Shown here piece by piece: positions 1-64,000 of a DNA stretch of 64,000 nucleotides. A model generated the notes under the pieces. It had not been told where the DNA came from. It worked only from the letters and a program-made list of their open reading frames with translations, and did no database searches. Positions within the stretch are counted from its first letter, which is position 1, and every line of letters begins with the position of its first letter. Source of the DNA: Thioalkalivibrio sp. ALE31 (GTDB lineage Bacteria > Pseudomonadota > Gammaproteobacteria > Ectothiorhodospirales > Ectothiorhodospiraceae); contig NZ_KB905022.1 in assembly GCF_000377405.1 (NCBI RefSeq), forward strand, positions 310,001-374,000. The letters are read 5' to 3'. Position numbers and translations under genes: made by a program.

Positions 1-195
1 CGCGTGTACCAGCCGCTGCGGGATGCGGCGGGACGCATTCCCGGCCTGGAGGCGCTGGACGTGGATCTGGACCGCTACGTGACCGATCACGCCCTGGACG
101 GGTTGTTCACCATCCTGGCCGATGAGGAGCGCCGTATCCGCGAGGACCCGGCGGCACGCACCACCCAGTTGCTGCGGGAGTACTTCGGTCAGTAG
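1..195 (+). CDS. DUF4197 family protein, C-terminal end only
   Basis: The reading frame is open from the first base of the window to the stop at 193-195, so 64 C-terminal residues are seen and the N-terminus lies outside. The segment LDVDLDRYVTDHALDGLF followed by an IREDPAART-type stretch matches the conserved end of DUF4197 proteins, which are usually small exported proteins of unknown function. The stop region overlaps the stop of the convergent EAL gene by 7 bases, leaving no room for an intergenic terminator. No function is assigned beyond the family. Confidence 0.8.
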   Translation, partial: RVYQPLRDAAGRIPGLEALDVDLDRYVTDHALDGLFTILADEERRIREDPAARTTQLLREYFGQ

Positions 196-1418
196 TGAAC
201 CGCGTGGAGCGCCCCGGTGCGGGGTTCGTCGGAGAGCAGCAGCGCCGGGATCTCCTTGGCCAGTAGCGGGCGGGCGAAGTAGTAGCCCTGGACGCAGTCG
301 AATCGCAGTTGGCGGCCGATCTCCAGTTGCTCCCGGGTCTCCACCCCTTCGGCGATCGTGCGCAGACCCAGGGAGTCGGCCAGCAGGACGATGCCCCGCG
401 ACAGGTCCCGAGCGGAAGTATCCAGACCCAGTCCGGAGATGAGCTGGCGGTCGATCTTGAGGATGTCGATGGGGAAGCGATTGAGGTAGGCGAGGGATGA
501 ATAGCCGGTTCCGAAGTCGTCGATGGCCAGCGGGACACCCAGCGACTTGAACTGGTGCAGGGTGTCGGTGGCATTGTCCATGGCCAGCACGGTTTCCGTC
601 AGTTCGATGTGGAGCAGCTCCGGCGGGAGTTGATGCCGCTCTAGCGCGGCCGCGACGTGGGCCGCCATTTCGGGTCGCACGATGTCGTGCGCCGAGAGAT
701 TGATCGCGACGTACCAGGGTGGGTGGCCATGCTCGGTGGCCTGGGCCCTCCATTCAGCGGCCTGGCGGCAGCCCTCGTTCAGCACCCGGTCGCTGATGTC
801 GTGGATCAGCGAGGAGTCCTCCGCTACATCCAGAAAGTCGGCGGGGGCGAGTTCACCGCGAATGGGGTGCTGCCAGCGGATCAGAGCCTCGACGCCGACG
901 TGGCGTTCCAGTTCCAGGGAGTAGATCGGCTGGTAGCGCAGGAAGAACTCGTTGTGCCGAAGCCCGCGTCGGATATCGAATTCCTGGCGCATCCGCCGCA
1001 ATTCCTCGGTGACCGGATGCAACGCCGGGATGACCAGCCAGGCCATCAGTTGTCCGATGCCGATGAAGAAGCCGGTGCGCGTCAGCCAGCGCTCGGTCTC
1101 CTGGGCGGTGCCGGCCGCGACATCCACCGGCGTCAGGGGGCCGGCCAGCACGCCGGCGACCAGGGCCACGACCAGCGCGGTGCTGGCGCCGAAGCGCGCT
1201 GCGGCGAACAGGATGGGAACGTAATAGAAATGCGGGACGATACTGTCGGCCCCGCCCGCGGTGTAGACGATCAGCCAGGAAAGGATCAGCCCACCGAGGA
1301 TCAGCGCACTCGCGGTGACAAACGACATGCCGACCCAGGCGCGCAGGGTCGTGCGGGCGAGGTGGTCGGAATACCGAAGGCCGCCGGCTGAGGGGGGAGC
1401 CGATTCGAACCTGGACAT
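189..1418 (-). CDS. Membrane-bound EAL domain c-di-GMP phosphodiesterase
   Basis: The protein has 409 residues. About four hydrophobic segments lie between residues 30 and 132 and form a membrane sensor of unassigned type. An EAL domain follows from about residue 155 to 395. The catalytic signature looks complete: EALIRW, the INLS asparagine, ELTET, IDDFGTGYSS, LKID and AEGVE. No GGDEF domain is present. It is therefore expected to hydrolyse c-di-GMP to pGpG in response to a signal sensed at the inner membrane. It is convergent with the DUF4197 gene and appears to be a single-gene unit. Confidence 0.9.
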   Translation of the reverse strand: MSRFESAPPSAGGLRYSDHLARTTLRAWVGMSFVTASALILGGLILSWLIVYTAGGADSIVPHFYYVPILFAAARFGASTALVVALVAGVLAGPLTPVDVAAGTAQETERWLTRTGFFIGIGQLMAWLVIPALHPVTEELRRMRQEFDIRRGLRHNEFFLRYQPIYSLELERHVGVEALIRWQHPIRGELAPADFLDVAEDSSLIHDISDRVLNEGCRQAAEWRAQATEHGHPPWYVAINLSAHDIVRPEMAAHVAAALERHQLPPELLHIELTETVLAMDNATDTLHQFKSLGVPLAIDDFGTGYSSLAYLNRFPIDILKIDRQLISGLGLDTSARDLSRGIVLLADSLGLRTIAEGVETREQLEIGRQLRFDCVQGYYFARPLLAKEIPALLLSDEPRTGALHAVHY

Positions 1419-1617
1419 CGCGCACTTCCTTTGGCCGATCCCGGGCCGGTTGCTGCAGTGCGGGCCGCCTCATTGCGGGGCGCGGCTCTCGGCCGCGATC
1501 CGGAATGTACGAGATCGCGACCTATTTCCCGAGTGTAGTCCATGCGCGGGAAAACGCCGGCCGGCGTCCGCCATGGCCCGGGCCTGTTGCCGGCTGGGTC
1601 GCGCGGGGATCCGGGTG

Positions 1618-1646
1618 TCCGGTGCGGGTCGGGCGCCCGCACCGGA
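1618..1646 (-). terminator. Hairpin after the 1656-2603 gene (no U-tract)
   Basis: A perfect 11-bp GC-rich stem (1618-1628 with 1636-1646, left arm TCCGGTGCGGG) has a 7-base loop and lies 10 bases past the stop of the minus-strand gene that ends at 1656. There is no run of T on the minus strand after it, so it may be an RNA 3'-end stabiliser rather than a classical intrinsic terminator. Confidence 0.4.
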
Positions 1647-1655
1647 TTTGACGGG

Positions 1656-2603
1656 CTAGTCGCAGGCGGTGGCGGCGGCCGGGAGGTTGCCGCGCACGCA
1701 GGTGCTGATCTCGGGCGGGTTCTCGTTGATGCGCAGGCGGACGAAGCGGCCGTCGATCTCGCCCGCGGCGTTGGTCGGGTAATGGTCGCCCATGTGCATG
1801 CCGGCCCCGTGCAGGACCCAGTAGTTGAGCATGTGCGCCTCGCCGTGGGGCTGTTCCAGGTAGACCAGGGTGGCGCCGTGGGCCATCTCGGTCACGATCA
1901 GCCGCCGGATCCGCTCGCCGGCCTCGAATTCGACATAACCCAGCGCATGGCTGCTGACATGGCCGCCGCGCATACCCTGCATCTCGGGGGTGTGATTGGT
2001 CTGGATCACGCGGAAGCGCCCGTGGGGCTGGCCGTCCCGCATCTCGCCGTCGAAGCGCATGACCATCTTCATGCTGCTGTCCATGGCGGAGGCGGCGTAC
2101 AGCCGCCGCGCCTCCTCGATGCTGGAGACGGCCGCCGGTTCCATGGCCTGGTGGTTCTGGTACCAGGTCATCCAGAAGCTGACGGGCCCGTTGTCGACCG
2201 CATCCGGGCAGGCGCCGTCGGCATGCAGTTCGAAGCGGTCGAAGCCCAGGTCCACCGAACCGCGTCCCTTGTTGGTGACCAGGGCGCGGGCAAAGATCAC
2301 CTCGGCCGGCGTTTCGAGGTTGGCCATGGCGCGGTAGCGGTCGTCCCAGGCGCATTGCGTGGCGCCGCGTCCCGGCAGGGCCTGGCGGCTGATCTGCCGC
2401 GCCTCGCGCGAGCCGCGTTCGCTGCGATAGGTGTCCAGCAGCGCGCGGGTGCCGGGCTCCAGCAAGGCCGTGTCCACCGCCTGGATGTTGCGGTCGAACT
2501 GGCGGTCGGCGCCCGGGGTGGCGTGGGCGGCCGTGGCGGCCAGGCCGAGGGTCAGGGCGAGGCCCAGAGCAAGGAAACGGGTGGGTGTCGGGTGGGTGCG
2601 CAT
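1656..2603 (-). CDS. Secreted protein of unknown function
   Basis: The product has 315 residues and begins with a typical signal peptide: MRTHPTP, a hydrophobic stretch (FLALGLALTLGLAATAAHA) and probable cleavage after AHA near residue 28. The mature part is polar and has no motif I recognise. It contains SFWMTWYQNHQAM and a His/Met-rich stretch near the C-terminus (MLNYWVLHGAGMHMGDHY). Two distant cysteines (CPDAV and near the C-terminus) might form a disulfide. It starts 19 bases downstream of the stop of another exported protein, so the two probably form a two-gene operon. Confidence 0.75.
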   Translation of the reverse strand: MRTHPTPTRFLALGLALTLGLAATAAHATPGADRQFDRNIQAVDTALLEPGTRALLDTYRSERGSREARQISRQALPGRGATQCAWDDRYRAMANLETPAEVIFARALVTNKGRGSVDLGFDRFELHADGACPDAVDNGPVSFWMTWYQNHQAMEPAAVSSIEEARRLYAASAMDSSMKMVMRFDGEMRDGQPHGRFRVIQTNHTPEMQGMRGGHVSSHALGYVEFEAGERIRRLIVTEMAHGATLVYLEQPHGEAHMLNYWVLHGAGMHMGDHYPTNAAGEIDGRFVRLRINENPPEISTCVRGNLPAAATACD

Positions 2604-2622
2604 CAGTCGGTTCTCCGTGGGT

Positions 2623-3765
2623 TTACTGCCATTGCAGGTCCATGCGTTGCTGCATGCGGTGCCATTCGGCGGTGATGATGTCGCCCGCCACGCGATGGGC
2701 GGCGTCCATGCGCGGGCGCGCCTCGGGGTAGAGGAGCATCACGGCCTCGCTGGCGCGGGCGAAGTCGCGCCGGGTGCGGTAGTGCACCATGGTGTGCACC
2801 AGCAGGCTGTCGAGATCGTCGAAGGAGCGGTCGGCGGCCTCGCGGTAGCGCGCCATGCGCTCCGGGGTCAGTTCGAGCTGGCGGTGGGTCTGCGACAAGC
2901 CGTCGAACAGGGCGAAGAAGCCCATCCCCAGATCGGCCCCCTGGCGCAGGGCGTGATCGCCCAGCTGGCGCTGCAGGACCTCGCCGGCGCCGAAAAGGCC
3001 GGCATTGCCATCGCGCGCCAGCAGGCCAAAGAGGCTGCCGGTGGCACTGGCCGGGGCGCCACGGGGCCGGGAGAGTTCGCGGATCTCGCGGTCCAGGCGC
3101 TGATGCCCCGCGTCCAGCAGGAGTTCGAGCGCCGGGGCGGTGTCGTCACCCAGCGCACGCAGGACGTCCTGGCGCTGTCCGTGTGGCAGGCGCTCGAGAT
3201 CCCGTAAGACCCCGGCGACATCCCGCGATCCGATCTGCAGGCGTTCGAGCTCGCCGCGCACGGCGGCTTCCGGGTCCTCCAGCACGCGCGCGAGCTGGCG
3301 CACCTGGTGCCCGGCATGCTCGCCGACCAGTCCGTGCCGGCCCAGCTCTCCGAGGATCGCGGTGACCTGTTCCAGTCCGCCGGCGGGGGTGCGGCCGGGC
3401 TCGGTGGCGGCGACCAGGGCGCTGCCGAAATCCATTGCGGGGACACCGGCGGTGCGGCTGGCATGGTCGAGCAGGCCGCTCATGCGATGCGTCTGCTGCG
3501 CGCCATAGGCCATTGCGGCGGTCTGCAGCAGCCGTCCGGCGAGACCCGCGATGTCGCGGGAGGATTCGCCCACGGCCTCGTCGACCCAGCCGGCGAGATC
3601 CCCCTGCGCTGTATAGGGCGAGAGATAGGCCCCCCGATTGTCGGGCAGGGGCTCCGGGGCCACGGAGGCCACGGCGGGCAGGCAAAGCAGGCCCCCCAGT
3701 CCGAGCAGACCGGGGCGAAGCCAGGGGCCGAGTCTGGCGATCAAGCCGGGCATGCGCAGGGGCAT
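2623..3765 (-). CDS. Secreted helical protein of unknown function
   Basis: The chosen start (ATG at 3765) has a strong GGAGGAAC ribosome site 7-8 bases upstream and gives a clean signal peptide (MPLRMPGLIARLGPWLRPGLL...PAVASV). The longer frame from 3849 would bury it. The 380-residue product looks largely alpha-helical, with many Leu/Ala/Glu/Arg heptad-like stretches. No enzymatic motif is visible. It is the first gene of a probable two-gene operon with the secreted protein ending at 1656. I do not recognise the family. Confidence 0.7.
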   Translation of the reverse strand: MPLRMPGLIARLGPWLRPGLLGLGGLLCLPAVASVAPEPLPDNRGAYLSPYTAQGDLAGWVDEAVGESSRDIAGLAGRLLQTAAMAYGAQQTHRMSGLLDHASRTAGVPAMDFGSALVAATEPGRTPAGGLEQVTAILGELGRHGLVGEHAGHQVRQLARVLEDPEAAVRGELERLQIGSRDVAGVLRDLERLPHGQRQDVLRALGDDTAPALELLLDAGHQRLDREIRELSRPRGAPASATGSLFGLLARDGNAGLFGAGEVLQRQLGDHALRQGADLGMGFFALFDGLSQTHRQLELTPERMARYREAADRSFDDLDSLLVHTMVHYRTRRDFARASEAVMLLYPEARPRMDAAHRVAGDIITAEWHRMQQRMDLQWQ

Positions 3766-3920
3766 GGGGCGGGTTCCTCCCTGTCGGGTGGTCGCGGCCC
3801 ATTCGGATCCATTCCGGTATGTTCGCCACCGATCCTGAAGGATCGCCACCCAGTCGTGAGATTAGGCGAAGCGGTGGACGGGGTCAAAGCCGCGCGTGGC
3901 GCGGGGCGCCGGGGGCGAGA

Positions 3921-4925
3921 CTACAGCGTGACGTCCGCCTCGAGGATCAGAAAGACCAGCAGGGCGAGGGTGATGGCCCATAGCAGGAGGTAGCCCGCCA
4001 TGCTTTGCGCGGCGGCTGCCTGCTGCGCCTGGCCGCGCGGGCGTACGCCCTGGTAGAGGAAGACGAGCTTGGCCGAGAGGTTTACGCAGACTACGTTCAC
4101 CGCGAGCAGCAGGGCCGCCATGTACGCGGCGGAGAATTCGCCGGAGCCGAGCATGATCCCGACGGTCGCGGCCGGCGGGAGCAGGGCCACGGCGACCATC
4201 ACGCCGACCAGCACCGTGGGCAGGCCGGTGGTCAGCGACAACACGGCCGCGGCACCGGAGGCCAGGGCCAGCGCGACCGAATCCAGTCCGACCTCGGTGC
4301 GCATCTGCAGCTCGCGGGCACCCACATCCACCGACATGACCGTGGCGAGCAGCATCCCGATCAGGATGGCACCCCCCAGGCCCACCGCGTTCGTGCGCAG
4401 GGAGCGGCCGATCAACCGGGTGTCCGCCATGGAGGTGCCCAGCGCCAGCGCCAGGTTGGGCCCCAGCAGGGGCGCAATGACCATGGCGCCGATGACCACG
4501 GCCACGTTGTTCTCCAGCAGGCCGATCGCGGCCACGATGGTGGACAGCACGGTCAGCAGCAGGAACTGGCCGGTGAGATCCGCCCCGCCGGCGACGTTGG
4601 TGTAGAGCTCCTCGCGTGACACGGCGCGGGCCTTCTTGCCGGCCGCCTCCTTGTCGGCCTCTTTCGGCTCCTGAAAGGGGTCCGGCAGTACGGCCTCGAC
4701 CGGCAGCACCAGGATACGCGCGGTCTCGGACGCGCCGAGTACACGGTAGAGGTCGTCCATCAGGCGTTGGCGGTACTCGGTGCTGACCAGCATGTGCACC
4801 GCCATGCGGTCGCGGTTCTCGTCCACGCCGTGCCACAGCACGTCGATCGCGAGCCCCTCGGCGATGCCCAGCACGGTGTCCAGGTGCCCGGCGGGTCCCA
4901 CGACCTCGATGATCTTGCTGCTCAT
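3921..4925 (-). CDS. DUF389 (TIGR00341-type) integral membrane protein
   Basis: The 334-residue protein has a soluble N-terminal domain of about 110 residues that begins SSKIIEVVGPAG. About six to seven transmembrane helices follow, with the family's conserved core: NVAVVIGAMVIAPLLGPN near residue 140 and VALLPPAATVG near residue 245. DUF389 proteins are widespread membrane proteins of unestablished transport role. The start has GGAGG seven bases upstream. The gene is divergent from the HD-GYP gene at 5069 and looks monocistronic. Confidence 0.85.
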   Translation of the reverse strand: MSSKIIEVVGPAGHLDTVLGIAEGLAIDVLWHGVDENRDRMAVHMLVSTEYRQRLMDDLYRVLGASETARILVLPVEAVLPDPFQEPKEADKEAAGKKARAVSREELYTNVAGGADLTGQFLLLTVLSTIVAAIGLLENNVAVVIGAMVIAPLLGPNLALALGTSMADTRLIGRSLRTNAVGLGGAILIGMLLATVMSVDVGARELQMRTEVGLDSVALALASGAAAVLSLTTGLPTVLVGVMVAVALLPPAATVGIMLGSGEFSAAYMAALLLAVNVVCVNLSAKLVFLYQGVRPRGQAQQAAAAQSMAGYLLLWAITLALLVFLILEADVTL

Positions 4926-5068
4926 GAACGTCCTCCCCGTGGAATTCCGGGATGGTAGCAGGGCCTCCCGTTAGGTGCCGTTAGCCGCGATTTGTGGCCA
5001 TCCCGTGGCCGCAGCATACTCCGCGGCCACGGGGCACCCCGCCCTTTCTTGACGATCCCGGGACCCGA

Positions 5069-6331
5069 ATGCTGAAGAAGATCAAGGTGGAGCACGTCGT
5101 TTGCGGGATGTTCATCCGCGAGTTGTGCGGGTCGTGGATGGAGCATCCCTTCTGGCGTACGCGCTTCCTGCTGGATGACCCGAAGGATCTGGCGAGCCTG
5201 CGGGACAGCAGTATCCGCGAGGTGTGGATCGACACCTCCAGGGGGCGCGACACGGAGGCCGTGGAGGCCGTTGTGACGCCGGAGGAGCGCGACGCCGCGG
5301 TGCCGGCGCCGTTGCAGTTCATCCCGGATACGGGGCGCGACCGGGAGCCCGCCTCGACCCGGGAGGAGCTGGAGCGGGCGGCCACCATCTGCCGGAAGTC
5401 GCGCCAGGCCATGACGTCGATCTTCGGCGAGGCGCGGATGGGCCGCGCGGTGGATACCGAACTGGCGCGCAAGGTGGTCGAGGAGATCACCGATTCGGTC
5501 ACCCGCAACTCCCGCGCGCTGGTCAGCCTGGCGCGATTGAAGAACGCGGACGACTACACCTACATGCACTCGGTGGCGGTTTGTGCATTGATGGTTGCGC
5601 TGGGGCGTGAACTGGGGCTGGAGGACGAGGCCCTGCTGGCGGCCGGCGAGGCGGGATTGATGCACGACATCGGCAAGGCCGCGATGCCGCTGGAGGTGCT
5701 GAACAAGCCGGGCAAGCTGACCGCGGAGGAGTTCGCCGTGATGAAACGCCATCCGGCGGAGGGGCACCGAATCCTGCAGGCGTCCGCGGACGCGCTTGAT
5801 CCGGTGACCCTGGACGTCTGCCTGCATCACCACGAGAAGATGGACGGCTCGGGATATCCCGAGGGGCTGACCGGCGAGCAGATCACCCTGCACGCGAAGA
5901 TGGGCGCGGTCTGCGATGTCTACGACGCGATCACCTCGAACCGGCCGTACAAGGCGGGCTGGGATCCGGGCGAATCCATTCGCAAGATGGCCGAGTGGGC
6001 GGACGGCCACTTCGATCCCCGGGTGTTCCAGGCCTTCGTGAAGAGCCTGGGGATCTACCCCGTGGGCTCGCTCGTACGCCTGGAATCCGGCCGCATCGGG
6101 GTGGTCGTCGACCAGTCGTCTGGCTCCCTGCTCAAGCCGGTCGTGAAGATCTTCTACTCCACCAGTTCGGGCTGCCGGATCCCCCCGAAGATCGTGGATC
6201 TGTCCGCGCCGCACCAGCAGGAGGCCATTGCTGCGCGCGAGGATCCGGCCGCATGGCCGTTCCCCGATCTCGATGAACTCTGGTCGGGCCTGCCACAGGA
6301 GCGGCAGACCCGCGACCGCCGCGAGGCGTAG
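5069..6331 (+). CDS. HD-GYP domain c-di-GMP phosphodiesterase (intact catalytic motifs)
   Basis: The product has 420 residues from ATG 5069 (MLKKIKVEHVVCGMFI). An earlier in-frame ATG at 4994 would add an unnatural Pro/Arg-rich leader. The N-terminal 130 residues match the DUF3391-type domain common before HD-GYP. The HD-GYP domain follows at about 155-350 with HDIGK, HHEKMDGSGYP and DVYDAITSNRPY all present, so metal binding and hydrolysis of c-di-GMP to GMP are plausible. A C-terminal extension of about 80 residues has GSLVRLESGRIGVVVD, often found in this subgroup. Compare the second HD-GYP gene at 40572, where the HD pair is broken. Confidence 0.92.
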   Translation: MLKKIKVEHVVCGMFIRELCGSWMEHPFWRTRFLLDDPKDLASLRDSSIREVWIDTSRGRDTEAVEAVVTPEERDAAVPAPLQFIPDTGRDREPASTREELERAATICRKSRQAMTSIFGEARMGRAVDTELARKVVEEITDSVTRNSRALVSLARLKNADDYTYMHSVAVCALMVALGRELGLEDEALLAAGEAGLMHDIGKAAMPLEVLNKPGKLTAEEFAVMKRHPAEGHRILQASADALDPVTLDVCLHHHEKMDGSGYPEGLTGEQITLHAKMGAVCDVYDAITSNRPYKAGWDPGESIRKMAEWADGHFDPRVFQAFVKSLGIYPVGSLVRLESGRIGVVVDQSSGSLLKPVVKIFYSTSSGCRIPPKIVDLSAPHQQEAIAAREDPAAWPFPDLDELWSGLPQERQTRDRREA

Positions 6332-6365
6332 CCAGGCGTAGACCGCTCGCGGACCCGTAAGACGG

Positions 6366-7670
6366 TTAGTGCCCGTCGCGGGGGATGGAGGCGACGGATT
6401 CGACCACGAGATTCGCGCCGTCGTGGATCTCGTCGACGATGCCCTGCACGGTCTGCACCTGGGCGTCGGCCTGTTCGGCGATCTCGCGCACGGTCTCGAT
6501 GCGTTCACCGATCTCGCGGGTGCGTTCCAGGTTGCCGTTGATCACCTCGGCGATGCGGGTGGTGGCCTCACTGGTGTTGGCGGCGAGCTTGCGCACCTCC
6601 TGGGCGACCACGGCAAAGCCGCGCCCCTGTTCGCCGGCACGGGCGGCCTCGATGGCGGCGTTCAGCGACAGCATCCGGGTGGTTTCGGCCACCGTGCGGA
6701 TGGTCTCGATGATGGATTCGATGTTGCGGGCCTCGGCGTTCAGGCGTTCCACGGCCTCCTGGGTGCCGCTGACCTCGCTGCGGATCTGCTCGGTATGGCG
6801 GGCGTTCTGTTGCAGCGAATCCGCGCCGCGGCGGGCATGTTCCGCGGTCTTCTGCGCCATCTCGTGGGCGACGGCCGTCGCTTCGCGGGTGCGTTCGGCG
6901 GTATGCACGCTGGCGGTGATGTCCGTGGCGAACTTGATCACCTTCTCGACCCGTCCGTGTTCATCAAGGATCGGGTTGTAGGTAGCCTCCAGCCACAGCT
7001 CCTCACCGGATGCCGTGAGCCGGCGGAACTTGCCGCTCATCAACTGCCCGTACGCCAGGCGCTCCCAGAAGTCCGGATGATCGCGGTAGAAGGCTTCGTC
7101 ACAGAACATGCGGTGGTGCTGGCCGCGGATCGCGTCGAGATCGTAGCCCACGGCCCTGAGGAAGTTGTCGTTCGCCTTGAGGATCACGCCGTCCGGGGTG
7201 AATTCGATGACGGCCATGGACCGGTCCAGCGCGGTAAACACCGCAGCCTGGTCGCGCAGTTGAGCCTGCCGCTCGGTCACGTCGTAGGCCAGTTTCGCCA
7301 CCTTCTCCACCCGCCCATGGGCGTCGCGCACGGGAAAGTAGGTGGCCTCGAGCCAGAGGGTTTCGCCCGAGCGTGTCACTCGGGGGAAGGTGCCGGCGCG
7401 CGATTCCCCGGCCGCCAGGCGGCGCCAGAAGTCGCGGTACTCCAGCGAACGGGCGTATTCCGGGCTGCAGAACATCCGGTGATGCTGCCCGATCACGTCC
7501 TCGCGGTTGTGGCCCACGGCCTGGAGGAAACGCTCGTTGGCGTCGAGGACCTGGCCGCGCGGGGTGAATTCGATGTAGGCGACCGCCTCGCGAATCGCAT
7601 CGAGCACGGGGTTGGCGGGCGCGTCGGAAGCGGCTGCGGCGTCGGCTCGGGAAGGGAAGATGGATGTCAT
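6366..7670 (-). CDS. Soluble PAS-PAS methyl-accepting chemotaxis protein, BdlA-like
   Basis: The product has 434 residues from ATG 7670, with GGAG seven bases upstream. No transmembrane helix or HAMP domain is present. Two tandem PAS domains (about 20-135 and 140-255) carry near-identical GQHHRMFC motifs and the WLEATY strand. An MCP signalling domain follows with the conserved hairpin AAIEAARAGEQGRGFAVVA near residue 345. This is the architecture of Pseudomonas BdlA, a cytoplasmic receptor that couples c-di-GMP and aerotactic cues to biofilm dispersal. The assignment rests on architecture and the HHRMFC motif, not on a search. It is divergent from the lipoprotein gene at 7770. Confidence 0.88.
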   Translation of the reverse strand: MTSIFPSRADAAAASDAPANPVLDAIREAVAYIEFTPRGQVLDANERFLQAVGHNREDVIGQHHRMFCSPEYARSLEYRDFWRRLAAGESRAGTFPRVTRSGETLWLEATYFPVRDAHGRVEKVAKLAYDVTERQAQLRDQAAVFTALDRSMAVIEFTPDGVILKANDNFLRAVGYDLDAIRGQHHRMFCDEAFYRDHPDFWERLAYGQLMSGKFRRLTASGEELWLEATYNPILDEHGRVEKVIKFATDITASVHTAERTREATAVAHEMAQKTAEHARRGADSLQQNARHTEQIRSEVSGTQEAVERLNAEARNIESIIETIRTVAETTRMLSLNAAIEAARAGEQGRGFAVVAQEVRKLAANTSEATTRIAEVINGNLERTREIGERIETVREIAEQADAQVQTVQGIVDEIHDGANLVVESVASIPRDGH

Positions 7671-7717
7671 GCTGGACTCCGGACAGTGAGGGAACGACCT
7701 GTGTCGTTGAAATGACT

Positions 7718-7744
7718 GTACAGGTAGTGTACAAGAAAAGTACA
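7718..7744. promoter_or_regulatory. Three phased GTACA repeats in divergent promoter region
   Basis: GTACA occurs at 7718, 7729 and 7740, exactly 11 bp apart, in the 99-bp gap between the BdlA-like chemoreceptor gene and the LolA-like lipoprotein gene. The first lies inside the palindrome CTGTACAG. Helical phasing suggests a binding site for a multimeric regulator acting on one or both divergent genes. The gap is also noticeably richer in A/T than its surroundings. Confidence 0.45.
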
Positions 7745-7769
7745 GATATTGATTGCAAGGAGCGATGGC

Positions 7770-8663
7770 ATGGGGCATTCAGCACGTTCGGGAGGCTCGT
7801 GGGCGGTTCTGTGGCTTGGTCTGGCCGTGCTGCTGGCCGGCTGTGGCGGGACCTTTCCCCAGCCCGGTCCTGGGGCGACGTTCGAGGATGGACTGACGGC
7901 GGACGCCCTGTTCCAGCGCACGCTCGCGGCGCACGGTGGAGATCTGCGCGCGTTCGACGGCGACCTCAACCAGGCGACCGATGGCGAATGGGGGCGCATG
8001 ATCCAGCGCATCCAGCCGCTGGTGGCCGACGCGGGCTACCGCGGGGTGGGGGAGGAGCGCTTCCGCCCCGCCGATGATCTGTACGCCCTCCACTACACCG
8101 GACCGGAGGGCACCAAGAGCGTGTACCGCCATGGCGACGTGTTTCGGGTGTTCTACGACGGCGAACGCAGCACGGATCCCGAGCGGATACGTGCCAGCGC
8201 GATGACCACGGATGCCGGCGAGCTGTTTCATTACGGACCCAGCTTCGTGAAGCATCGGGCAACGGGTTTCGAGCGCCTGGAGGATCGGCGCGAGGGCGGG
8301 GTGCGTTATCGGCGCGTCCTGGCCACCCTCGAGCCGGGTTTTGGCAAGGCCGACCGGGACCAGGTGGTGATGTGGATCCATCCGGAGACGGACCTGCTCT
8401 ATCGCGTGCACATCACGCTGAACGGCTTTGGACCGACCCAGGGTGCCCACGTGGACACGACCTTCCTGGAGTATGCCGAGGTCGAGGGATTCACCTTGCC
8501 GACCCGCTTCGAGGAGCGGGTGCGGGGCCCGCTGCGTCTGTTCGTGCACGAGTGGTGGGTTACGGGGCGTGACAGCAACCGGGGCTGGTCAGCCGAGGAT
8601 GTGCGTGGTCCCGGGTTTTCCGGCGCGGCGGGCGCGGCCGCGGCCGACTCTCCCGCTCCGTGA
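7770..8663 (+). CDS. LolA-like outer-membrane lipoprotein, unknown role
   Basis: The start ATG 7770 is preceded by AAGGAG with correct spacing. The upstream TTG at 7749 has no site. The 297-residue product has a lipoprotein signal peptide with lipobox LLAGC, lipidated Cys near residue 25. The mature chain is beta-rich (LYALHYTGPEGTKSVYRHGD, VVMWIHPETDLLYRVHITL), resembling the LolA/LolB-like fold that binds lipid. This fold call is an inference from pattern only. The tail is Ala/Pro-rich. The small AEPYW gene follows after 29 bases on the same strand and may be cotranscribed. Confidence 0.65.
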   Translation: MGHSARSGGSWAVLWLGLAVLLAGCGGTFPQPGPGATFEDGLTADALFQRTLAAHGGDLRAFDGDLNQATDGEWGRMIQRIQPLVADAGYRGVGEERFRPADDLYALHYTGPEGTKSVYRHGDVFRVFYDGERSTDPERIRASAMTTDAGELFHYGPSFVKHRATGFERLEDRREGGVRYRRVLATLEPGFGKADRDQVVMWIHPETDLLYRVHITLNGFGPTQGAHVDTTFLEYAEVEGFTLPTRFEERVRGPLRLFVHEWWVTGRDSNRGWSAEDVRGPGFSGAAGAAAADSPAP

Positions 8664-8692
8664 TGGGCGCCCGGACATGCCATCATTCACCG

Positions 8693-8896
8693 ATGACGAC
8701 CGAAACGAGCCGGAACAACACCGAATCGGCGAGTGAAGCGCCCACCCCGGACGCGAAACCGGCAGGCACGACCGCGGCCTGGGGCAGCTGCTCGGCGGAG
8801 CCCTACTGGCTGGAAGTCGCGGAGGAGCTGGGGCTGGATCCCGAGATGGGCCCCGCGATGGACCCCGGGCCCGTGTCGGACCCGCCTTCTTCCTGA
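8693..8896 (+). CDS. Small AEPYW-motif protein, copy 1
   Basis: The product has 67 residues, beginning [12 protein letters not shown]. The N-terminal half is low-complexity and polar. The core [20 protein letters not shown] shares 15 of 22 aligned positions (counting the two preceding residues) with the protein at 16241-16447, and this is the evidence that it is real. No signal peptide or membrane helix is present. It follows the lipoprotein gene by 29 bases. Its last 94 bases overlap the 3' end of the convergent phosphotransferase gene, an unusually long antisense overlap. This copy has one Cys where copy 2 has a CxCCxC cluster. I do not recognise a described family. Confidence 0.65.
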
Positions 8897-9864
8897 ATGC
8901 GGTGGATCACCGCGAGGGCCGTGCGCCGGCTGTAGTCGTGGACCTTCCAGTGGTCCGGCATCCAGCCGACCAGGAAGCGGTAGAAGTCGGCCTGGGCCAC
9001 CGGGAACAGTGCGCGCCACTCGCGCTCGACGGCCCCGGCCACGTCTCCCTTGCCCTGCGCGTACAGGGCCTCGCCCAGCGCGGCGAAATAGACCTCCAGC
9101 AGTTCGGCTTCCCAGGCCTCCTGTTCCCGTTCGTCCAGGCAGCTCCCGAGGAAATAGGCCACGTCGCGCATCCCGCAGCCACCGCCTGCGTACTGGAAAT
9201 CGACCGCGGCGACGGCGTCGGTCCCGGGTGTGAAGCAGAAGTTCGCGACCTTGGCGTCGCCATGGACGAGCGTGCGGTGGCGGGCACTGGTCAGGGCGGC
9301 GTCCAGCGCGGGCGCCGCGGCGCGAATCGCCGGATCCTCGATGGCGGCCCATTCGTCCGGGCGTGTGGCCAGGTGCCAGTAACTGCCCTCGGGCCACAGC
9401 CCCTTCGGGGCGTGTCCCAGGAAGCGCGCATGGAAGCGGGCCAGCCAGTGCAGGCAGTGCTGCGCCTCGGCGCGGGTCAGGTGGTCCTTGCGCCGCGCAA
9501 AGCCGGCGGCGTCGAGGTCTTCCAGCAGGAGCAGGTGCTCGTCGCCGATGGTCCCGGTGGCCAGGCAGTGGGGCACACGGCTAACGGGGTTGCAGAGGCC
9601 GGCCCAGTCGCGATACCAGGCCATTTCCACCTGGTAGGAGCGAACCTTGCGCTGATGCGAGCGGTCGTTGCTCCAGCCCCGCGGATGGTCCATTGCGTCG
9701 GGGAAGACCACGTGCTTGAGGATGACCGTCGGCTGGTCGGCCCCTTGCAGCCGGTAGCGGACGATCTCCCCGTAACCGCTCCACAGGGTCTGGATCACCT
9801 GCTCGCGTTCCGCCTGGCGGGCGCCGGTGGCCTGCCGGACAAAGTCGGTGGTGCGGGCGCTCAT
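8803..9864 (-). CDS. Kinase-fold phosphotransferase (APH/CHK-like), substrate unknown
   Basis: The 353-residue protein has the aminoglycoside-phosphotransferase fold motifs: a lysine-containing strand ([10 protein letters not shown]), the catalytic loop [11 protein letters not shown] near residue 200, and the metal-binding [19 protein letters not shown]. The last pair resembles the choline/ecdysteroid-kinase-like (DUF1679-type) branch, so a small alcohol or amine substrate is more likely than an antibiotic. The final 25 or so residues are a Ser/Gly-rich tail encoded opposite the small AEPYW gene. The original stop may therefore have been lost. Its start overlaps the MliC-like gene's stop as ATGA, implying translational coupling. 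Confidence 0.8.
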
Positions 9865-10175
9865 CGGCGCGGGGGCAGGGCGCGGCAGCTCCAGAACACG
9901 CCGACCATCTCCAGCATCGCCGCGTCGTCCCGCGTCCAGAACACGATGTCGTCGGTGGGGTTGGCGTAGCGTCCGCCGTAGGCGGTCTCGGTGGCCTGCA
10001 GGCGGGCCCGGGCACCATTGAAGGCGAGCAGGGCCTGGTTGTCTTCGAAGGTGGCGGTGAACTCGGGCCCGTAGGCGCAGATGTAGGACACCTCGCGCGG
10101 CGCGTCGTCGCCGCGGGGCAGTGCGCTGCAGCCGGCGAGCAGGACGATTCCGGCGAGGACGAGGAGTGGGCGCAC
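9861..10175 (-). CDS. MliC-like lipoprotein (possible lysozyme inhibitor)
   Basis: GTG at 10175, with GGAG about nine bases upstream, gives a 104-residue lipoprotein with signal [16 protein letters not shown] (lipobox LAGC). The mature part has [15 protein letters not shown], a Cys near the C-terminus (FWSCRAL) and an acidic middle. This is the size and Cys layout of MliC/PliC-type inhibitors of C-type lysozyme, which protect peptidoglycan in the periplasm. The match is by pattern and is moderate. It is upstream in a two-gene operon with the phosphotransferase (4-base overlap). Confidence 0.6.
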
Positions 10176-10269
10176 GCGGTGGCCTCCGGTGGATGGTGTG
10201 CCATCGTAGCCGCTGGGCGGACGCCCTTGCATGTCTCCCTGCGGTGCCGGGGTTGTTGGCACGCAGTGA

Positions 10270-12747
10270 TCAGGCGCTGTGGCCCGACTGCGCGCCGGTT
10301 GCCGCGGGTCGCGCGAGCAGGCGTTCGCAGTCCGCCGCTGCCTGCGGGCGGGCAAACAGGAAGCCCTGCAGGGTCTGGCAGCCCTCCGCCTCCAGGAAGT
10401 CCTTCTGTGCCGCGGTCTCCACGCCCTCGGCGACGGATTCGAGACCGAGGTTGTCGGCCAGGCCCAGTATGGTGCGGACGATGGCGGCATCACTGGTCCC
10501 GGGCGCCAGATCCGCGATGAAGCAGCGGTCGATCTTCAGCACGTCCAGCGGGAAGCGGCGCAGGTAGGCCAGCGAGGAATACCCGGTACCGAAATCATCC
10601 AGGGCCACCCGCACGCCCCGCTCGCGGAACTGGCCCAGGGTACGGATTACCTGCTCGATGTCGGCCATCAGCATGCTTTCGGTGACCTCCAGTTCCAGGG
10701 CATTGGCGTCCAGCCCCGTCTCTTCCAGCACACGGTCAATGCAGTGGGCCATTTGCCGATCCCGGAACTGGGGGGCGGCCAGGTTCACGGACATCCGCAC
10801 GGAGGGGAGTCCGGCCTGATGCCAGGCCCGGCACTGGCGGCAGGCCTCGGTCAGGATCCACTGGCCCAGCTCGACGATCAGCCCGGTCTCCTCGAGGATC
10901 GGGATGAAGCCGCCGGGCGAATGCACCGTACCGCCGGGGTCCATCCAGCGCAGCAGGGCCTCGACGCCGACGACGCGCCCGTCCTGCGCGGCCACCCGTG
11001 GCTGGTAATGCAGGAAGAACCCCTCGTGGTGGTCGACCGCGCGCCGCAGCTGACCCTCCAGCGAGACGCGCTTGCGCACGTCGCTGTTGAGGTCGCCGGA
11101 GCAGAATTCGATGGCATTGCCCTCGGTACGCTTGGCCTGATGCATCGCCGATTCGGCGCGCCGCATCAGGTCGGCGATGTCGCGGGTATCGTGCGGATAC
11201 ACGGCGACCCCGATCGAGCCCGGGACGTAGAGTTCGTGTTCCCCGGCCTTGATGACCCGGCGCAGGGGTTCCAGCAGGCGGGTGACCGATCCGGCGACCG
11301 CGCCGGGTGCTTCCACCGGCAGCAGGGCGCCGAACTCGTCCCCGCCCAGTCGGGCCAGGACGCCGCCCACGGGCAGGCGGTTCTCCAGCCGCCGCGCCAC
11401 ATGTTGCAGGACCTCGTCACCGGTGGCCTGGCCCATGCCTTCGTTGACGCTCTTGAAGCGGTCGAGCCCGATATGGGCGAGTACCAGCGGGCGTCCCAGG
11501 CGTTCGGCATCCACCACGGCCTGCTCGGCGCGCTCGGCAAACCGGGTCCGGTTGGGCAGGCCGGTGAGGGCGTCGTGATAGGTGATGAAATGCAGCCGCC
11601 GCTCCGCCTCGCGGCGCTCGGTAATGTCGTGCACCACACCGGCCATGCGCTGGGGCTGGCCTCGGGAGTCGAAGTCCACGCTACCGCGCTGGTGCACGAT
11701 GCGGACGCTGCCATCGGGGCGGACGATCCGGTGTTCGATGTCGTAGTCCGGGCCCTCCGGGGTCAGGGCCGCGTCGACGGCATGCTGCACGCGCTCGCGA
11801 TCGTCCGGATGCACGGCCCGCATGAAGGCCTCGTGGGTCGCGCCCCACTGGTCCGCTTCGAGGCCGAAGATCCGGAAGACTTCGCTGGACCAGCGGATCC
11901 TGCCGGCCTCGAAATCCGAGATCCAGTTGCCCAGATGAGCAATCTGCTGGGCCTCCTGGAGTTCCCATTCACGCTGCTCCAGGGCCTCGCGCGCGGCCTG
12001 GCGCTCGGTGATGTCCTGGAAGGAGACCACCGCGCCGGTGACCCGGTTGCGGGAATTGAACAGGGGGGCCACGTTGATCAGTACAGGAAACCCGTGCCCG
12101 GCGCGGCTCCAGAAGTATTCCTCGCAGGCCTGCAGCGGTTCCCCGGTACGCAGGACCCGGTACACGGGGCATTCCGTGGCCGGGAAGGGCTGGCCATCGG
12201 GGCGGCTGTGATGGGACAGCTCGTGCGAGTTGCGGCCCAGAGCTTCTTCCTCCGTCGCAAACCCCAGCAGTTCGCGGGCGGCGGGGTTGAGGAAGGTGTA
12301 GTGACCGTCGGCATCGATGCCGAACACGCCTTCGGCCAGGCTCCCCAGGAGGTTGTCGCGCAGGGACTCGGTCTGCCGGCGCTCGGTGACGTCGATGCCC
12401 AGGGTCTGGAAGTGGGTGATCCGGCCGGCCCCGTCGAAGAACGCGCGGCTGGTCCAGCGAACCCAGCGGTCCGCGCCATCGCCGCGCTGGACGGGGTTTT
12501 CGATGGTGCGCACCGGGGCATCGGGGGTATAGCGCAGCAGGTCGGCCCGGTTTTCCGCCTGGCGCTCGTCGGGCAGGTCGTGGATCCAGCGGTGGCCCAC
12601 CAGCCCGCCGGGCGGGGCCGCGAAGAATTCGTGGGCGGCCTGGTTGGCATAGAGGATGGTCGTGTCGGGGTGATAGCAGATGATGATGAAGGGGTGATGT
12701 TCCACCAGTTCCTGGTACTGGATCTCCACCCCGGACGAATCGCTCAT
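10270..12747 (-). CDS. PAS-PAS-PAS-GGDEF-EAL dual c-di-GMP enzyme
   Basis: The 825-residue cytoplasmic protein has three PAS-type sensor domains (about 10-115, 130-255 and 265-385), the last with the WSSEVFRIFGLE pattern of PAS fold 3. A GGDEF domain (about 390-545, RLGGDEF intact) and an EAL domain (about 560-810; VEALLRW, SVNLA, EVTES, LDDFGTGYSS, LKID, AEGVE) follow. Both catalytic motifs look intact. The GGDEF lacks an RxxD inhibitory site at the usual place, so product feedback is not expected. Domain order is typical of proteins that act mainly as phosphodiesterases with GTP-modulated activity. It is monocistronic. Confidence 0.92.
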   Translation of the reverse strand: MSDSSGVEIQYQELVEHHPFIIICYHPDTTILYANQAAHEFFAAPPGGLVGHRWIHDLPDERQAENRADLLRYTPDAPVRTIENPVQRGDGADRWVRWTSRAFFDGAGRITHFQTLGIDVTERRQTESLRDNLLGSLAEGVFGIDADGHYTFLNPAARELLGFATEEEALGRNSHELSHHSRPDGQPFPATECPVYRVLRTGEPLQACEEYFWSRAGHGFPVLINVAPLFNSRNRVTGAVVSFQDITERQAAREALEQREWELQEAQQIAHLGNWISDFEAGRIRWSSEVFRIFGLEADQWGATHEAFMRAVHPDDRERVQHAVDAALTPEGPDYDIEHRIVRPDGSVRIVHQRGSVDFDSRGQPQRMAGVVHDITERREAERRLHFITYHDALTGLPNRTRFAERAEQAVVDAERLGRPLVLAHIGLDRFKSVNEGMGQATGDEVLQHVARRLENRLPVGGVLARLGGDEFGALLPVEAPGAVAGSVTRLLEPLRRVIKAGEHELYVPGSIGVAVYPHDTRDIADLMRRAESAMHQAKRTEGNAIEFCSGDLNSDVRKRVSLEGQLRRAVDHHEGFFLHYQPRVAAQDGRVVGVEALLRWMDPGGTVHSPGGFIPILEETGLIVELGQWILTEACRQCRAWHQAGLPSVRMSVNLAAPQFRDRQMAHCIDRVLEETGLDANALELEVTESMLMADIEQVIRTLGQFRERGVRVALDDFGTGYSSLAYLRRFPLDVLKIDRCFIADLAPGTSDAAIVRTILGLADNLGLESVAEGVETAAQKDFLEAEGCQTLQGFLFARPQAAADCERLLARPAATGAQSGHSA

Positions 12748-12884
12748 GCACTTCCCCCTGTCGGTCGCGGTTTCGGTGGCCCCTTCCCACCGATCGCGTC
12801 TTCCGGAGTCTGGCAGGAGGTCCGCGACGGCGCAAACGATACTTCAGAGGGAGATTTGGCTCGCGCTACGCGACCGCCGGTCGC

Positions 12885-12902
12885 CGGGCGCGGGAGCGCC
12901 CG
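12885..12902 (-). terminator. GC hairpin after the 12909-13292 gene
   Basis: A 7-bp perfect stem (CGGGCGC, 12885-12891, with 12896-12902) with a four-base loop sits 6 bases past the stop of the minus-strand gene. No U-tract follows, so termination is possible but unproven. Confidence 0.35.
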
Positions 12903-12908
12903 TGGAGG

Positions 12909-13292
12909 TCAGTGCGGGTCCTCGCGGGACTCCAGCTGATCCAGCGGGTCGTGGTCATCCTCCTGTTGACGGACGCGCCGCGCGTGCAGGCCGGGATCGG
13001 CGAGCGAGGGGTCGGCCTGTACATTGCGTACCACCAGAAAGGTCCACACGGTGGCAAACCCCCACAGAAAGACCCCGATGGCCAGCGGGAAGGCGGCGTG
13101 CCCCGAAGCACCCCCGAGGCCGGTCCACAGGGCATAGGCAATGGAGACCAGGGCCGCGGCCCAGACGATGGCGATGGGGGCGGCGCAGCTGTGGGCGGCG
13201 GCACCGTAGCGGTAGGCCGCGATCGGGGGCAGGGTGACGCCGAGGGTTCGGTACAGCGCGGGTTCGCGCGCGGGGTCATGCAGGCTGGTCAT
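12909..13292 (-). CDS. Small inner-membrane protein, unknown function
   Basis: The product has 127 residues with two clear hydrophobic helices (IAIVWAAALVSIAYALW near 41-57 and FPLAIGVFLWGFATVWTFLVV near 68-88) and a charged cytoplasmic tail rich in Arg/Asp/Glu. No catalytic or binding motif is visible. It lies upstream of the triple-PAS gene on the same strand with a 161-base gap that includes a hairpin, so it is probably separately transcribed. The sequence matches nothing I recognise. Confidence 0.6.
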   Translation of the reverse strand: MTSLHDPAREPALYRTLGVTLPPIAAYRYGAAAHSCAAPIAIVWAAALVSIAYALWTGLGGASGHAAFPLAIGVFLWGFATVWTFLVVRNVQADPSLADPGLHARRVRQQEDDHDPLDQLESREDPH

Positions 13293-13480
13293 GTCCGTTT
13301 CGCCCTCCCGAGTGCCGGATTCCCCGGAGTCTGGTCCGAAACCGAGGCGTTTTCCAGATGACGGCGCGTAGCGCCCGGCGGAATCGGGTATGGATCACGG
13401 ATTCGGGCGTTAGCGGCCGATCGTGTCCCCGTCACGCACGCGTATCGGTTTTCCCTGAGATCGCTGGCGATGGCAATGGT

Positions 13481-13771
13481 TCAGCCGGCCCTCGGAGAGT
13501 CCGTGATCGCGACCCGGTTGCGGCCATTACGCTTGGCCTGGTACAGCGCGCGGTCCGCGGCCTCGACCAGCCGCGCGGCGCCGCCCGTCGCGTCCGGGAT
13601 GATGCTGCTCACCCCGGCGCTGGCGGTGAGCGTCGGGGCGACACGCGAACTGGCGTGAGGGATCGCCTCGTCGCGTATGCGCTGGAGGCAGCGTTCGGCG
13701 AGGGTGTGAGCACTCTCCCGATCGGTGTCCGGCAGGATCAGCACGAATTTCGCCCCGTCCCCGTGTGCCAC
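13481..13771 (-). pseudogene. Remnant of a GGDEF diguanylate cyclase
   Basis: The 96-residue frame is clearly the C-terminal half of a GGDEF domain: FVLILPDTD, the LTASAGVSS strand and ADRALYQAKRNGRNRV. The sequence where YGGEEF should stand reads HGDGAKF, so the active-site motif is gone. Everything upstream (catalytic half, sensor) is missing, since a lipoprotein gene ends at 13826. The first possible ATG lies inside the domain and has no ribosome site. I call this a decayed cyclase gene rather than a functional small protein. Confidence 0.75.
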
Positions 13772-13825
13772 CGGGTGTTTCGGGCGGGTTCGCGCTCATG
13801 GCGAAAGGCGTCCTTGTGCCGTCTT

Positions 13826-14542
13826 TCAGCTTGTTGTGAGTGGCTGGATCAGCAGCTCGAGGCGCGGGGTCCGGACGGGGCTGCCCGGGTTCGTGTTCAC
13901 TGTACCGGTACCCATACTCCGCAGTACCAGCCGCTCGGGTGCCACGCCGGCATCCTGCAGGCGCTTGCCCGCGTTCAGGGCATCGCCTGCGGCGGGGGTC
14001 TCCGCGCCGTCGTCGGAGTCGGGGTCCGGGCCGTCGCGATAGGCCACGAGGGTGATCAGACTGGCGCGAAATTCGTGGAGCAGGTGACCAATGGTGTCCA
14101 GCGCACGGGCCTGGCCGTTGCCTTCGTTCAGGGTTACGTGGATGCCCGCGTCCCGGTGCTCGATGGTGGCGGGCTGCCCGGCCAGCTCCTGGCGCAGCCG
14201 GGCGCCGAGGACATCCACGTAGTAGCCCACGCGGGCCGGCTCCAGCGTCTCGTGGCCCTGCTCGCGCAGGGCCACGCGGCGTTCGCTTTCCGCGTGCTTG
14301 GAGGTGGCCAGGCTCAGCGCCGCGGCCGAGGGTTCCTCGGGCGTGGCCTCGTCGGCCGCAGGGGTGTCCGCGGCCCCGTCCGGGTCGGTGGCCGGCTCGG
14401 CGGTCGTGGCGGGGCGGTCCTCGGTCGCGGCCGGGCGTTCCTGTTCTACCGGCAACAGGCCGCAGCCGGTGGCGGTTGCCGCCAGCAGCAGGGCCAGTGT
14501 CAGGGCGCGTCCCGGCAGGCGCGGGGTGGGGATATTGGGCAT
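13826..14542 (-). CDS. OmpA-like lipoprotein, peptidoglycan-binding type
   Basis: The product has 238 residues. The lipoprotein signal ALTLALLLAATATGC puts the lipidated Cys near residue 27. A Pro/Ala/Glu/Thr-rich linker of about 55 residues follows, typical of proteins crossing the periplasm. The C-terminal domain (about 115-238) has the order of an OmpA-like fold: IHVTLNEGN, LITLVAYRD, a variable loop, and LNAGKRLQDAGVAPERLVLRSMGTG. The family's usual NxxLSxxRA motif is degenerate. The stop of the upstream EAL gene is only 7 bases before its start, so the two are probably one operon. Confidence 0.7.
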   Translation of the reverse strand: MPNIPTPRLPGRALTLALLLAATATGCGLLPVEQERPAATEDRPATTAEPATDPDGAADTPAADEATPEEPSAAALSLATSKHAESERRVALREQGHETLEPARVGYYVDVLGARLRQELAGQPATIEHRDAGIHVTLNEGNGQARALDTIGHLLHEFRASLITLVAYRDGPDPDSDDGAETPAAGDALNAGKRLQDAGVAPERLVLRSMGTGTVNTNPGSPVRTPRLELLIQPLTTS

Positions 14543-14549
14543 GCTCTCC

Positions 14550-16106
14550 TCAGTGGTTGCGGCACCAGTCCAGGAAGGCCTGAGCGGGCAGGGGGCGGCT
14601 GTACAGGTAGCCCTGTCCGCCGTCCACGCCCTGCTGGCGCAGCCATTCGGCCTGGTGGGGCGATTCGATGCCTTCGGCGACGATGTGCAGCTTCAGGGAA
14701 CGGGCCATCTCGATGATGTGGCCGATCACGCTGCTGGTTACCGCCTCGTGGGCGATGGCATCGGCGAAGGTCTTGTCGATCTTCAGTGTATCCAGTTCGA
14801 AATGTTCCAGATAGGAAAGGCTTGAATATCCTGTGCCAAAGTCGTCGATGGCGATGCGGTGCCCGCGCCCGCGCAGTTCCCGCAGGCGGCCGCGTACGGC
14901 GTCTTCGTTCAGCAGCGAGCGTTCGGTCAGTTCCAGCTTGATCGAGGCGGGGGCAACGCCGGCCTCGCGCAGGGCCTTGCGCAGGGCGTCCCCGAAGCGA
15001 TCGGAGGCCAGGTCATGGCCGGTAATGTTGAGGTTGATGGTCTGTTCGGTATGCGCCCGCAGATGATCCCCCAGGTCGTGGAGGATGGCGCGCAGGATCG
15101 CGAGGGTCAGGTCGGTGGCCTGTCCGGTGTCCTCGGCCAGGGGCACGAACACATCCGGACGAATGGTCTCGTCGCCCTCGCGGTGCCAGCGTGCGAGGGC
15201 CTCCGCCCCCCGGCAGCGGCCATCGGCGAGGTCGACGATGGGCTGGTATTCCACGCTCAGGCGGTCGCGGGCGATGGCCTCGCGCAACTCGCTGGCGAGG
15301 CTCAGGCGCCGCCGCAGGTAGTGCACCACCAGGAGCAGCCACAATGCCACCAGCAGCAGCCCGAAGATCCCGGCCACGACGAGGGTTGGCAGGTAGCGCT
15401 CCCAGAAGGCCGCCAGTGGCTGCGCCGCGATGATGTCGATGGGAAAGATCGTATCCAGGGAGAAGTGGCTGACCAGACGCCCCGCGGCATGGTCGACGCT
15501 GAGACCGGCGGGCGTGGCGTCGGGCGACGGCAGGTCCGCGTCGGCTGGATGGCGTGTCATGGGCAGGCCTTCGACCCACAGGCCAACCTGCTGGCTGTCC
15601 AGCAGGCCGGGGGGCATCAGCAGCCGCGGGTCGATGGCCACGTCGTGCTGTCCGAAGCGCATCAGGAACAGCTCGACACCGCCCACGGCGGTTGCCGTGC
15701 TCGGCCACCAGGCGATCACGCCACTGTCGTAGATGCGGCTGGCCCGGGGCGGGGTCAGGGCCTCGCCCTGGACGAATCCGGCCCCGCACTGGCGTTCCGC
15801 CGCGCGCCAGTAGCCGATGGCCCGTACATGCGGCCGGGCCATCGCCACATCCTGCAGGTGTTCCAGGTGTTCCGGCGAGCAGGGCTCCATCTCCAGCTGG
15901 TTCAGGGTGTCCAGCAGGTCGCGGGCATCGACCAGGGTCGCCTCGGTCCCTTCGCCCAGGCGCTGGGCGAGTTCGGCCAGGCGTTTTTCCTCCGCCACCA
16001 CGGACTCCTGCCAGAGGAACCAGGCCAGGGCGGCGAGCGGCAGCAGGATGCCGAGCAGGGCCGCGGCCGAGACCGAGAGCAGGACCTTGTCGCGTCGTGT
16101 GATCAT
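14550..16106 (-). CDS. CSS-motif EAL phosphodiesterase (redox-sensing PdeC type)
   Basis: The start at ATG 16106 (MITRRDKVLL) gives 518 residues with a transmembrane helix at about 8-30, a periplasmic CSS-type sensor at about 35-235, a second helix at about 240-262 and an EAL domain at about 270-515. The periplasmic domain has the CS motif (EPCSPEHL) and a second Cys (RQCGAGF). In PdeC-type enzymes these form a disulfide controlled by DsbA/DsbB, and the free-thiol form is proteolysed and activated. EAL residues look complete (AEALARW, LNITGHDL, ELTER, IDDFGTGYSS, LKID, AEGIE). Earlier ATGs at 16145 and 16277 give no better ribosome site. Confidence 0.88.
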   Translation of the reverse strand: MITRRDKVLLSVSAAALLGILLPLAALAWFLWQESVVAEEKRLAELAQRLGEGTEATLVDARDLLDTLNQLEMEPCSPEHLEHLQDVAMARPHVRAIGYWRAAERQCGAGFVQGEALTPPRASRIYDSGVIAWWPSTATAVGGVELFLMRFGQHDVAIDPRLLMPPGLLDSQQVGLWVEGLPMTRHPADADLPSPDATPAGLSVDHAAGRLVSHFSLDTIFPIDIIAAQPLAAFWERYLPTLVVAGIFGLLLVALWLLLVVHYLRRRLSLASELREAIARDRLSVEYQPIVDLADGRCRGAEALARWHREGDETIRPDVFVPLAEDTGQATDLTLAILRAILHDLGDHLRAHTEQTINLNITGHDLASDRFGDALRKALREAGVAPASIKLELTERSLLNEDAVRGRLRELRGRGHRIAIDDFGTGYSSLSYLEHFELDTLKIDKTFADAIAHEAVTSSVIGHIIEMARSLKLHIVAEGIESPHQAEWLRQQGVDGGQGYLYSRPLPAQAFLDWCRNH

Positions 16107-16240
16107 GGTGGCCGTGGAAGAGGCGGGACAGTTGAAGCTTAGCATGCGCCCGGACGAATTCCGGGGCGGGCGCGGCGCTTTGGCGCGGCATCCGGAGCCG
16201 TCTATGCTCGAAGGGATACCGGTCGGTTCGGGGGTGCCCG

Positions 16241-16447
16241 ATGAACACGAAGACGGAACCCATCCAGCCCGGAACACGGGCCGAAGCCGCTGTTGCCGCG
16301 CCGCGCAGCCGCCTCAGCATGCACGAAGGCGTGACAGCGTCCTGTGACTGCTGTTCCTGCGAGGCGGAACCTTACTGGGCGGAAGTCGCCCGGGAACTGG
16401 GGATCGACCTGGAGTCCGAAGTAGGTGCGCAGGGAGATCGGGGCTAG
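16241..16447 (+). CDS. Small AEPYW-motif protein, copy 2, with Cys cluster
   Basis: The product has 68 residues, beginning MNTKTEPIQPG. It has a polar, Ala-rich N-terminal half and then a Cys cluster (CDCCSC) directly followed by EAEPYWAEVARELGIDLE. The core matches the protein at 8693-8896. A GGGGGTG stretch upstream of the ATG may serve for initiation. The stop overlaps the convergent pentapeptide-repeat gene stop by four bases. The gene is divergent from the CSS-EAL gene (134-base gap). The CxCCxC cluster could bind metal or be modified. No described family is recognised. Confidence 0.65.
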   Translation: MNTKTEPIQPGTRAEAAVAAPRSRLSMHEGVTASCDCCSCEAEPYWAEVARELGIDLESEVGAQGDRG

Positions 16448-17400
16448 TCGCAGGTCCCGACGGAGTCGCGGGCGCAGATGCGGCCATCGGTCCAGATGCT
16501 GCGCCCGAGCCGGGCCCCGTCCAGGCGTGCGCCCGCGAGGTCGGCCCCGGTCAGGTTGGCATGCGCGAGATTGGCGTCCTCGAGGTTGGCGTCGACCAGG
16601 TGCGCCCGGATCAGGTCCGCCCCGGTCAGGTTGGCGCCGGCGAGATCCGCACCCTCCAGGCTGGTCAGGGTGAGATCGGCGAAGCGCAGATCGGCGTCCG
16701 TGAGGCGGGCACCGTGCAAGCGCGCGCCGGTGAGGCGGGTGTTGTGCAGGGATGCGCCCGTCAGGTCGACGCCGCGCAGGTCCGCGCCGGCTCGGTCACA
16801 GTAGTTCCAGTTCACGCCGGGCGCCGGTGCCGCTGCGCAGTCCGGCCCCGGGTCACGCTCGAGTGTGATGCCGAAACCGATGAGCAGCGCGAGGGCCAGC
16901 GCAACCGCGGAGCCGCCCACGATCCAGGGACGCGGCCCGCGGATCCAGCCGCTCCAGGGCGGTGGCGGTTGTTCCAGGATCTCGGCCCATTGCTGGCGGT
17001 GAGAGAGGGTCTCCGGTGATTCCGGGCAGCGGCGGTCGCCCTTGCGGCGGTCGCGGATCTCGGGCGGCGGGTCGTCGTGACGCCGCTCGCGGCGGCGTTC
17101 GTCTTCGCGCAGGCGCGCCTGCTCCAGGCGTTCGCGACCCTCCGGGGTGTGGGCGTTCTGCAGCTCTTCGGGGATCAGGTGCGGGCGCTGGTCGATCCGC
17201 CACCAGGTCTCGCCGTCGCGACTGACCTCGTCATCCGGGCGCAGGCGGCCCAGGATCAGGAAACGGCCGATGGAGCGCTGGGGGTAGGGGCCGCAGACCT
17301 GCCCGCCGCGCCGGGTGAACCACAGTTCATGGCGCCCGTCGCCGGGTTCCGGTAACGGGTCGTTGGGATCGGGCGAGGGATTGGGGGGGGCGTGGGCCAC
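16444..17400 (-). CDS. Pentapeptide-repeat membrane protein with GYF-like N-terminal domain
   Basis: The product has 318 residues. An N-terminal domain (about 24-75) has LWFTRRGGQVCGPYPQ and later DDEVSRDGETWWRI, the pattern of a GYF_2-type module. A charged linker rich in Arg/Glu and one transmembrane helix (IVGGSAVALALALLIGFGI, about 158-176) follow. The C-terminal region (about 200-300) consists of pentapeptide repeats of the A(D/N)LxG type, which fold as a right-handed beta-helix, presumably periplasmic. Two Cys pairs flank the repeats. The role is unknown; such proteins usually act as binding scaffolds. It is convergent with the small AEPYW gene. Confidence 0.8.
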   Translation of the reverse strand: MAHAPPNPSPDPNDPLPEPGDGRHELWFTRRGGQVCGPYPQRSIGRFLILGRLRPDDEVSRDGETWWRIDQRPHLIPEELQNAHTPEGRERLEQARLREDERRRERRHDDPPPEIRDRRKGDRRCPESPETLSHRQQWAEILEQPPPPWSGWIRGPRPWIVGGSAVALALALLIGFGITLERDPGPDCAAAPAPGVNWNYCDRAGADLRGVDLTGASLHNTRLTGARLHGARLTDADLRFADLTLTSLEGADLAGANLTGADLIRAHLVDANLEDANLAHANLTGADLAGARLDGARLGRSIWTDGRICARDSVGTCD

Positions 17401-17450
17401 GCTGCTCCTGGATTCCCGCGGGGTCGCCTCCGTTGCGACCGATGCCGCGA

Positions 17451-18362
17451 TTATAGGGCATGCCCCCGGGACTCGAGCTGCTCGCGCAGTTCGTCGGCGG
17501 CGGGCTGTGCCTTTTCGAGGATCTCGTCAATGCGGTTGAAGTGCAGCAGGCGGATGCCGCCGGTGTCCGGGACGAGGTAAAGATCGGGCGGATCCAGCCG
17601 GGTCATGTGGCGGATGATGGAACCCTGCATGATGCTGAAGCTCTTGAACAGCAGGTCCGTGATGCCGATGTCCTCGGTGTCGTTCTGCGCGCCGTTGCCG
17701 GAGACATCCACGGCGATGACATAGTCGTACTGGCCCTGGAGCAGGTCGTAGGGCAGCGGGTTGGAGGCGCCTCCGTCGATCAGGTAGCGGTCATCGCCAT
17801 GTTGCACCGGTTCGAACAGTCCCGGAACGGCCATGCTCGCGCCGATGGCGGCGAAGAGGTCGCCCTCGTCGATCACCACGCTGTCCCCACTGCGGAAGTC
17901 GGTGGCCACCACGGAGAACGGGATGCGCAGGTCGTCGAAGTCACGGGCCTCGGTGTGATCGGCGAGAAAGCGCAGGAATTCGCTGGAGTCGAACAGGGCG
18001 TTGCGGCCCAGCCGCAGCGGGACCAGGTCCAGCAGCTTGATGTCGGAGCGTGCCAGCCCGGTGAGGGCGTCGAGTTCGGACCCGGCGAAGTCATCGAACA
18101 GGTCCAGGATCTCTTCAGCATCCAGCCCAGCGGCATACAGCCCGCCGATCACGGCCCCGATGCTGGTGCCGGTGATGCGGTCGGGGTGCATCTCGAGGTC
18201 GTCGAACACCTGGAGGATGGCGATATGCGCCAGGCCGCCGGCGCCGCCCGAGCCCAGCGCCAGCCCGATGGTTGGCGATGACGAATCGGCGCGCTCCGCC
18301 ATCAGAGGCGCCGGCGCGGCGGACAGCAACAGGGCGAGGAGCAGGACCAGCAGCGGCTTCAT
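17451..18362 (-). CDS. Exported patatin-like phospholipase
   Basis: The 303-residue protein has a signal peptide (MKPLLVLLLALLLSAAPAPLMA). The patatin fold follows with the oxyanion segment GSGGAGGLAHI, the nucleophile elbow GTSIG near residue 67 and the Asp of the Ser-Asp dyad in DGGASNPLP near residue 197. It is in the RssA/NTE-like bacterial group that hydrolyses phospholipid or lysophospholipid esters, here probably in the periplasm or envelope. It starts 51 bases before a divergent membrane-protein gene. Catalytic residues are complete; the substrate is inferred from the family. Confidence 0.88.
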   Translation of the reverse strand: MKPLLVLLLALLLSAAPAPLMAERADSSSPTIGLALGSGGAGGLAHIAILQVFDDLEMHPDRITGTSIGAVIGGLYAAGLDAEEILDLFDDFAGSELDALTGLARSDIKLLDLVPLRLGRNALFDSSEFLRFLADHTEARDFDDLRIPFSVVATDFRSGDSVVIDEGDLFAAIGASMAVPGLFEPVQHGDDRYLIDGGASNPLPYDLLQGQYDYVIAVDVSGNGAQNDTEDIGITDLLFKSFSIMQGSIIRHMTRLDPPDLYLVPDTGGIRLLHFNRIDEILEKAQPAADELREQLESRGHAL

Positions 18363-18413
18363 GGGGTGGCGTACTTCCGAATCGTGAGGTGCATCCTGCT
18401 ACCCTGAGCCGGA

Positions 18414-19064
18414 ATGCATCCGGGGGCAAGCCTTTTGGAATCAGGGTATTCGAGTGCGCGGGCCGACAGGATTCCCCGCGGGTTCAAGTGGGCCTATCTC
18501 GCCTTTGTGCTGGTGCTGGTGCCGATCTACGCGGCCGTGCACGGGTGGTTCAATTTCCTGTGGTTTTCCAACGTCGCGCTGCTGGGCGGGCTGCTCGCGG
18601 CCTGGCTGGAGAGCCGTCGCCTGGCCAGCATGATGCTGGTGGCCGTGGTCCTGCTGGAGCTGGGCTGGGTGCTGGACTTCCTGCTCAGCATGCTGGTCTG
18701 GGGCTGGGCGCCGCTGGGTATCGTGCACTACATGTTCAACCCCGAGATTCCGTTGTTCGTGCGCCTGCTGTCGCTGTACCACCTGCCGCTGCCGTTCGTG
18801 CTGATCTGGCTGGTCTGGCGCCTGGGTTACGACCCGCGCGCCTGGCGCTACATGGCGGTTCTGGGCTGGGCCATCCTGCTGCTGACCTTTGCGCTGGCGG
18901 ACCCCGAGAACAACGTGAACTGGGTCCTGGGGCCGGGCGGCCAGGTCCAGGAGTGGATGCATCCGGTCACGTGGCTGGGCGTGGTGATGGCTTTTTGTAC
19001 CGGGGTCTGGTGGTTGACCCATCTTCTGTTCGGGTGGTTGCTGCCGCGGCGCGGAGTAGAATGA
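18414..19064 (+). CDS. Polytopic membrane protein, unknown function
   Basis: The 216-residue protein has about six hydrophobic helices from residue 24 to 212 and is rich in Trp and Leu (LVWGWAPLG, HYMFNPEIPLF, LIWLVWRLGYD). The conserved-looking FNPEIPLFVRLLSLYH segment suggests a carotenoid- or membrane-stress-type family, but I cannot name it. No signal or lipobox is present. The ribosome site is weak. It is divergent from the patatin gene and 35 bases upstream of the thioredoxin gene, so the two may be cotranscribed. Confidence 0.65.
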   Translation: MHPGASLLESGYSSARADRIPRGFKWAYLAFVLVLVPIYAAVHGWFNFLWFSNVALLGGLLAAWLESRRLASMMLVAVVLLELGWVLDFLLSMLVWGWAPLGIVHYMFNPEIPLFVRLLSLYHLPLPFVLIWLVWRLGYDPRAWRYMAVLGWAILLLTFALADPENNVNWVLGPGGQVQEWMHPVTWLGVVMAFCTGVWWLTHLLFGWLLPRRGVE

Positions 19065-19099
19065 AGTGGTCCGTCGGGTGGTAATGGCGAGGTGCTGCT

Positions 19100-19534
19100 G
19101 TGAGTGAGTCCCTGCATGTGGTGTGTCCGCATTGCGATGCGGTCAATCGAATCCCCGCCGCGCGCCTTGGCGCCGGGGCGAAGTGTGGCCAGTGTCACCA
19201 GCCGTTGTTCGTCGGCGAACCGGCGGAACTGACGAGCACGAATTTCCGGCGGCACGTCGAGCGCAACGATATCCCGCTGCTGGTCGATTTCTGGGCGCCC
19301 TGGTGTGGTCCCTGCAAGATGATGGCGCCGCAGTTTCGGCAGGCGGCGGGGGAGCTGGAGCCCACCGTGCGGCTGGCCAAGGTGAACACCGAGGCAGCAC
19401 CCGATCTGGGGCAGCAGTTCGGGATCCGCAGCATCCCGACGCTGGCGCTGTTCCGCGGCGGCCGCGAGCTGGCCCGCCAGGCGGGGGCCATGGGCGCGGC
19501 GGATATCGTGCGCTGGACGCGGGGGCAGGTGTAG
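19100..19534 (+). CDS. trxC: Thioredoxin 2 (zinc-containing)
   Basis: The start is GTG 19100 and the product has 144 residues. An N-terminal zinc module has two CxxC pairs (CPHC and CGQC, residues 10-32), which distinguishes TrxC from TrxA. The thioredoxin fold carries the active site WAPWCGPCKMMAP near residue 70 and the cis-proline in SIPTLALF. It reduces disulfides in cytoplasmic proteins, and in other bacteria is induced by oxidative stress. Its length and motif spacing match the family. Confidence 0.95.
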   Translation: MSESLHVVCPHCDAVNRIPAARLGAGAKCGQCHQPLFVGEPAELTSTNFRRHVERNDIPLLVDFWAPWCGPCKMMAPQFRQAAGELEPTVRLAKVNTEAAPDLGQQFGIRSIPTLALFRGGRELARQAGAMGAADIVRWTRGQV

Positions 19535-19572
19535 ACGTGGGTCCGGGCCCGGCGTCCAGCGGCCCGTGTTTG

Positions 19573-19923
19573 CTAGCCCAGTCGGCGCCAGGCCTCGTGG
19601 CCGCAGCTCATGCACTGGTACTGGGCCTCGAAGTGTCCCGGTTCGTCCGGGCGTTCGCGGATGGTGCCGTCCTGGAAGGTGAAACTGCGCAGGGTGCAGC
19701 GCGGGCATTTCTCGACCGGGTCGCGCGGCGGACGGGGTTCGCCGGATGTCGGCGCGGGCTCGCCGTCCGTGGAGCCGGAGGCCTCCTCCAGCGCCTGATT
19801 GAGTTCCCGCGTCAGTTCGGCGGTGAGGCGGTGGGCGGCCTCCGCTCGGTCCTCCCGGGCCATGGCTTCCAGTTCGGCGAGGCGGTCGCGGATGGACTTC
19901 AGGCGGGACGCGAGTACGGTCAT
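19573..19923 (-). CDS. Small coiled-coil zinc-ribbon protein, unknown function
   Basis: The product has 116 residues. The N-terminal 48 residues form a likely coiled coil (SRLKSIRDRLAELEAMA...). After a Pro/Ser/Thr-rich linker, a zinc ribbon (CPRC near residue 73 and CMSCGHEAWRRL near the C-terminus) is similar to the TFIIS/RPB9-like type. It may bind nucleic acid or a partner protein. It is convergent with trxC and lies 58 bases downstream of the reductase gene's start on the far side, so it is probably independent. Confidence 0.65.
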   Translation of the reverse strand: MTVLASRLKSIRDRLAELEAMAREDRAEAAHRLTAELTRELNQALEEASGSTDGEPAPTSGEPRPPRDPVEKCPRCTLRSFTFQDGTIRERPDEPGHFEAQYQCMSCGHEAWRRLG

Positions 19924-19981
19924 GGGGATCTCCGGGGTGGTCTGTCCGCGAGCATAGCCGGTTCGAGGTGGCCCGGGGATA

Positions 19982-20995
19982 TCAGGAGTCGCCAGCGACT
20001 TGCGGATCCAGGCGCACTACCGTGCGTCCCCGAATCTGTCCGGCGAGGATCTGCTCGCCGTAATGCGGCAGGTCGTCCAGCCCGATCTCGGTGGCCATCG
20101 CCTCCAGATCGTGGCCGGGGAGCAATGCGGCCAGGCGTTCCCAGGTCTCTCGCCGTCGTTCGGTGGGGCACAGCACCGAGTCGATCCCCAGCAGGTTGAT
20201 GCCGCGCAACAGGAACGGCAGGACCGTGGTCTTGAGCTGTGGCCCCCCGGCCAGGCCGCAGGCCGCCACCGAGGTTCCATAGCCCATGCCGGCGAGTACA
20301 TGGGCCAGCATGTCGCCCCCCACCGTGTCCACGCAGCCGGCCCAGCGTTCGCACAGCAAGGGCTTGGTCGGGGCATCGGCCAGGTCGGCGCGGGGCAGGA
20401 TCGTCGACGCACCCAGCCGGTGCAGGTAGTCGGCGTTCTCCGCGCGGCCGGTGACGGCGGTGACCGTGTAGCCCAGGCGGGCCAGCAGACGTACGGCGAT
20501 ACTGCCCACGCCGCCGGAGGCACCCGTGACCAGGACCTCGCCGGCTTCCGGCTGCAGGCCGTGGTCCTCCAGGGCCTGGATCGCGAGCATGGCGGTAAAG
20601 CCGGCGGTGCCCGCGGCCATGGCCTGGCGAGCGTTGTAGCCCGCTGGCAGCGGGACGAGCCAGTCCGCCTGCACGCGGGCGCGTTCGGCGTAGCCGCCCC
20701 AGTGGGTCTCGCCCACTCGGTAGCCCGTCAGCACAACAGGGTCGCCCGGGCGGTAGCGTGGGTCCGCGGACTCGAGGACCGTGCCGGCCAGGTCGATGCC
20801 CGGCACGTGCGGGTAGTCCCGGACCAGGTTCCCCTGGCCCTGCAGGATCATGCCGTCCTTGTAGTTCAGCCCGGAATAGTGCACCCGCAGCAGGACCTCG
20901 CCGGCGGGCAGGTCATCGAGCTGGAGTGGGCGGATTGTCGCCCGCGGTCCATCGGGCGTGTCTTCGAGGATCAGGGCCTTGAAGGTATCGGTCAT
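19982..20995 (-). CDS. acuI: Acrylyl-CoA reductase/quinone oxidoreductase (YhdH/AcuI type)
   Basis: The product has 337 residues from ATG 20995 (MTDTFKALILED). It is a zinc-less medium-chain dehydrogenase with the AcuI signatures: YSGLNYKDGMIL near residue 48, PGIDLAGTV, and the NADPH-binding VTGASGGVGSIAVRLLARLG near residue 150. AcuI enzymes reduce acryloyl-CoA to propionyl-CoA with NADPH and detoxify acrylate. A general quinone-oxidoreductase role is the alternative. It is transcribed toward the zinc-ribbon gene and is divergent from the GGDEF gene at 21166. Confidence 0.85.
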   Translation of the reverse strand: MTDTFKALILEDTPDGPRATIRPLQLDDLPAGEVLLRVHYSGLNYKDGMILQGQGNLVRDYPHVPGIDLAGTVLESADPRYRPGDPVVLTGYRVGETHWGGYAERARVQADWLVPLPAGYNARQAMAAGTAGFTAMLAIQALEDHGLQPEAGEVLVTGASGGVGSIAVRLLARLGYTVTAVTGRAENADYLHRLGASTILPRADLADAPTKPLLCERWAGCVDTVGGDMLAHVLAGMGYGTSVAACGLAGGPQLKTTVLPFLLRGINLLGIDSVLCPTERRRETWERLAALLPGHDLEAMATEIGLDDLPHYGEQILAGQIRGRTVVRLDPQVAGDS

Positions 20996-21165
20996 GCGGT
21001 CTGGCGTGGTGTACGGATGGGACGGAGAGCCTAACAAAGGTGCGAGCGCGGGACCCGCGCGGCGGGAATGTTGCTACCCTCCAGAGTATGGGCGAGCATC
21101 GTGGACGGGCTCCGTCGAACGATTGCGCGGTGCGTGCCGACAGGTATCCCTGTGCGAGGATGGCC

Positions 21166-22602
21166 ATGGCGGACGATCTCCACACGCGTTTCCACACCCT
21201 GATCATCGAGCACGCCCCGGTGTGGGTAAACACCCTGGACACCGAGGGGCGGGTGACGCTCTGGAATCGCGCGGCGGAGCGGATCAGCGGCTATCGGCGC
21301 GAGGACGTCGTGGGGCATGCCGCGATCTGGGAATGGCTTTACCCCGACGCCGCTTATCGCGCGGCGATCCAGGAGGAGGTGGAGGCCATCATTCGCGACG
21401 GGCGCGAGATTGCGGGTCTGGAGACCACGATCCGGACGCGCAGCGGCGAGGCGCGCACGCTGTCGTGGGCGGCCCAGCGGTTTTTCGATGATGACGGCAC
21501 GCTCATCGGGGCCAGTGCGATCGCCGAGGACATCACCCGCCGCAAGCACCTGGAGGCAAGGGCCCAGCGCCAGCAGCGGCTGCAGGCGCTGGTGTCAGCG
21601 ATCTCCGCCCGGTTCGCCGACCTCGCGGCGGACGCAGTGGACGCGGCCGTAACGGAGGTACTTCGGGATCTCGGCGAGTTCTTCCAGACGGGCCGTGCCT
21701 ATGTGATCCGGTTCCGTCCGGACGGGGCGACCATGGACCTGGTGCACGAGTGGTGTGCCCCCGGCGTCCAGCCGTTCCTCGACCAGATGCAGGGCATTCC
21801 CATGGAGTCCCATGGGTGGGTGACCGGTCACATCCGGCGCCGCGATACCGTGCACGTACCCGATGTGGACGACCTCCCCCCGGAGGCCGCGGTGGAGCAG
21901 GCCGAGTTCCGCCGCCAGATGATCGAGTCCCTGTTGCTGATCCCGCTGATCAGTGATCAGAACGCCTTCGGCATGCTGGGTTTCGACTCGGTGAACCGGC
22001 GCTGCGAATGGAGCCCCGAAGAGATCGCCACCCTGCAGGTGGTGGCCGACATCATCGCCGGTACCTTCGCCCGCAAGCAGGCGGAGGCCGAACTGGCGCG
22101 CCAGGCGCGGGTGGATGGCCTGACCGGGCTGGCGAACCGACGCGAATTCGACGCCGTGCTGGAGCGCGAATGCCGCTCTCGCCGCGAGGTGAATCTGGCA
22201 CTGCTGATGATCGATATCGACCACTTCAAGCCGTATAACGACCGCTTCGGGCATCAGCGCGGGGATGACTGTCTGCGCCAGGTGGCCCGGGTGCTGCGGG
22301 AGGCGGCACACCGGCCGACGGATCTGGTTGCGCGCTACGGGGGGGAGGAGTTTGCCTGCATCCTGCCGGACACCACGCTGGAGGGTGCCCGCGCGGTCGG
22401 CGAGCGGGTGCGCCGCGAGGTTGAGGCCCTGCAACTGGAACATCCGGATAACGTGACCGCTACGGTGACGGTCAGTCTCGGCGTCAGTACGGTGAGCGGG
22501 GCGCGTTCGACGACCCCGGAGGCTCTGCTGGGCGAGGCGGACCGGCTGCTCTACTGCGCCAAGCGCGAGGGGCGCAACCGGGTCTGCGCAGCGGGGCTGT
22601 AA
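21166..22602 (+). CDS. PAS-GAF-GGDEF diguanylate cyclase
   Basis: I chose ATG 21166 because GAGG lies about seven bases upstream; ATG 21160 is the alternative. The 478-residue protein has a PAS domain (about 10-130), a GAF domain (about 145-300; GWVTGHIRRRDTVHV and LGFDSVN) and a GGDEF domain (about 315-475). The active site GGEEF is intact and is preceded by the inhibitory-site motif RPTD at the canonical distance. It should therefore make c-di-GMP from two GTP, with product inhibition. DIDHFKPYND is typical. No membrane segment is present. It is monocistronic and divergent from acuI. Confidence 0.93.
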   Translation: MADDLHTRFHTLIIEHAPVWVNTLDTEGRVTLWNRAAERISGYRREDVVGHAAIWEWLYPDAAYRAAIQEEVEAIIRDGREIAGLETTIRTRSGEARTLSWAAQRFFDDDGTLIGASAIAEDITRRKHLEARAQRQQRLQALVSAISARFADLAADAVDAAVTEVLRDLGEFFQTGRAYVIRFRPDGATMDLVHEWCAPGVQPFLDQMQGIPMESHGWVTGHIRRRDTVHVPDVDDLPPEAAVEQAEFRRQMIESLLLIPLISDQNAFGMLGFDSVNRRCEWSPEEIATLQVVADIIAGTFARKQAEAELARQARVDGLTGLANRREFDAVLERECRSRREVNLALLMIDIDHFKPYNDRFGHQRGDDCLRQVARVLREAAHRPTDLVARYGGEEFACILPDTTLEGARAVGERVRREVEALQLEHPDNVTATVTVSLGVSTVSGARSTTPEALLGEADRLLYCAKREGRNRVCAAGL

Positions 22603-22620
22603 GTGGCCGCGCCCGAGTCG

Positions 22621-22941
22621 CTATTCGCCGGTTGAGCGCGTCGGGCGCTCGCGCGGGTCGGGCGAGCGCGCGTCGGTGCGCTCCAGCAGGGGTACGACGG
22701 GCGTGGCCTCGCTGTCCTCGCTGACGAACTGGTCGCCTTCCATCCACGGCGGCGGCAATTGCGGCCGCATGTCCTGGACCTGGGCCAGATTCGGGAACTC
22801 GACCTTGGAGAACAGCTCGGCGGCGGATTCCTGTGCCTCGGGGTTCTGCACGGTCAGCACGAAGCCCGTGGCCAGCACCAGCAGGGACAGCTGGAAGCGC
22901 TGATCGCGGTAGGTGGAACGTGAACGCAGCAGATCGAGCAT
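22621..22941 (-). CDS. Small single-pass membrane protein, unknown function
   Basis: From ATG 22941 (MLDLLRSRSTYRDQRFQ) the product has 106 residues: a short basic N-terminus, one transmembrane helix (LSLLVLATGFVLTV, about 18-32) and a Pro/Glu-rich periplasmic tail with QLPPPWMEGDQF. No motif is recognised. It is convergent with the GGDEF gene, whose stop lies 19 bases away, and downstream on the same strand of the methyltransferase gene by about 115 bases. Confidence 0.5.
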   Translation of the reverse strand: MLDLLRSRSTYRDQRFQLSLLVLATGFVLTVQNPEAQESAAELFSKVEFPNLAQVQDMRPQLPPPWMEGDQFVSEDSEATPVVPLLERTDARSPDPRERPTRSTGE

Positions 22942-23058
22942 CGGATGGTCTCTCGGGAGTCTTGCTTCAGGAGACATTACGCCGGGGCGGGTGGTTCCTT
23001 CAAGCGGGCATGAGGAAAGGCCGGGTTTTTGGCTGGCCCGGGGCGCGGCCGGCGGATC

Positions 23059-23802
23059 TCAGGGTTCGCGGCGGCAGACCAGGAAGACCTCTTCCACTCC
23101 CGCGGTGGGCACCATGCCGGGGCTCAGTGCGAGCGGCTTCTGCAGGCGCAGGCCCAGCGGCATCAGGAAACGGTTGTAGACCTTCATGGCGACGGGCCGG
23201 TGTCGCTGCAGGAACCACATCCCGAGATCGGTGAGGCGCGAGGATTTCGGCTTCATCCCGAAGATCGCGCTTTGTTCGATCGTCAGCCCGTGGCATTCGA
23301 GTAGCTGGATCAGATGCGCCGGCTCGTAGCGCCGGTAGTGGCCGACGATGTCGTCGAACGGGGTCCAGTATTCCGGGTGCAGCGGGGTCGAAAGCAGCAC
23401 CCGGGCCCCGGGCGCGGCCACCCGCGAGAGTTCGCCAAGGGCCGCCTCGTCGTCCTCCACGTGTTCGATGATGTCCAGAGCGCACACCAGGTCGAAGCGG
23501 TCGTCGGCATAGGGCAGGGCGGAGATCGGGGCGGTCTGGGTGACACCGCCCCGATGGTCCAGTGCGGCCAGGGCCGGTGGGCTGATGTCGACGAAGTGGG
23601 TGTCCGCGATGGGCAGTCGCGGGCGCATGCCGGGCCCCACTTCGAGGCGGCGCTCACGGGATGCCGCGAGACTGGAGACCAGGGTCCAGGTATTGAAGCG
23701 CTCGGGGGCTACCAGGCGGGTATCCGCCCACAGGCCATCATAGAAACGCTGATTGACGTCGCCGATGTCCGAACAGGGTTGTGGGGAGGGCTCTCGAGTC
23801 AC
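23059..23802 (-). CDS. Class I SAM-dependent methyltransferase
   Basis: The Rossmann methyltransferase core is clear: motif I RRLEVGPGMRPRLP, FDLVCALDIIEHVED as motif IV, and the post-motif ARVLLSTPLHPEYW. This matches the Methyltransf_11/UbiE-like group acting on small molecules or lipids. The start is uncertain. I place it at GTG 23802 because the in-frame extension up to 23913 reads as unnatural Pro/Arg/Cys-rich sequence; ATG 23913, just after the VTT gene stop, is the alternative. It probably shares an operon with the VTT-domain gene upstream. The substrate is unknown. Confidence 0.75.
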   Translation of the reverse strand: MTREPSPQPCSDIGDVNQRFYDGLWADTRLVAPERFNTWTLVSSLAASRERRLEVGPGMRPRLPIADTHFVDISPPALAALDHRGGVTQTAPISALPYADDRFDLVCALDIIEHVEDDEAALGELSRVAAPGARVLLSTPLHPEYWTPFDDIVGHYRRYEPAHLIQLLECHGLTIEQSAIFGMKPKSSRLTDLGMWFLQRHRPVAMKVYNRFLMPLGLRLQKPLALSPGMVPTAGVEEVFLVCRREP

Positions 23803-23923
23803 GTAGAGGGCGTGCTGGAATGCGGGACGACAGTCTAACGAACCTGGCGGACGGTGACAGGTTTGCGGGCGTGTAGCGGGAAACCGTTCTCGGTTTGAGG
23901 GGGGCGACCGCATGGGCACGCCG

Positions 23924-24616
23924 TCATGGTCGGCCCGCCCGCCGGCGCGAGTGCTGGCGCTGAATCCAGTAGCGCAGCACCGAGCCGAGCAACAGGAAGA
24001 TCGCCAGGACGACCAGCGGCAGGAGGGTCCGGGCCTGCAGGACCTCGCCGGTGGTGATGGCATCCGTGGCCTCGTGGATGGCGGTGGCGTAGACGCCCCA
24101 CTTGACGGCCAGGCCGAGCACGGCCGCCAGCAGGAAGCCGCCCAGTGGCAGGCCGAGGGCCCCGCCGGCGTAGTTGATCATTGAATGCGGGAAACCGGGG
24201 AACACCCGCAGCGCCATCTGCGTGGCGACGTGGCCGTGGCGCCGCAGGAAATCCGTCAGCCAGTTGTCCTCGCGGCCATCGCGTTCGGTGCGCGCCAGGC
24301 GGGCGGCGACCCGGTAGGCCCCCCAGGCACCGCTCGTGCTGCCGATCAGCAACAGGCCGACGGCGACCAGCGGCGGGTGGAACGGGGCGATCAGCCATAT
24401 GACCAGCGTGCCCGGCAGGGCGAAGACGAGCATTAGTGCCATGAGGAGCACCAGCCCGGCGGTGGCCCAGGGGCCGCCCGCGAAGGTCTCGCCCCAAGCC
24501 AGCAGGCGCGCCGGGTCCCCCATCCACAGCGCGCTGATGATGCCCAGTGCGATCAGCAGGACCAGCACGCCACGCCCCAGGGTGGCGCGCGTGATCCGGC
24601 GGTGGGCTGGCGGCAT
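23924..24616 (-). CDS. VTT-domain (TVP38/TMEM64, DedA-like) membrane protein
   Basis: The start at ATG 24616 gives 230 residues. About five hydrophobic segments surround the family core: a re-entrant loop FALPGTLVIWLIAPFHPP near residue 65, RVFPGFPHSMINYAGGALGLP near residue 145 and a final anchor helix. The FPGFPHSMINYAGG motif is the SNARE-associated/VTT signature. DedA/TVP38 relatives act as phospholipid scramblases or maintain membrane energetics. The exact role here is unknown. The next gene downstream is a methyltransferase. Confidence 0.85.
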   Translation of the reverse strand: MPPAHRRITRATLGRGVLVLLIALGIISALWMGDPARLLAWGETFAGGPWATAGLVLLMALMLVFALPGTLVIWLIAPFHPPLVAVGLLLIGSTSGAWGAYRVAARLARTERDGREDNWLTDFLRRHGHVATQMALRVFPGFPHSMINYAGGALGLPLGGFLLAAVLGLAVKWGVYATAIHEATDAITTGEVLQARTLLPLVVLAIFLLLGSVLRYWIQRQHSRRRAGRP

Positions 24617-24750
24617 GGGTTCTCCGTGGCTGCGGCGGGCCGATGGTTTCAGGGTAGACGATGCGCACGGGCGGCGTGGATGATCAGTGTTCTCCCGCAG
24701 TGCCGTGATGGATGGGTACACTCGACGGAGTCCCTCGAAGGAGCGACGGA

Positions 24751-26271
24751 TTGAGCAAGAAGCTGGAGAATCGGACGGCACACAAAATCCTGCGCGGGCT
24801 CAAGTCGCGTTATCCGGTGTTCTACCTGCTGGGTTGGGACGAGGATCGGATGGAGCGGCTGCTGCGCTCGGTCGCGCGCTCGTTCTACGGCGAGGACGGT
24901 CACCTGGAGGTCTGGTCGGCGAGCCACGGGTTCGGGGAACACGATGACCCGGACGCGCCGACCACCGATCCGGTCGCGGCGGTGGCGCGGGTGGCGGCAG
25001 GGGAGACGGAAGCGCCGCGTATGGTGCTGCTGAAAGACCTGCCGACCTGGTTCGACGACAACCCGGCACTGGTGCGCGGGGTGCGCGATCTCTACTACCA
25101 GCTGAAGAAGGGTCGCAACGTGGTGTTCCTCAGCTGTCCTCTGCTGAAGCTGCCGGAGATCCTGAAAAAGGAGATCTTCCTGGTCGAGGTGGACCTGCCC
25201 TCGGAGGCCGAGGTGCTGGAGCAGCTCGAGCACACCCATGGCGCCGAGGCGATCCCGCGCGAGCAGTTGTTCCGCCTCGCGGCGGGGATGCGCGGGTTGT
25301 CCCTGAACGAGGTCGGGCATCTGAGCGCGCGGCTGTTCCGCGGCCAGCCCCTGCCCGAGGCCGAGATGCTGGCCGAGATCCAGGAGGAGAAGGGCCAGAT
25401 CCTGCGCAAGGAGAGCTGTCTCGAGTTCTATCCGCCACAGCGCTCGCTGGAGGACATCGGGGGCCTGGAGAATCTCAAGGAATGGGTGCGCACGCGCGCC
25501 GACCTGTTCACCGAGAAGGCCTGGAACGACAACGTTCCGCTGCCCGCCGGGGTGCTGTTCATGGGGGTCAGCGGCTGTGGCAAGAGCATGGCCGCCAAGG
25601 CCATCGCCACCGCCTGGGGGCTGCCGCTGGTGCGGCTGGACATGAGCCTGGTGCTGTCCGGCAGTTTCGGCACCCCGGAATACGCCTTTGCCCGGGCCAC
25701 CCGTATCGCGGAGGAGATCGCGCCCATGGTGCTGTGGGTGGACGAGCTGGAGAATGCCTTTGGCTTCGACAGCCACGCCGCCGGCAGCGCCGGCAATGTG
25801 AATATCTTCTCGAGCTTCCTCACCTGGCTGCAGGAGAAGTCGCCACGCGTGTTCGTGGCGGCGACCGCGAACCGTATCCAGCAGCTCCCGGCCGAGCTGA
25901 TGCGCAAGGGGCGCTTTGACCAGTTGTTCTTCCTCGACCTGCCGAACGTGGAGGAGCGCAAGGAGATCCTGCGCATCCATATCGAGCGCCATGGCGGCCA
26001 CCTCGAGGACTTCAACCTGAACTACATGGCGGCCAGTACCGAGGACTGGAGCGGGGCCGAGATCGAGCAGGCGGTGAAATCGGCGCGCATCGACGCCTAC
26101 CAGGAGGGCCGGGTATTCAACCAGCGCGACGTAATTCGCAACGTGATCAACACGGTACCGCTGTCGCGGACCATGGTGGAGCAGATCCGCGAGATCAAGA
26201 GCTGGGTATTCCAGCGCGCGATCAACGCCTCCAAGCCGGAGACGACAGCCCCGCCGAAGCCGTCCGGCTGA
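24751..26271 (+). CDS. Ycf46-like AAA ATPase
   Basis: TTG 24751 is chosen because AAGGAG lies seven to eight bases upstream. The 39-base longer frame has none. The 506-residue protein has an N-terminal regulatory domain (about 1-230, WDEDRMERLL, YYQLKKGRNVVFLS) and an AAA module (about 240-500): Walker A GVSGCGKSM, Walker B VLWVDELENAF, sensor 1 FVAATANR and the arginine finger region ELMRKGRFDQLFF. This layout is that of Ycf46 in algae and cyanobacteria, linked there to carbon metabolism. The role in proteobacteria is not established. It appears monocistronic. Confidence 0.88.
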   Translation: MSKKLENRTAHKILRGLKSRYPVFYLLGWDEDRMERLLRSVARSFYGEDGHLEVWSASHGFGEHDDPDAPTTDPVAAVARVAAGETEAPRMVLLKDLPTWFDDNPALVRGVRDLYYQLKKGRNVVFLSCPLLKLPEILKKEIFLVEVDLPSEAEVLEQLEHTHGAEAIPREQLFRLAAGMRGLSLNEVGHLSARLFRGQPLPEAEMLAEIQEEKGQILRKESCLEFYPPQRSLEDIGGLENLKEWVRTRADLFTEKAWNDNVPLPAGVLFMGVSGCGKSMAAKAIATAWGLPLVRLDMSLVLSGSFGTPEYAFARATRIAEEIAPMVLWVDELENAFGFDSHAAGSAGNVNIFSSFLTWLQEKSPRVFVAATANRIQQLPAELMRKGRFDQLFFLDLPNVEERKEILRIHIERHGGHLEDFNLNYMAASTEDWSGAEIEQAVKSARIDAYQEGRVFNQRDVIRNVINTVPLSRTMVEQIREIKSWVFQRAINASKPETTAPPKPSG

Positions 26272-26273
26272 CC

Positions 26274-26289
26274 GCCCGGTTCGCCGGGC
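26274..26289 (+). terminator. Short hairpin right after the AAA ATPase stop
   Basis: GCCCGG-TTCG-CCGGGC begins three bases past the stop codon. The stem is perfect, but no T-run follows, and TATACT a few bases later may be the -10 of the next gene. Termination is possible but weakly supported. Confidence 0.3.
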
Positions 26290-26373
26290 CGCCTATACTC
26301 GGGGCAGGGGGACGCCGAAGCCGGCGCCGGTCCCCCGCGGGTTCAGGTACGGGTCGCCGGTGGAGGAATGCTC

Positions 26374-26835
26374 ATGTGGCGCAATGTTTCTTTCGTGATC
26401 GTCCTGGCGGCGACCCTGGGGCTCGGCGGCTGCGCGACCTATCAGGGCTCGCAGGAGCAGGCCGGGATGGTGATCGGTGGCGTGCTGGGCGGCGTGCTCG
26501 GTTCTCAGGTCGGATCCGGACGTGGCCGCACGGCCGCCATCATCGCCGGGACCCTGGCCGGTGCGGCGATCGGTGGCTCGGTGGGCCAGTCCATGGACGA
26601 GGTGGACCGCCTGAAGACGGCCCAGACCCTGGAGAGCGTGCGCACGGGCGTGCCCTCGCGATGGGTCAATCCCGACAGTGGCAATCAGTACACCGTGGTG
26701 CCGACCCGAACCTACGAGACCACGGCCGGCCCGTGCCGCGAATACACCATTGACGCGGTGATTGGCGGCCAGACCGAGCAGGTGTACGGGACGGCCTGTC
26801 GGCAGGCGGATGGCAGCTGGCGCGTCCAGGGCTGA
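26374..26835 (+). CDS. Glycine-zipper outer-membrane lipoprotein (17 kDa antigen type)
   Basis: GGAGGA at 26362-26367 touches the first ATG (26368), so the second in-frame ATG at 26374 (MWRNVSFVIVL) has proper spacing. The 153-residue product has a lipobox GLGGC. A glycine-zipper transmembrane hairpin follows (MVIGGVLGGVLGSQVGSGRGR ... IIAGTLAGAAIGGSVG). A beta domain ends the chain, with SGNQYTVVPTRTYETTAG and two Cys (PCREYT, TACRQA). This matches the 17-kDa surface antigen/SlyB-like family of envelope lipoproteins. Confidence 0.8.
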   Translation: MWRNVSFVIVLAATLGLGGCATYQGSQEQAGMVIGGVLGGVLGSQVGSGRGRTAAIIAGTLAGAAIGGSVGQSMDEVDRLKTAQTLESVRTGVPSRWVNPDSGNQYTVVPTRTYETTAGPCREYTIDAVIGGQTEQVYGTACRQADGSWRVQG

Positions 26836-26853
26836 TACGCCAGTGTCTACCTT

Positions 26854-27195
26854 GGGAGACGCTGATTGAATCGCACGTCCGCGCTCGAGTCGCTTTTGCG
26901 TGCGAACAAGGCGCGGTGACCGCGGTGCAGTCATTCTGCACAAGGGAACCGCAACGCTGCGCGCGCGCCCGTTTTTGATCACCAACGGGCGGCCGAGCCC
27001 CTGCTTTCTATGGCTTGTGGGGTTGGTGCCCCCCGATTCTGAATGAATATGGCCCGATCCTGCGTTGCGCCCCGAATCCATCCAAAACGGGCGGGTAGAA
27101 CCACTACCCGCTGTACGACGCGCCTTGTCTCGGAACTATTGTCTCGAACAACTGGGAGGGCACCAACGCGGACGTGCGATTCAGTCAGCGTCTCC

Positions 27196-27196
<1 letters not shown>
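26854..27196. mobile_element. MITE-like element with 30-bp terminal inverted repeats
   Basis: The 343-base segment is bounded by 30-base inverted repeats (26854-26883 and 27167-27196) that differ at one position. The left end begins GGGAGACGCTGATTGAATCG. No transposase frame exists inside, so it is non-autonomous. Internal hairpins are GTGCAG/CTGCAC at 26925-26941, GCCCGTT/AACGGGC at 26967-26990 and GCGGGTAG/CTACCCGC at 27091-27111. No convincing target duplication is visible. It fills the whole 360-base gap between the glycine-zipper lipoprotein and the REC-REC-GGDEF gene. The stop codon of the latter uses the element's last base. Confidence 0.8.
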
Positions 27197-28557
<1,361 letters not shown>

Positions 28558-28799
28558 GCCGGGCCTCCCGCGGCCGGGCGCCGCAGGGGCGCGCGCGTGG
28601 GCTGTGGCCGGGCTGTATTGGTCTTCATGGCGGGTTCCGACTCCGTTCAGGCATCCGCACGAAAACCCGGATGATGCGCGCCTTTGCGCTGCTGTTCAAA
28701 CCGAAGCAACGGGCGCGGTGGACAGGGCCTGCGGGGGGAGGAACAATGCAGCCAGGCGGGCGAGCGCGCCTAGCCTATGGATCAGGAAGGGAGTCCGGC

Positions 28800-29288
28800 A
28801 TGAGCTATCTGCAGCGAATGGGGAGTCTGCTGCGTTTTGGCAAGGCTGGCGAACGGCGCAGGAAGGCACGCCGGGAGGCCGCGCGCGGGCTGCGTGTGCT
28901 GGTGGTGGATGATTCGCGCACCGTGGTCGCACTGCTCTCCAGCATGCTACGGCAAAACGAGATGGAGCCGGTGGGGGCCGGCGATGCCGAGCAGGCCCTG
29001 GCGCTGGCCCGCGAGAACCCGCCGGACCTGATCTTTCTCGACATCATCCTGCCCGGGATGACCGGGTTTGCCATGCTGCGCCAACTGCGCCGGGACCCGG
29101 CTACCGCGAAGGTGCCGGTGATCATGATCAGCGGCAACGAGGACGCGGTGGAGCAGTTCTTCCTCGATCGCATCGGTTCCGATGACTTCATGAAGAAACC
29201 CTTCGGCCGCGGCGAGGTGTTCTCGCGGATCGAGCGCCTGGTGGAGCAGGGTCGCCTGCCGGCGCGGCCAGCCCGGTTTTCCGGGTAA
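28800..29288 (+). CDS. Single-receiver response regulator
   Basis: ATG 28800 has GGGAG about six bases upstream. The longer frame from 28671 is not supported. The 162-residue protein has a basic N-terminal extension (about 1-33, MSYLQRMGSLLRFGKAGERR) that might bind nucleic acid or membrane. A complete receiver follows: VDDS, the acceptor in IFLDIILPGMTG, ISGNED for the Thr/Ser position and the Lys in DFMKKPF. There is no output domain, so it probably acts by protein contact. It is divergent from the REC-REC-GGDEF gene. Confidence 0.85.
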   Translation: MSYLQRMGSLLRFGKAGERRRKARREAARGLRVLVVDDSRTVVALLSSMLRQNEMEPVGAGDAEQALALARENPPDLIFLDIILPGMTGFAMLRQLRRDPATAKVPVIMISGNEDAVEQFFLDRIGSDDFMKKPFGRGEVFSRIERLVEQGRLPARPARFSG

Positions 29289-29303
29289 CGCGCTCCACTG
29301 CGG

Positions 29304-30386
<1,083 letters not shown>

Positions 30387-31001
30387 TCAGCCGAGGGGCG
30401 CGAGCAGCTCGTGGAAGAACCGGGCCAGCAGGCCGGGCTCCAGCCAGAGCATGAAGGCCACGCCCCAGGCGCCGCCCCACAGATGGGCGCTGTGGTTGAT
30501 GTTGTCGCGGTTCTGCCGCTGGGCGTAGAGCGAGTAGCCGACATAGACCGCGGCAAACACGATGGCCGGGACCGGGATGAAGAACACGAACAGCAGGGAC
30601 CACGGCTGGAGCAGGATGTAGGCGAACAGCACCGCGGACACCGCACCAGAGGCCCCCAGGGAGCGGTAGCCGGGATCGCGCAGATGGCGCAGGTGGCTGG
30701 GCAGGCTGGCGAGCACGATGGCGGCCAGATAGAACAGGACGAAGCCACCCATGCCGATCTCGGGCACCAGCACGCGCTCCATGGCCATGCCGAAGAAGAA
30801 CAGCGTGATCATGTTGAACGCGAGATGGGTGCCGTCGGCATGGATGAAGCCGTGGGTCACCAGGCGCCAGTACTGGCCGCGTTGCACCGACGGTGGGTGA
30901 TGGATCATCGCCTGCAGCCAGCGCGGGTTCTGCCATGCCAGCAGCGAGATCACGACCGTGGCAATGACGATGTAAAGGGTGATGCTGGGTTCAAAGTTCA
31001 C
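30387..31001 (-). CDS. Rhomboid family intramembrane serine protease
   Basis: GTG 31001 is preceded by AGGAG at about eight bases and overlaps the end of the AmmeMemoRadiSam A gene by 11 bases, implying coupled translation. The 204-residue product has six membrane helices. The catalytic Ser is in LGASGAVSAVLFAY near residue 117 and the His in NHSAHLWGGAWG near residue 176. The HGFIHADGTHLAFNM stretch is the conserved loop-1/TM2 region. It should cleave membrane proteins within the bilayer. The earlier frame start at 31223 overlaps the upstream gene too deeply. Confidence 0.88.
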   Translation of the reverse strand: MNFEPSITLYIVIATVVISLLAWQNPRWLQAMIHHPPSVQRGQYWRLVTHGFIHADGTHLAFNMITLFFFGMAMERVLVPEIGMGGFVLFYLAAIVLASLPSHLRHLRDPGYRSLGASGAVSAVLFAYILLQPWSLLFVFFIPVPAIVFAAVYVGYSLYAQRQNRDNINHSAHLWGGAWGVAFMLWLEPGLLARFFHELLAPLG

Positions 31002-31569
31002 CGGCAAACTCCTGCGAGCTGTAGCGCCAGGCCTGGAGCCCCATTGTCCAGCCGTCATGCCCCAGCCCGGCCTTCTGCAGCAAGGCATCGAGGAAGGCCT
31101 CGGGATCGGGTAGCTGCTCCCACACCGCGGGCAGGAAGGTCGCCCGCCGCGTCCCGGCCTGGATGACCAGGCCATCGCGCCCGGGCTGCAACTGCTGCAG
31201 CAGGGCCTCTCGATGCGGGGCATCCACGGGGTGCGCGGCGCTTAGCAGGGTCACCGAATACTCGAGCCCGACGAGTTCCTCCGGGCGCAGGCGGGGAAAG
31301 CGCGGATCATGGAGGGCGGCGGCCCGGGCGTTGTGCTGGACATCCGTGGCCAGGGGGCGATGGGCCTCCAGGCTGCCGATACAGCCGCGCAGGGCATCCC
31401 CCCGCTTTAGGGTCACGAAGCTGGCGCCCGGGTCGGCAAGCGGGGCGGGCTCCTCCGCGAGCGCGATACCGTCGGCGGCATGGTCGTGCGCGGCCCGGTG
31501 GATGGCGTCCGCTGCGAGTTGCAGCAGGCGCTCACGCGCCGGCGCGGACAGGTCGATGACGGGCGTCAT
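30991..31569 (-). CDS. amrA: AmmeMemoRadiSam system protein A (AMMECR1 domain)
   Basis: The product has 192 residues from ATG 31569, which overlaps the protein B stop as ATGA. It is a complete AMMECR1 domain with the signature LRGCIGSLEAHRPLATDV near residue 64, then DPRFPRLRPEELVGLEYSVTLLS. The family is defined by co-occurrence with a Memo protein and a radical SAM enzyme. The biochemical role is not established. All three components are present here. Confidence 0.9.
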   Translation of the reverse strand: MTPVIDLSAPARERLLQLAADAIHRAAHDHAADGIALAEEPAPLADPGASFVTLKRGDALRGCIGSLEAHRPLATDVQHNARAAALHDPRFPRLRPEELVGLEYSVTLLSAAHPVDAPHREALLQQLQPGRDGLVIQAGTRRATFLPAVWEQLPDPEAFLDALLQKAGLGHDGWTMGLQAWRYSSQEFAGEL

Positions 31570-32366
31570 TGCAGCATCCACGCGCCGTAGCCGACCACCT
31601 GGTCGCGCGGGCCGGCGGTGTCGCCGGAGTTGCGCTGGTCCAGAGTGGTAATGGCGAGACCCCGCTGCCGCGCCAGACGCAACAGACCCGCCAGGGGGCG
31701 GCAGCCGCAGGCCTGTTCCGGGCCCAGCGCGTGTTCGTCCAGGCGTTCGATCGCCCCGGTGGTGGCGGCATCCAGGCGGCTCGCGGTGGCGTAGTCATGG
31801 AAATGGGAGAGATCCGAGCTGACCACGACGAGGGTCTCCGGGCCGCCCCACAGGCGTTCCAGTACGTTCGCAACCTGTTCCGCGGGGGCATCCCCGACCA
31901 CCAGCGGTACCAGCTCGAAGGACCCCAGGGCCACCTGCAGGAACGGCAGGTGCGCCTCCAGGCTGTGTTCCGGGCCGTGGGCGACGTCGAGTGCCTGGAC
32001 GCCGGGCAGCCCCGCAATGGTATCCAGCGCCTTGTGATCCACGGGGACGTCGCCCAGGGGGCTGCGGTAGGCCGTGACCGTGGTGGTCGCGATCCCGTGG
32101 AAGGGCACGCGATGCGACGGGCCCAGCAGCACCACGCGCCGGATGCGGCCCGCCAGCGGGCGGATGCGGGCATAAGCCGAGGCCGCCACCGGGCCGGAGT
32201 AGGGGTAGCCGGCGTGCGGGGCGATCAGGGCCTTGGGCGGCGCCGCGTCGGGTGCCGGCCGGACGGCATCCAGCAGCCGGGTGACCGTGGCCCGCAGCTC
32301 GGCGGGGTCGGCCGGGTAGAACTGTCCCGCGATAGCGGGCTCGCGGACGCGGAGCGGGGCGCTCAT
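31566..32366 (-). CDS. amrB: AmmeMemoRadiSam system protein B (Memo-like)
   Basis: The 266-residue protein has the Memo fold motifs related to extradiol dioxygenases: AIAGQFYPADPAELR at the N-terminus, LIAPHAGYPYSGPVAA near residue 48, GPSHRVPFHGIA near residue 82 and SSDLSHFHDY near residue 190. The three His positions (HAGY, H of GPSH, H of SHFHDY) are the usual metal-site candidates. It is the first gene of a leftward operon with system protein A and rhomboid, divergent from the radical SAM gene across an 85-base gap that holds a palindrome. Confidence 0.92.
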   Translation of the reverse strand: MSAPLRVREPAIAGQFYPADPAELRATVTRLLDAVRPAPDAAPPKALIAPHAGYPYSGPVAASAYARIRPLAGRIRRVVLLGPSHRVPFHGIATTTVTAYRSPLGDVPVDHKALDTIAGLPGVQALDVAHGPEHSLEAHLPFLQVALGSFELVPLVVGDAPAEQVANVLERLWGGPETLVVVSSDLSHFHDYATASRLDAATTGAIERLDEHALGPEQACGCRPLAGLLRLARQRGLAITTLDQRNSGDTAGPRDQVVGYGAWMLQ

Positions 32367-32393
32367 TGGAGGTCTCCGTCGGACATTATGTCG

Positions 32394-32424
32394 TTGAATA
32401 TCGGGGTTTCGGCCTCATATTCAA
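32394..32424. promoter_or_regulatory. Palindrome in the divergent AmmeMemoRadiSam promoter
   Basis: TTGAATAT (32394-32401) and ATATTCAA (32417-32424) form a perfect 8-base inverted repeat separated by 15 bases, midway between the divergent system B and radical SAM genes. On each strand TTGAAT could act as a -35 with an AT-rich -10 at the other arm. The sequence may thus be two face-to-face promoters, an operator, or both. Confidence 0.5.
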
Positions 32425-32451
32425 GGGCATGAACCACGAGCCGGACCGGAT

Positions 32452-33558
32452 ATGAACGACACCCCTGAACATGACGCCTTCACGGTGGCCACGCGCTACT
32501 GGCACAGCCTGGAGGATGGCCGCGTGCAATGCGACCTGTGCCCGCGCTACTGCAAGCTGAAGCCCGGGCAGCGCGGGGCCTGCTTTGTCCGCGCCAACCT
32601 CGACGATGCCGTGGTGCTGACCAGCTACGGGCGCTCCTCCGGCTACTGTGTCGACCCGATCGAGAAGAAGCCGCTGAACCACTTCCTGCCGGGCAGCCCG
32701 GTGCTCTCGTTCGGTACGGCGGGCTGCAACCTGGCCTGCAAGTTCTGCCAGAACTGGGATATCAGCAAGTCGCGCGAGATCGACACCCTGGCGGACCGTG
32801 CCGATCCCGAGACCATCGCCCGCGCGGCCGAGGCGCTGGGTTGCCGCGCGGTGGCCTTCACCTACAACGACCCGGTGATCTTCCATGAATACGCCATCGA
32901 CGTCGCGGCTGCCTGCCGTGCGCGGGGCATCCGCTCGGTGGCGGTCACCGCCGGTTACATCACCGAACAGGCTCGCGGCGAGTTCTTTGCCGCCATGGAC
33001 GCGGCGAACGTGGATCTGAAGGCGTTCACCGAGCGCTTCTACCACAAGCTGACCGGGGCGCATCTGCAGCCGGTGCTCGACACCCTGGAGTGGCTGGTAC
33101 ACGAGACCGATACCTGGGTCGAGATCACCACGTTGCTGATCCCCGGCGAGAACGACAGCGACGCGGAGATTACGTCGATGGCGCAATGGATCCTGGAACA
33201 TCTGGGGCCGGATGTGCCGCTGCACTTCACGGCCTTCCATCCGGATTTCAAGATGACGGAACACCGGCGCACGCCGATCGAGACCCTGCAGCGGGCACGC
33301 CGGATCGCGCGTGAGCAGGGCCTGCATCACGTGTACACCGGCAATGTGCACGATGCGGACGGCCAGAGCACCTGGTGTGCGGGGTGCGGGCAACGCCTGA
33401 TCGGGCGCGACTGGTATGAACTGTCGGACTGGAATCTGACCGCCGATAGCTGTTGCAACGCCTGCGGGGCATCGGTCCCGGGTGTCTTCGAGTCCCGCCC
33501 CGGCACCTGGGGTGCCCGGCGGCAGTCGGTGCGGCTGGCCGACTTTCGAAGGGCTTGA
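32452..33558 (+). CDS. amrS: AmmeMemoRadiSam system radical SAM enzyme
   Basis: The 368-residue protein resembles pyruvate-formate-lyase-activating enzymes. The radical SAM cluster CNLACKFCQNWDISKSR is at about residue 92. A Cys-rich region near residue 25 (CDLCPRYCKL) and two CxxC pairs close to the C-terminus (CAGC and CNAC) may hold an additional metal. Other signatures are AFTYNDPVIFHEYA and TAGYI. It generates a 5'-deoxyadenosyl radical; the substrate is unknown. It is divergent from its two partner genes. Confidence 0.93.
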   Translation: MNDTPEHDAFTVATRYWHSLEDGRVQCDLCPRYCKLKPGQRGACFVRANLDDAVVLTSYGRSSGYCVDPIEKKPLNHFLPGSPVLSFGTAGCNLACKFCQNWDISKSREIDTLADRADPETIARAAEALGCRAVAFTYNDPVIFHEYAIDVAAACRARGIRSVAVTAGYITEQARGEFFAAMDAANVDLKAFTERFYHKLTGAHLQPVLDTLEWLVHETDTWVEITTLLIPGENDSDAEITSMAQWILEHLGPDVPLHFTAFHPDFKMTEHRRTPIETLQRARRIAREQGLHHVYTGNVHDADGQSTWCAGCGQRLIGRDWYELSDWNLTADSCCNACGASVPGVFESRPGTWGARRQSVRLADFRRA

Positions 33559-33567
33559 TTCACCGGG

Positions 33568-33596
33568 CTTGAAAAGTCCCTTTGGGCGACCTAGTT
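33568..33596 (+). promoter_or_regulatory. Sigma32-like heat-shock promoter for hsp20
   Basis: CTTGAAA at 33568-33574 matches the sigma32 -35 element exactly. After a 14-base spacer, ACCTAGTT at 33589-33596 matches the CCCCATTT -10 at five of eight positions. The start codon of hsp20 is 43 bases further on. Position, spacing and gene function agree. Confidence 0.6.
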
Positions 33597-33638
33597 AATT
33601 CGCTAGACAGGGTTGGATTTCTACCGGAGGTGATGATC

Positions 33639-34175
33639 ATGGACCTGCAAAAGCTGAAGCCGTGGAACTGGTTCAAGCGCGAGGAGGCGGCGAACCCGGA
33701 GGTGGTTCCGGCGCGTGGCGAGATGTCGGAGGTGCACATGCGTGATCCGCTGATGCGCATGCACCGGGAGATGGACCGGATGTTCGAGGACTTCTTCGGT
33801 GCCGCTCTCGGCGGGCGCGGGCGTGATACGGCCTCGCTGCTGCTCAAGCCCAGTGTGGATATTGCCGAGAGTCGCAAAGCCTACCGGATCACCGTCGAGG
33901 TGCCGGGCATCGAGGAGGACGCGATCGACCTGACGGTGGACGGCGATGACCTGATCATCTCCGGCGAGAAGCGCCAGGAGACCAAAGAAGAAGACCAGGG
34001 CTATCATCGGGTCGAGCGGGCCTACGGGCAGTTCCGCCGGATCCTCAGCCTGCCGGGGGATGCGGATGTCGATGCGATCCAGGCGCGGTTCAAAAACGGC
34101 GTGCTGACGATCGACATCCCCCGCCGTGCGGAGGACGCGCGGCCGGGAGTGCGCCGGATCGACATTGGCTCCTGA
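33639..34175 (+). CDS. Hsp20 family small heat-shock protein
   Basis: Three in-frame starts lie close together. ATG 33639 has GGAGGT seven bases upstream, whereas 33633 is too near. The 178-residue product has a polar N-terminal arm with RMHREMDRMFEDFFG and an alpha-crystallin domain from about residue 68 (KPSVDIAESRKAYRITVEVPG ...). The conserved FKNGVLTIDIPR strand is near residue 150. It is an ATP-independent chaperone that holds unfolding proteins. A sigma32-like promoter lies just upstream. Confidence 0.93.
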   Translation: MDLQKLKPWNWFKREEAANPEVVPARGEMSEVHMRDPLMRMHREMDRMFEDFFGAALGGRGRDTASLLLKPSVDIAESRKAYRITVEVPGIEEDAIDLTVDGDDLIISGEKRQETKEEDQGYHRVERAYGQFRRILSLPGDADVDAIQARFKNGVLTIDIPRRAEDARPGVRRIDIGS

Positions 34176-34235
34176 TCAGTCGCAGGCTCCACGGCGGCTG
34201 CGGTCGTCATTACGAACAGGATGGGAGGCGGGCGG

Positions 34236-35267
34236 ATGACACGACGGATCGTGATTTGCGCGGACGGGACCTGGAATCGCCCCGAGGAGGACGTCGAGTC
34301 GGACGTGCCGACCAACGTGCTGCGTCTGGCGCGGGCCATCGCGCCCGCCGATGCCAGTGGTGACCCCCAGCAGGTCTTCTACGACTGGGGTGTCGGGGCG
34401 TACTACGCGAAGGTAACGGGCGGCGTGACCGGGCGGGGCATCCACAAGAACATCCAGGATGCCTATCGCTACATCGTCCAGAACTACAACCCCGGCAGCG
34501 AGATCTTTCTGTTCGGCTTCAGTCGCGGTGCCTACACCGTGCGCAGCCTGTGCGGGCTGATCAACAACTGCGGGATCCTGAGGCGCCCGGACGCGCGCCT
34601 GATCGAACAGGCCTTCCGTCACTACAAGAAGACCGCGGCGAGCCATGCGCCGGAGGGGTCGGCCTCGCGCGAGTTCCGGGCGGCGTATGCCCACCCCTCG
34701 CGGGAGATCCGCTTTGTCGGGGTCTGGGATACGGTGGGCGCCCTGGGCATCCCGTTCTCCCTGCTGGGGCTGTTCGACCGCACTGACGAGTTCTACGACA
34801 CCAAGCTGGGCCCCAACGTGCGGGTCGCGCGGCATGCGATGGCGATCGACGAGACCCGCGCCGACTTCGAGCCGACCCTGTGGGAGCCGCGCCCGGGGCT
34901 GGACCTCAAGCAGGTCTGGTTCAGCGGGGTGCATGCCGATGTGGGGGGCGGCTATGCCCCGGATGCCGACGGGCGTCTGGCGTCGGAGGCGCCGCTCGCA
35001 TGGATGATCGACCAGGCGCGTGCGGCGGGCCTGCAGGTGGAGCCGCACCTGGTCGATGCCCTGCGGCCCGATCCGCTGGCCCCGCTGCATCGTTCACGGC
35101 GGCACATCTATCGCCTGCGCCGCCGCCATCGGCGTCCATTGCACCAGCCGGGGTATCCGACGGAACTGCATCCCAGCGTCCTCGATCGGTACCAGCGGGA
35201 TCCCGACTATCGGCCCGAGAATCTGCGGAACCACCTGGTGGAATGGGGCTGGCCCGATGCCGACTGA
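34236..35267 (+). CDS. DUF2235 alpha/beta-hydrolase (phospholipase-like)
   Basis: GGGAGG lies seven bases before ATG 34236. The 343-residue protein has the DUF2235 hallmarks: ICADGTWN at the start, TNVLRLARAI, then the nucleophile elbow FLFGFSRGAYTVRSL near residue 95 and WDTVGALGIP near residue 165. The later FSGVHADVGGGYA carries the Asp/His candidates. The same domain occurs in Tle1-type phospholipase effectors, but no secretion genes are nearby, so a housekeeping esterase is more likely. It follows hsp20 by 60 bases. Confidence 0.85.
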   Translation: MTRRIVICADGTWNRPEEDVESDVPTNVLRLARAIAPADASGDPQQVFYDWGVGAYYAKVTGGVTGRGIHKNIQDAYRYIVQNYNPGSEIFLFGFSRGAYTVRSLCGLINNCGILRRPDARLIEQAFRHYKKTAASHAPEGSASREFRAAYAHPSREIRFVGVWDTVGALGIPFSLLGLFDRTDEFYDTKLGPNVRVARHAMAIDETRADFEPTLWEPRPGLDLKQVWFSGVHADVGGGYAPDADGRLASEAPLAWMIDQARAAGLQVEPHLVDALRPDPLAPLHRSRRHIYRLRRRHRRPLHQPGYPTELHPSVLDRYQRDPDYRPENLRNHLVEWGWPDAD

Positions 35268-35348
35268 ATTCCCGCGGGCCGAGTAGTCGCTCGCATGGGG
35301 CGGGGGGGTGTCCGTTATGCTGTAGGGACCATGAACGGGGAGTTTTCC

Positions 35349-35729
35349 ATGCAGCCTTTTCCCTCCAAGAATGTGTTTGGCGGGGCGCTCGAGCCCTGCG
35401 GCCGGGACCCGGTGACCGGCTTTTATCGCGACGGCCGTTGCGCCACGGGCTATGACGACCAGGGCATGCACACCGTGTGTGCCGAGGTCACGCGCGAGTT
35501 CCTGGATTTTTCCCTGGCGCAGGGGAATGATCTGATGACACCGGTACCGGAGTTCGGCTTCCCCGGCCTGGAGGCAGGGGATCGCTGGTGCCTGTGTGCC
35601 GCGCGCTGGCTGGAGGCCTACCGGGCGGGGGCGGCGCCCGGGGTGTTTCTGCGCGCCACGCACGAGGAGACCCTGGCGGTGATCCCGCTGGATATCCTGA
35701 AGGAACATGCGCGCGACCCGGCCGATTGA
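35349..35729 (+). CDS. DUF2237 family protein
   Basis: ATG 35349 has GGGGAG seven bases upstream. The 126-residue protein matches DUF2237 throughout: KNVFGGALEPCGRDPVTGFYRDG at the N-terminus, HTVCAEVTREFLDFS, and PEFGFPGLEAGDRWCLCAARW. It contains six conserved cysteines, including CLC, possibly for metal binding. Function is unknown. It follows the DUF2235 gene by 81 bases on the same strand. Confidence 0.9.
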   Translation: MQPFPSKNVFGGALEPCGRDPVTGFYRDGRCATGYDDQGMHTVCAEVTREFLDFSLAQGNDLMTPVPEFGFPGLEAGDRWCLCAARWLEAYRAGAAPGVFLRATHEETLAVIPLDILKEHARDPAD

Positions 35730-35875
35730 GCGGGGCAACCCTCCGCGGAATATCGGCGCAGGGCCGGGATGGGGCCGGCCCGCTGTAAATTAGGGAGAGA
35801 TACGGATGGATCCGAGCATGCCGGGCGCGAGCAGGCGCCCTGGACAGGGGTGGGGTGCGGTCGGGGTTCGGGCGG

Positions 35876-38212
35876 ATGGCTGAGCACATGGCGGTTCCCG
35901 AGATTGAACGCTTCCGCATTCTGCGGACGCTGGGTGCCAGTACCCGCGACGGGCTCTACGTGGCGCACGATCCGGTACTGGATCGGCAGGTCGCGATTCG
36001 CACGCTGACCCAGGCGGGCGCCGACGACCTCACCCGTCAGGCCCTGCTCGCGGACGCGCGTCGCCTGAGCCGCTTCCGGCATCCGAATATTGCGCCGATC
36101 TTCGAGGCGGGGAGCTACCCCCAGGGCGTCTACCTGGTGTTCGAGTACGTCGAGGGCGAGACCCTGGACCGGATCCTGGCCGGGGGCGCGCTGCCGATTG
36201 ATCGTGGTCTGGCCCTGATGCGCGAGCTGCTGGACGCCGCGGCCGCGGCCCATGAGCAGGGCATCCTGCACGGGACCCTGCAGCCGGCCAACGTGACCGT
36301 GAACCCCGAGGGGCATGCACGCATCACCGGGCTGGGCATGGCGCTGCCCGACGCCGCGGCCCGTGGCGAGAGCCACCTGCCGGACACCCCCTACTACCTG
36401 GCCCCGGAACAGCTGGCAGGCGAAGCGGCCAGCGAACGCTCTGACGTCTTCTCGCTGGGGGCCCTGTTCTTCGAGATGCTGACGGGTGAACGCGCCTTTG
36501 GAGGCGAGGATCCGGAGGCGATCCGGCAGTCGATGCTGGCGGCGGGGCTGGAGCCACCATCCGGTCGTACCGGTAATGGCGACGAGCGCTTCGATGCCCT
36601 GATCCTGCGGGCGACCCGCCCCGATCCGGCGGAACGCTTTGCCTCGGCCCGAGAGTTTCGCGAGGCACTGGTGGCGGCCCTGGAGGGGGAAGGCTCGCAG
36701 GACGCCGGGTCGCAGGATTTCATCCTGCGCAAGATCCGGCGCAAGCCGGATTTTCCCGGGATCTCCAGCCACATCCGCGAGATTACCCAGTGTTCCGATG
36801 ACACCATGAAGCGTTCGGTGGCGGAGCTGTCGAACGCGGTGCTGAAGGATTACGCCACCACCCAGAAGCTGCTGCGACTGGCCAACTCGCCCTTTTACAG
36901 CAACTTCGGCGGCAATATCCGGACGGTGTCGCGCGCGATCGTGCTGCTTGGTTTCGAGCAGGTGCGCACGGCCGCGCTCGGGCTGGTGCTGTTCGAAAAC
37001 CTCAAGGGCGGCCGGCATTCCGGTCGCCTGATGGAGGCCCTGGTCGGCACGCTGTTCAGCGCTATGCTGGCGCGCGATCTGGCGGAGCAGGTTGGCGGGG
37101 TGGAGAGCGAGCAGGCCTTCGTCTGCGCGCTGTTCCACGATATCGGGCGCATGCTGGTGCTGTACTACCTGCCCGAGGAAGCGGACGAGATCCGCATCCG
37201 TGTGGGTCAGGGCACGGGGGAGGACAGTGCCGCCCGCCAGGTGCTGGGGATCTCCTACGAGGCGCTGGCGCGCAGCGTACTGGAGGACTGGAATTTCCCG
37301 CGCGAGCTGGTGGCATCGGTAGAGCGCGCTCCGTCCGGCATCCTGCCGGCGGCCCGGGATGCCGATCAGCGCCTGCATCGCATCGTGACCCTGGCCTCCG
37401 AGATGGGCCAGTGCATCACCCGCGCCGAGCGCGACCAGCAGGGGGCTTTGCTGACCGATCTGCGCCGGCGCTATGAACATGCCCTGGGCGTGGATGCGCG
37501 CGGCATGCAGCGGGCGATCCGCTCGGGACGCGAGCATATGGATCACTTCCTGGCGGTGGTCAAGCTGCCGCCGGAAGGTCGGGAACCGCTGAACCGCCTG
37601 AAGGCGAACCTGGGGGTACGCATTGATGACGGCGAAGCGGAGGCGCTGGAACCCGAGCCGGGAGCCGGGGATGCGCTCCCGCGGGCCGGGCAGGAGCCCG
37701 CCGTTCAGGCCGCGGCGCTGATGGAGGCCCTGACCGACATGCTGGACAGCATGGTCGGCGAGTTCGACCTGAACGCGCTGGTCCAGACGACGCTCGAGAC
37801 GCTGTATCAGGCGCTGGGCCTGCGCCGGGTCATGCTGATGCTGGCGGACCGCGAGCACCGGGTCCTGGTGGCCCATACCGCGTTTGGTCAGGACGCGGAG
37901 ACCCTGTCCGGTCGCTTGCGCCTGAGCGTAGCGGGCAAGGGCGACATCCTGTCCCTCGCCCTGGAGCAGCAGAAGGATCTGGTCATCAGCGACAGCCACG
38001 AGGCATCGATCAGCCGCTATATCCCCGACGAGTTCCGGCAGGCCCTGGATGCGCGCAGCTTCCTGTTGCTGCCCCTGGCGGTGCGGGATCGGTGTGTGGG
38101 ATTGCTCTACCTGGAATTGCCGGAAGGCGTTTCGCTGGACCCGAGCGTGTTGCGGGCGCTGAAGGCGGTGCGCAACCAGCTGGCCCTGGCGATCCGCCAG
38201 GCGCGCGACTGA
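35876..38212 (+). CDS. Pseudokinase-HDOD-GAF fusion signalling protein
   Basis: The 778-residue protein has a Ser/Thr kinase-like domain (about 10-275), an HDOD domain (about 285-480) and a C-terminal GAF domain (about 620-778). The kinase fold is recognisable (VYLVFEYVEGETLDRIL, YYLAPEQLAGE, SDVFSLGALFFEMLTGE). The catalytic positions are lost: the VAIK lysine is Arg (VAIRTL), HRDLKPxN reads HGTLQPAN and DFG reads GLG. It should therefore bind partners rather than phosphorylate. HDOD shows KLLRLANSPFYS and FVCALFHDIGRM. GAF domains usually bind small ligands. It lies amid c-di-GMP genes and is convergent with the DUF1631 gene. Confidence 0.88.
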   Translation: MAEHMAVPEIERFRILRTLGASTRDGLYVAHDPVLDRQVAIRTLTQAGADDLTRQALLADARRLSRFRHPNIAPIFEAGSYPQGVYLVFEYVEGETLDRILAGGALPIDRGLALMRELLDAAAAAHEQGILHGTLQPANVTVNPEGHARITGLGMALPDAAARGESHLPDTPYYLAPEQLAGEAASERSDVFSLGALFFEMLTGERAFGGEDPEAIRQSMLAAGLEPPSGRTGNGDERFDALILRATRPDPAERFASAREFREALVAALEGEGSQDAGSQDFILRKIRRKPDFPGISSHIREITQCSDDTMKRSVAELSNAVLKDYATTQKLLRLANSPFYSNFGGNIRTVSRAIVLLGFEQVRTAALGLVLFENLKGGRHSGRLMEALVGTLFSAMLARDLAEQVGGVESEQAFVCALFHDIGRMLVLYYLPEEADEIRIRVGQGTGEDSAARQVLGISYEALARSVLEDWNFPRELVASVERAPSGILPAARDADQRLHRIVTLASEMGQCITRAERDQQGALLTDLRRRYEHALGVDARGMQRAIRSGREHMDHFLAVVKLPPEGREPLNRLKANLGVRIDDGEAEALEPEPGAGDALPRAGQEPAVQAAALMEALTDMLDSMVGEFDLNALVQTTLETLYQALGLRRVMLMLADREHRVLVAHTAFGQDAETLSGRLRLSVAGKGDILSLALEQQKDLVISDSHEASISRYIPDEFRQALDARSFLLLPLAVRDRCVGLLYLELPEGVSLDPSVLRALKAVRNQLALAIRQARD

Positions 38213-38233
38213 CCGATCCGGCTGCGCGGGGGC

Positions 38234-40363
38234 TCAGCCCCCCGGGGCCTCGATAATGGCGTCCAGCGGGTTGTCCTCCGGCAGCGCGCGCATGCGGCCC
38301 TGGCGCAGCTCCTGGGCCACGCCCTGCAGGCTGTGGCGGCGGGCGTGCACGCCGTCGAGGGACAGGAAGAAGAAGCGCCGCGTCGTGTCGCCGCGCCAGA
38401 TCAGGGCCAGGCGCCGCGGGTTTTCGCCGGCGTCGTCGCAGAATTCGAACCAGTCCCCGATGTCGAGCCCGATCGCGGCGAAGACGTGGTCGTCGTCGCG
38501 GTCCTGTTCCAGGGTCGGGTCGTCGTCCTCGTAGCGCACGGATTCGCGTGTCTGCAGCCGTGCCCGCGGGTCGAAGCGCTCGGCGTCCTCCGGGGCCCGC
38601 AGGCGGTAGAGGTGGGCCTTGCCCAGGTGCTGCACCAGGTCGCGGATGCGGTCGTCCCCCAGGCCTGCGGCGCGGGCGTGTTCCTTCGCCTCGGCCACCA
38701 GCGGATTCACCTCGGCGGCGGTGGCCATGTTGCAGATGTGGCGCACGACCTGGCGCAGCACGCGATGCAGGGCCTCCCCGGCCTCGCCGGCGTCGTGCTC
38801 CACGGCCAGCACGGTCTCCCAGGACTGGAAGATCTCCTCGGCGGTGGTCTCCGGGAGATCGGCCCCGGTCTCCAGCGCGGCCAGCGCCAGATTGCGCCGG
38901 GCCTGCTCGGCCCATTCCTCGGCGTTGGGCAGGTCGATCTGGGTGGTCTGGCGGGCATGCCAGAGGGCGTCCTCGTTCTCCACGCTCTCGAGGAACTGGT
39001 TCATCAGCACCTCGGCGCTGTCGCGGTCGAGGCGGTCGGCCTCGTTGCGCAAGTATTCGATCGAATGCCGGATGCAGCCCAGGTAGCGCTCGACGTCCTC
39101 GCCGTCGGGCTCCGACTCCGGATTGATGCGTATGGCGACGTTGATCAGGCTCCCGATCCACAGGCGCAAGGGGTGCGAGCGGTCGCGGAAAAAGCCGAGA
39201 TCCCGGATGACGGCGGTGGCCAGCGGGTACTGCATCTCGCCGATCTCGGCGCGCACGGCCGGGTTGAACCCCACCTCGCGGAAGATGTGGTCGAACAGCC
39301 CCTGCAGCAGGTCGTGGATGAACGGCATCAGCGAGGCGCGCGGGTCCGGCTGATCGGAGGGCATGACGAAGGCCGTCATCGGGGCCGCGTTGCCGGAGCC
39401 CGCCGCTTGCCCGCCGCCATGGCCTTCGACCGGGCGAAACACCGGGGACTGCACCATGTTCGAGGCCCAGGCGGCCCACTGGGCCGGGTCGGCCTCGGTG
39501 TCCGGCATGCGCGCGGGTTCGTCGGCCTCGGCCTTGCGCGTGGAGGGCCGCCACCCGGAGGTCGTCGTGGCGGGGTCGGCGTCCGGTTCCGCGGAGGCGT
39601 CGGTATCGCGTGCGCCGGCGAGGCGTTTCCATGAGGCGTTGCGGCGAAGGGTTTCGCTGGACTCGGGGGCGGCCGGTGTCTCGGTGATCAGCCCGCAGTG
39701 TTCGATCGCCTCGACCACGAAGGCCAGGGTGGGGGCCGCGGTCTTCTGCATGCAGTCCAGGTAGGAGCGCATCAGGTCCAGGGTCATCTCGGTCTTGCCG
39801 AAGTACAGCTCGCCAATCTCGATCAGGCGCTCGTACCAGTGCAGCGGTGACCAGGGGGCCCAGTTGGGATGCTCGAAGCGGTTCTTTTCGCGCGCGGCCT
39901 GGGTGAACACGTAGTGCGAGTAGCGGTTGTTCTCGCGCATCGAGCCTTCCAGCTTGTGCCGCAGCGACCGCCGCGTGGACTGGTAGTCGTCGAGGATGCT
40001 GAGACCGTCGTCCTGATCCGCGAACGCGACCCCCGAGAACTCGTACTGCGGGGGGTAGTCGTGGCTGCGGAAGTCCTCCATCAGGGCGTCCTGGAAGTCC
40101 CGGGTCACGCGCTTCTCGAACATGCGGAAGTCATTCGCCCACAGGAGGGGATTGCCCGTCACATTGCCCCAGGTGCGTCCGGCCTCCCATTCGTCGCGGG
40201 CCGTCGCCAGGCAGCGCTCCAGGTGTTCGATCACCCGGGGCACGACCATCTCGGCGAGCTGCTCTCGCTGCACGATCGACAGCCCGGCCATCCCGGTCCA
40301 TTTGCCGGAGGCCTTGAGCGGCTGGCGGGAAGAACCAAGGAGGGTGTCCTGGTCGGCTGGCAT
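38234..40363 (-). CDS. DUF1631 family protein
   Basis: The product has 709 residues. Its N-terminal helical region carries the DUF1631 pattern: RVIEHLERCLATARDEWE, NPLLWANDFRMFEKRV, a Pro/Thr-rich linker near 230-320, FIHDLLQGLFDHIF and DRSHPLRLWIGSLINVAI near 395. The last 100 residues (GDWFEF ... RRLALIWRGDTTRRFFFLSLDG) look like a PilZ-type beta barrel, which in other proteins binds c-di-GMP. The RxxxR motif is not clearly present, so binding is uncertain. It is divergent from the HD-GYP gene at 40572. Confidence 0.85.
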   Translation of the reverse strand: MPADQDTLLGSSRQPLKASGKWTGMAGLSIVQREQLAEMVVPRVIEHLERCLATARDEWEAGRTWGNVTGNPLLWANDFRMFEKRVTRDFQDALMEDFRSHDYPPQYEFSGVAFADQDDGLSILDDYQSTRRSLRHKLEGSMRENNRYSHYVFTQAAREKNRFEHPNWAPWSPLHWYERLIEIGELYFGKTEMTLDLMRSYLDCMQKTAAPTLAFVVEAIEHCGLITETPAAPESSETLRRNASWKRLAGARDTDASAEPDADPATTTSGWRPSTRKAEADEPARMPDTEADPAQWAAWASNMVQSPVFRPVEGHGGGQAAGSGNAAPMTAFVMPSDQPDPRASLMPFIHDLLQGLFDHIFREVGFNPAVRAEIGEMQYPLATAVIRDLGFFRDRSHPLRLWIGSLINVAIRINPESEPDGEDVERYLGCIRHSIEYLRNEADRLDRDSAEVLMNQFLESVENEDALWHARQTTQIDLPNAEEWAEQARRNLALAALETGADLPETTAEEIFQSWETVLAVEHDAGEAGEALHRVLRQVVRHICNMATAAEVNPLVAEAKEHARAAGLGDDRIRDLVQHLGKAHLYRLRAPEDAERFDPRARLQTRESVRYEDDDPTLEQDRDDDHVFAAIGLDIGDWFEFCDDAGENPRRLALIWRGDTTRRFFFLSLDGVHARRHSLQGVAQELRQGRMRALPEDNPLDAIIEAPGG

Positions 40364-40571
40364 GAGGCACTCCGGCGTGGGATCGTCGTCGCTGCGGGTC
40401 CATCGTCCCGCAAAATCGTGATGTGTGCACGGGTTCGGGGCGCCGAGCGTTAGCGATTCACGGCCGGCGCACTAACGGGCTGGCCTGGGGCGGGGCGTCT
40501 GGGTAGTGTAGAAAACAATACTGAAGGTGTGAGTTACGAGAGCGCCGGATGGCAAGCGGAGTGTTCCTGGC

Positions 40572-41819
40572 ATGTCCTGGGGATTGATACAACAGGAGAT
40601 TCCCGTCGCGGAGTTGCGGGTTGGCATGTACGTAAGCCAGCTCGACCGCCCGTGGCGGGATACGCCGTACTGGGTCGAGGGCATTCTGATCCGCTCGCAA
40701 CAGGACATCGACGAGCTGGCCCGCCATTGTCGCCACGTGTTCGTGGACCGGGAGAAGAGTGCCCCGGAGTCGCTGACCCGGCTTGCGCCCGCCACCCGCG
40801 AAGCGGCGCTGACCGAATCCGTTCCCGGTCGCGCCGAGGCGGCCCAGTTTCGGGGAATGACCGTCTACCGCGATCAGTGCAGCGTGGACGAGGAACTCCC
40901 GGCCGCAAGCGAGGCCTGGGCCACGGCCGGTACCATTCTCGATCGCATCCGGACCGAGATGGAGCGCAATCCCGGGGTGCGCGTCGCGGCGGCGCGGGAG
41001 GCCTCGGAGGCGCTGCGCGAGAGCGTGGAGCGCAATCCCGATGCTCTGTTGTTGCTGGCCCGACTGCGCGATTCCGGCGATGTCCTGTACGACCACTCCC
41101 TGCGGGTGTCCGTGCATCTGCTGGCGCTGGGACGGCACCTGGGGCTGGACCGCGGCGAGCTGTCGATCCTGGGGCTGGGCGGGCTGTTGATGGACGTGGG
41201 CAAGATGCAGTTGTCCCCGGCCTTGCTGGAGCGGGGAAAGCGGCTGTCCCCCGACGAGCGCCGCGAGATGCAGCGGCACGTGGAGTACGGCGAGCAGATC
41301 CTGCAGCGCTCCCACGGCATCCCCGATAAGGTCCGCGATATCGTCCTTCAGCATCACGAGCGCGAGGACGGTCGCGGCTATCCGCGGGGGCTGGTGGCCA
41401 ACGAGATCAGCGCCTGCGCGCGGATGGCGGCAATCGTGGATTCCTACGAGGAACTGCTGGCGGATCAGCGCCTGGCGGGAACGCCCTTCGAGGCGCTCAA
41501 GGAACTGCGCGAGCATGGCCGCTGGGGATTGAACTCGGCGCTGGTCGACCAGTTCACGCACTGCGTGGGGCTGTTCCCGGTGGGCAGTCTTGTGGAGCTG
41601 GACAGCGGCGAGGTCGCCATCGTCCTGAGCCACCGGCGGACCCAGCGCTTCATGCCTCGGGTCATGCGCATCCTGGATCCGCAGCGTCAGCCTTACCCCG
41701 ATCCGCTGGAACTCGACCTCGGGTCGACGGACCCGGAATCCGAGGGTGCGCAACGGCAGATCGTGCGCGATTTGCCGGCCGGGGCCTACGGAGTCGATCC
41801 TGCACGCTATTATCTCTAG
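40572..41819 (+). CDS. Degenerate HD-GYP domain protein
   Basis: The 415-residue protein has the same layout as the HD-GYP enzyme at 5069, with an N-terminal DUF3391-like domain (IPVAELRVGMYVSQLDRPW). The central domain keeps HSLRVSVH, HHEREDGRGYP and VDSYEELL, but the key HD dyad reads LLMDVGK, with Met in place of His. Metal binding and hydrolysis are therefore probably lost, and a c-di-GMP sensor role is possible. The C-terminal extension GSLVELDSGEVAIVL matches the other gene. It starts 208 bases from the divergent DUF1631 gene; no clear promoter was identified in that gap. Confidence 0.85.
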   Translation: MSWGLIQQEIPVAELRVGMYVSQLDRPWRDTPYWVEGILIRSQQDIDELARHCRHVFVDREKSAPESLTRLAPATREAALTESVPGRAEAAQFRGMTVYRDQCSVDEELPAASEAWATAGTILDRIRTEMERNPGVRVAAAREASEALRESVERNPDALLLLARLRDSGDVLYDHSLRVSVHLLALGRHLGLDRGELSILGLGGLLMDVGKMQLSPALLERGKRLSPDERREMQRHVEYGEQILQRSHGIPDKVRDIVLQHHEREDGRGYPRGLVANEISACARMAAIVDSYEELLADQRLAGTPFEALKELREHGRWGLNSALVDQFTHCVGLFPVGSLVELDSGEVAIVLSHRRTQRFMPRVMRILDPQRQPYPDPLELDLGSTDPESEGAQRQIVRDLPAGAYGVDPARYYL

Positions 41820-41820
41820 A

Positions 41821-41943
41821 AAAGACTGAAAAAATGTCCGGTTTGGTTACAAGCGGCGGCCGGCGTCCCAGTGCCAGGTGAGTGGTTCCTGGTCCGCTAC
41901 AGCGTTCGTGGCACACGGCCGGACCGAACGGATTCAGTCTTTT
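41821..41943. repeat. 11-bp inverted repeat upstream of the GGDEF/EAL gene
   Basis: AAAAGACTGAA at 41821-41831 pairs perfectly with TTCAGTCTTTT at 41933-41943, bracketing most of the 163-base gap between the degenerate HD-GYP gene and the next gene. The transcript could fold into a long stem or the arms could be operator half-sites. The right arm ends about 40 bases before the start codon at 41983. Confidence 0.45.
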
Positions 41944-41982
41944 CCTGGAGGCGCCGCGCGGGCGCAATGCCGGAGCCCAGCG

Positions 41983-43239
41983 ATGTTGTCGAATCTGTCG
42001 GACTATCCAGCCTTTCTCGAACGCCTGCAGGCGGGTTGCGGTGCGCGTTCTCCGGCCCTGGCCGTGGTCGATCTGGAGGGCCTGGGCGATATTGATGCCG
42101 CCCTGGGTTATGACGTGACGGACCGGTTGCTGCGTCAGGCCGGCGAGGCCCTGGCGACCGCCTTGCCGGGCGGGTTCGTCGGGATGACGGGACGCCACCA
42201 GCTCGCCTGCATGCTGCCCCATGTGGACGGCAGCGGATTTGCCGAGCTGGCGGGCCACAAGATGCTGCGGGTGCTGGGCGAGCCTTTTCCCTGCGGCGAG
42301 CGCGAGGTGCTCCTGTGGCCGCGGGTCGGACTGGCCCTGTCCCGGGGCGGGCGCGCCGTAGCCCCGCCGACCCTGCTGGCCCAGGCCTGTGCGGCGATGC
42401 GCAAGGCTCGGCGTGAACGGGTCCGCCTGCGCCTGCATGCCCCCGACGCAGCCGAGACGATGCTGGAGGGTGTCGACCTGTGGTCGCAGCTGGGCGATGC
42501 GATCGAGGAGGGAGCCCTGCACCTCGAGTATCAGCCGCAGATCGCCCTGGCTTCGGGGCGGGTGGAATCGGCCGAGGCCCTGCTGCGCTGGGATCACCCG
42601 GAATATGGCGCGATCCGGCCGGACACCATGGTGCGCGCGGCGGAGGGGACCGATCTGATGCCGCGCCTGACCCACTGGGTCTTCAACACCGCGTTGCGCC
42701 AGTGCGCCGAATACCGCCAGGCCGGGCTGGGCGTCGGGGTGTCGGTGAACTTTTCCGCGGATGATCTGCAGGAGCCGGAGGTCGTGGACCTGGTGGCCCA
42801 GTCGCTGGACCTCTGGGGCGTGCCACCCGAGCAGGTCACGATCGAACTGACCGAGACGGCGGTGATGGAGAGCCACGATGCCACCGCGCGCGACGCCCTG
42901 CACAGCATGAAGGGGCTCGGGCTGCGCCTCTCCATGGACGACTTCGGCATCGGCTATTCATCCATGGAGCGGCTGCTGCGCATGCCCCTGGACGAACTCA
43001 AGATCGACATGACCTTTGTCCACGAACTCAGCGCCAGTCCCCCGCATCAGCGCATCGTGGAGTCCATGGTCGGCCTTGGACACAAACTGGGCCTGACGGT
43101 CGTGGCCGAAGGGGTCGAGGACGAGGACACGCTGACCCGTCTGCGGGCCCTGGACTGTGATCTGGTGCAGGGGTTCTACCTCGGCCGGCCGGCCCGCCTG
43201 GGATACTTCATGGAGCAGATGTTGCGGACGCGCGATTGA
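41983..43239 (+). CDS. Degenerate-GGDEF / intact EAL phosphodiesterase
   Basis: ATG 41983 has GGAG about eight bases upstream. The 418-residue protein has a vestigial GGDEF domain (about 1-150) where the signature reads GRHQL, so no cyclase activity is expected. A complete EAL domain (about 170-410) follows: AEALLRW, SVNFSADDL, ELTET, MDDFGIGYSS, ELKIDM and AEGVED. It should hydrolyse c-di-GMP, perhaps tuned by GTP binding to the relic. It lies 163 bases after the degenerate HD-GYP gene on the same strand. Confidence 0.9.
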   Translation: MLSNLSDYPAFLERLQAGCGARSPALAVVDLEGLGDIDAALGYDVTDRLLRQAGEALATALPGGFVGMTGRHQLACMLPHVDGSGFAELAGHKMLRVLGEPFPCGEREVLLWPRVGLALSRGGRAVAPPTLLAQACAAMRKARRERVRLRLHAPDAAETMLEGVDLWSQLGDAIEEGALHLEYQPQIALASGRVESAEALLRWDHPEYGAIRPDTMVRAAEGTDLMPRLTHWVFNTALRQCAEYRQAGLGVGVSVNFSADDLQEPEVVDLVAQSLDLWGVPPEQVTIELTETAVMESHDATARDALHSMKGLGLRLSMDDFGIGYSSMERLLRMPLDELKIDMTFVHELSASPPHQRIVESMVGLGHKLGLTVVAEGVEDEDTLTRLRALDCDLVQGFYLGRPARLGYFMEQMLRTRD

Positions 43240-43265
43240 CAGCGCTGGCCTGATGCGTTCGCTGC

Positions 43266-43844
43266 CTATCCTGTCGATCGTGAACGCAGGTACAGGTGGA
43301 TCACGATCCAGTCGTACAGGGCGTGGGTGACGATGACCACCAGCAGGTTGCCGGTGAGGTGGTACAGGACCCCGAGGTACAGCCCGATGATCGTGGCGAA
43401 CACGAAATACAGGCGGCTGATCGAATGGGCCAGTCCAAAGACCACCGCGGCGGCGACGATGGCCCACTCGGCGGACCAGCGTTCGGTCAGCCACCCCTGC
43501 AGCACACCCCGCACCAGCAGTTCCTCGCCCACGCCCGCGAGGATGGAGATCAGCAGCACGGCACCGGGCAGGGCGTGCCGAAAGAGCTGGTGCACAAAAT
43601 CCCGCACCTGATCGGCCAGGGCACGATAGGGCTCCCAGCCACTGATGGCGAGCGCGCCCAGCAGGATCAGCATGGGCAGGACGGCGAGGGCGCCCAGGGC
43701 GGCGGCGTCCAGGCTCCACTCGATCCGCTCGGCCAGCGGGATCCCGGCAACGCGGGCCAGGATCAGGGCGAGCGGGATCAGCGCGGCCTGAAAGACCAGG
43801 CCGGCCAGCAATGGGTGCCGCGCGATGGCCTTACGCAGGCTCAT
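43266..43844 (-). CDS. CPBP family intramembrane metalloprotease
   Basis: The 192-residue protein has about five membrane helices and the CPBP motifs: GVGEELLVRGVLQGWL (EExxxR) near residue 105, FGLAHS near residue 137 and THALYDW near residue 173, supplying the Glu and His metal ligands. This is an Abi/CAAX-protease relative that may process membrane peptides. It is convergent with the EAL gene (26 bases). Upstream lies the BCCT gene on the same strand, separated by a terminator. Confidence 0.9.
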   Translation of the reverse strand: MSLRKAIARHPLLAGLVFQAALIPLALILARVAGIPLAERIEWSLDAAALGALAVLPMLILLGALAISGWEPYRALADQVRDFVHQLFRHALPGAVLLISILAGVGEELLVRGVLQGWLTERWSAEWAIVAAAVVFGLAHSISRLYFVFATIIGLYLGVLYHLTGNLLVVIVTHALYDWIVIHLYLRSRSTG

Positions 43845-43906
43845 GGCAGGGTGGACGGATTCATTCGCGAGAGGATGCCCGATCCCGGGGGCGGTTGTCC
43901 CGCACG

Positions 43907-43941
43907 AAAAAAACCCGCGCCGCCGGACGGGCGGGCGCGGG
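43907..43941 (-). terminator. Rho-independent terminator of the BCCT gene
   Basis: Read on the minus strand, CCCGCGCC pairs with GGCGCGGG around a 12-base loop and is followed by seven T. It sits 36 bases past the stop of the BCCT transporter gene and ends its transcript before the CPBP gene. This is the clearest intrinsic terminator in the window. Confidence 0.8.
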
Positions 43942-43976
43942 GTGGAGTGAAGGCCCTGGATGGCCCGTGGCGGTCG

Positions 43977-45596
43977 TCAGGTCTTGGCTTCCTCGATGCG
44001 GATCAGGGCCAGTTCGTGGAACAGCCCCTTCATCAGGCTGATGCACATCAGCAGCAGCACGATGACGAATGGCAGGCCGGTACTGACCGCCCCGGCCTGC
44101 AGGGCGTTGAGGGCCGCGGCCCCGCCAACCGCCAGCAGGACACCGGCGACCACGCCCTCGGTGGTGGCCCAGAACAGGCGCTGGGACTGCGGGGCATCGG
44201 TCTTGCCGCCCGAGGTGATGGAATCGATCACCAGCGAACCGGAATCCGACGAGGTGATGAAGAACACCAGCACCAGGGCGATGGCCAGGAACGAGGTGAT
44301 CGCCGTGAACGGCAGGTGTTCCAGCATCTGGAACAGCGCCAGTGACGAGTCGGAGATGCCGTCGGCCAGGGCGCCGATCCCCTCGCGTGCCTGGTCCAGG
44401 CCGGAGCCGCCGAAGGCGCTCATCCAGATCACCGTGACCAGGGTCGGCACCAGCAAGACGGCGGTGACGAACTGGCGCACGGTGCGCCCGCGGGAGACGC
44501 GCGCGATGAACATGCCGACGAACGGCGACCAGGAGATCCACCAGGCCCAGAAGAAGATCGTCCAGGCGTGGTAGAAGGTCTCGTCCTCGCGCCCGACCGG
44601 GTTGCTGAGCGGCAGGATGTACTGCACGTAGCCGCCGACCGTAGTGCCGACGCTGGACAGGAACGCCAGAACCCCTCCGGCCACCATCACGAACAGCAGC
44701 AGCAGCGCGGCGAACAGCAGGTTGATGTTGCTCAGGACCTTCACGCCGCCATGGATGCCGCGCATGATCGACAGCAGGGCGATGATGGTCACGCCGATGA
44801 TGATGGCGACCTGCGTATTCAGGCCCGAGTCGATGCCGAACAGGAATTCCATTCCCGAGGCGGCCTGCTGTGCCCCCAAGCCCAGCGAGGTGGCCAGGCC
44901 GAACATGGTGGCCAGTACGGCCAGGGTATCGATCACGTGACCGATCGGCCCCCAGACGCGCTCGCCGAGGAGGGGATAGAAGGCCGAACGGATGGTCAGC
45001 GGAAGGCCCTTGTTGTAGGCGAAGAACGCGAGCGCCAGGCCGACCACCGCGTAGATCGCCCAGGGATGCAGGCCCCAGTGATACATGGTTGCGCCCAGCG
45101 CCGCCTGGCGGGATTCCTCGGTCCCGCCTTCGATGCCCAGGGGTGTGCCGAACCATTCGGTGAAGTAACCAACAGGTTCGGCCACGCTCCAGAACATCAG
45201 GCCGATACCCATGCCGGCGGCAAACAGCATGGAGAACCAGGAGATCACGGAGAACTCCGGCTTGGCGTCCTGGCCGCCAATGCGGATGCGCCCGATCGGC
45301 AGCAGGATCAGGGCCAGACAGAACAGAACGAAGATGTTGCCGGCCGACAGGAACAGCCAGTCGAAGGTGCGGCCGATCCACTGGCGCGTGGCGTCGAGGT
45401 GTTCGTTGGCCTGTTCCGGAAAGATCAGGGACAGGATGACGAATACGACGATCAGGAATGCGCTGACCACGAAGACCGGGTTGTGCAGGTCCAGCCCCAG
45501 CGGGTTGATGTTCTGCTCGCCAATCTCGTGGTCGGTGTCGTATTCGGCTTCCAGGGCCTCTTTCTGTTTTTCCAGGTCCTGCGGATTCTCGCTCAC
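43977..45596 (-). CDS. BCCT family betaine/choline/carnitine transporter
   Basis: GTG 45596 is chosen because AAGGAGGAG lies directly upstream. The 539-residue protein has an acidic cytoplasmic N-terminus, 12 membrane helices and the BCCT signatures FAAGMGIGLMFWSVAEPVG near residue 140 and FFWAWWISWSPFVGMFIARVSRGRT near residue 345. The Trp/aromatic residues of these helices form the trimethylammonium box. Import of glycine betaine or a related osmolyte, driven by sodium, is the likely role. The short C-terminus lacks a long osmosensory tail. Promoter and terminator are both visible, so it is a single-gene unit. Confidence 0.93.
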   Translation of the reverse strand: MSENPQDLEKQKEALEAEYDTDHEIGEQNINPLGLDLHNPVFVVSAFLIVVFVILSLIFPEQANEHLDATRQWIGRTFDWLFLSAGNIFVLFCLALILLPIGRIRIGGQDAKPEFSVISWFSMLFAAGMGIGLMFWSVAEPVGYFTEWFGTPLGIEGGTEESRQAALGATMYHWGLHPWAIYAVVGLALAFFAYNKGLPLTIRSAFYPLLGERVWGPIGHVIDTLAVLATMFGLATSLGLGAQQAASGMEFLFGIDSGLNTQVAIIIGVTIIALLSIMRGIHGGVKVLSNINLLFAALLLLFVMVAGGVLAFLSSVGTTVGGYVQYILPLSNPVGREDETFYHAWTIFFWAWWISWSPFVGMFIARVSRGRTVRQFVTAVLLVPTLVTVIWMSAFGGSGLDQAREGIGALADGISDSSLALFQMLEHLPFTAITSFLAIALVLVFFITSSDSGSLVIDSITSGGKTDAPQSQRLFWATTEGVVAGVLLAVGGAAALNALQAGAVSTGLPFVIVLLLMCISLMKGLFHELALIRIEEAKT

Positions 45597-45663
45597 CGTC
45601 TCCTCCTTGGCTTTTTTCTGGCATGTTGCCTTGGCCGAATGTCGGCCCGTCGCAACCCTGTCG

Positions 45664-45692
45664 AGTAAAGACACTGCACCACAAAAATGCAA
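45664..45692 (-). promoter_or_regulatory. Sigma70-type promoter for the BCCT transporter
   Basis: On the minus strand TTGCAT (45692-45687) and TTTACT (45669-45664) are separated by exactly 17 bases, about 70 bases before the GTG start. Four of six bases match consensus in each hexamer. Confidence 0.45.
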
Positions 45693-45742
45693 AGGGCCGG
45701 TCCAGAATGCGTTTTACCGGCGTGAGGGAGGGGCCCGGCGCC

Positions 45743-46678
45743 TCAGCGGCGCGACAGCTCGCAGAGGGCGCGGACATGGGCCGCCGCGCTGCGCCCGAGC
45801 GACGAGAAGTCGTATCCACCCTCCAGCATGGAGACCAGGCGCCCGCCAGCGTGGCGCGCGGCGACATCGACCAGGGCACGCGAAATCCAGGCGAAGTCGT
45901 CTTCCGCCAGGTGCAGGCTGGCCAGGTGGTCGTCCCGGTGGCCGTCGAACCCAGCGGAGACCAGCACCAGCTCCGGCTGAAAGCGATCCAGAGCGGGCAG
46001 CCAGTCGCGTTCGATCGCGGCGCGAAAGTTTGCGCCGTCGGTGCCGGCGGCCAGGGGCGTGTGGATCAGGTGATCGCGTTCGGCCAGCGGTGTGCCCGGG
46101 TAGAACGGGTGCTGGAAGGAAGAGCAGTAGAGCACCCGGGGGTCCTCCCGGAAGATGTCCTCGGTCCCGTTCCCGTGGTGGACGTCGAAGTCCGCGATCG
46201 CCACGCGCGCGAGGCCGTAGCGCGCCAGCGCGTGGGCGGCCGCCACCGCGATGTTGTTGAACAGACAAAAGCCCATGGCCCGCTCGCGTTCGGCGTGATG
46301 GCCGGGCGGGCGGACGGCGCAGAAGACATGGTCGGCCTCCCCCTCCATCACGGCCCGCACGCCCGCGACTCCGGCCCCGGCCGCGTGCAGGGCGGCCGTC
46401 AGCGAGCCTTTGCTCATGACGGTGTCCGCGTCCAGCATCGTCTGCTGCCCGGGAGCCGGGGCGCTGGCCCGTATGCGTGCGACATGCGCCGGGCTGTGGA
46501 CCCGCTCGAGTTGCGCGTCGGTGGCCGGGGGCGCGTCCAGCAGGATCAGGCCTTCCAGCAGGCCCTCGTCGAGCAGGGCATTGCGGATCGCGTGCAGGCG
46601 GCCGGGGCGCTCCGGGTGGGTCGGGCCTGGATCGTGCAGCAGGCAGTCGGGGTGCGAGATATAGGCCGTATGGGTCAT
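45743..46678 (-). CDS. Histone-deacetylase/acetylpolyamine amidohydrolase family protein
   Basis: The start at ATG 46678 gives 311 residues. Class II HDAC-like motifs are intact: HPERPGRL near residue 22, RPPGHHAERERAMGFCLFNN near 125, DFDVHHGNGTEDIF near 162 and SAGFDGHRDD near 240, ending with MLEGGYD. These supply the zinc ligands and the His pair. Bacterial members deacetylate acetylpolyamines or small acetylated molecules, so histone is not implied. It is a single-gene unit upstream of the BCCT gene. Confidence 0.9.
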   Translation of the reverse strand: MTHTAYISHPDCLLHDPGPTHPERPGRLHAIRNALLDEGLLEGLILLDAPPATDAQLERVHSPAHVARIRASAPAPGQQTMLDADTVMSKGSLTAALHAAGAGVAGVRAVMEGEADHVFCAVRPPGHHAERERAMGFCLFNNIAVAAAHALARYGLARVAIADFDVHHGNGTEDIFREDPRVLYCSSFQHPFYPGTPLAERDHLIHTPLAAGTDGANFRAAIERDWLPALDRFQPELVLVSAGFDGHRDDHLASLHLAEDDFAWISRALVDVAARHAGGRLVSMLEGGYDFSSLGRSAAAHVRALCELSRR

Positions 46679-46798
46679 GGTCAGCCTCCGTCGGGGCACC
46701 TCCTGCGAGTATAGGGGCAGACAGCGGCCCGATGCGGTGGCCCCGTGCGGCCCCAGCCGGTACGGTAGAACTCAATCCATGGTGCAGAGGAGATGTGC

Positions 46799-47104
46799 AT
46801 GAAGGCCTTGCTGATCGACCCGGAGAAGCAGACGATCGAGGTGGTGGAGGTGGAAGGGCGCGAGGATATCGCGCGGCTGATCGGTTTCGATACGCTCGAG
46901 TCCGACGAGATCGGTCCCGATGGTGACCGCCTGTTCTTCGACGAGGAGTGCTTCCTGCGGGGGACGACCGGGCGTTTCCAGATCGACAACGTGATCCCGG
47001 TGTCGGGCAAGGGCCTGGTGGTGGGGAGCCGCGACGACGGCGCCAGCCTGCAGGACGTCGTATCCGACCCGGATGCCCTGCGGGCGCGGATGAAGTACCT
47101 GTAG
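46799..47104 (+). CDS. Small conserved-looking protein, unknown function
   Basis: GAGGAG at 46787-46792 fits ATG 46799 (MKALLIDPEKQTIEVVEVEG) better than the adjacent ATG 46793. The 101-residue product is soluble, with mixed alpha/beta pattern: a beta strand start, ARLIGFDTLESDEIG and FFDEECFLRGTTGRFQID. It superficially resembles DUF3846-type small proteins. I make no functional claim. Its stop abuts the stop of the convergent zinc-finger gene with no gap. Confidence 0.65.
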   Translation: MKALLIDPEKQTIEVVEVEGREDIARLIGFDTLESDEIGPDGDRLFFDEECFLRGTTGRFQIDNVIPVSGKGLVVGSRDDGASLQDVVSDPDALRARMKYL

Positions 47105-47371
47105 TTAGCGCAGCTGGCTGTCCTTGGAGGCGCGGCGGTTGTAGGGGCTGGTCGCGTGGTGCTCGGCGTCCTGCGCCTCCTGGCAGGTGATGCACAGGCG
47201 CACGCCCGGCAGGGCCTGGCGCCGTCCCTCGGGAATCCGCGCGCCGCATTCCTCGCATTCGAGCAGGCTTTCACCAGCCGGGAGTTCGCTGCGCACGCGC
47301 TGCAGGGCATCCTCCACCGTGTGGTCGATCTGCTCCTGCTCCGCTCCGTCCTTCGCCCATCCGCCCGCCAT
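47105..47371 (-). CDS. DksA/TraR-type zinc-finger protein (YbiI-like)
   Basis: The product has 88 residues from ATG 47371 with GGGAGA upstream. A short helical N-terminus is followed by the C4 zinc finger CEECGARIPEGRRQALPG ... LCITCQ near residues 46-72. It is the size of YbiI/TraR-like proteins, which may bind the RNA polymerase secondary channel. The acidic coiled-coil tip found in DksA is missing. It lies downstream of trpB on the same strand, separated by a GC-rich hairpin near 47435-47456. Confidence 0.85.
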   Translation of the reverse strand: MAGGWAKDGAEQEQIDHTVEDALQRVRSELPAGESLLECEECGARIPEGRRQALPGVRLCITCQEAQDAEHHATSPYNRRASKDSQLR

Positions 47372-47482
47372 TCGCGTGCTCTCCCTTTTGCGCATGCCTG
47401 CAAGGCTGAGACCGCCCGGACCGGGTGTGAAGTTCCGGCGGGCCGGGCCCGCCCGGGTGGTCCGCTCCCCGCGTGGCAGGGG

Positions 47483-48679
47483 CTATCCGTGGCCGAATTC
47501 GCGGGCGACGTAGTCGATGTCCTTGTCGCCGCGTCCGGAGAGGTTGGCCAGGATGGTCGTGCCCGGGTTCTCGCGTCCGTGTTTCATGGCCCAGGCGACG
47601 GCATGCGCGCTTTCCAGTGCCGGGATGATCCCTTCGGTGCGCGATAGCTGGTAGAAGGCGTCCAGGGTCTCGTCGTCGTTGATCGCGTGGTAGGCGACGC
47701 GTTCGGTGGTCTTCAGGTAGGAGTGTTCCGGGCCGACGCCGGGATAGTCCAGCCCGGAGGCGATCGAGTGCACCGGCGCCGGGTTGCCTTCCTCGTCGGC
47801 CAGCAGCATGCACTTGAAGCCGTGGATCATGCCCGGCTTGCCATAGGTCATGGTGGCGGAGTGCTCGCCGAGCTTGGTGCCGCGCCCCAGCGGTTCCACG
47901 CCGTTCAGCTGCACCTGTTCGTCCTCGATGAAGCCGGCGAACATGCCCATGGCGTTGGAACCGCCGCCGACGCAGGCGACCACGTGGTCCGGAAGCTCGC
48001 CACCGCTCATCTCCAGGTACTGTTCGCGCGCCTCGATGCCCACCACCGACTGGAAATTGCGCACCATCAGCGGGAACGGGTGCGGCCCGACCACGGAACC
48101 GATCGCGAACAGGGCCTCGTCCGCCTGCGACAGGTAGGACTGGAAGGCCGAATCCACGGCCTCCTTCAGCGAGCGACCGCCGAAGGAGACGGGCACCACC
48201 TGCGCCCCCATCAGCTTCATGCGGGTGACGTTGGGGGCCTCCTTGGCGATGTCGATCTCGCCCATGTGGATCTCGCACTCCATCCCGAAGTAGGCCGCCG
48301 CGGTGGCCAGGGCCACGCCGTGCTGCCCGGCGCCGGTCTCGGCGATCAGCTTCTTCTTGCCCATGTGCTTGGCGAGCAGCGCCTCGCCCATGCAGTGGTT
48401 CAGCTTGTGCGCGCCGGAGTGATTCAGATCCTCACGCTTGAGGAAGATATGCGCACCTACCGAGCGGCTCAGGTTGTGGGCGTAGTACACCGGCGTCGGG
48501 CGACCCTGATAGTGCTTGCGGATGTAGCGCAGCTCGTTCAGGAAGTCGCCCGAGCGCGCCAGGGTGCGGTAGGCGTGATTGATCTCGGCGAAATGCGGTT
48601 CCAGTTCCGGTGGCAGGAACGCGCCGCCGAATTCGCCGAAGTAGCCTTCCGGGCTGGGGAAATCCTTGAGATACGACAT
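47483..48679 (-). CDS. trpB: Stand-alone tryptophan synthase beta chain
   Basis: The product has 398 residues from ATG 48679 ([19 protein letters not shown]). PLP-binding Lys is in [11 protein letters not shown] near residue 87, the catalytic Glu in [10 protein letters not shown] near 110, and the phosphate loop in [11 protein letters not shown] near 233. It should condense indole and serine to tryptophan. No trpA is adjacent, and several positions differ from the usual TrpB ([11 protein letters not shown] instead of [23 protein letters not shown]). It may therefore be an extra, indole-salvage or divergent copy. Confidence 0.9.
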
Positions 48680-48840
48680 GGGTGGTCTCGATGCTGGATG
48701 GGTTGCGATCAGGCGTCCGCGCGGACGCCAGGGCGTATGATCCTTCGCGCGGCGCGACATGCCAAGCCCGAGGTGCTGAAAGGGCACTCGGTGGCGGCGG
48801 CTGGTGCTGCGGGGCGCGCCATGACGCGGGAACCCCACTG

Positions 48841-48954
48841 TCATCGCGAGGCGCGCAGCGCCGTGGCGATCTCCGTGCTGGCCCCGGTGGCCGGATGGGT
48901 CCGGGGGACTCTCCAAACGATTGCCGTGGCCCCTGCGGGGCCTCGCAATGACGA
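48841..48954. repeat. Inverted pair of REP-like repeats upstream of trpB
   Basis: TCATCGCGAGGCGCGCAGCG (from 48841) and its imperfect reverse complement (48919-48954, reading GATTGCCGTGGCCCCTGCGG onward) form an inverted pair. The ATTGCGAG-type core resembles dispersed bacterial intergenic repeats. The pair sits in the 313-base gap between trpB and the phosphoribosyltransferase gene. I see no gene or convincing promoter in the rest of the gap. Confidence 0.6.
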
Positions 48955-48992
48955 GGGGATGGGCGGAGCTGCGGCCCCGTTCGCGCGCGCAC

Positions 48993-49610
48993 TCAGTAGT
49001 CGAGCCGGTTGTAGCGGATTACGCGATCCAGCTCGGCGGTGCTCAGCGCGAGGCCGTAGTCCTGCTGCAGGCGGGCGTGCAGGTCGGCGGGGCTGTTCGG
49101 GGCCGGGTCCATCTCGCGGGCAAACTGGCCGACATCCTCGATGACCGCCCAGGGATAGAGGATCCAGCGCCACTCCTGTACCGCCTGGCTGTGGAAATCG
49201 GCGCGACAGGACGTTCCGGCCTTTTCGTGCAGCACCGCGGTACGTACCGCGGCGGGCTGGAAGCCCTCCAGGTGCGGGCGGGCGGCCGCCAGGGTGTCCC
49301 CGGAGTCGTTAACGTCGTCCACCAGCAGGACCCGTTCCCCACGGACGCCTCCGGCGAGCGGGACGGTGACCGCGGCCGGCTGTTTCGCGCGGGCACCCGA
49401 GGTGTAGTGTTCGACCTTCAGGCTCAGCAGCTTGTGCACGCGGAGAAAGTCGCAGAGAAAACGCGCCGGCATGAAGCCGCCGCGGGCAATCGCCACGATG
49501 CAGTCCGGCTGGAAGCCGCTGTCCAGGACCTGGCGTGCGAGGCCGTCGGCCGCCCGGACCACCTCGTCCACGGTGATCAGCTGGACTGGCATCTTGTTCG
49601 GTTCAGGCAT
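48993..49610 (-). CDS. Purine-type phosphoribosyltransferase
   Basis: The 205-residue protein has the type I PRTase fold with the PRPP loop [16 protein letters not shown] near residue 95 and an upstream [13 protein letters not shown]. The pattern is that of xanthine/hypoxanthine-guanine phosphoribosyltransferases, which convert a free purine base and PRPP to the nucleotide. It is the last gene of an operon with macrodomain, pncB and pncA; its start overlaps the pncA stop by 8 bases. The exact base specificity cannot be read from sequence alone. Confidence 0.85.
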
Positions 49611-50181
49611 ACGCCGCGATCTCCACGCCGGCGGCTTTCATCTTTCTTCGGGCCTCCGCGCCGCCCTCCGGCGTAACGGGCAGCGCGGCATGCGGGATCA
49701 GGTGGACGTCAAAGCCGTTGTTGCGCGCGTCCACGGCTGTTGCCGCCACGCAGACGTCGAGGGCCAGCCCGCCCAGCCAGATCCGCGTCACGCCCCGTTT
49801 CCGCAGTTCTTCGGCCAGGCCGGTCTGGTCGAACGCGGAGTACTGGTCATGGTCGAAGCGCGTTCCCTTCGTGACCTTGATAACGCCGGCAGGCAGCGCG
49901 AGGTCGGCATGGAACCGGGCCCCGGGCGAGTCCTGCAGACAGTGTGGAGGCCAGGGGCCGCCCTGTTCCCGGAAGCTCGGGTGGCCGGCCGGGTGCCAGT
50001 CGCGGGAGGCATAGACCGGCAGTCCCAGCGCGTCCGCGGCCTCAAGCCAGCGGTTGAGCACCGGGATGACGGTGTCGCCGTGATCAATGGCCAGGGCCCC
50101 GCCGGGGCAGAAGTCGTTCTGTACGTCGACGACCAGCAGGGCGTCCCCCGTCTGAAGCTGGTGGCGTGGATCGTCCGTCAT
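49603..50181 (-). CDS. pncA: Nicotinamidase
   Basis: The 192-residue protein is an isochorismatase-fold hydrolase with the triad visible: Asp in VVDVQNDFCPGG, Lys in KVTKGTRFDHD near residue 103, and Cys in GGLALDVCVAATA near 147. The metal site is in SRDWHPAGHPSF. It deamidates nicotinamide to nicotinate. Its start overlaps the pncB stop as ATGA, so translation is coupled. With pncB it restores NAD from nicotinamide released by NAD-consuming enzymes. Confidence 0.95.
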   Translation of the reverse strand: MTDDPRHQLQTGDALLVVDVQNDFCPGGALAIDHGDTVIPVLNRWLEAADALGLPVYASRDWHPAGHPSFREQGGPWPPHCLQDSPGARFHADLALPAGVIKVTKGTRFDHDQYSAFDQTGLAEELRKRGVTRIWLGGLALDVCVAATAVDARNNGFDVHLIPHAALPVTPEGGAEARRKMKAAGVEIAAYA

Positions 50182-51587
50182 GAGACTCCCCCTTGGTGTT
50201 GCCGCTGGCCGGATGTGGCGTGCCGGGCGCGTATGGCGCGGGTGACCGCATCCTGGTGTGCCTGTAGCGCCGGGCTGACGGACACGGGGTAGGGTGTCTC
50301 CGCGGGCTCGATGGCGCGGATCGCGGGGGGCAGTTGCGCCCGCTGTTCCCGCGCGTGGTCACGCAGCGTGTCCAGGTCGCGAGGATGCGCGGGCAGACGC
50401 TGGCCCTCGTGCATCACCGGCTGCAGTAACGGTTCCCCGGGGTGGTTTTCGTCCTGACGGGCAATGATGTCGCCCGCGAACCGGTCGCCTTCCCGGCGCC
50501 GGAAGATCTGCTTGGCGCCCGGCAGGATGGGCTTGCCACTGGAGAGCTTGAGGCGGCCTTCTCCGGCGTACTCGGCCAGCTTGTAGGCGATATCCAGGTC
50601 CGGCACGTCGGTGGAGATGCCCATGCTGGTGCCGACGCCGAAGGCGTCGATGGGTGCGTCCCGTGCCAGCAACTCCGCGATCGCGTGTTCGTCGAGGCCG
50701 CCGCTGGCGAAGATCCCGACCTGCTGCAGTCCGGCGTCGTCCAGCATCGCCCGGGCTTGGCGGGCCAGTGTTCCGAGATCACCGGAGTCCAGGCGGATGG
50801 CGCGAACGCGGAAGGCCTCGCCCCGTTCGTGGCCGAGCTGGATGATCCGGCGCACGCCTTCGAGGGTGTCGTAGGTGTCCACCAGCAGCACCGTGTCCGG
50901 GTAGAGGCGGGCAAAGGCGGCGAAGGCCTCGGCTTCATCCTCGTGCGCCTGGATGTAGCTGTGGGCCATGGTGCCGCTCACCGGGACGCCGTAGCGCTTG
51001 CCCGCCAGCACATTGGAGGTACTGGCGACGCCGGCGATATGGAAGGCGCGCGCGCCCTTCAGGGCGGCGTCCAGCCCGTGCATGCGGCGGGCGCCGAAGT
51101 CCACGACCTGCCGCTCCCCGGCCGCGGTCACCAGGCGGGCGGCCTTGCTCGCCTGTACCGTCTGCAGGTGGATCTGGTTCATCACCAGGGTCTCGATCAG
51201 CTGGGCCTCGGGGAGCGGCGCGGTGACCTCCAGGATCGGTTCGTTGGCGAACACCGGGGTGCCCTCGGGCACGGCGCGGACCGTCCCGGTGAAACGGAAG
51301 GCCTCCAGCCAGCGCAGGAACCGGTCGGAGAAGCGGTCGAGGCCGGCCAGGTAGTCGAGATCCGACAATTCGAAGCGCAGGTCTTCGAGCTGTTGCAGGA
51401 CGGTGTCCAGCCCGCAGGCCAGCAGATAGTTGCGGCGCTGCGGCAGGCGGCGCACGAACAGGCTGAAGACTGCGGGTTCGTGCAGGTCCTCCTCGTAGTA
51501 GGCCTGAAGCATGGTGAGTTCGTAGAGGTCCGTGAACAGCGCCAGGCCAGGGGTGTACGGGGCGGTTGCGTGCCCGGCGCCGGTCAT
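50178..51587 (-). CDS. pncB: Nicotinate phosphoribosyltransferase
   Basis: The 469-residue protein has the family start LFTDLYELTMLQAYYEE, the conserved Arg/His region (DFGARRMHGLDAA near residue 167), GTMAHSYIQAHEDEAEAF near 205 and IRLDSGDLGTLARQAR near 265. It joins nicotinate to PRPP, giving nicotinate mononucleotide. It uses the product of pncA. Both ends overlap neighbours by four bases (macrodomain upstream, pncA downstream). Confidence 0.94.
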   Translation of the reverse strand: MTGAGHATAPYTPGLALFTDLYELTMLQAYYEEDLHEPAVFSLFVRRLPQRRNYLLACGLDTVLQQLEDLRFELSDLDYLAGLDRFSDRFLRWLEAFRFTGTVRAVPEGTPVFANEPILEVTAPLPEAQLIETLVMNQIHLQTVQASKAARLVTAAGERQVVDFGARRMHGLDAALKGARAFHIAGVASTSNVLAGKRYGVPVSGTMAHSYIQAHEDEAEAFAAFARLYPDTVLLVDTYDTLEGVRRIIQLGHERGEAFRVRAIRLDSGDLGTLARQARAMLDDAGLQQVGIFASGGLDEHAIAELLARDAPIDAFGVGTSMGISTDVPDLDIAYKLAEYAGEGRLKLSSGKPILPGAKQIFRRREGDRFAGDIIARQDENHPGEPLLQPVMHEGQRLPAHPRDLDTLRDHAREQRAQLPPAIRAIEPAETPYPVSVSPALQAHQDAVTRAIRARHATSGQRQHQGGVS

Positions 51588-52117
51588 GCCGTCAGCTCTT
51601 CCAGGATCTGCGCGTGGACCTCGAGATCGGCCTCGGTGTGCAGGACGAAGCGGATGTGGCCGACGGCGTCCAGACGCGGGGTGGCGCCAATGACAGTCTG
51701 CAGAGCGATCCGGGCGGCCTCCTCGACGGGATAGCCGAACGCCCCGGTGGACAAGGCCGGAAAGGCGATGCCGTAGACCCCGGCCTCTTCCGCCCGGAGC
51801 AGGGCATTGCGGTAGCAGTCGGCCAGCAGTCGGCTGGCCGGCTCGTCATGCCCGTAGACCGGCCCGAGGCAGTGGATCACGAAGCGGTTGGGCAGGTTGT
51901 GGCCGTCGGTCAGAACGGCCTGACCCGGTTCGATCGGTGCCAGCGGCTGGCATTCACGCTCCAGCCCCGGGCCGGCGGCACGGTGGATGGCTCCGGCCAC
52001 ACCACCGCCCGGACGCAGCCAGGCATTGGCGGCGTTGACCACCGCATCCATGTCGCGTTGCGCGGCGATGTCGCCGGTGGTGCATTCGATGGTGACGCCG
52101 TGAACCTTGACCCGCAT
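51584..52117 (-). CDS. Macro domain protein (ADP-ribose binding/hydrolysing)
   Basis: The product has 177 residues from ATG 52117. MacroD-type signatures: GDIAAQRDMDAVVNAANAWL near residue 15, GGGVAGAIHRAAGPGL near 38, and the second ligand loop PALSTGAFGYPVEEAARI near 120. Such enzymes deacetylate O-acetyl-ADP-ribose or remove ADP-ribose from proteins. It is the first gene of the NAD-salvage operon and its stop overlaps the pncB start, tying ADP-ribose turnover directly to NAD recycling. Confidence 0.92.
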   Translation of the reverse strand: MRVKVHGVTIECTTGDIAAQRDMDAVVNAANAWLRPGGGVAGAIHRAAGPGLERECQPLAPIEPGQAVLTDGHNLPNRFVIHCLGPVYGHDEPASRLLADCYRNALLRAEEAGVYGIAFPALSTGAFGYPVEEAARIALQTVIGATPRLDAVGHIRFVLHTEADLEVHAQILEELTA

Positions 52118-52203
52118 GTGTTCCCCTTGTCCGGAATTCCCGCGGCCTGGCCGGCCCCCTGTTCCAAGCATAGGGCACTCGTCCCAATCGGGTGAACCGC
52201 GTC

Positions 52204-53208
52204 TTAGCGAGCGTCCCCGGCGAGCCGGTCGCGTACCGCCGCGGTCAGTTCCAGCGAGCGCCGTCGCGCCGCGTGATCGAAGGTGGAGGTGGTGACGATC
52301 AGTTCGTCAGCGCCGGTCTGCTCGAGAAACCGGCGGATCTCGGTCTCCACCGTGTCCGGTGCGCCGATCGCGGAGCAGGCCATGGTCTGCTCGACGATCG
52401 CGCGTTCGGCGCGGTCGAGCCGCTCGCGGTAGCCCTCGACGGGGGGCTGGATCGGTTCAGGGCGCCCGCGACGCAGGCTGATGAACGCCTGTTCCATGGA
52501 GCTGGCCAGGGTGCGGGCCGCGTCGTCGGTGTCGGCGGCGTACACGTTGTAGCCGAGCATCGCGTAGGGGCGGTCCAGCCATGCGGACGGTTGGAACTGA
52601 TTCCGGTACAGCGCCAGTGCGTCCATCAGTTGCCCGGGAGCGAAGTGCGAGGCGAATGCGTAGGGCAGTCCCATGCGGGCCGCCAGCTGGGCGCCGAACA
52701 GGCTGGAACCCAGGATCCAGACGGGCACCTGCTGGCCGGCGCCGGGGATGGCGCGGATCACCTGGTCCGGCTGCGGATCGTCCAGGTAGCCGAGCACCTC
52801 GGCGACGTCCCGGGGGAATTCCTCGAGGTCGATGTCCGGCGCACGGCGCAGGGCGCGGGCCGTGGTCGGATCGGTCCCGGGTGCCCGGCCAAGTCCCAGG
52901 TCGATGCGGCCGGGGTACAGGGCGTTCAGGGTCCCGAACTGTTCGGCGACCACCAGGGGTGCATGGTTCGGCAGCATGATGCCGCCGGCACCCACCCGGA
53001 TCTGTTCGGTGGCGGACGCGACCTGGCCGATCACGACGGCGGTGGCGGCGCTCGCGATGCCGGGCATGTTGTGGTGCTCTGCCAGCCAGTAGCGCCGGAA
53101 GCCCAGCGCCTCGGCGTGGCGCGCCAGATCCAGGGTGTTGTGCAGCGCCCGGCCGGCGTCGCCATCGGCGGTGATCGGGGCCAGGTCGAGGACGGAGAAC
53201 GCGGTCAT
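52204..53208 (-). CDS. Luciferase-like flavin monooxygenase (LLM class)
   Basis: The 334-residue TIM-barrel protein has the LLM signatures [16 protein letters not shown] near residue 40, [11 protein letters not shown] near 103 and [26 protein letters not shown] near 165. This matches the MsnO8/alkanal-monooxygenase-like group, which uses reduced flavin and oxygen. The substrate is unknown. It lies upstream of the macrodomain operon on the same strand, with an 86-base gap, and is divergent from the YbaK gene. Confidence 0.88.
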
Positions 53209-53301
53209 GGGTGCGATTGTACCGGCGCAGGTGTCGGGCGCAGCCGCCGGTGTTGCCGGTGGGGTCTATAGTCGGGTTAAGGCCTTGCCGGAGGGCGCGC
53301 C

Positions 53302-53775
53302 ATGAGTATTTCCAGGACCCTGAACAACTTTCTCGACGAGCATGCGGTGACCTACCAGGTCGTGCACCATCCGCATTCCGACTCGGCCAGCCGCACGGCC
53401 GAAGCGGCCCATGTGCCGGGGGACGCCGTGGCCAAGGCGGTGCTGCTGGTCGAGGAGGACGGGCAGTACCGCCTGGCCATCGTGCCGGCCACGCGCCGCG
53501 TGAAACTGGGACGCCTGCACCGGCTGCTGGGCGAGCATGTGGGCCTGGCCACCGAGGACGAGGTGGCCCGCGTGTTTGCCGACTGCGAACGCGGCGCCAT
53601 CCCCGCCCTTGGGCCGGCCTTCGGGCTGGAGACCCTGGTGGACGAAAGTCTGCTGGAGCAGCGCGACGTGTATCTCGAGGCCGGCGACCATGAATCTCTC
53701 GTGCACCTGCGTGAGGCGGATTTCCTGTACCTTCTCGGCCAGCCCCGCCGCGGCGACTTCAGCGCCCACGTCTGA
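53302..53775 (+). CDS. YbaK/ProXp-type aminoacyl-tRNA deacylase
   Basis: The 157-residue protein shows the YbaK fold: VTYQVVHHPHSDSASRTAEAAHVPGDAVAKAVLL, with the catalytic Lys in AKAVLL near residue 46. It also has VPATRRVKLGRL and GAIPALGPAFGLETLVDESLLEQ near 97. It hydrolyses mischarged tRNA such as Cys- or Ala-tRNA(Pro) in trans. It is 99 bases upstream of the cytosine deaminase on the same strand. Confidence 0.88.
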   Translation: MSISRTLNNFLDEHAVTYQVVHHPHSDSASRTAEAAHVPGDAVAKAVLLVEEDGQYRLAIVPATRRVKLGRLHRLLGEHVGLATEDEVARVFADCERGAIPALGPAFGLETLVDESLLEQRDVYLEAGDHESLVHLREADFLYLLGQPRRGDFSAHV

Positions 53776-53874
53776 GTTTCCGGCCCTGACGACACCCCGT
53801 CCCCCGAGCGAATTCGGTCTCGCGCGGCCACTTCGTCTATCGTCGGTGGCTGTCCTGCAGGAGGAGGTGGCTGG

Positions 53875-54321
53875 ATGACGACGATGGATCCGTTTCTGGA
53901 GATGGCGCTGGACGAGGCGCGCGAAGGCCTCGGTGAGGCGGGGATCCCGATTGGTTCGGTGCTGGTGCACCGGGGCGAGGTGATCGGGCGCGGACACAAC
54001 CGGCGCGTGCAGCAGGGCAGTGCCATCCTGCATGCCGAGATGGATGCGCTGGAGAACGCCGGGCGACAGCCCGCCCGGGTATACCGCGAGTGCACGCTCT
54101 ACACGACGCTGTCGCCCTGCGCGATGTGCAGCGGGGCCATCGTTCTCTACGGTATTCCGCACGTGATCATTGGCGAGAATGAGTCCTTTCTCGGTGAGGA
54201 GGACTGGCTGCGCGGGCACGGCATTCAGGTGGATGTGGTGCAGGACCCGGGCTGCCGCGAACTGATGCGGTCGTTTATCGAGAACCACCCCGAACTGTGG
54301 CACGAGGACATCGGCCACTGA
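53875..54321 (+). CDS. Cytosine deaminase, yeast Fcy1-type zinc enzyme
   Basis: A very strong GGAGGAGGTGG ribosome site precedes ATG 53875. The 148-residue protein has zinc motifs HAEMDALENAGR near residue 58 and SPCAMCSGAIVLYGIPHVIIGEN near 85. The full pattern, including the ending PELWHEDIGH and GRGHNRRVQQGSA, mirrors yeast cytosine deaminase rather than tRNA adenosine deaminase TadA. The expected reaction is cytosine to uracil. This adds to nucleobase salvage genes in the window. Confidence 0.85.
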   Translation: MTTMDPFLEMALDEAREGLGEAGIPIGSVLVHRGEVIGRGHNRRVQQGSAILHAEMDALENAGRQPARVYRECTLYTTLSPCAMCSGAIVLYGIPHVIIGENESFLGEEDWLRGHGIQVDVVQDPGCRELMRSFIENHPELWHEDIGH

Positions 54322-54347
54322 CACCACCTTCCGGCGACTGCGCGGGC

Positions 54348-55418
54348 TCAGGGGCCTTCGCGGGGCGGCGGGTCGGCGTAGGGGTAGTCGCTCGCCTCCA
54401 GGTTTTCCTGGAAGCTTTCGAGGCGTTCCACGGCCAGGTCGGTGCGGTTGAACTGGGCGATGTGGAACAGGGCGTCGCCCTCGTTGATCAGCGGCAGGTT
54501 GAGTTCGCCGATGATGATGCCGGAGGCGGGGGCGAGGATCTCGGTCTCGGTCTCGCCGAAGGGGTCGGAGACGATGGCCAGCCGGGTCTGGTCGCGCACG
54601 ACCCGGTCGCCCTGGCGCACGAAGGTCCGCAGGATGCCGCTTTGCGGCGCCCGGACCCAGCCGCTGGTGCGGGCCATGATGGGCTCCTTGCGCGGGCGCC
54701 GGCGCACGGCCGGGAGCATCTCCAGGTGGCGCATGACCTCGATGATGCCGTGTACCCCGCCGCGGATGGAGAGCTCGTCGAAGCGCAAGGCCTCGCCGGC
54801 CTCGTAGAGCAGGATCGGGATCTGGCGTTCCGCGGCCGCCTCGCGCAGGGAGCCGTCGCGCAGCGCGGAGTTGAGGATTACCGGTGCGCCGAAGGCGCGG
54901 GCGAGCTCGCGGGTTTCCGTATGGTCCAGGTTGGCGCGGATCTGTGGCAGGTTGGACCGGTGGATGGCGCCGGTATGGAGGTCGATTCCGTGCGTGCAGC
55001 GCTGGACGATCTCGCGCATGAACAGCCGCGCGACCCGGGCGCCCAGCGAGCCCTTCTGTGATCCCGGAAAACAGCGATTCAGGTCGCGCCGGTCGGGCAG
55101 GTAGCGGCTCTGGTTGATGAAGCCGTGCATGTTCACCACGGGCACGGCGATCAGGGTGCCCTTCATGCGCCGCAGGGCGGGCACCTTGAGCAGGCGGCGG
55201 ATGATCTCGACGCCGTTGATCTCGTCGCCGTGGATGGCGGCACTGACGAACAGCACCGGCCCCTTGCGCCGGCCGCACAGGACCTGCACCGGCATGTGTG
55301 TCGGGGTGTGCGTGTAAAGCGCGCTCAGCTGCAATTCCACCGTGCGGCGTTCGCCCGGGCGGACGGTGATGCCGCCGATCGTGATCGGGTCGTTGCGAAC
55401 GGCCCGCGGAGTCGCCAT
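54348..55418 (-). CDS. Succinylglutamate desuccinylase/aspartoacylase family protein
   Basis: The start ATG 55418 overlaps the RimK stop by one base (TAATG). The 356-residue protein is a zinc carboxypeptidase-fold acylase: AAIHGDEINGVEIIRRLL (zinc His/Glu) near residue 65, DLNRCFPG near 115, and the third ligand in DLHTGAIHRSNLPQIR. Its C-terminal third (about 260-345) resembles a biotinyl-lipoyl-type domain. It is the third gene of a RimB-RimK-acylase operon, as seen in other proteobacteria with the ribosomal S6 modification system. Confidence 0.9.
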   Translation of the reverse strand: MATPRAVRNDPITIGGITVRPGERRTVELQLSALYTHTPTHMPVQVLCGRRKGPVLFVSAAIHGDEINGVEIIRRLLKVPALRRMKGTLIAVPVVNMHGFINQSRYLPDRRDLNRCFPGSQKGSLGARVARLFMREIVQRCTHGIDLHTGAIHRSNLPQIRANLDHTETRELARAFGAPVILNSALRDGSLREAAAERQIPILLYEAGEALRFDELSIRGGVHGIIEVMRHLEMLPAVRRRPRKEPIMARTSGWVRAPQSGILRTFVRQGDRVVRDQTRLAIVSDPFGETETEILAPASGIIIGELNLPLINEGDALFHIAQFNRTDLAVERLESFQENLEASDYPYADPPPREGP

Positions 55419-56323
55419 TAGCCGCGGCCCTTGGTCTTGGTCCGGTTGGGTTTGGCGTTCTTCTCGATGAAGTCGATGATCATGCCCGCCACGTCCTTGC
55501 CGGAGGCGTTCTCGATGCCTTCCAGGCCGGGCGACGAGTTGACCTCCATGACCACGGCGCCGTGGTTGGAGCGCAGCAGGTCCACACCGCAGACGTTCAG
55601 CCCCATCACCTTGGCCGCGCGCACGGCGGTGGCGCGTTCTTCCGGGGTAATGCGGCACAGCGTGGCGCTGCCGCCACGGTGCAGGTTGGAGCGGAACTCG
55701 CCTTCCTTCGCCTGGCGCTTCATGGCGGCGACGACCTTGTCGCCGATCACGAAGCAGCGGATGTCCGAGCCCTTGGCCTCCTTGATGTATTCCTGCACCA
55801 GGATGTGCTGCTTCAGGCCCATGAAGGCCTGGATGACACTCTCGGCCGCCTGCTTGGTCTCGGCCAGTACCACCCCAAGGCCCTGGGTGCCTTCCAGCAG
55901 CTTGATCACGCAGGGCGCGCCGCCCACGGTGGCCAGCAGGTCGTCGATGTCGTCCGGCGAGTGTGCAAACCCGGTGACCGGCAGGCCGATACCGCGGCGC
56001 GACAGGAGCTGCAGGCTGCGCAGCTTGTCGCGCGAGCGCGAGATGCCGACGGACTCGTTCAGCGGATAGACGTTCATCATCTCGAACTGGCGCAGCACGG
56101 CGGTGCCGTAGAACGTGATGGACGCCCCGATGCGCGGGATGACCGCGTTGAACTGGTCGAGGATGTCACCCTTGTAGTGGATCTGCGGGTTGTGCGCGGT
56201 GATGTTCATGTAGCAGCGCAGCGGGTCCACCACACGGACCTCGTGGCCCCGCTGGTCGGCGGCCTCGACCAGGCGTCGGGTGGAGTAGAGCTTGCTGTTA
56301 CGCGAGAGGATGCCGAGTTTCAT
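55418..56323 (-). CDS. rimK: RimK-type ATP-grasp alpha-L-glutamate ligase
   Basis: The product has 301 residues: an N-terminal preATP-grasp domain ([18 protein letters not shown]) and ATP-grasp core with [19 protein letters not shown] near residue 97, [17 protein letters not shown] near 135 and metal-binding [14 protein letters not shown] near 262. RimK adds glutamates to the C-terminus of ribosomal protein S6. The first ATG overlaps the RimB-like stop as ATGA, showing coupling on both sides. Confidence 0.95.
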
Positions 56324-56823
56324 TCAGGCGCCTGCTGGGCTGTCGGGGTGGACGGACGATGGCTGGCAATGAACGAGGCCTGGGGATCGACCAGGAAGCG
56401 ACCCCGCATGGCCTCGCGGCCAAGCAACATGCGAAAGAGCATGGTATCGCGGCTGGTCAGGGAAAGCTCAACGGGCAACAGCAGCGGGCCCAGTTGCACG
56501 CGGGTGGCGATGAAATAGCGATCGCCGCTGTGTCCGCCGGAGTCGGTGACGCGGCGGATGTCCAGTACCGGGGCCTCGCACCAGACCTCGGTTGTGGCGT
56601 CGTGCTGGTGAGGGTGAATGCCGAAGCGTACCCATTCGTGACCGTCACGGGTGAACGGCTCGATGTGGAAGGTGTGGAGCGCAGAGCTGCGCGCGCCGGT
56701 ATCGACCTTGCACTTGATGGCGGGGATCCCGAGATCGGGGAGCCCGACCCATTCGCGCCAGCCGAGGATGGGCGCCTCGCGGGTTTGCGGTGTAGTTTGG
56801 CTGGAAGGGGACGGGTGATCCAC
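56320..56823 (-). CDS. RimB-like retropepsin-fold protease (DUF785)
   Basis: I place the start at GTG 56823, which has GGGAG six bases upstream. GTG 56853 is possible but has none. The 167-residue protein has [30 protein letters not shown], with the DTG aspartic-protease motif near residue 40, and [15 protein letters not shown] near 140. The family is linked to RimK and trims or controls S6 glutamylation. It is the first gene of the three-gene operon. Confidence 0.87.
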
Positions 56824-56920
56824 GTCGGCTCCCGGTGCGGGTGGAAGCCTCACTATAGCGAATCACCCGCCCGCTGCGAGCGGCCGGGGTCACTTGGTTG
56901 CATGTGACCCCGAGGAGGGT

Positions 56921-57385
56921 TCAGTCCTCGGCGATCGCCGCGTTGGTCAGGTTGTCCAGCGCGTTGCTCATGGTATCCAGGATGTCGTCCCGGTCGTCGA
57001 TCCCGTGGCGTTCGGCCATCCATTCCGGATCGTTGTACGCCAGCCAGGTCTGGCCGTCGTCATCGGTCCAGGCCAGCGCCTTCATCGGCAGGTCGATGCC
57101 CGCGGTCTGCTGGCTGGTGAACATGTGGCTGCCCAGTGCCGGGTTGCCGAACAGCAGGAGGTCGGTAGGACCGAGGTCGATGTCCACACCGTCGGCCTTT
57201 GCCGCATGGTCCCAGCGCAGGGCGACGCCGACGTCGTTGGCTGCGAGCGCGTTCTCCAGCCGATCCAGGGTCTCGGAGGCCGAATGCGGGCTGGTCTTGG
57301 CGATCATGCCGGGGACGTCGACTGCCAGCGCCGGTGTCGCGGTCACGGCCAGGGGCAGCAGGGCAGTGAGCAGAGTCTTTTTCAT
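56921..57385 (-). CDS. Periplasmic DUF302 family protein
   Basis: The product has 154 residues from ATG 57385. The signal peptide is MKKTLLTALLPLAVTATPALA. The DUF302 domain follows: TSPHSASETLDRLENALAANDVGVALRWDHAA, LLLFGNPALGSHMFTSQQTAGIDLP near 88 and ALAWTDDDGQTWLAYNDPEW. Such proteins are common in sulfur-oxidising bacteria but have no settled function. A 262-base gap precedes it; I see only an 11-base inverted repeat there. Confidence 0.9.
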   Translation of the reverse strand: MKKTLLTALLPLAVTATPALAVDVPGMIAKTSPHSASETLDRLENALAANDVGVALRWDHAAKADGVDIDLGPTDLLLFGNPALGSHMFTSQQTAGIDLPMKALAWTDDDGQTWLAYNDPEWMAERHGIDDRDDILDTMSNALDNLTNAAIAED

Positions 57386-57570
57386 GACGAGGTCCTTGTC
57401 TCGGGGAGAATTGAACAGGTCGGGCCGGAGAGCGGTGGGCCGTTGCCCCGGGTTGCACCTGCGTGGAAAACCCACGGCGGGGAAGGTAGACGATCGATAC
57501 AGATTTTGCAGGGCCCCTCGCGACGATGGTCGGTTCGGGGCCTGAATTCGGGGGCAGTCTGCCGGGGCGG

Positions 57571-57620
57571 GCGGACGCCGGCCATGCTCGACCGGCCGGG
57601 AGACATGTTCCGGCGTCCGC
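57571..57620. repeat. 11-bp inverted repeat between DsrE-like and DUF302 genes
   Basis: GCGGACGCCGG (57571-57581) and CCGGCGTCCGC (57610-57620) are perfect inverted copies with a 28-base spacer, about 30 bases past the DsrE-like gene's stop. It could be a terminator stem without a U-tract or an operator for the DUF302 gene. Confidence 0.4.
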
Positions 57621-57647
57621 CAGGTTGGGGAGGTGGCGAGGTCTGCG

Positions 57648-58151
57648 TCACTGCATCAGCAGGTAGCCTTCATGCTGCAGTTCGATGATCTCGGCGTCGG
57701 CCATCGGCACGACGTTCACGAAGCCGTGGATGTCCTCGAGCTCGATCCCGCGCAGGCGGGCGGAGGCTTCGCACATGCGGAACTCGATATTGCCGGCCTG
57801 TGTCAGCGAGCGGGCGCGGCGCATCAGTTCTTCGTGCTCGTCGAATTCGTCGCGGGTGAAGTAAGGCACTTCCTGCCCGTGCAGCACCATCACGATGTGC
57901 GATTCGAACGGGTCGGCCTCGTAGACATTGTTCAGCATGCTCACCCGATCCAGCACCATTTCCAGCTCGCGCGGGCTGCTGGTGTAGACGTCATAGACCA
58001 CCTTGCGGGGCTCGTAGGGGCGATCTATCTTCTCGGCGGAACCCCACGGCAGGTTATCGTCCGCGCCGGCAACCAACGGGGTGGCCAGCAGGCTGACGGC
58101 GGCCAGCAGGATCAGCAGCAGTCGGGTTACGGGACAGTTTTTCCGGTTCAT
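57648..58151 (-). CDS. Exported DsrE-like protein
   Basis: The 167-residue protein has a signal peptide (VTRLLLILLAAVSLLATPLVAGA). Its mature domain has the DsrE/F-like alpha-beta pattern: KVVYDVYTSSPRELEMVLDRV, ESHIVMVLHGQEVPYFT and IEFRMCEASARLRGIELED, with one conserved Cys near residue 127. DsrE-type proteins carry sulfur. An exported member with a single Cys could handle reduced sulfur in the periplasm, but this is inference. It is a probable single gene. Confidence 0.82.
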   Translation of the reverse strand: MNRKNCPVTRLLLILLAAVSLLATPLVAGADDNLPWGSAEKIDRPYEPRKVVYDVYTSSPRELEMVLDRVSMLNNVYEADPFESHIVMVLHGQEVPYFTRDEFDEHEELMRRARSLTQAGNIEFRMCEASARLRGIELEDIHGFVNVVPMADAEIIELQHEGYLLMQ

Positions 58152-58228
58152 GAGTGGCTCCTTGGTTGCTTTGCCTCGTTGAGGGTGGACGCTTTGCCGT
58201 AGCGAAACGTTCCTTGCGACGCGGGACG

Positions 58229-59317
58229 CTACATGCGGGTCTCGGGCCCCTGGTTCCGCAGTACGCGCTCGAGGACCGATTCCATCGCGAAGGTGATGCG
58301 CCGGCCCAGCGTCTGGGGACGGTGATAGGTCAGTTCGAATACGTCCGCCTCGCGGGTCAGTTCCAGCAGCAGATCATCGCTGGTGCGCAGTTCGTCGGCC
58401 AGGCCCATCTCGCGGGCCTGTTCGCCATACCAGTGTTCGCCGGTGGCGACCTGCTCGAGGTCCAGTTGCGGGCGGTAGCGGGCCAGGAAGGTCTTGAACA
58501 GCTCATGCGCCTCTTCGAGTTGCTCGCGGAACTTCTTGCGGCCCTCGTCGGTGTTCTCGCCCAGCATGGTCAGGGTGCGCTTGTACTCGCCGGCGGTCAG
58601 CAGTTCGACGTCGATGTCGTTGCGTGACAGCCAGCGGTGAAAATTGGGAATCTGCGCGACCACGCCGATCGAGCCCAGCACCGCGAAGGGGGCGGCCACG
58701 ATGCGGTGGCCGACCGCCGCCATCATGTAGCCGCCGCTGGCGGCCACGCGGTCCACGGCCACGGTCAGGTCCAGACCCCCTTCGCGCAGGCGGGCCAGCT
58801 GGGCGGCGGCCAGCCCGTAGGAGGGGACCAGGCCCCCTGGACTTTCCAGGCAGACAATCGCCCGGTCCTGGTCCGGCCGCGCCATCGTGAGGATCGCGGT
58901 GACTTCCTCGCGCAGGCTTTCGACACTGGAGGCGCGGATGTCGCCGTCGAAACGCAGCACGTACACGCGGGGGCGTTCGGTCGTCGAACCGTCGTCCGGA
59001 GGCGCATCGCCGGATTGCGTCATGTCCGCGCTCCCCGATCCTTCCGCCTGCGACGGGGCATCGTGGGCTCGCCCCAGCTTGCGACGGCTCCAGGCGCGCA
59101 GGCGCTCGAGCCGACCACGGCGGCGTTCAACGGCTCGGCGCACGGTTTTCTCCATGCGCTCGAAGCGGTCGTTCAGGCGCTTGACCTGCAGGCGGTCCGG
59201 CCGTCGCTCGCGCGAGCGGGCGAGCAGGCCGGCGAACGCACTCAGCACGATGAGCGCGGCGATTACGGCCGTGGCGGCCTTGGCGAGGAAGAGTCCGTAT
59301 TCCTGCAGAAATTCCAT
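58229..59317 (-). CDS. sohB: SohB-type membrane serine protease (S49 family)
   Basis: The start at ATG 59317 gives 362 residues: an N-terminal transmembrane helix (about 8-35), a charged linker and the signal-peptide-peptidase-like S49 domain. The nucleophile is in GSIGVVAQIPNF near residue 218, and the catalytic Lys follows in AGEYKRTLTMLGEN near 247. RVAASGGYMMA is the preceding substrate-binding strand. It cleaves membrane-associated peptides. It lies 64 bases from the divergent ORF6N-like gene. Confidence 0.92.
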   Translation of the reverse strand: MEFLQEYGLFLAKAATAVIAALIVLSAFAGLLARSRERRPDRLQVKRLNDRFERMEKTVRRAVERRRGRLERLRAWSRRKLGRAHDAPSQAEGSGSADMTQSGDAPPDDGSTTERPRVYVLRFDGDIRASSVESLREEVTAILTMARPDQDRAIVCLESPGGLVPSYGLAAAQLARLREGGLDLTVAVDRVAASGGYMMAAVGHRIVAAPFAVLGSIGVVAQIPNFHRWLSRNDIDVELLTAGEYKRTLTMLGENTDEGRKKFREQLEEAHELFKTFLARYRPQLDLEQVATGEHWYGEQAREMGLADELRTSDDLLLELTREADVFELTYHRPQTLGRRITFAMESVLERVLRNQGPETRM

Positions 59318-59381
59318 TTCGTGTCCCGGTTGAATGGGGTTGCGTGGTGAGCCGCGAAGGCGGTGTGTGCATAATGCCAGC

Positions 59382-59771
59382 ATGGATACCGATACAGTTG
59401 AAGACCCCCGGAGCGCGGGACGGTTTCACGGCCAGGAAGGTTCCGCGGCCGGTCCGGTTCCCGAGCCGATCATTCACGCCGGGTATGCCACGCTGAGCCT
59501 GCGCCAGATCGACGACTGGAACGGGGTGCCCAAGGGCACGGCCTTTCGCCTGTTCAAGGCACGCAAGGACCAGCTGCGCGAGGGCGTGGATTTCTTCTAC
59601 ATCCCCGAAGGCAGCCACCCCGAACTGACCGAGACCCTGCGCCTGGATGGCCGAATCTATCCCTCCACCGTACACCTGGTACTGCTGACCGGCGCCGCCT
59701 ATGCCCGCCTGCGCGAGGAGTGGCATGCGCGCACTCACAAGCCGGGTTGCGGATGCCCCGACGAACACTGA
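59382..59771 (+). CDS. ORF6N-like DNA-binding domain protein
   Basis: The product has 129 residues from ATG 59382. The segment TLSLRQIDDWNGVPKGTAFRLFKARKDQLREGVDFFYIP followed by LLTGAAYARL has the order of an ORF6N/KilA-N-like module, often phage- or regulator-associated. No other phage gene is near. The tail ends with CGCPDEH, which could bind metal. The LysR gene follows after 40 bases on the same strand. Confidence 0.55.
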   Translation: MDTDTVEDPRSAGRFHGQEGSAAGPVPEPIIHAGYATLSLRQIDDWNGVPKGTAFRLFKARKDQLREGVDFFYIPEGSHPELTETLRLDGRIYPSTVHLVLLTGAAYARLREEWHARTHKPGCGCPDEH

Positions 59772-59811
59772 CAGGGCGCGGCCCCATGGGCCTGTCCGAG
59801 CGGGCCGATTG

Positions 59812-60699
59812 ATGCGTGTCACCCTTGAACAGTGGCGGATGCTGCAGGCGGTGGTGGAGGCCGGCGGCTTTGCGCGTGCCGCCGAACGGGTGCACAAGAG
59901 TCCGTCGAGCATCAACCATGCGGTGCAGAAGCTGGAAGAGCAGCTGGGGGTGGATGTCTTCGAGGTGCAGGGCCGCAAGGCCGTACTCACCCCGGCGGGC
60001 GAGGCGCTTTTGCGCCGGGCCGGGCATCTGCTCGAAGAGGCGGCGGAGATCGAGAACCTGGCCGGCGCGCTGGCGGCAGGGGTGGAATCCGAGATCCGGC
60101 TGGCGGTGGACCAGCTGCTGCCGCGCGAGCCGGTGATCCGGGCGCTGGAGACCTTCTCGAAGGCCTACCCGGCCACCCGGATCCAGCTGCACGAGGTGGT
60201 GCTGAGCGGGGGGCCGGACATGCTCCGGGAAGCGGCCGTGGACATTCTGCTGGGGCCGGAACTGCCTTCCGGTTATCTCGGGAGCTGTCTGGGCGAGTTG
60301 TCGATGGTCTGCGTCGCGCATCCCTCGCATCCCCTCGCCCAGACGGAGGCGGCCCTGACCCGGCGCGATCTGCAGGCACACCGCCAGGTGGTGGTGCGCG
60401 ATTCCGGCGACCAGGGAGGTGGCCAGGGCGGCTGGGTCGAGGCGGACCAGCGCTGGACGGTCTCGCACATGGGCACGGCCTGCGAGATCCTGCGTTCGGG
60501 CATCGGGTTCGCCTGGGTGCCGGAGGATCGCATCGCGGGGGATCTTGCCGCCGGCCGCCTGGTCGAATTGCATCTGGAGGCCGGGGCGCGCCACCGGGTG
60601 CCGTTCTACATTACGCATGCTGATCGTGATCGCGCCGGCGTGGCCAGCCGGTCCCTGATGGCAGCACTGGAACAAGGCTTCCGAGGCGAGCCTTCATAG
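59812..60699 (+). CDS. LysR family transcriptional regulator
   Basis: The product has 295 residues. The N-terminal winged helix has LEQWRMLQAVVEAGGFARAAERVHKSPSSINHAVQKLEEQLGVDVF, classic for LysR. An effector-binding domain follows from about residue 90, with HPSHPLAQTEAALTRRDL and GIGFAWVPEDRI. It probably controls itself and a nearby gene, with an unknown inducer. An alternative upstream ATG at 59701 would overlap the ORF6N-like gene and is rejected. Confidence 0.93.
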   Translation: MRVTLEQWRMLQAVVEAGGFARAAERVHKSPSSINHAVQKLEEQLGVDVFEVQGRKAVLTPAGEALLRRAGHLLEEAAEIENLAGALAAGVESEIRLAVDQLLPREPVIRALETFSKAYPATRIQLHEVVLSGGPDMLREAAVDILLGPELPSGYLGSCLGELSMVCVAHPSHPLAQTEAALTRRDLQAHRQVVVRDSGDQGGGQGGWVEADQRWTVSHMGTACEILRSGIGFAWVPEDRIAGDLAAGRLVELHLEAGARHRVPFYITHADRDRAGVASRSLMAALEQGFRGEPS

Positions 60700-60712
60700 T
60701 CAGGCAAAGCTT

Positions 60713-60732
60713 GTGGGAGCGGGCTTGCCCGC
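60713..60732. repeat. REP-like hairpin upstream of NAGGN amidotransferase
   Basis: GTGGGAGCGGGCTTGCCCGC matches the TGTGGGAGCGGGCTTGCCCGCGAA repeat well known from gammaproteobacteria. GCGGGC and GCCCGC pair across a two-base loop (60719-60732). It lies 14 bases past the LysR stop and 70 bases before the amidotransferase start. A partial inverted copy continues to about 60770. Confidence 0.7.
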
Positions 60733-60801
60733 GAAGCGCCGGCCCGCGCCGGATCGTGCCCGCAAGCCTGAGCGCAATACCCAATCACAAGGAAAGAACC
60801 A

Positions 60802-62586
60802 ATGTGCGGGATCGCAGGAGAATTCGTCTGGGGTGAGCGGCGCGCCAGCGGCGAGGCCGTCGCACGCATGCTGCCCCGCCTGGAACGGCGCGGGCCGGAT
60901 GCCGACGGGCTGTGGGCCTCGGGGCGGGTCGCGCTGGGCCACCGGCGCCTGTCGATCCTCGACCTGTCGCAGCGCGCGCACCAGCCGATGTTCGACCCGG
61001 AGACCGGGCTCGCGCTGGTGTTCAACGGCGCGATCTACAACTTCCGCGCCCTGCGCAGCGAGCTGGAGGGCCGCGGCCATCGCTTTTTCTCCACCGGCGA
61101 TACCGAGGTCATCCTGCGCGGCTACGCCGAGTGGGGCGAGGGCATCGTCGCCCGGCTGCACGGCATGTTCGCCTTTGCGCTGTATGACGGCCACGCCCAG
61201 CGCCTGCTGCTGGCGCGCGACCGCATGGGCATCAAGCCGCTGTACCTGGCGCGCACCGGCGACGGCATCCGCTTCGCCTCCAACACCCAGGCCCTGCTGG
61301 CGGCCGGCGACGTGGACACCGAACTGGATGCCGAGGCACTGCACATGCTGTTCTCCCTGCACGCGGTGGTGCCCGCGCCGCGCACCGTGCTGCGCGGCAT
61401 CCGCAAGCTGGAGCCGGGGCATTACCTGAGCATCGATGCGCGCGGCCAGGAACGTCTGCAGCGCTACTGGACGCTGCATGCCCACCGCCCGGACGCGGCC
61501 GTGTCCGACGCCGAATGGCAGGAGCGTATCGAGCACAGTCTGCGCAGCGCCGTGCGCAGGCGCCTGGAGGTGGCCGACGTGCCGGTCGGCGTGCTGCTCT
61601 CCGGCGGGCTGGACTCCTCCCTGCTGGTCGCGCTGGCGATGGAGGAGGGGGCGCAGGACCTGCGCACCTTTACCGTCGGCTTCGAGGACCAGCCGGAGGA
61701 GAAGGGCTCGGAGTTTGAATACTCCGATCCGGTCGCCGAGCGCTACGCCACCGACCACCAGGCGACCCTGATCCCCAACGACCAGGTGCTGGCCCGGCTG
61801 CCGGAGGCGGTGGGGGCGATGGCCGAGCCGATGTTCGGCCAGGACGCGGTGGCCTTTTACCTGCTGTCCGAGCAGGTCTCGCAGCATGTGAAGGTGGTGC
61901 AGTCCGGCCAGGGCGCGGACGAGGTTTTCGGTGGCTATTTCTGGTATCCGCAGATGGCCGAGGATCGCCACGGCGACTGGGTGGAGCGTTTTCGCCGCCA
62001 CTACTTCGACCGCGACCACCCCGAGATGGCCGAGATGCTGCGCCACCCGCCGGCGAACGATGTGACTGGCGACTGGCTGCGCGAACAGTTCGCCGAACTC
62101 GAGACCGACCGCGCGGATTCCTTCATCGACGCGGTGCTGGCGCTGGATGTGACCACGCTGATCGTCGACGATCCGGTCAAGCGCGTGGACAACATGACCA
62201 TGGCCTTCGGCCTGGAGGCACGGGTGCCGTTTCTGGATCACGAACTGGTGGAGACGGCCGCCGCGATGCCGCCGCACCTGAAGCTGGGCGACGGCGGCAA
62301 GGACGTGCTGCGCCGTATCGCCCGCGGGCGCCTGCCGGACGCGGTGCTGGACCGGCCCAAGGGCTACTTCCCGGTGCCGGCGCTGAAATACGTGCGCGGC
62401 GACTTCCTTGAATTCATGCGCGACATCCTGACCTCGCGCGCATCCCGCGAGCGCGGGCTGTACCAGCCGGCCTACATCGACAAGCTGCTGGACGCCCCGG
62501 ACCAGTACTTCACCCGCATCCAGGGCTCCAAGCTCTGGCACGCAGCCCTGCTCGAATACTGGCTGCAGACTCACGTGGATGCGTGA
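60802..62586 (+). CDS. N-acetylglutaminylglutamine amidotransferase (asparagine synthase family)
   Basis: AAGGAA precedes ATG 60802. The 594-residue protein has an N-terminal class II glutaminase (MCGIAGEF with Cys2) and a C-terminal synthetase with the ATP-loop GVLLSGGLDSSLLVALAM near residue 265. The TIGR03104-type signatures HVKVVQSGQGADEVFGGY and DDPVKRVDNMTMAFGLEARVPFLDHEL separate it from true AsnB. It amidates the osmoprotectant dipeptide N-acetylglutaminylglutamine. The usual partner ligase gene is not adjacent, as MoaB follows. Confidence 0.87.
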   Translation: MCGIAGEFVWGERRASGEAVARMLPRLERRGPDADGLWASGRVALGHRRLSILDLSQRAHQPMFDPETGLALVFNGAIYNFRALRSELEGRGHRFFSTGDTEVILRGYAEWGEGIVARLHGMFAFALYDGHAQRLLLARDRMGIKPLYLARTGDGIRFASNTQALLAAGDVDTELDAEALHMLFSLHAVVPAPRTVLRGIRKLEPGHYLSIDARGQERLQRYWTLHAHRPDAAVSDAEWQERIEHSLRSAVRRRLEVADVPVGVLLSGGLDSSLLVALAMEEGAQDLRTFTVGFEDQPEEKGSEFEYSDPVAERYATDHQATLIPNDQVLARLPEAVGAMAEPMFGQDAVAFYLLSEQVSQHVKVVQSGQGADEVFGGYFWYPQMAEDRHGDWVERFRRHYFDRDHPEMAEMLRHPPANDVTGDWLREQFAELETDRADSFIDAVLALDVTTLIVDDPVKRVDNMTMAFGLEARVPFLDHELVETAAAMPPHLKLGDGGKDVLRRIARGRLPDAVLDRPKGYFPVPALKYVRGDFLEFMRDILTSRASRERGLYQPAYIDKLLDAPDQYFTRIQGSKLWHAALLEYWLQTHVDA

Positions 62587-62600
62587 TCAAAGGGTGTATG

Positions 62601-62882
62601 TCACCACGAAGCACACGAAGGCACGAAGAAGGTCAAGGTCAAGAGCGGATTAACCACAGAGGACACGGAGTACACGGAGACGGCCCATGGCATTTCGGGT
62701 GAAGGGCGCGAGCATCATGGGCCGGGAATAGTCCGTCTAAAGGGGGTCACCCCAATGCAGTTCGATATGCTTGGCACGTACTTCAGCTGCAAGCCAATCA
62801 ACGACTTTCTCCGTGATCTCCGTGTGCTCCGTGGTGCAACCCGCCCTGGACCTTCTTCGTGCCTTCGTGTGCTTCGTGGTGA
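62601..62882. repeat. Element bounded by perfect 32-bp inverted repeats
   Basis: TCACCACGAAGCACACGAAG begins a 32-base arm at 62601-62632 whose exact reverse complement is at 62851-62882. A second, imperfect nested pair (about 62652-62681, CCACAGAGGACACGGAG, with 62805-62836) lies inside. No open reading frame of note exists in the 310-base gap between the amidotransferase and moaB. The CACGAAG/CACGGAG units recur within each arm. It may be a mobile repeat or a very stable 3' structure for both convergent transcripts. Confidence 0.75.
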
Positions 62883-62896
62883 AATCCGTGTTTCCC

Positions 62897-63433
62897 TCAG
62901 GACTCCGTCAGGCGCGGCATCAGCATGGTGAGGTTGCAGGGCATGGTGCGGTCGTCGAGCTGGGCCTGGATGATGCGGTCCCAGGCGGTGCGGCAGGCGC
63001 CGGTGGAGCCGGGCAGTACGAAGATGTAGGTGCCGTTCGCGACCCCTGAAAGGGCGCGGGACTGCAGACTGGAGGTGCCGATCTCTTCATAGGAGAGCAT
63101 GCGGAACAGCTCGCCGAAGCCCTCGATGGTCTTGTCCAGCAGCACCGAGGCGGCCTCGGGTGTGCCGTCACGGCCGGTGATGCCAGTGCCGCCGGTGGTG
63201 AGCACCGCATCGATCTCGGGGTCTGCGATCCAGCGCGAGAGTTCCGCGCGGATGGCGTAGATGTCGTCCTTCACGATCCCGCGATCGGCCAGGCGGTGGC
63301 CGGCGCCTTCGAGGCGTTCTACGAGGGCATCGCCGGAGCGGTCCTCCGCCAGTTCGCGGCTGTCGGAGACGGTGAGCACAGCGATGTTCAGCGGCGTCCG
63401 GACGGGGGTGGTCTCCGGCGTGGAATCGGTCAT
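62897..63433 (-). CDS. moaB: Molybdopterin adenylyltransferase family protein MoaB
   Basis: The start at ATG 63433 gives 178 residues. MoaB/MogA motifs: [26 protein letters not shown] near residue 16, [20 protein letters not shown] near 80 and [35 protein letters not shown] near 125. It takes part in molybdenum cofactor synthesis by adenylating molybdopterin, or is the paralog whose role is unclear. It is convergent with the amidotransferase gene across the inverted-repeat element. Confidence 0.93.
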
Positions 63434-63492
63434 GGCAACGTCCTGTTGGTGTATCGTGGCGCCCATCTTAATGAGTTGCTGGAGTTCCGGGA

Positions 63493-64000
63493 ATGTCGGA
63501 GCGGGTACAGAAGGTCCTGGCGGCGCGCGGGCTGGGTTCGCGGCGCGAGATCGAGGGCTGGATCGAGCGCGGCGAGGTGCAGGTGAACAACCGGACCGCG
63601 CGGCTGGGGGATCAGGTCGACGAGCACGACGTGATTCGCGTGCGCGGGCGTATCGTGCGGCGCCCGGAGCACCCGCACCGCTGGATCGTGTATCACAAGC
63701 CGGTGGGCGAGATCTGCAGCCGCTCCGATCCCGAGGGCCGGCGACCGGTGTTTGCCAGCCTGCCGCGTCTGAAGGGGCAGCGCTGGGTGGCGGTAGGCCG
63801 GCTGGACCTGAATACTTCGGGCCTGCTGCTGTTTACCACCGACGGTGAGCTGGCCAACCGGCTGATGCACCCGAGCATGGCGCTGGAACGCGAGTATGCC
63901 GTGCGGGTACTCGGCGAGGTGCCGGCGGCCACGCTGGACATGCTGCGCGAGGGCGTGGAGCTGGAGGATGGCCCGGCGCGTTTCGACAGTCTGGAGGAGC
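63493..64000 (+). CDS. rluB: RluB-type 23S rRNA pseudouridine synthase, 5' part
   Basis: The frame runs off the window end; 169 codons are visible. An S4 RNA-binding domain ([32 protein letters not shown]) is followed by [24 protein letters not shown] and the catalytic Asp region [27 protein letters not shown] near residue 100. RsuA/RluB-family enzymes isomerise a uridine in 16S or 23S rRNA. RluB is the best guess; RsuA or RluE/F is possible. Confidence 0.88.

Follow-up and report, generated by a model that had tools for sequence, protein, structure and literature searches.

The question raised by this locus is what a protein kinase domain is kept for once all three of its catalytic motifs have been altered. 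The gene lies in a 64,000-nucleotide stretch, here called the window, of the 2.77-Mb genome of the sulfur-oxidising bacterium Thioalkalivibrio sp. ALE31, and an original prediction made from the letters alone described its product as a pseudokinase fused to HDOD and GAF domains. The fusion was confirmed, as Pfam Pkinase (match 37-262, E 1.2e-27, 97.4 bits against a cut-off of 31.7), HDOD (303-491, E 6.5e-35) and GAF (638-780, E 6.6e-14) follow one another collinearly in one 778-residue protein that matches the kinase-HDOD-GAF family over its full length. These match positions are counted in a 785-residue version with an alternative in-frame start, GTG at 35855, which adds 7 residues; motif and residue numbers elsewhere follow the 778-residue protein. 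The features are, in window coordinates:

34221..35267, plus strand: T6SS_Tle1-like hydrolase gene, upstream (Pfam), syntenic in 13/13 genus loci and given as context only.
35876..38212, plus strand: pseudokinase-HDOD-GAF gene (P0001), ATG at 35876, stop ending at 38212, 778 amino acids.
35906..36691, plus strand: pseudokinase domain, residues 11-272, with a PknA/PknB-like fold (Pfam and structure search).
35990..36001, plus strand: VAIR, residues 39-42, canonically VAIK, with Lys replaced by Arg42 (alignment).
36269..36292, plus strand: HGTLQPAN, residues 132-139, canonically HRDLKPAN, with the catalytic Asp replaced by Thr134, Lys by Gln136, and Asn139 kept (alignment).
36329..36337, plus strand: GLG, residues 152-154, canonically DFG, with the metal-binding Asp replaced by Gly152 (alignment).
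36761..37327, plus strand: HDOD domain, with the lowest dN/dS among the parts compared (Pfam and dN/dS).
37592..37711, plus strand: fast-evolving linker, residues 573-612, pLDDT below 50 at 581-605 (dN/dS and AlphaFold2).
37766..38194, plus strand: GAF domain (Pfam).

The three motifs, VAIR, HGTLQPAN and GLG, were all found to be altered as predicted. None of the VAIK Lys, HRD Asp and DFG Asp of an active Hanks kinase is present here or in any of the 13 genus orthologues (13 genomes, one per species), and the loss of even one of them marks a pseudokinase by sequence. Judged from these residues, phosphotransfer by the domain is very unlikely. Comparisons were made in alignment A2, which holds 74 of the 96 proteins of two sets (13 of the Thioalkalivibrio clade and 61 of 83 others) and leaves out proteins without GAF coverage or with split matches as well as all Rubrivivax-type paralogues. 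Position 42 is Lys in 60 of the 61 other rows and Arg in all 13 of the clade; Asp stands at 134 and at 152 in 61/61 other rows and in 0/13 of the clade. With role names (Gly loop, αC Glu, catalytic-loop Lys and so on) that we assume from general kinase knowledge, further changes in the pseudokinase are Ser for the Gly-loop residue Gly22 (Gly in 61/61 other rows), Asp at position 25 (Gly, Ser or Ala elsewhere), Asp60 for the αC Glu, Thr at position 141 (elsewhere mostly Leu, Met or Ile) and Asp for Gly170. Across the 13 proteins the catalytic-loop Lys is gone in every one, the Gly-loop Gly22 in 12 and the αC Glu in 11.

The replacements R42, Q136, T141, T151, G152 and L153 are fixed in all 13, and N139 is kept throughout. 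Variable positions are D134 (A7 S5 T1), E60 (D6 A3 E2 S2), A40 (A7 M5 S1) and G170 (D8 Q4 H1). Near the catalytic and DFG motifs all 13 proteins agree at 11 of 18 positions, compared with 98 of 244 elsewhere in the kinase domain, so the replaced catalytic site is partly fixed; common ancestry may account for part of this. Among the 46 kinase-domain positions that are at least 90% conserved in the other rows, 29 are kept and 10 are lost in at least 12 of the 13, and the same comparison gave 34 of 43 kept for HDOD. The APE motif, named in the prediction as part of a well-kept scaffold, is present in this protein but reads ARE in two of the 13 orthologues (L010, L013), with the Glu retained in all.

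The gene is present in 13 of 30 Thioalkalivibrio genomes examined (12 of 23 among those at least 90% complete), with T. versutus AL2, T. thiocyanoxidans ARh2 and several strains as named carriers among the close relatives, and in 14 of 47 genomes of the order, the 14th being T. denitrificans ALJD (L014/L096, 61%). Because the Tle1-like hydrolase gene lies upstream at every genus locus, the pseudokinase gene is inherited in place within the genus. Partial matches occur in 73 plasmid records, of which none spans 80% of the query, and a promoter scan at the gene found no site, with 0.2 expected by chance. In the tree the 13 proteins form one clade (100/100) nested among kinase-HDOD(-GAF) proteins, with the T. 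denitrificans gene, which is intact (AIK, HRDLKPAN, DFG), as its sister. By parsimony, the catalytic residues would have been lost once in the Thioalkalivibrio clade. The protein L008 branches first, the other 12 being grouped at 93/92, below the starred level; it retains the Arg of HRD, Gly22 and the αC Glu, comes from a fragmentary MAG that is 66% complete, and may be an intermediate in the loss of catalysis.

A survey of kinase-HDOD fusions, which the prediction had called for, covered 111 proteins: the 13 of the Thioalkalivibrio clade with none of the three catalytic residues, 15 Rubrivivax-type paralogues, and 83 others that still include one identical pair (L088, L132). Genomes were scanned by peptide patterns outside the three motifs (at least 79 loci), so that intact motifs were not selected for. 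All three residues are kept in 81 of the 83; L124 has Arg in place of the Lys, and a second copy in L040 has Asn in place of the DFG Asp. A class survey of 369 genomes gave 27 kinase-HDOD proteins with loci, namely 24 K/D/D, 1 R/D/D and 2 of the Thioalkalivibrio clade; 5 second matches spanning both domains, without a locus, were left out. Relatives in Beta- and Gammaproteobacteria (T. denitrificans L014/L096, Rhodocyclaceae, Sulfuricella, Thauera, Methylovorus, Thiodiazotropha) share the family and the domain order, at 27-61% identity in A2, but differ by having Lys, the HRD-position Asp and the DFG Asp in those 81. The family also includes kinase-less HDOD-GAF proteins (the second genes of L063 and L044, L136, L138, and the second gene of L114, which is cut by the locus end). 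At L063:10454-12058, in L044 (match 4363-5871) and in L114 these adjoin full-length kinase-HDOD-GAF genes, and in G189 two full-length copies stand in tandem. A recent mutation in this strain only, beside intact homologues, had been named as the case that would overturn the prediction. Intact homologues do exist (T. denitrificans and the 81), but the loss is clade-wide and not a recent event in a single strain; three identical losses in 13 genomes rule out a strain-specific mutation, a sequencing error or chance.

Structure prediction gave a kinase fold with confidence. The AlphaFold2 model of the kinase domain alone (38 rows) has a pLDDT of 87.5 and a pTM of 0.87, and its best structural matches are PknA and PknB (PknA 4x3f_C: Z 31.2, rmsd 2.1, 256 residues aligned). 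The bilobal fold match and the Pkinase match above cut-off place the domain in the Hanks-type (PknB-like) fold; no NCBIfam kinase equivalog scored above its curated cut-off, the best being PknB_PASTA with 178.1 bits against 450. The structure-search lists were filled by kinases, and that STRADα and MviN were not among the 50 matches listed bears neither way. For the full protein (74 rows) the mean pLDDT is 83.4 and the pTM 0.45, and the domain arrangement is therefore not fixed by the model. L35 and E77 align with PknB L33 and D76, residues changed in PknB mutant structures among the matches, and R12 is what we take to be the equivalent of PknB R10. These three PknB back-to-back dimer positions are kept in 13/13. 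Because they are equally common in the intact relatives (R in 55/61, L in 59/61, E or D in 60/61), any kinase fold that is kept would be expected to retain them, and the kept N-lobe face is consistent with a docking mechanism without being proof of it.

The reading that we prefer, at about even odds, is that of a kinase-HDOD-GAF regulator working without phosphotransfer, in which the kept kinase fold would be a docking or dimerising module beside the HDOD output and the GAF input. In one Thioalkalivibrio lineage such a regulator would have lost phosphotransfer and retained the kinase fold. The pseudokinase domain would then dock to protein, most likely via the N-lobe back-to-back face of PknB-type kinases, either as a homodimer or onto the one other Hanks kinase of the genome, which is PknB-like and encoded on contig C5, and the GAF state together with this docking would determine the state of the HDOD output. 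Dimerisation or docking is favoured because the N-lobe face is kept and, in a review (PMC12599244), the MviN pseudokinase domain is described as a back-to-back dimer formed via analogous Leu and Asp residues; PknB is also described with a face-to-face dimer mode (PMC6333020). The host genome has two Pkinase matches (the pseudokinase and one intact), one PP2C_2 match and 11 HDOD matches including the protein studied here. The intact kinase reads AIK, HRDIKPEN and DFG and is found in 13/13 gene carriers and 2/17 non-carriers. As an argument for a partnership this co-occurrence is uninformative and is read as clade structure, because the upstream hydrolase is distributed in almost the same way (13/13; distant matches in 2/17).

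In place of a docking module, the kinase fold could be a slowly decaying, stabilising spacer in a protein that acts as a plain HDOD-GAF regulator. Selection on the domains was estimated as mean pairwise Nei-Gojobori dN/dS, in which pairs are not independent. In group A (7 genomes, 21 pairs) the values are 0.118 for kinase, 0.064 for HDOD, 0.130 for GAF and 0.525 for the linker, and in group B (5 genomes, 10 pairs) 0.159, 0.048, 0.061 and 0.539, respectively. The pseudokinase domain is under purifying selection, and HDOD is the most constrained domain of the protein. The kinase values, which are near that of GAF in group A though GAF is lower in group B, argue against decay, as do the retained predicted fold and a gene that is open, with no internal stop, in 13 genomes. 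Measured against HDOD, however, the kinase domain has diverged more rapidly here than it has in the intact relatives. After near-duplicate loci (L031-L038, L096, L110, L111, L135) had been taken out, the median kinase/HDOD distance ratio at 80-90% HDOD identity was 3.10 (47 pairs) versus 1.28 in intact relatives (15 pairs), and at 90-100% identity 3.54 (30 pairs) versus 2.73 (8 pairs). Part of the kinase domain may therefore be drifting, and the variable residues at D134, E60, A40 and G170, like the occurrence of family members without any kinase domain, also speak for a spacer, which we nevertheless regard as unlikely. The pseudokinase domain is constrained, yet partly relaxed compared with intact relatives. 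Of the selected non-enzymatic binding that had been proposed, the loss of residues on a selected scaffold holds (13/13, the dN/dS values above, a confidently predicted fold), whereas binding as the function is only plausible, the domain being partly relaxed.

Rather improbable is a nucleotide sensor of the STRADα type, in which Mg-free, non-catalytic ATP binding would switch the conformation of the domain. As far as the consulted text goes, STRADα combines the replacement pattern VTVR/HRS/GLR with Mg-free ATP binding (PMC2686265), and this pattern resembles VAIR / HG[TAS] / GLG. A conserved β3 Arg is given as a hint of altered nucleotide binding in the ActPs2 family, with EphB6 and KSR1 as examples, and in some pseudokinases an Arg at β3 goes together with ATP binding (PMC12599244); R42 and N139 are present in 13/13. 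STRADα differs, however, in being a human protein that activates LKB1 with MO25, and the places in the motifs of its ATP phosphate contacts Lys197 and Arg215 (PMC2686265) are taken by Q136 and G154 in the present protein. Gly22 is lost in 12/13, position 141 is Thr in 13/13, and the Ala of VAIK is replaced by Met in 5 of the 13 proteins and by Ser in one; because of these changes and those at the Lys197 and Arg215 counterparts, the nucleotide pocket is unevenly kept. From its residues, the pseudokinase domain probably lacks normal Mg-ATP binding, and nucleotide binding of any kind appears doubtful.

SelO-type AMPylation and CASK-type Mg-free transfer are unorthodox chemistries of the kinase fold. 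That the domain is still an enzyme by such a route is highly improbable: CASK and IRAK2 are cited as active despite absent motifs (PMC2686265, consulted in part) and some replacement residues are fixed, but all 13 proteins have lost the VAIK Lys, the two Asp and the catalytic-loop Lys, 12 have lost the Gly-loop Gly and 11 the αC Glu, and the residue at the catalytic Asp position may be A, S or T.

The coupling to chemotaxis or c-di-GMP control suggested from the HDOD domain was not borne out by the gene neighbourhood. HD-GYP and EAL genes lie downstream in close relatives (e.g. L031-L033, L038), but not within 8 kb in L035-L037. EAL-type matches in the flanks of six other loci (L042, L054, L064, L065, L091, L094) have no constant arrangement either, and a c-di-GMP operon was rejected on this inconstancy among loci. 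None of ten other window genes was found within 8 kb of the gene in T. denitrificans. Among 19 neighbour proteins of intact relatives (L096, L069, L041, L066, L051, L063) no common family pointing to a pathway was found; 6 had no match and one is a hybrid histidine kinase (L066). In the window, a DUF1631 gene (38234-40363, minus strand) adjoins the pseudokinase gene, likewise in L032, L033 and L038; in T. versutus (L031) it was not found, and an HD-GYP gene directly follows the pseudokinase gene. The EAL domain of the protein encoded at 41878-43239 (plus strand) is complete; the protein's GGDEF match is weak (24.4 bits), and its translation contains no GGDEF motif. The Gln/Gly/His-rich open frame at 43296-44345 (plus strand), without a Pfam match, is probably antisense to the longer minus-strand ORF 43861-45879 and not a gene.

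A second family member occurs in at least 21 of 95 loci with a kinase-HDOD protein, a lower bound as many flanks span only 1.5 kb. In 15 loci, from Rubrivivax, Leptothrix and relatives, a degraded kinase-HDOD gene lies directly upstream of an intact one on the same strand:

L069:6121-10364: degraded and intact kinase-HDOD genes in tandem; also in L068, L070, L073, L075, L078, L079, L081, L083-L087, L092 and L093.

Genes of the rho and dnaX types lie near the pair in L069. The tandem loci were fetched via the intact copy, and dead copies elsewhere would escape. In 15/15 degraded copies the Lys is lost and the DFG Asp is replaced, with GL in that place, and the HRD-position Asp is kept. Three scanned copies (L069, L078, L084) gave Pfam Pkinase matches with E 1.1e-11, 3.9e-10 and 2.3e-07, the last just below the cut-off, and no GAF match. 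In the FastTree phylogeny the 15 group together (100), next to the intact copies from their own bacteria and away from the Thioalkalivibrio clade; with this quick method and a long branch (1.49), the exact placement is less sure than the separation. All 16 intact proteins from this region of the tree show a degraded neighbour except L127, for which the flank spans 1.5 kb. The tree and the motifs point to a separate second loss within the same fusion family. The Rubrivivax-type paralogues resemble the pseudokinase in family, in the lost Lys and in GL at the DFG place, but they form a separate clade, keep the HRD-position Asp and each directly precede an intact kinase-HDOD gene; in the window's genome the pseudokinase gene is the only one of the kinase-HDOD type. 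Because each step can be one base change, the recurrence of DFG to GL is weak evidence of a shared function.

Bacterial pseudokinases are described as largely unexplored experimentally, with seven families, in a 2025 review (PMC12599244), and the comparison with four of them (GLW, ActPs2, ActPs3 and DYD) follows its published descriptions. GLW pseudokinases (GLW for HRD, LLLL/W at β3) do not fit HGT and VAIR. Of the characters of ActPs2 (β3 Arg, HRN, mostly DFG deletion, a long activation-loop insert in ~90%), only the β3 Arg is found; HGT and GLG are present and there is no long insert. DYD pseudokinases (DYD motif, β3 Arg, no αC Glu) were rejected since GLG, not DYD, stands here. ActPs3, with all motifs degraded and a hallmark activation-loop deletion, agrees in the degraded motifs but not in the deletion, which is absent relative to intact relatives. 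The likeness to the MviN pseudokinase/ActPs3 thus extends to three degraded motifs and kept back-to-back dimer positions, whereas those proteins are actinobacterial and found in the MviN context, and the present one is proteobacterial and fused to HDOD and GAF (PMC12599244). The text of that review makes no mention of HDOD. In the CC0, CC BY and CC BY-SA literature no paper was found on HDOD with a pseudokinase, an STPK, or a protein kinase and GAF, which is weak evidence of absence, and nothing related was found there for HDOD with a kinase domain.

A bacterial pseudokinase is a known kind, and its clade-wide, HDOD-GAF-fused form a new variant. We tentatively raise the less probable, wider possibility that kinase-HDOD regulators rely on contact between their kinase-shaped domains no less than on phosphorylation, dead forms having arisen at least twice, by loss in place in Thioalkalivibrio and as a paralogue in Rubrivivax-type bacteria: the Rubrivivax-type pair would resemble STRAD-LKB1, the dead copy allosterically controlling the live one, and in Thioalkalivibrio a solitary dead domain would by itself pass the docking signal to HDOD. 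The sampling is good: 13 orthologues with a dead kinase domain, an intact sister gene, one protein that may be an intermediate, and a separate second case in which the neighbouring gene is intact. The case permits a direct test of non-phosphorylation roles of a bacterial kinase domain, and the hosts are environmental bacteria that include several named isolates.
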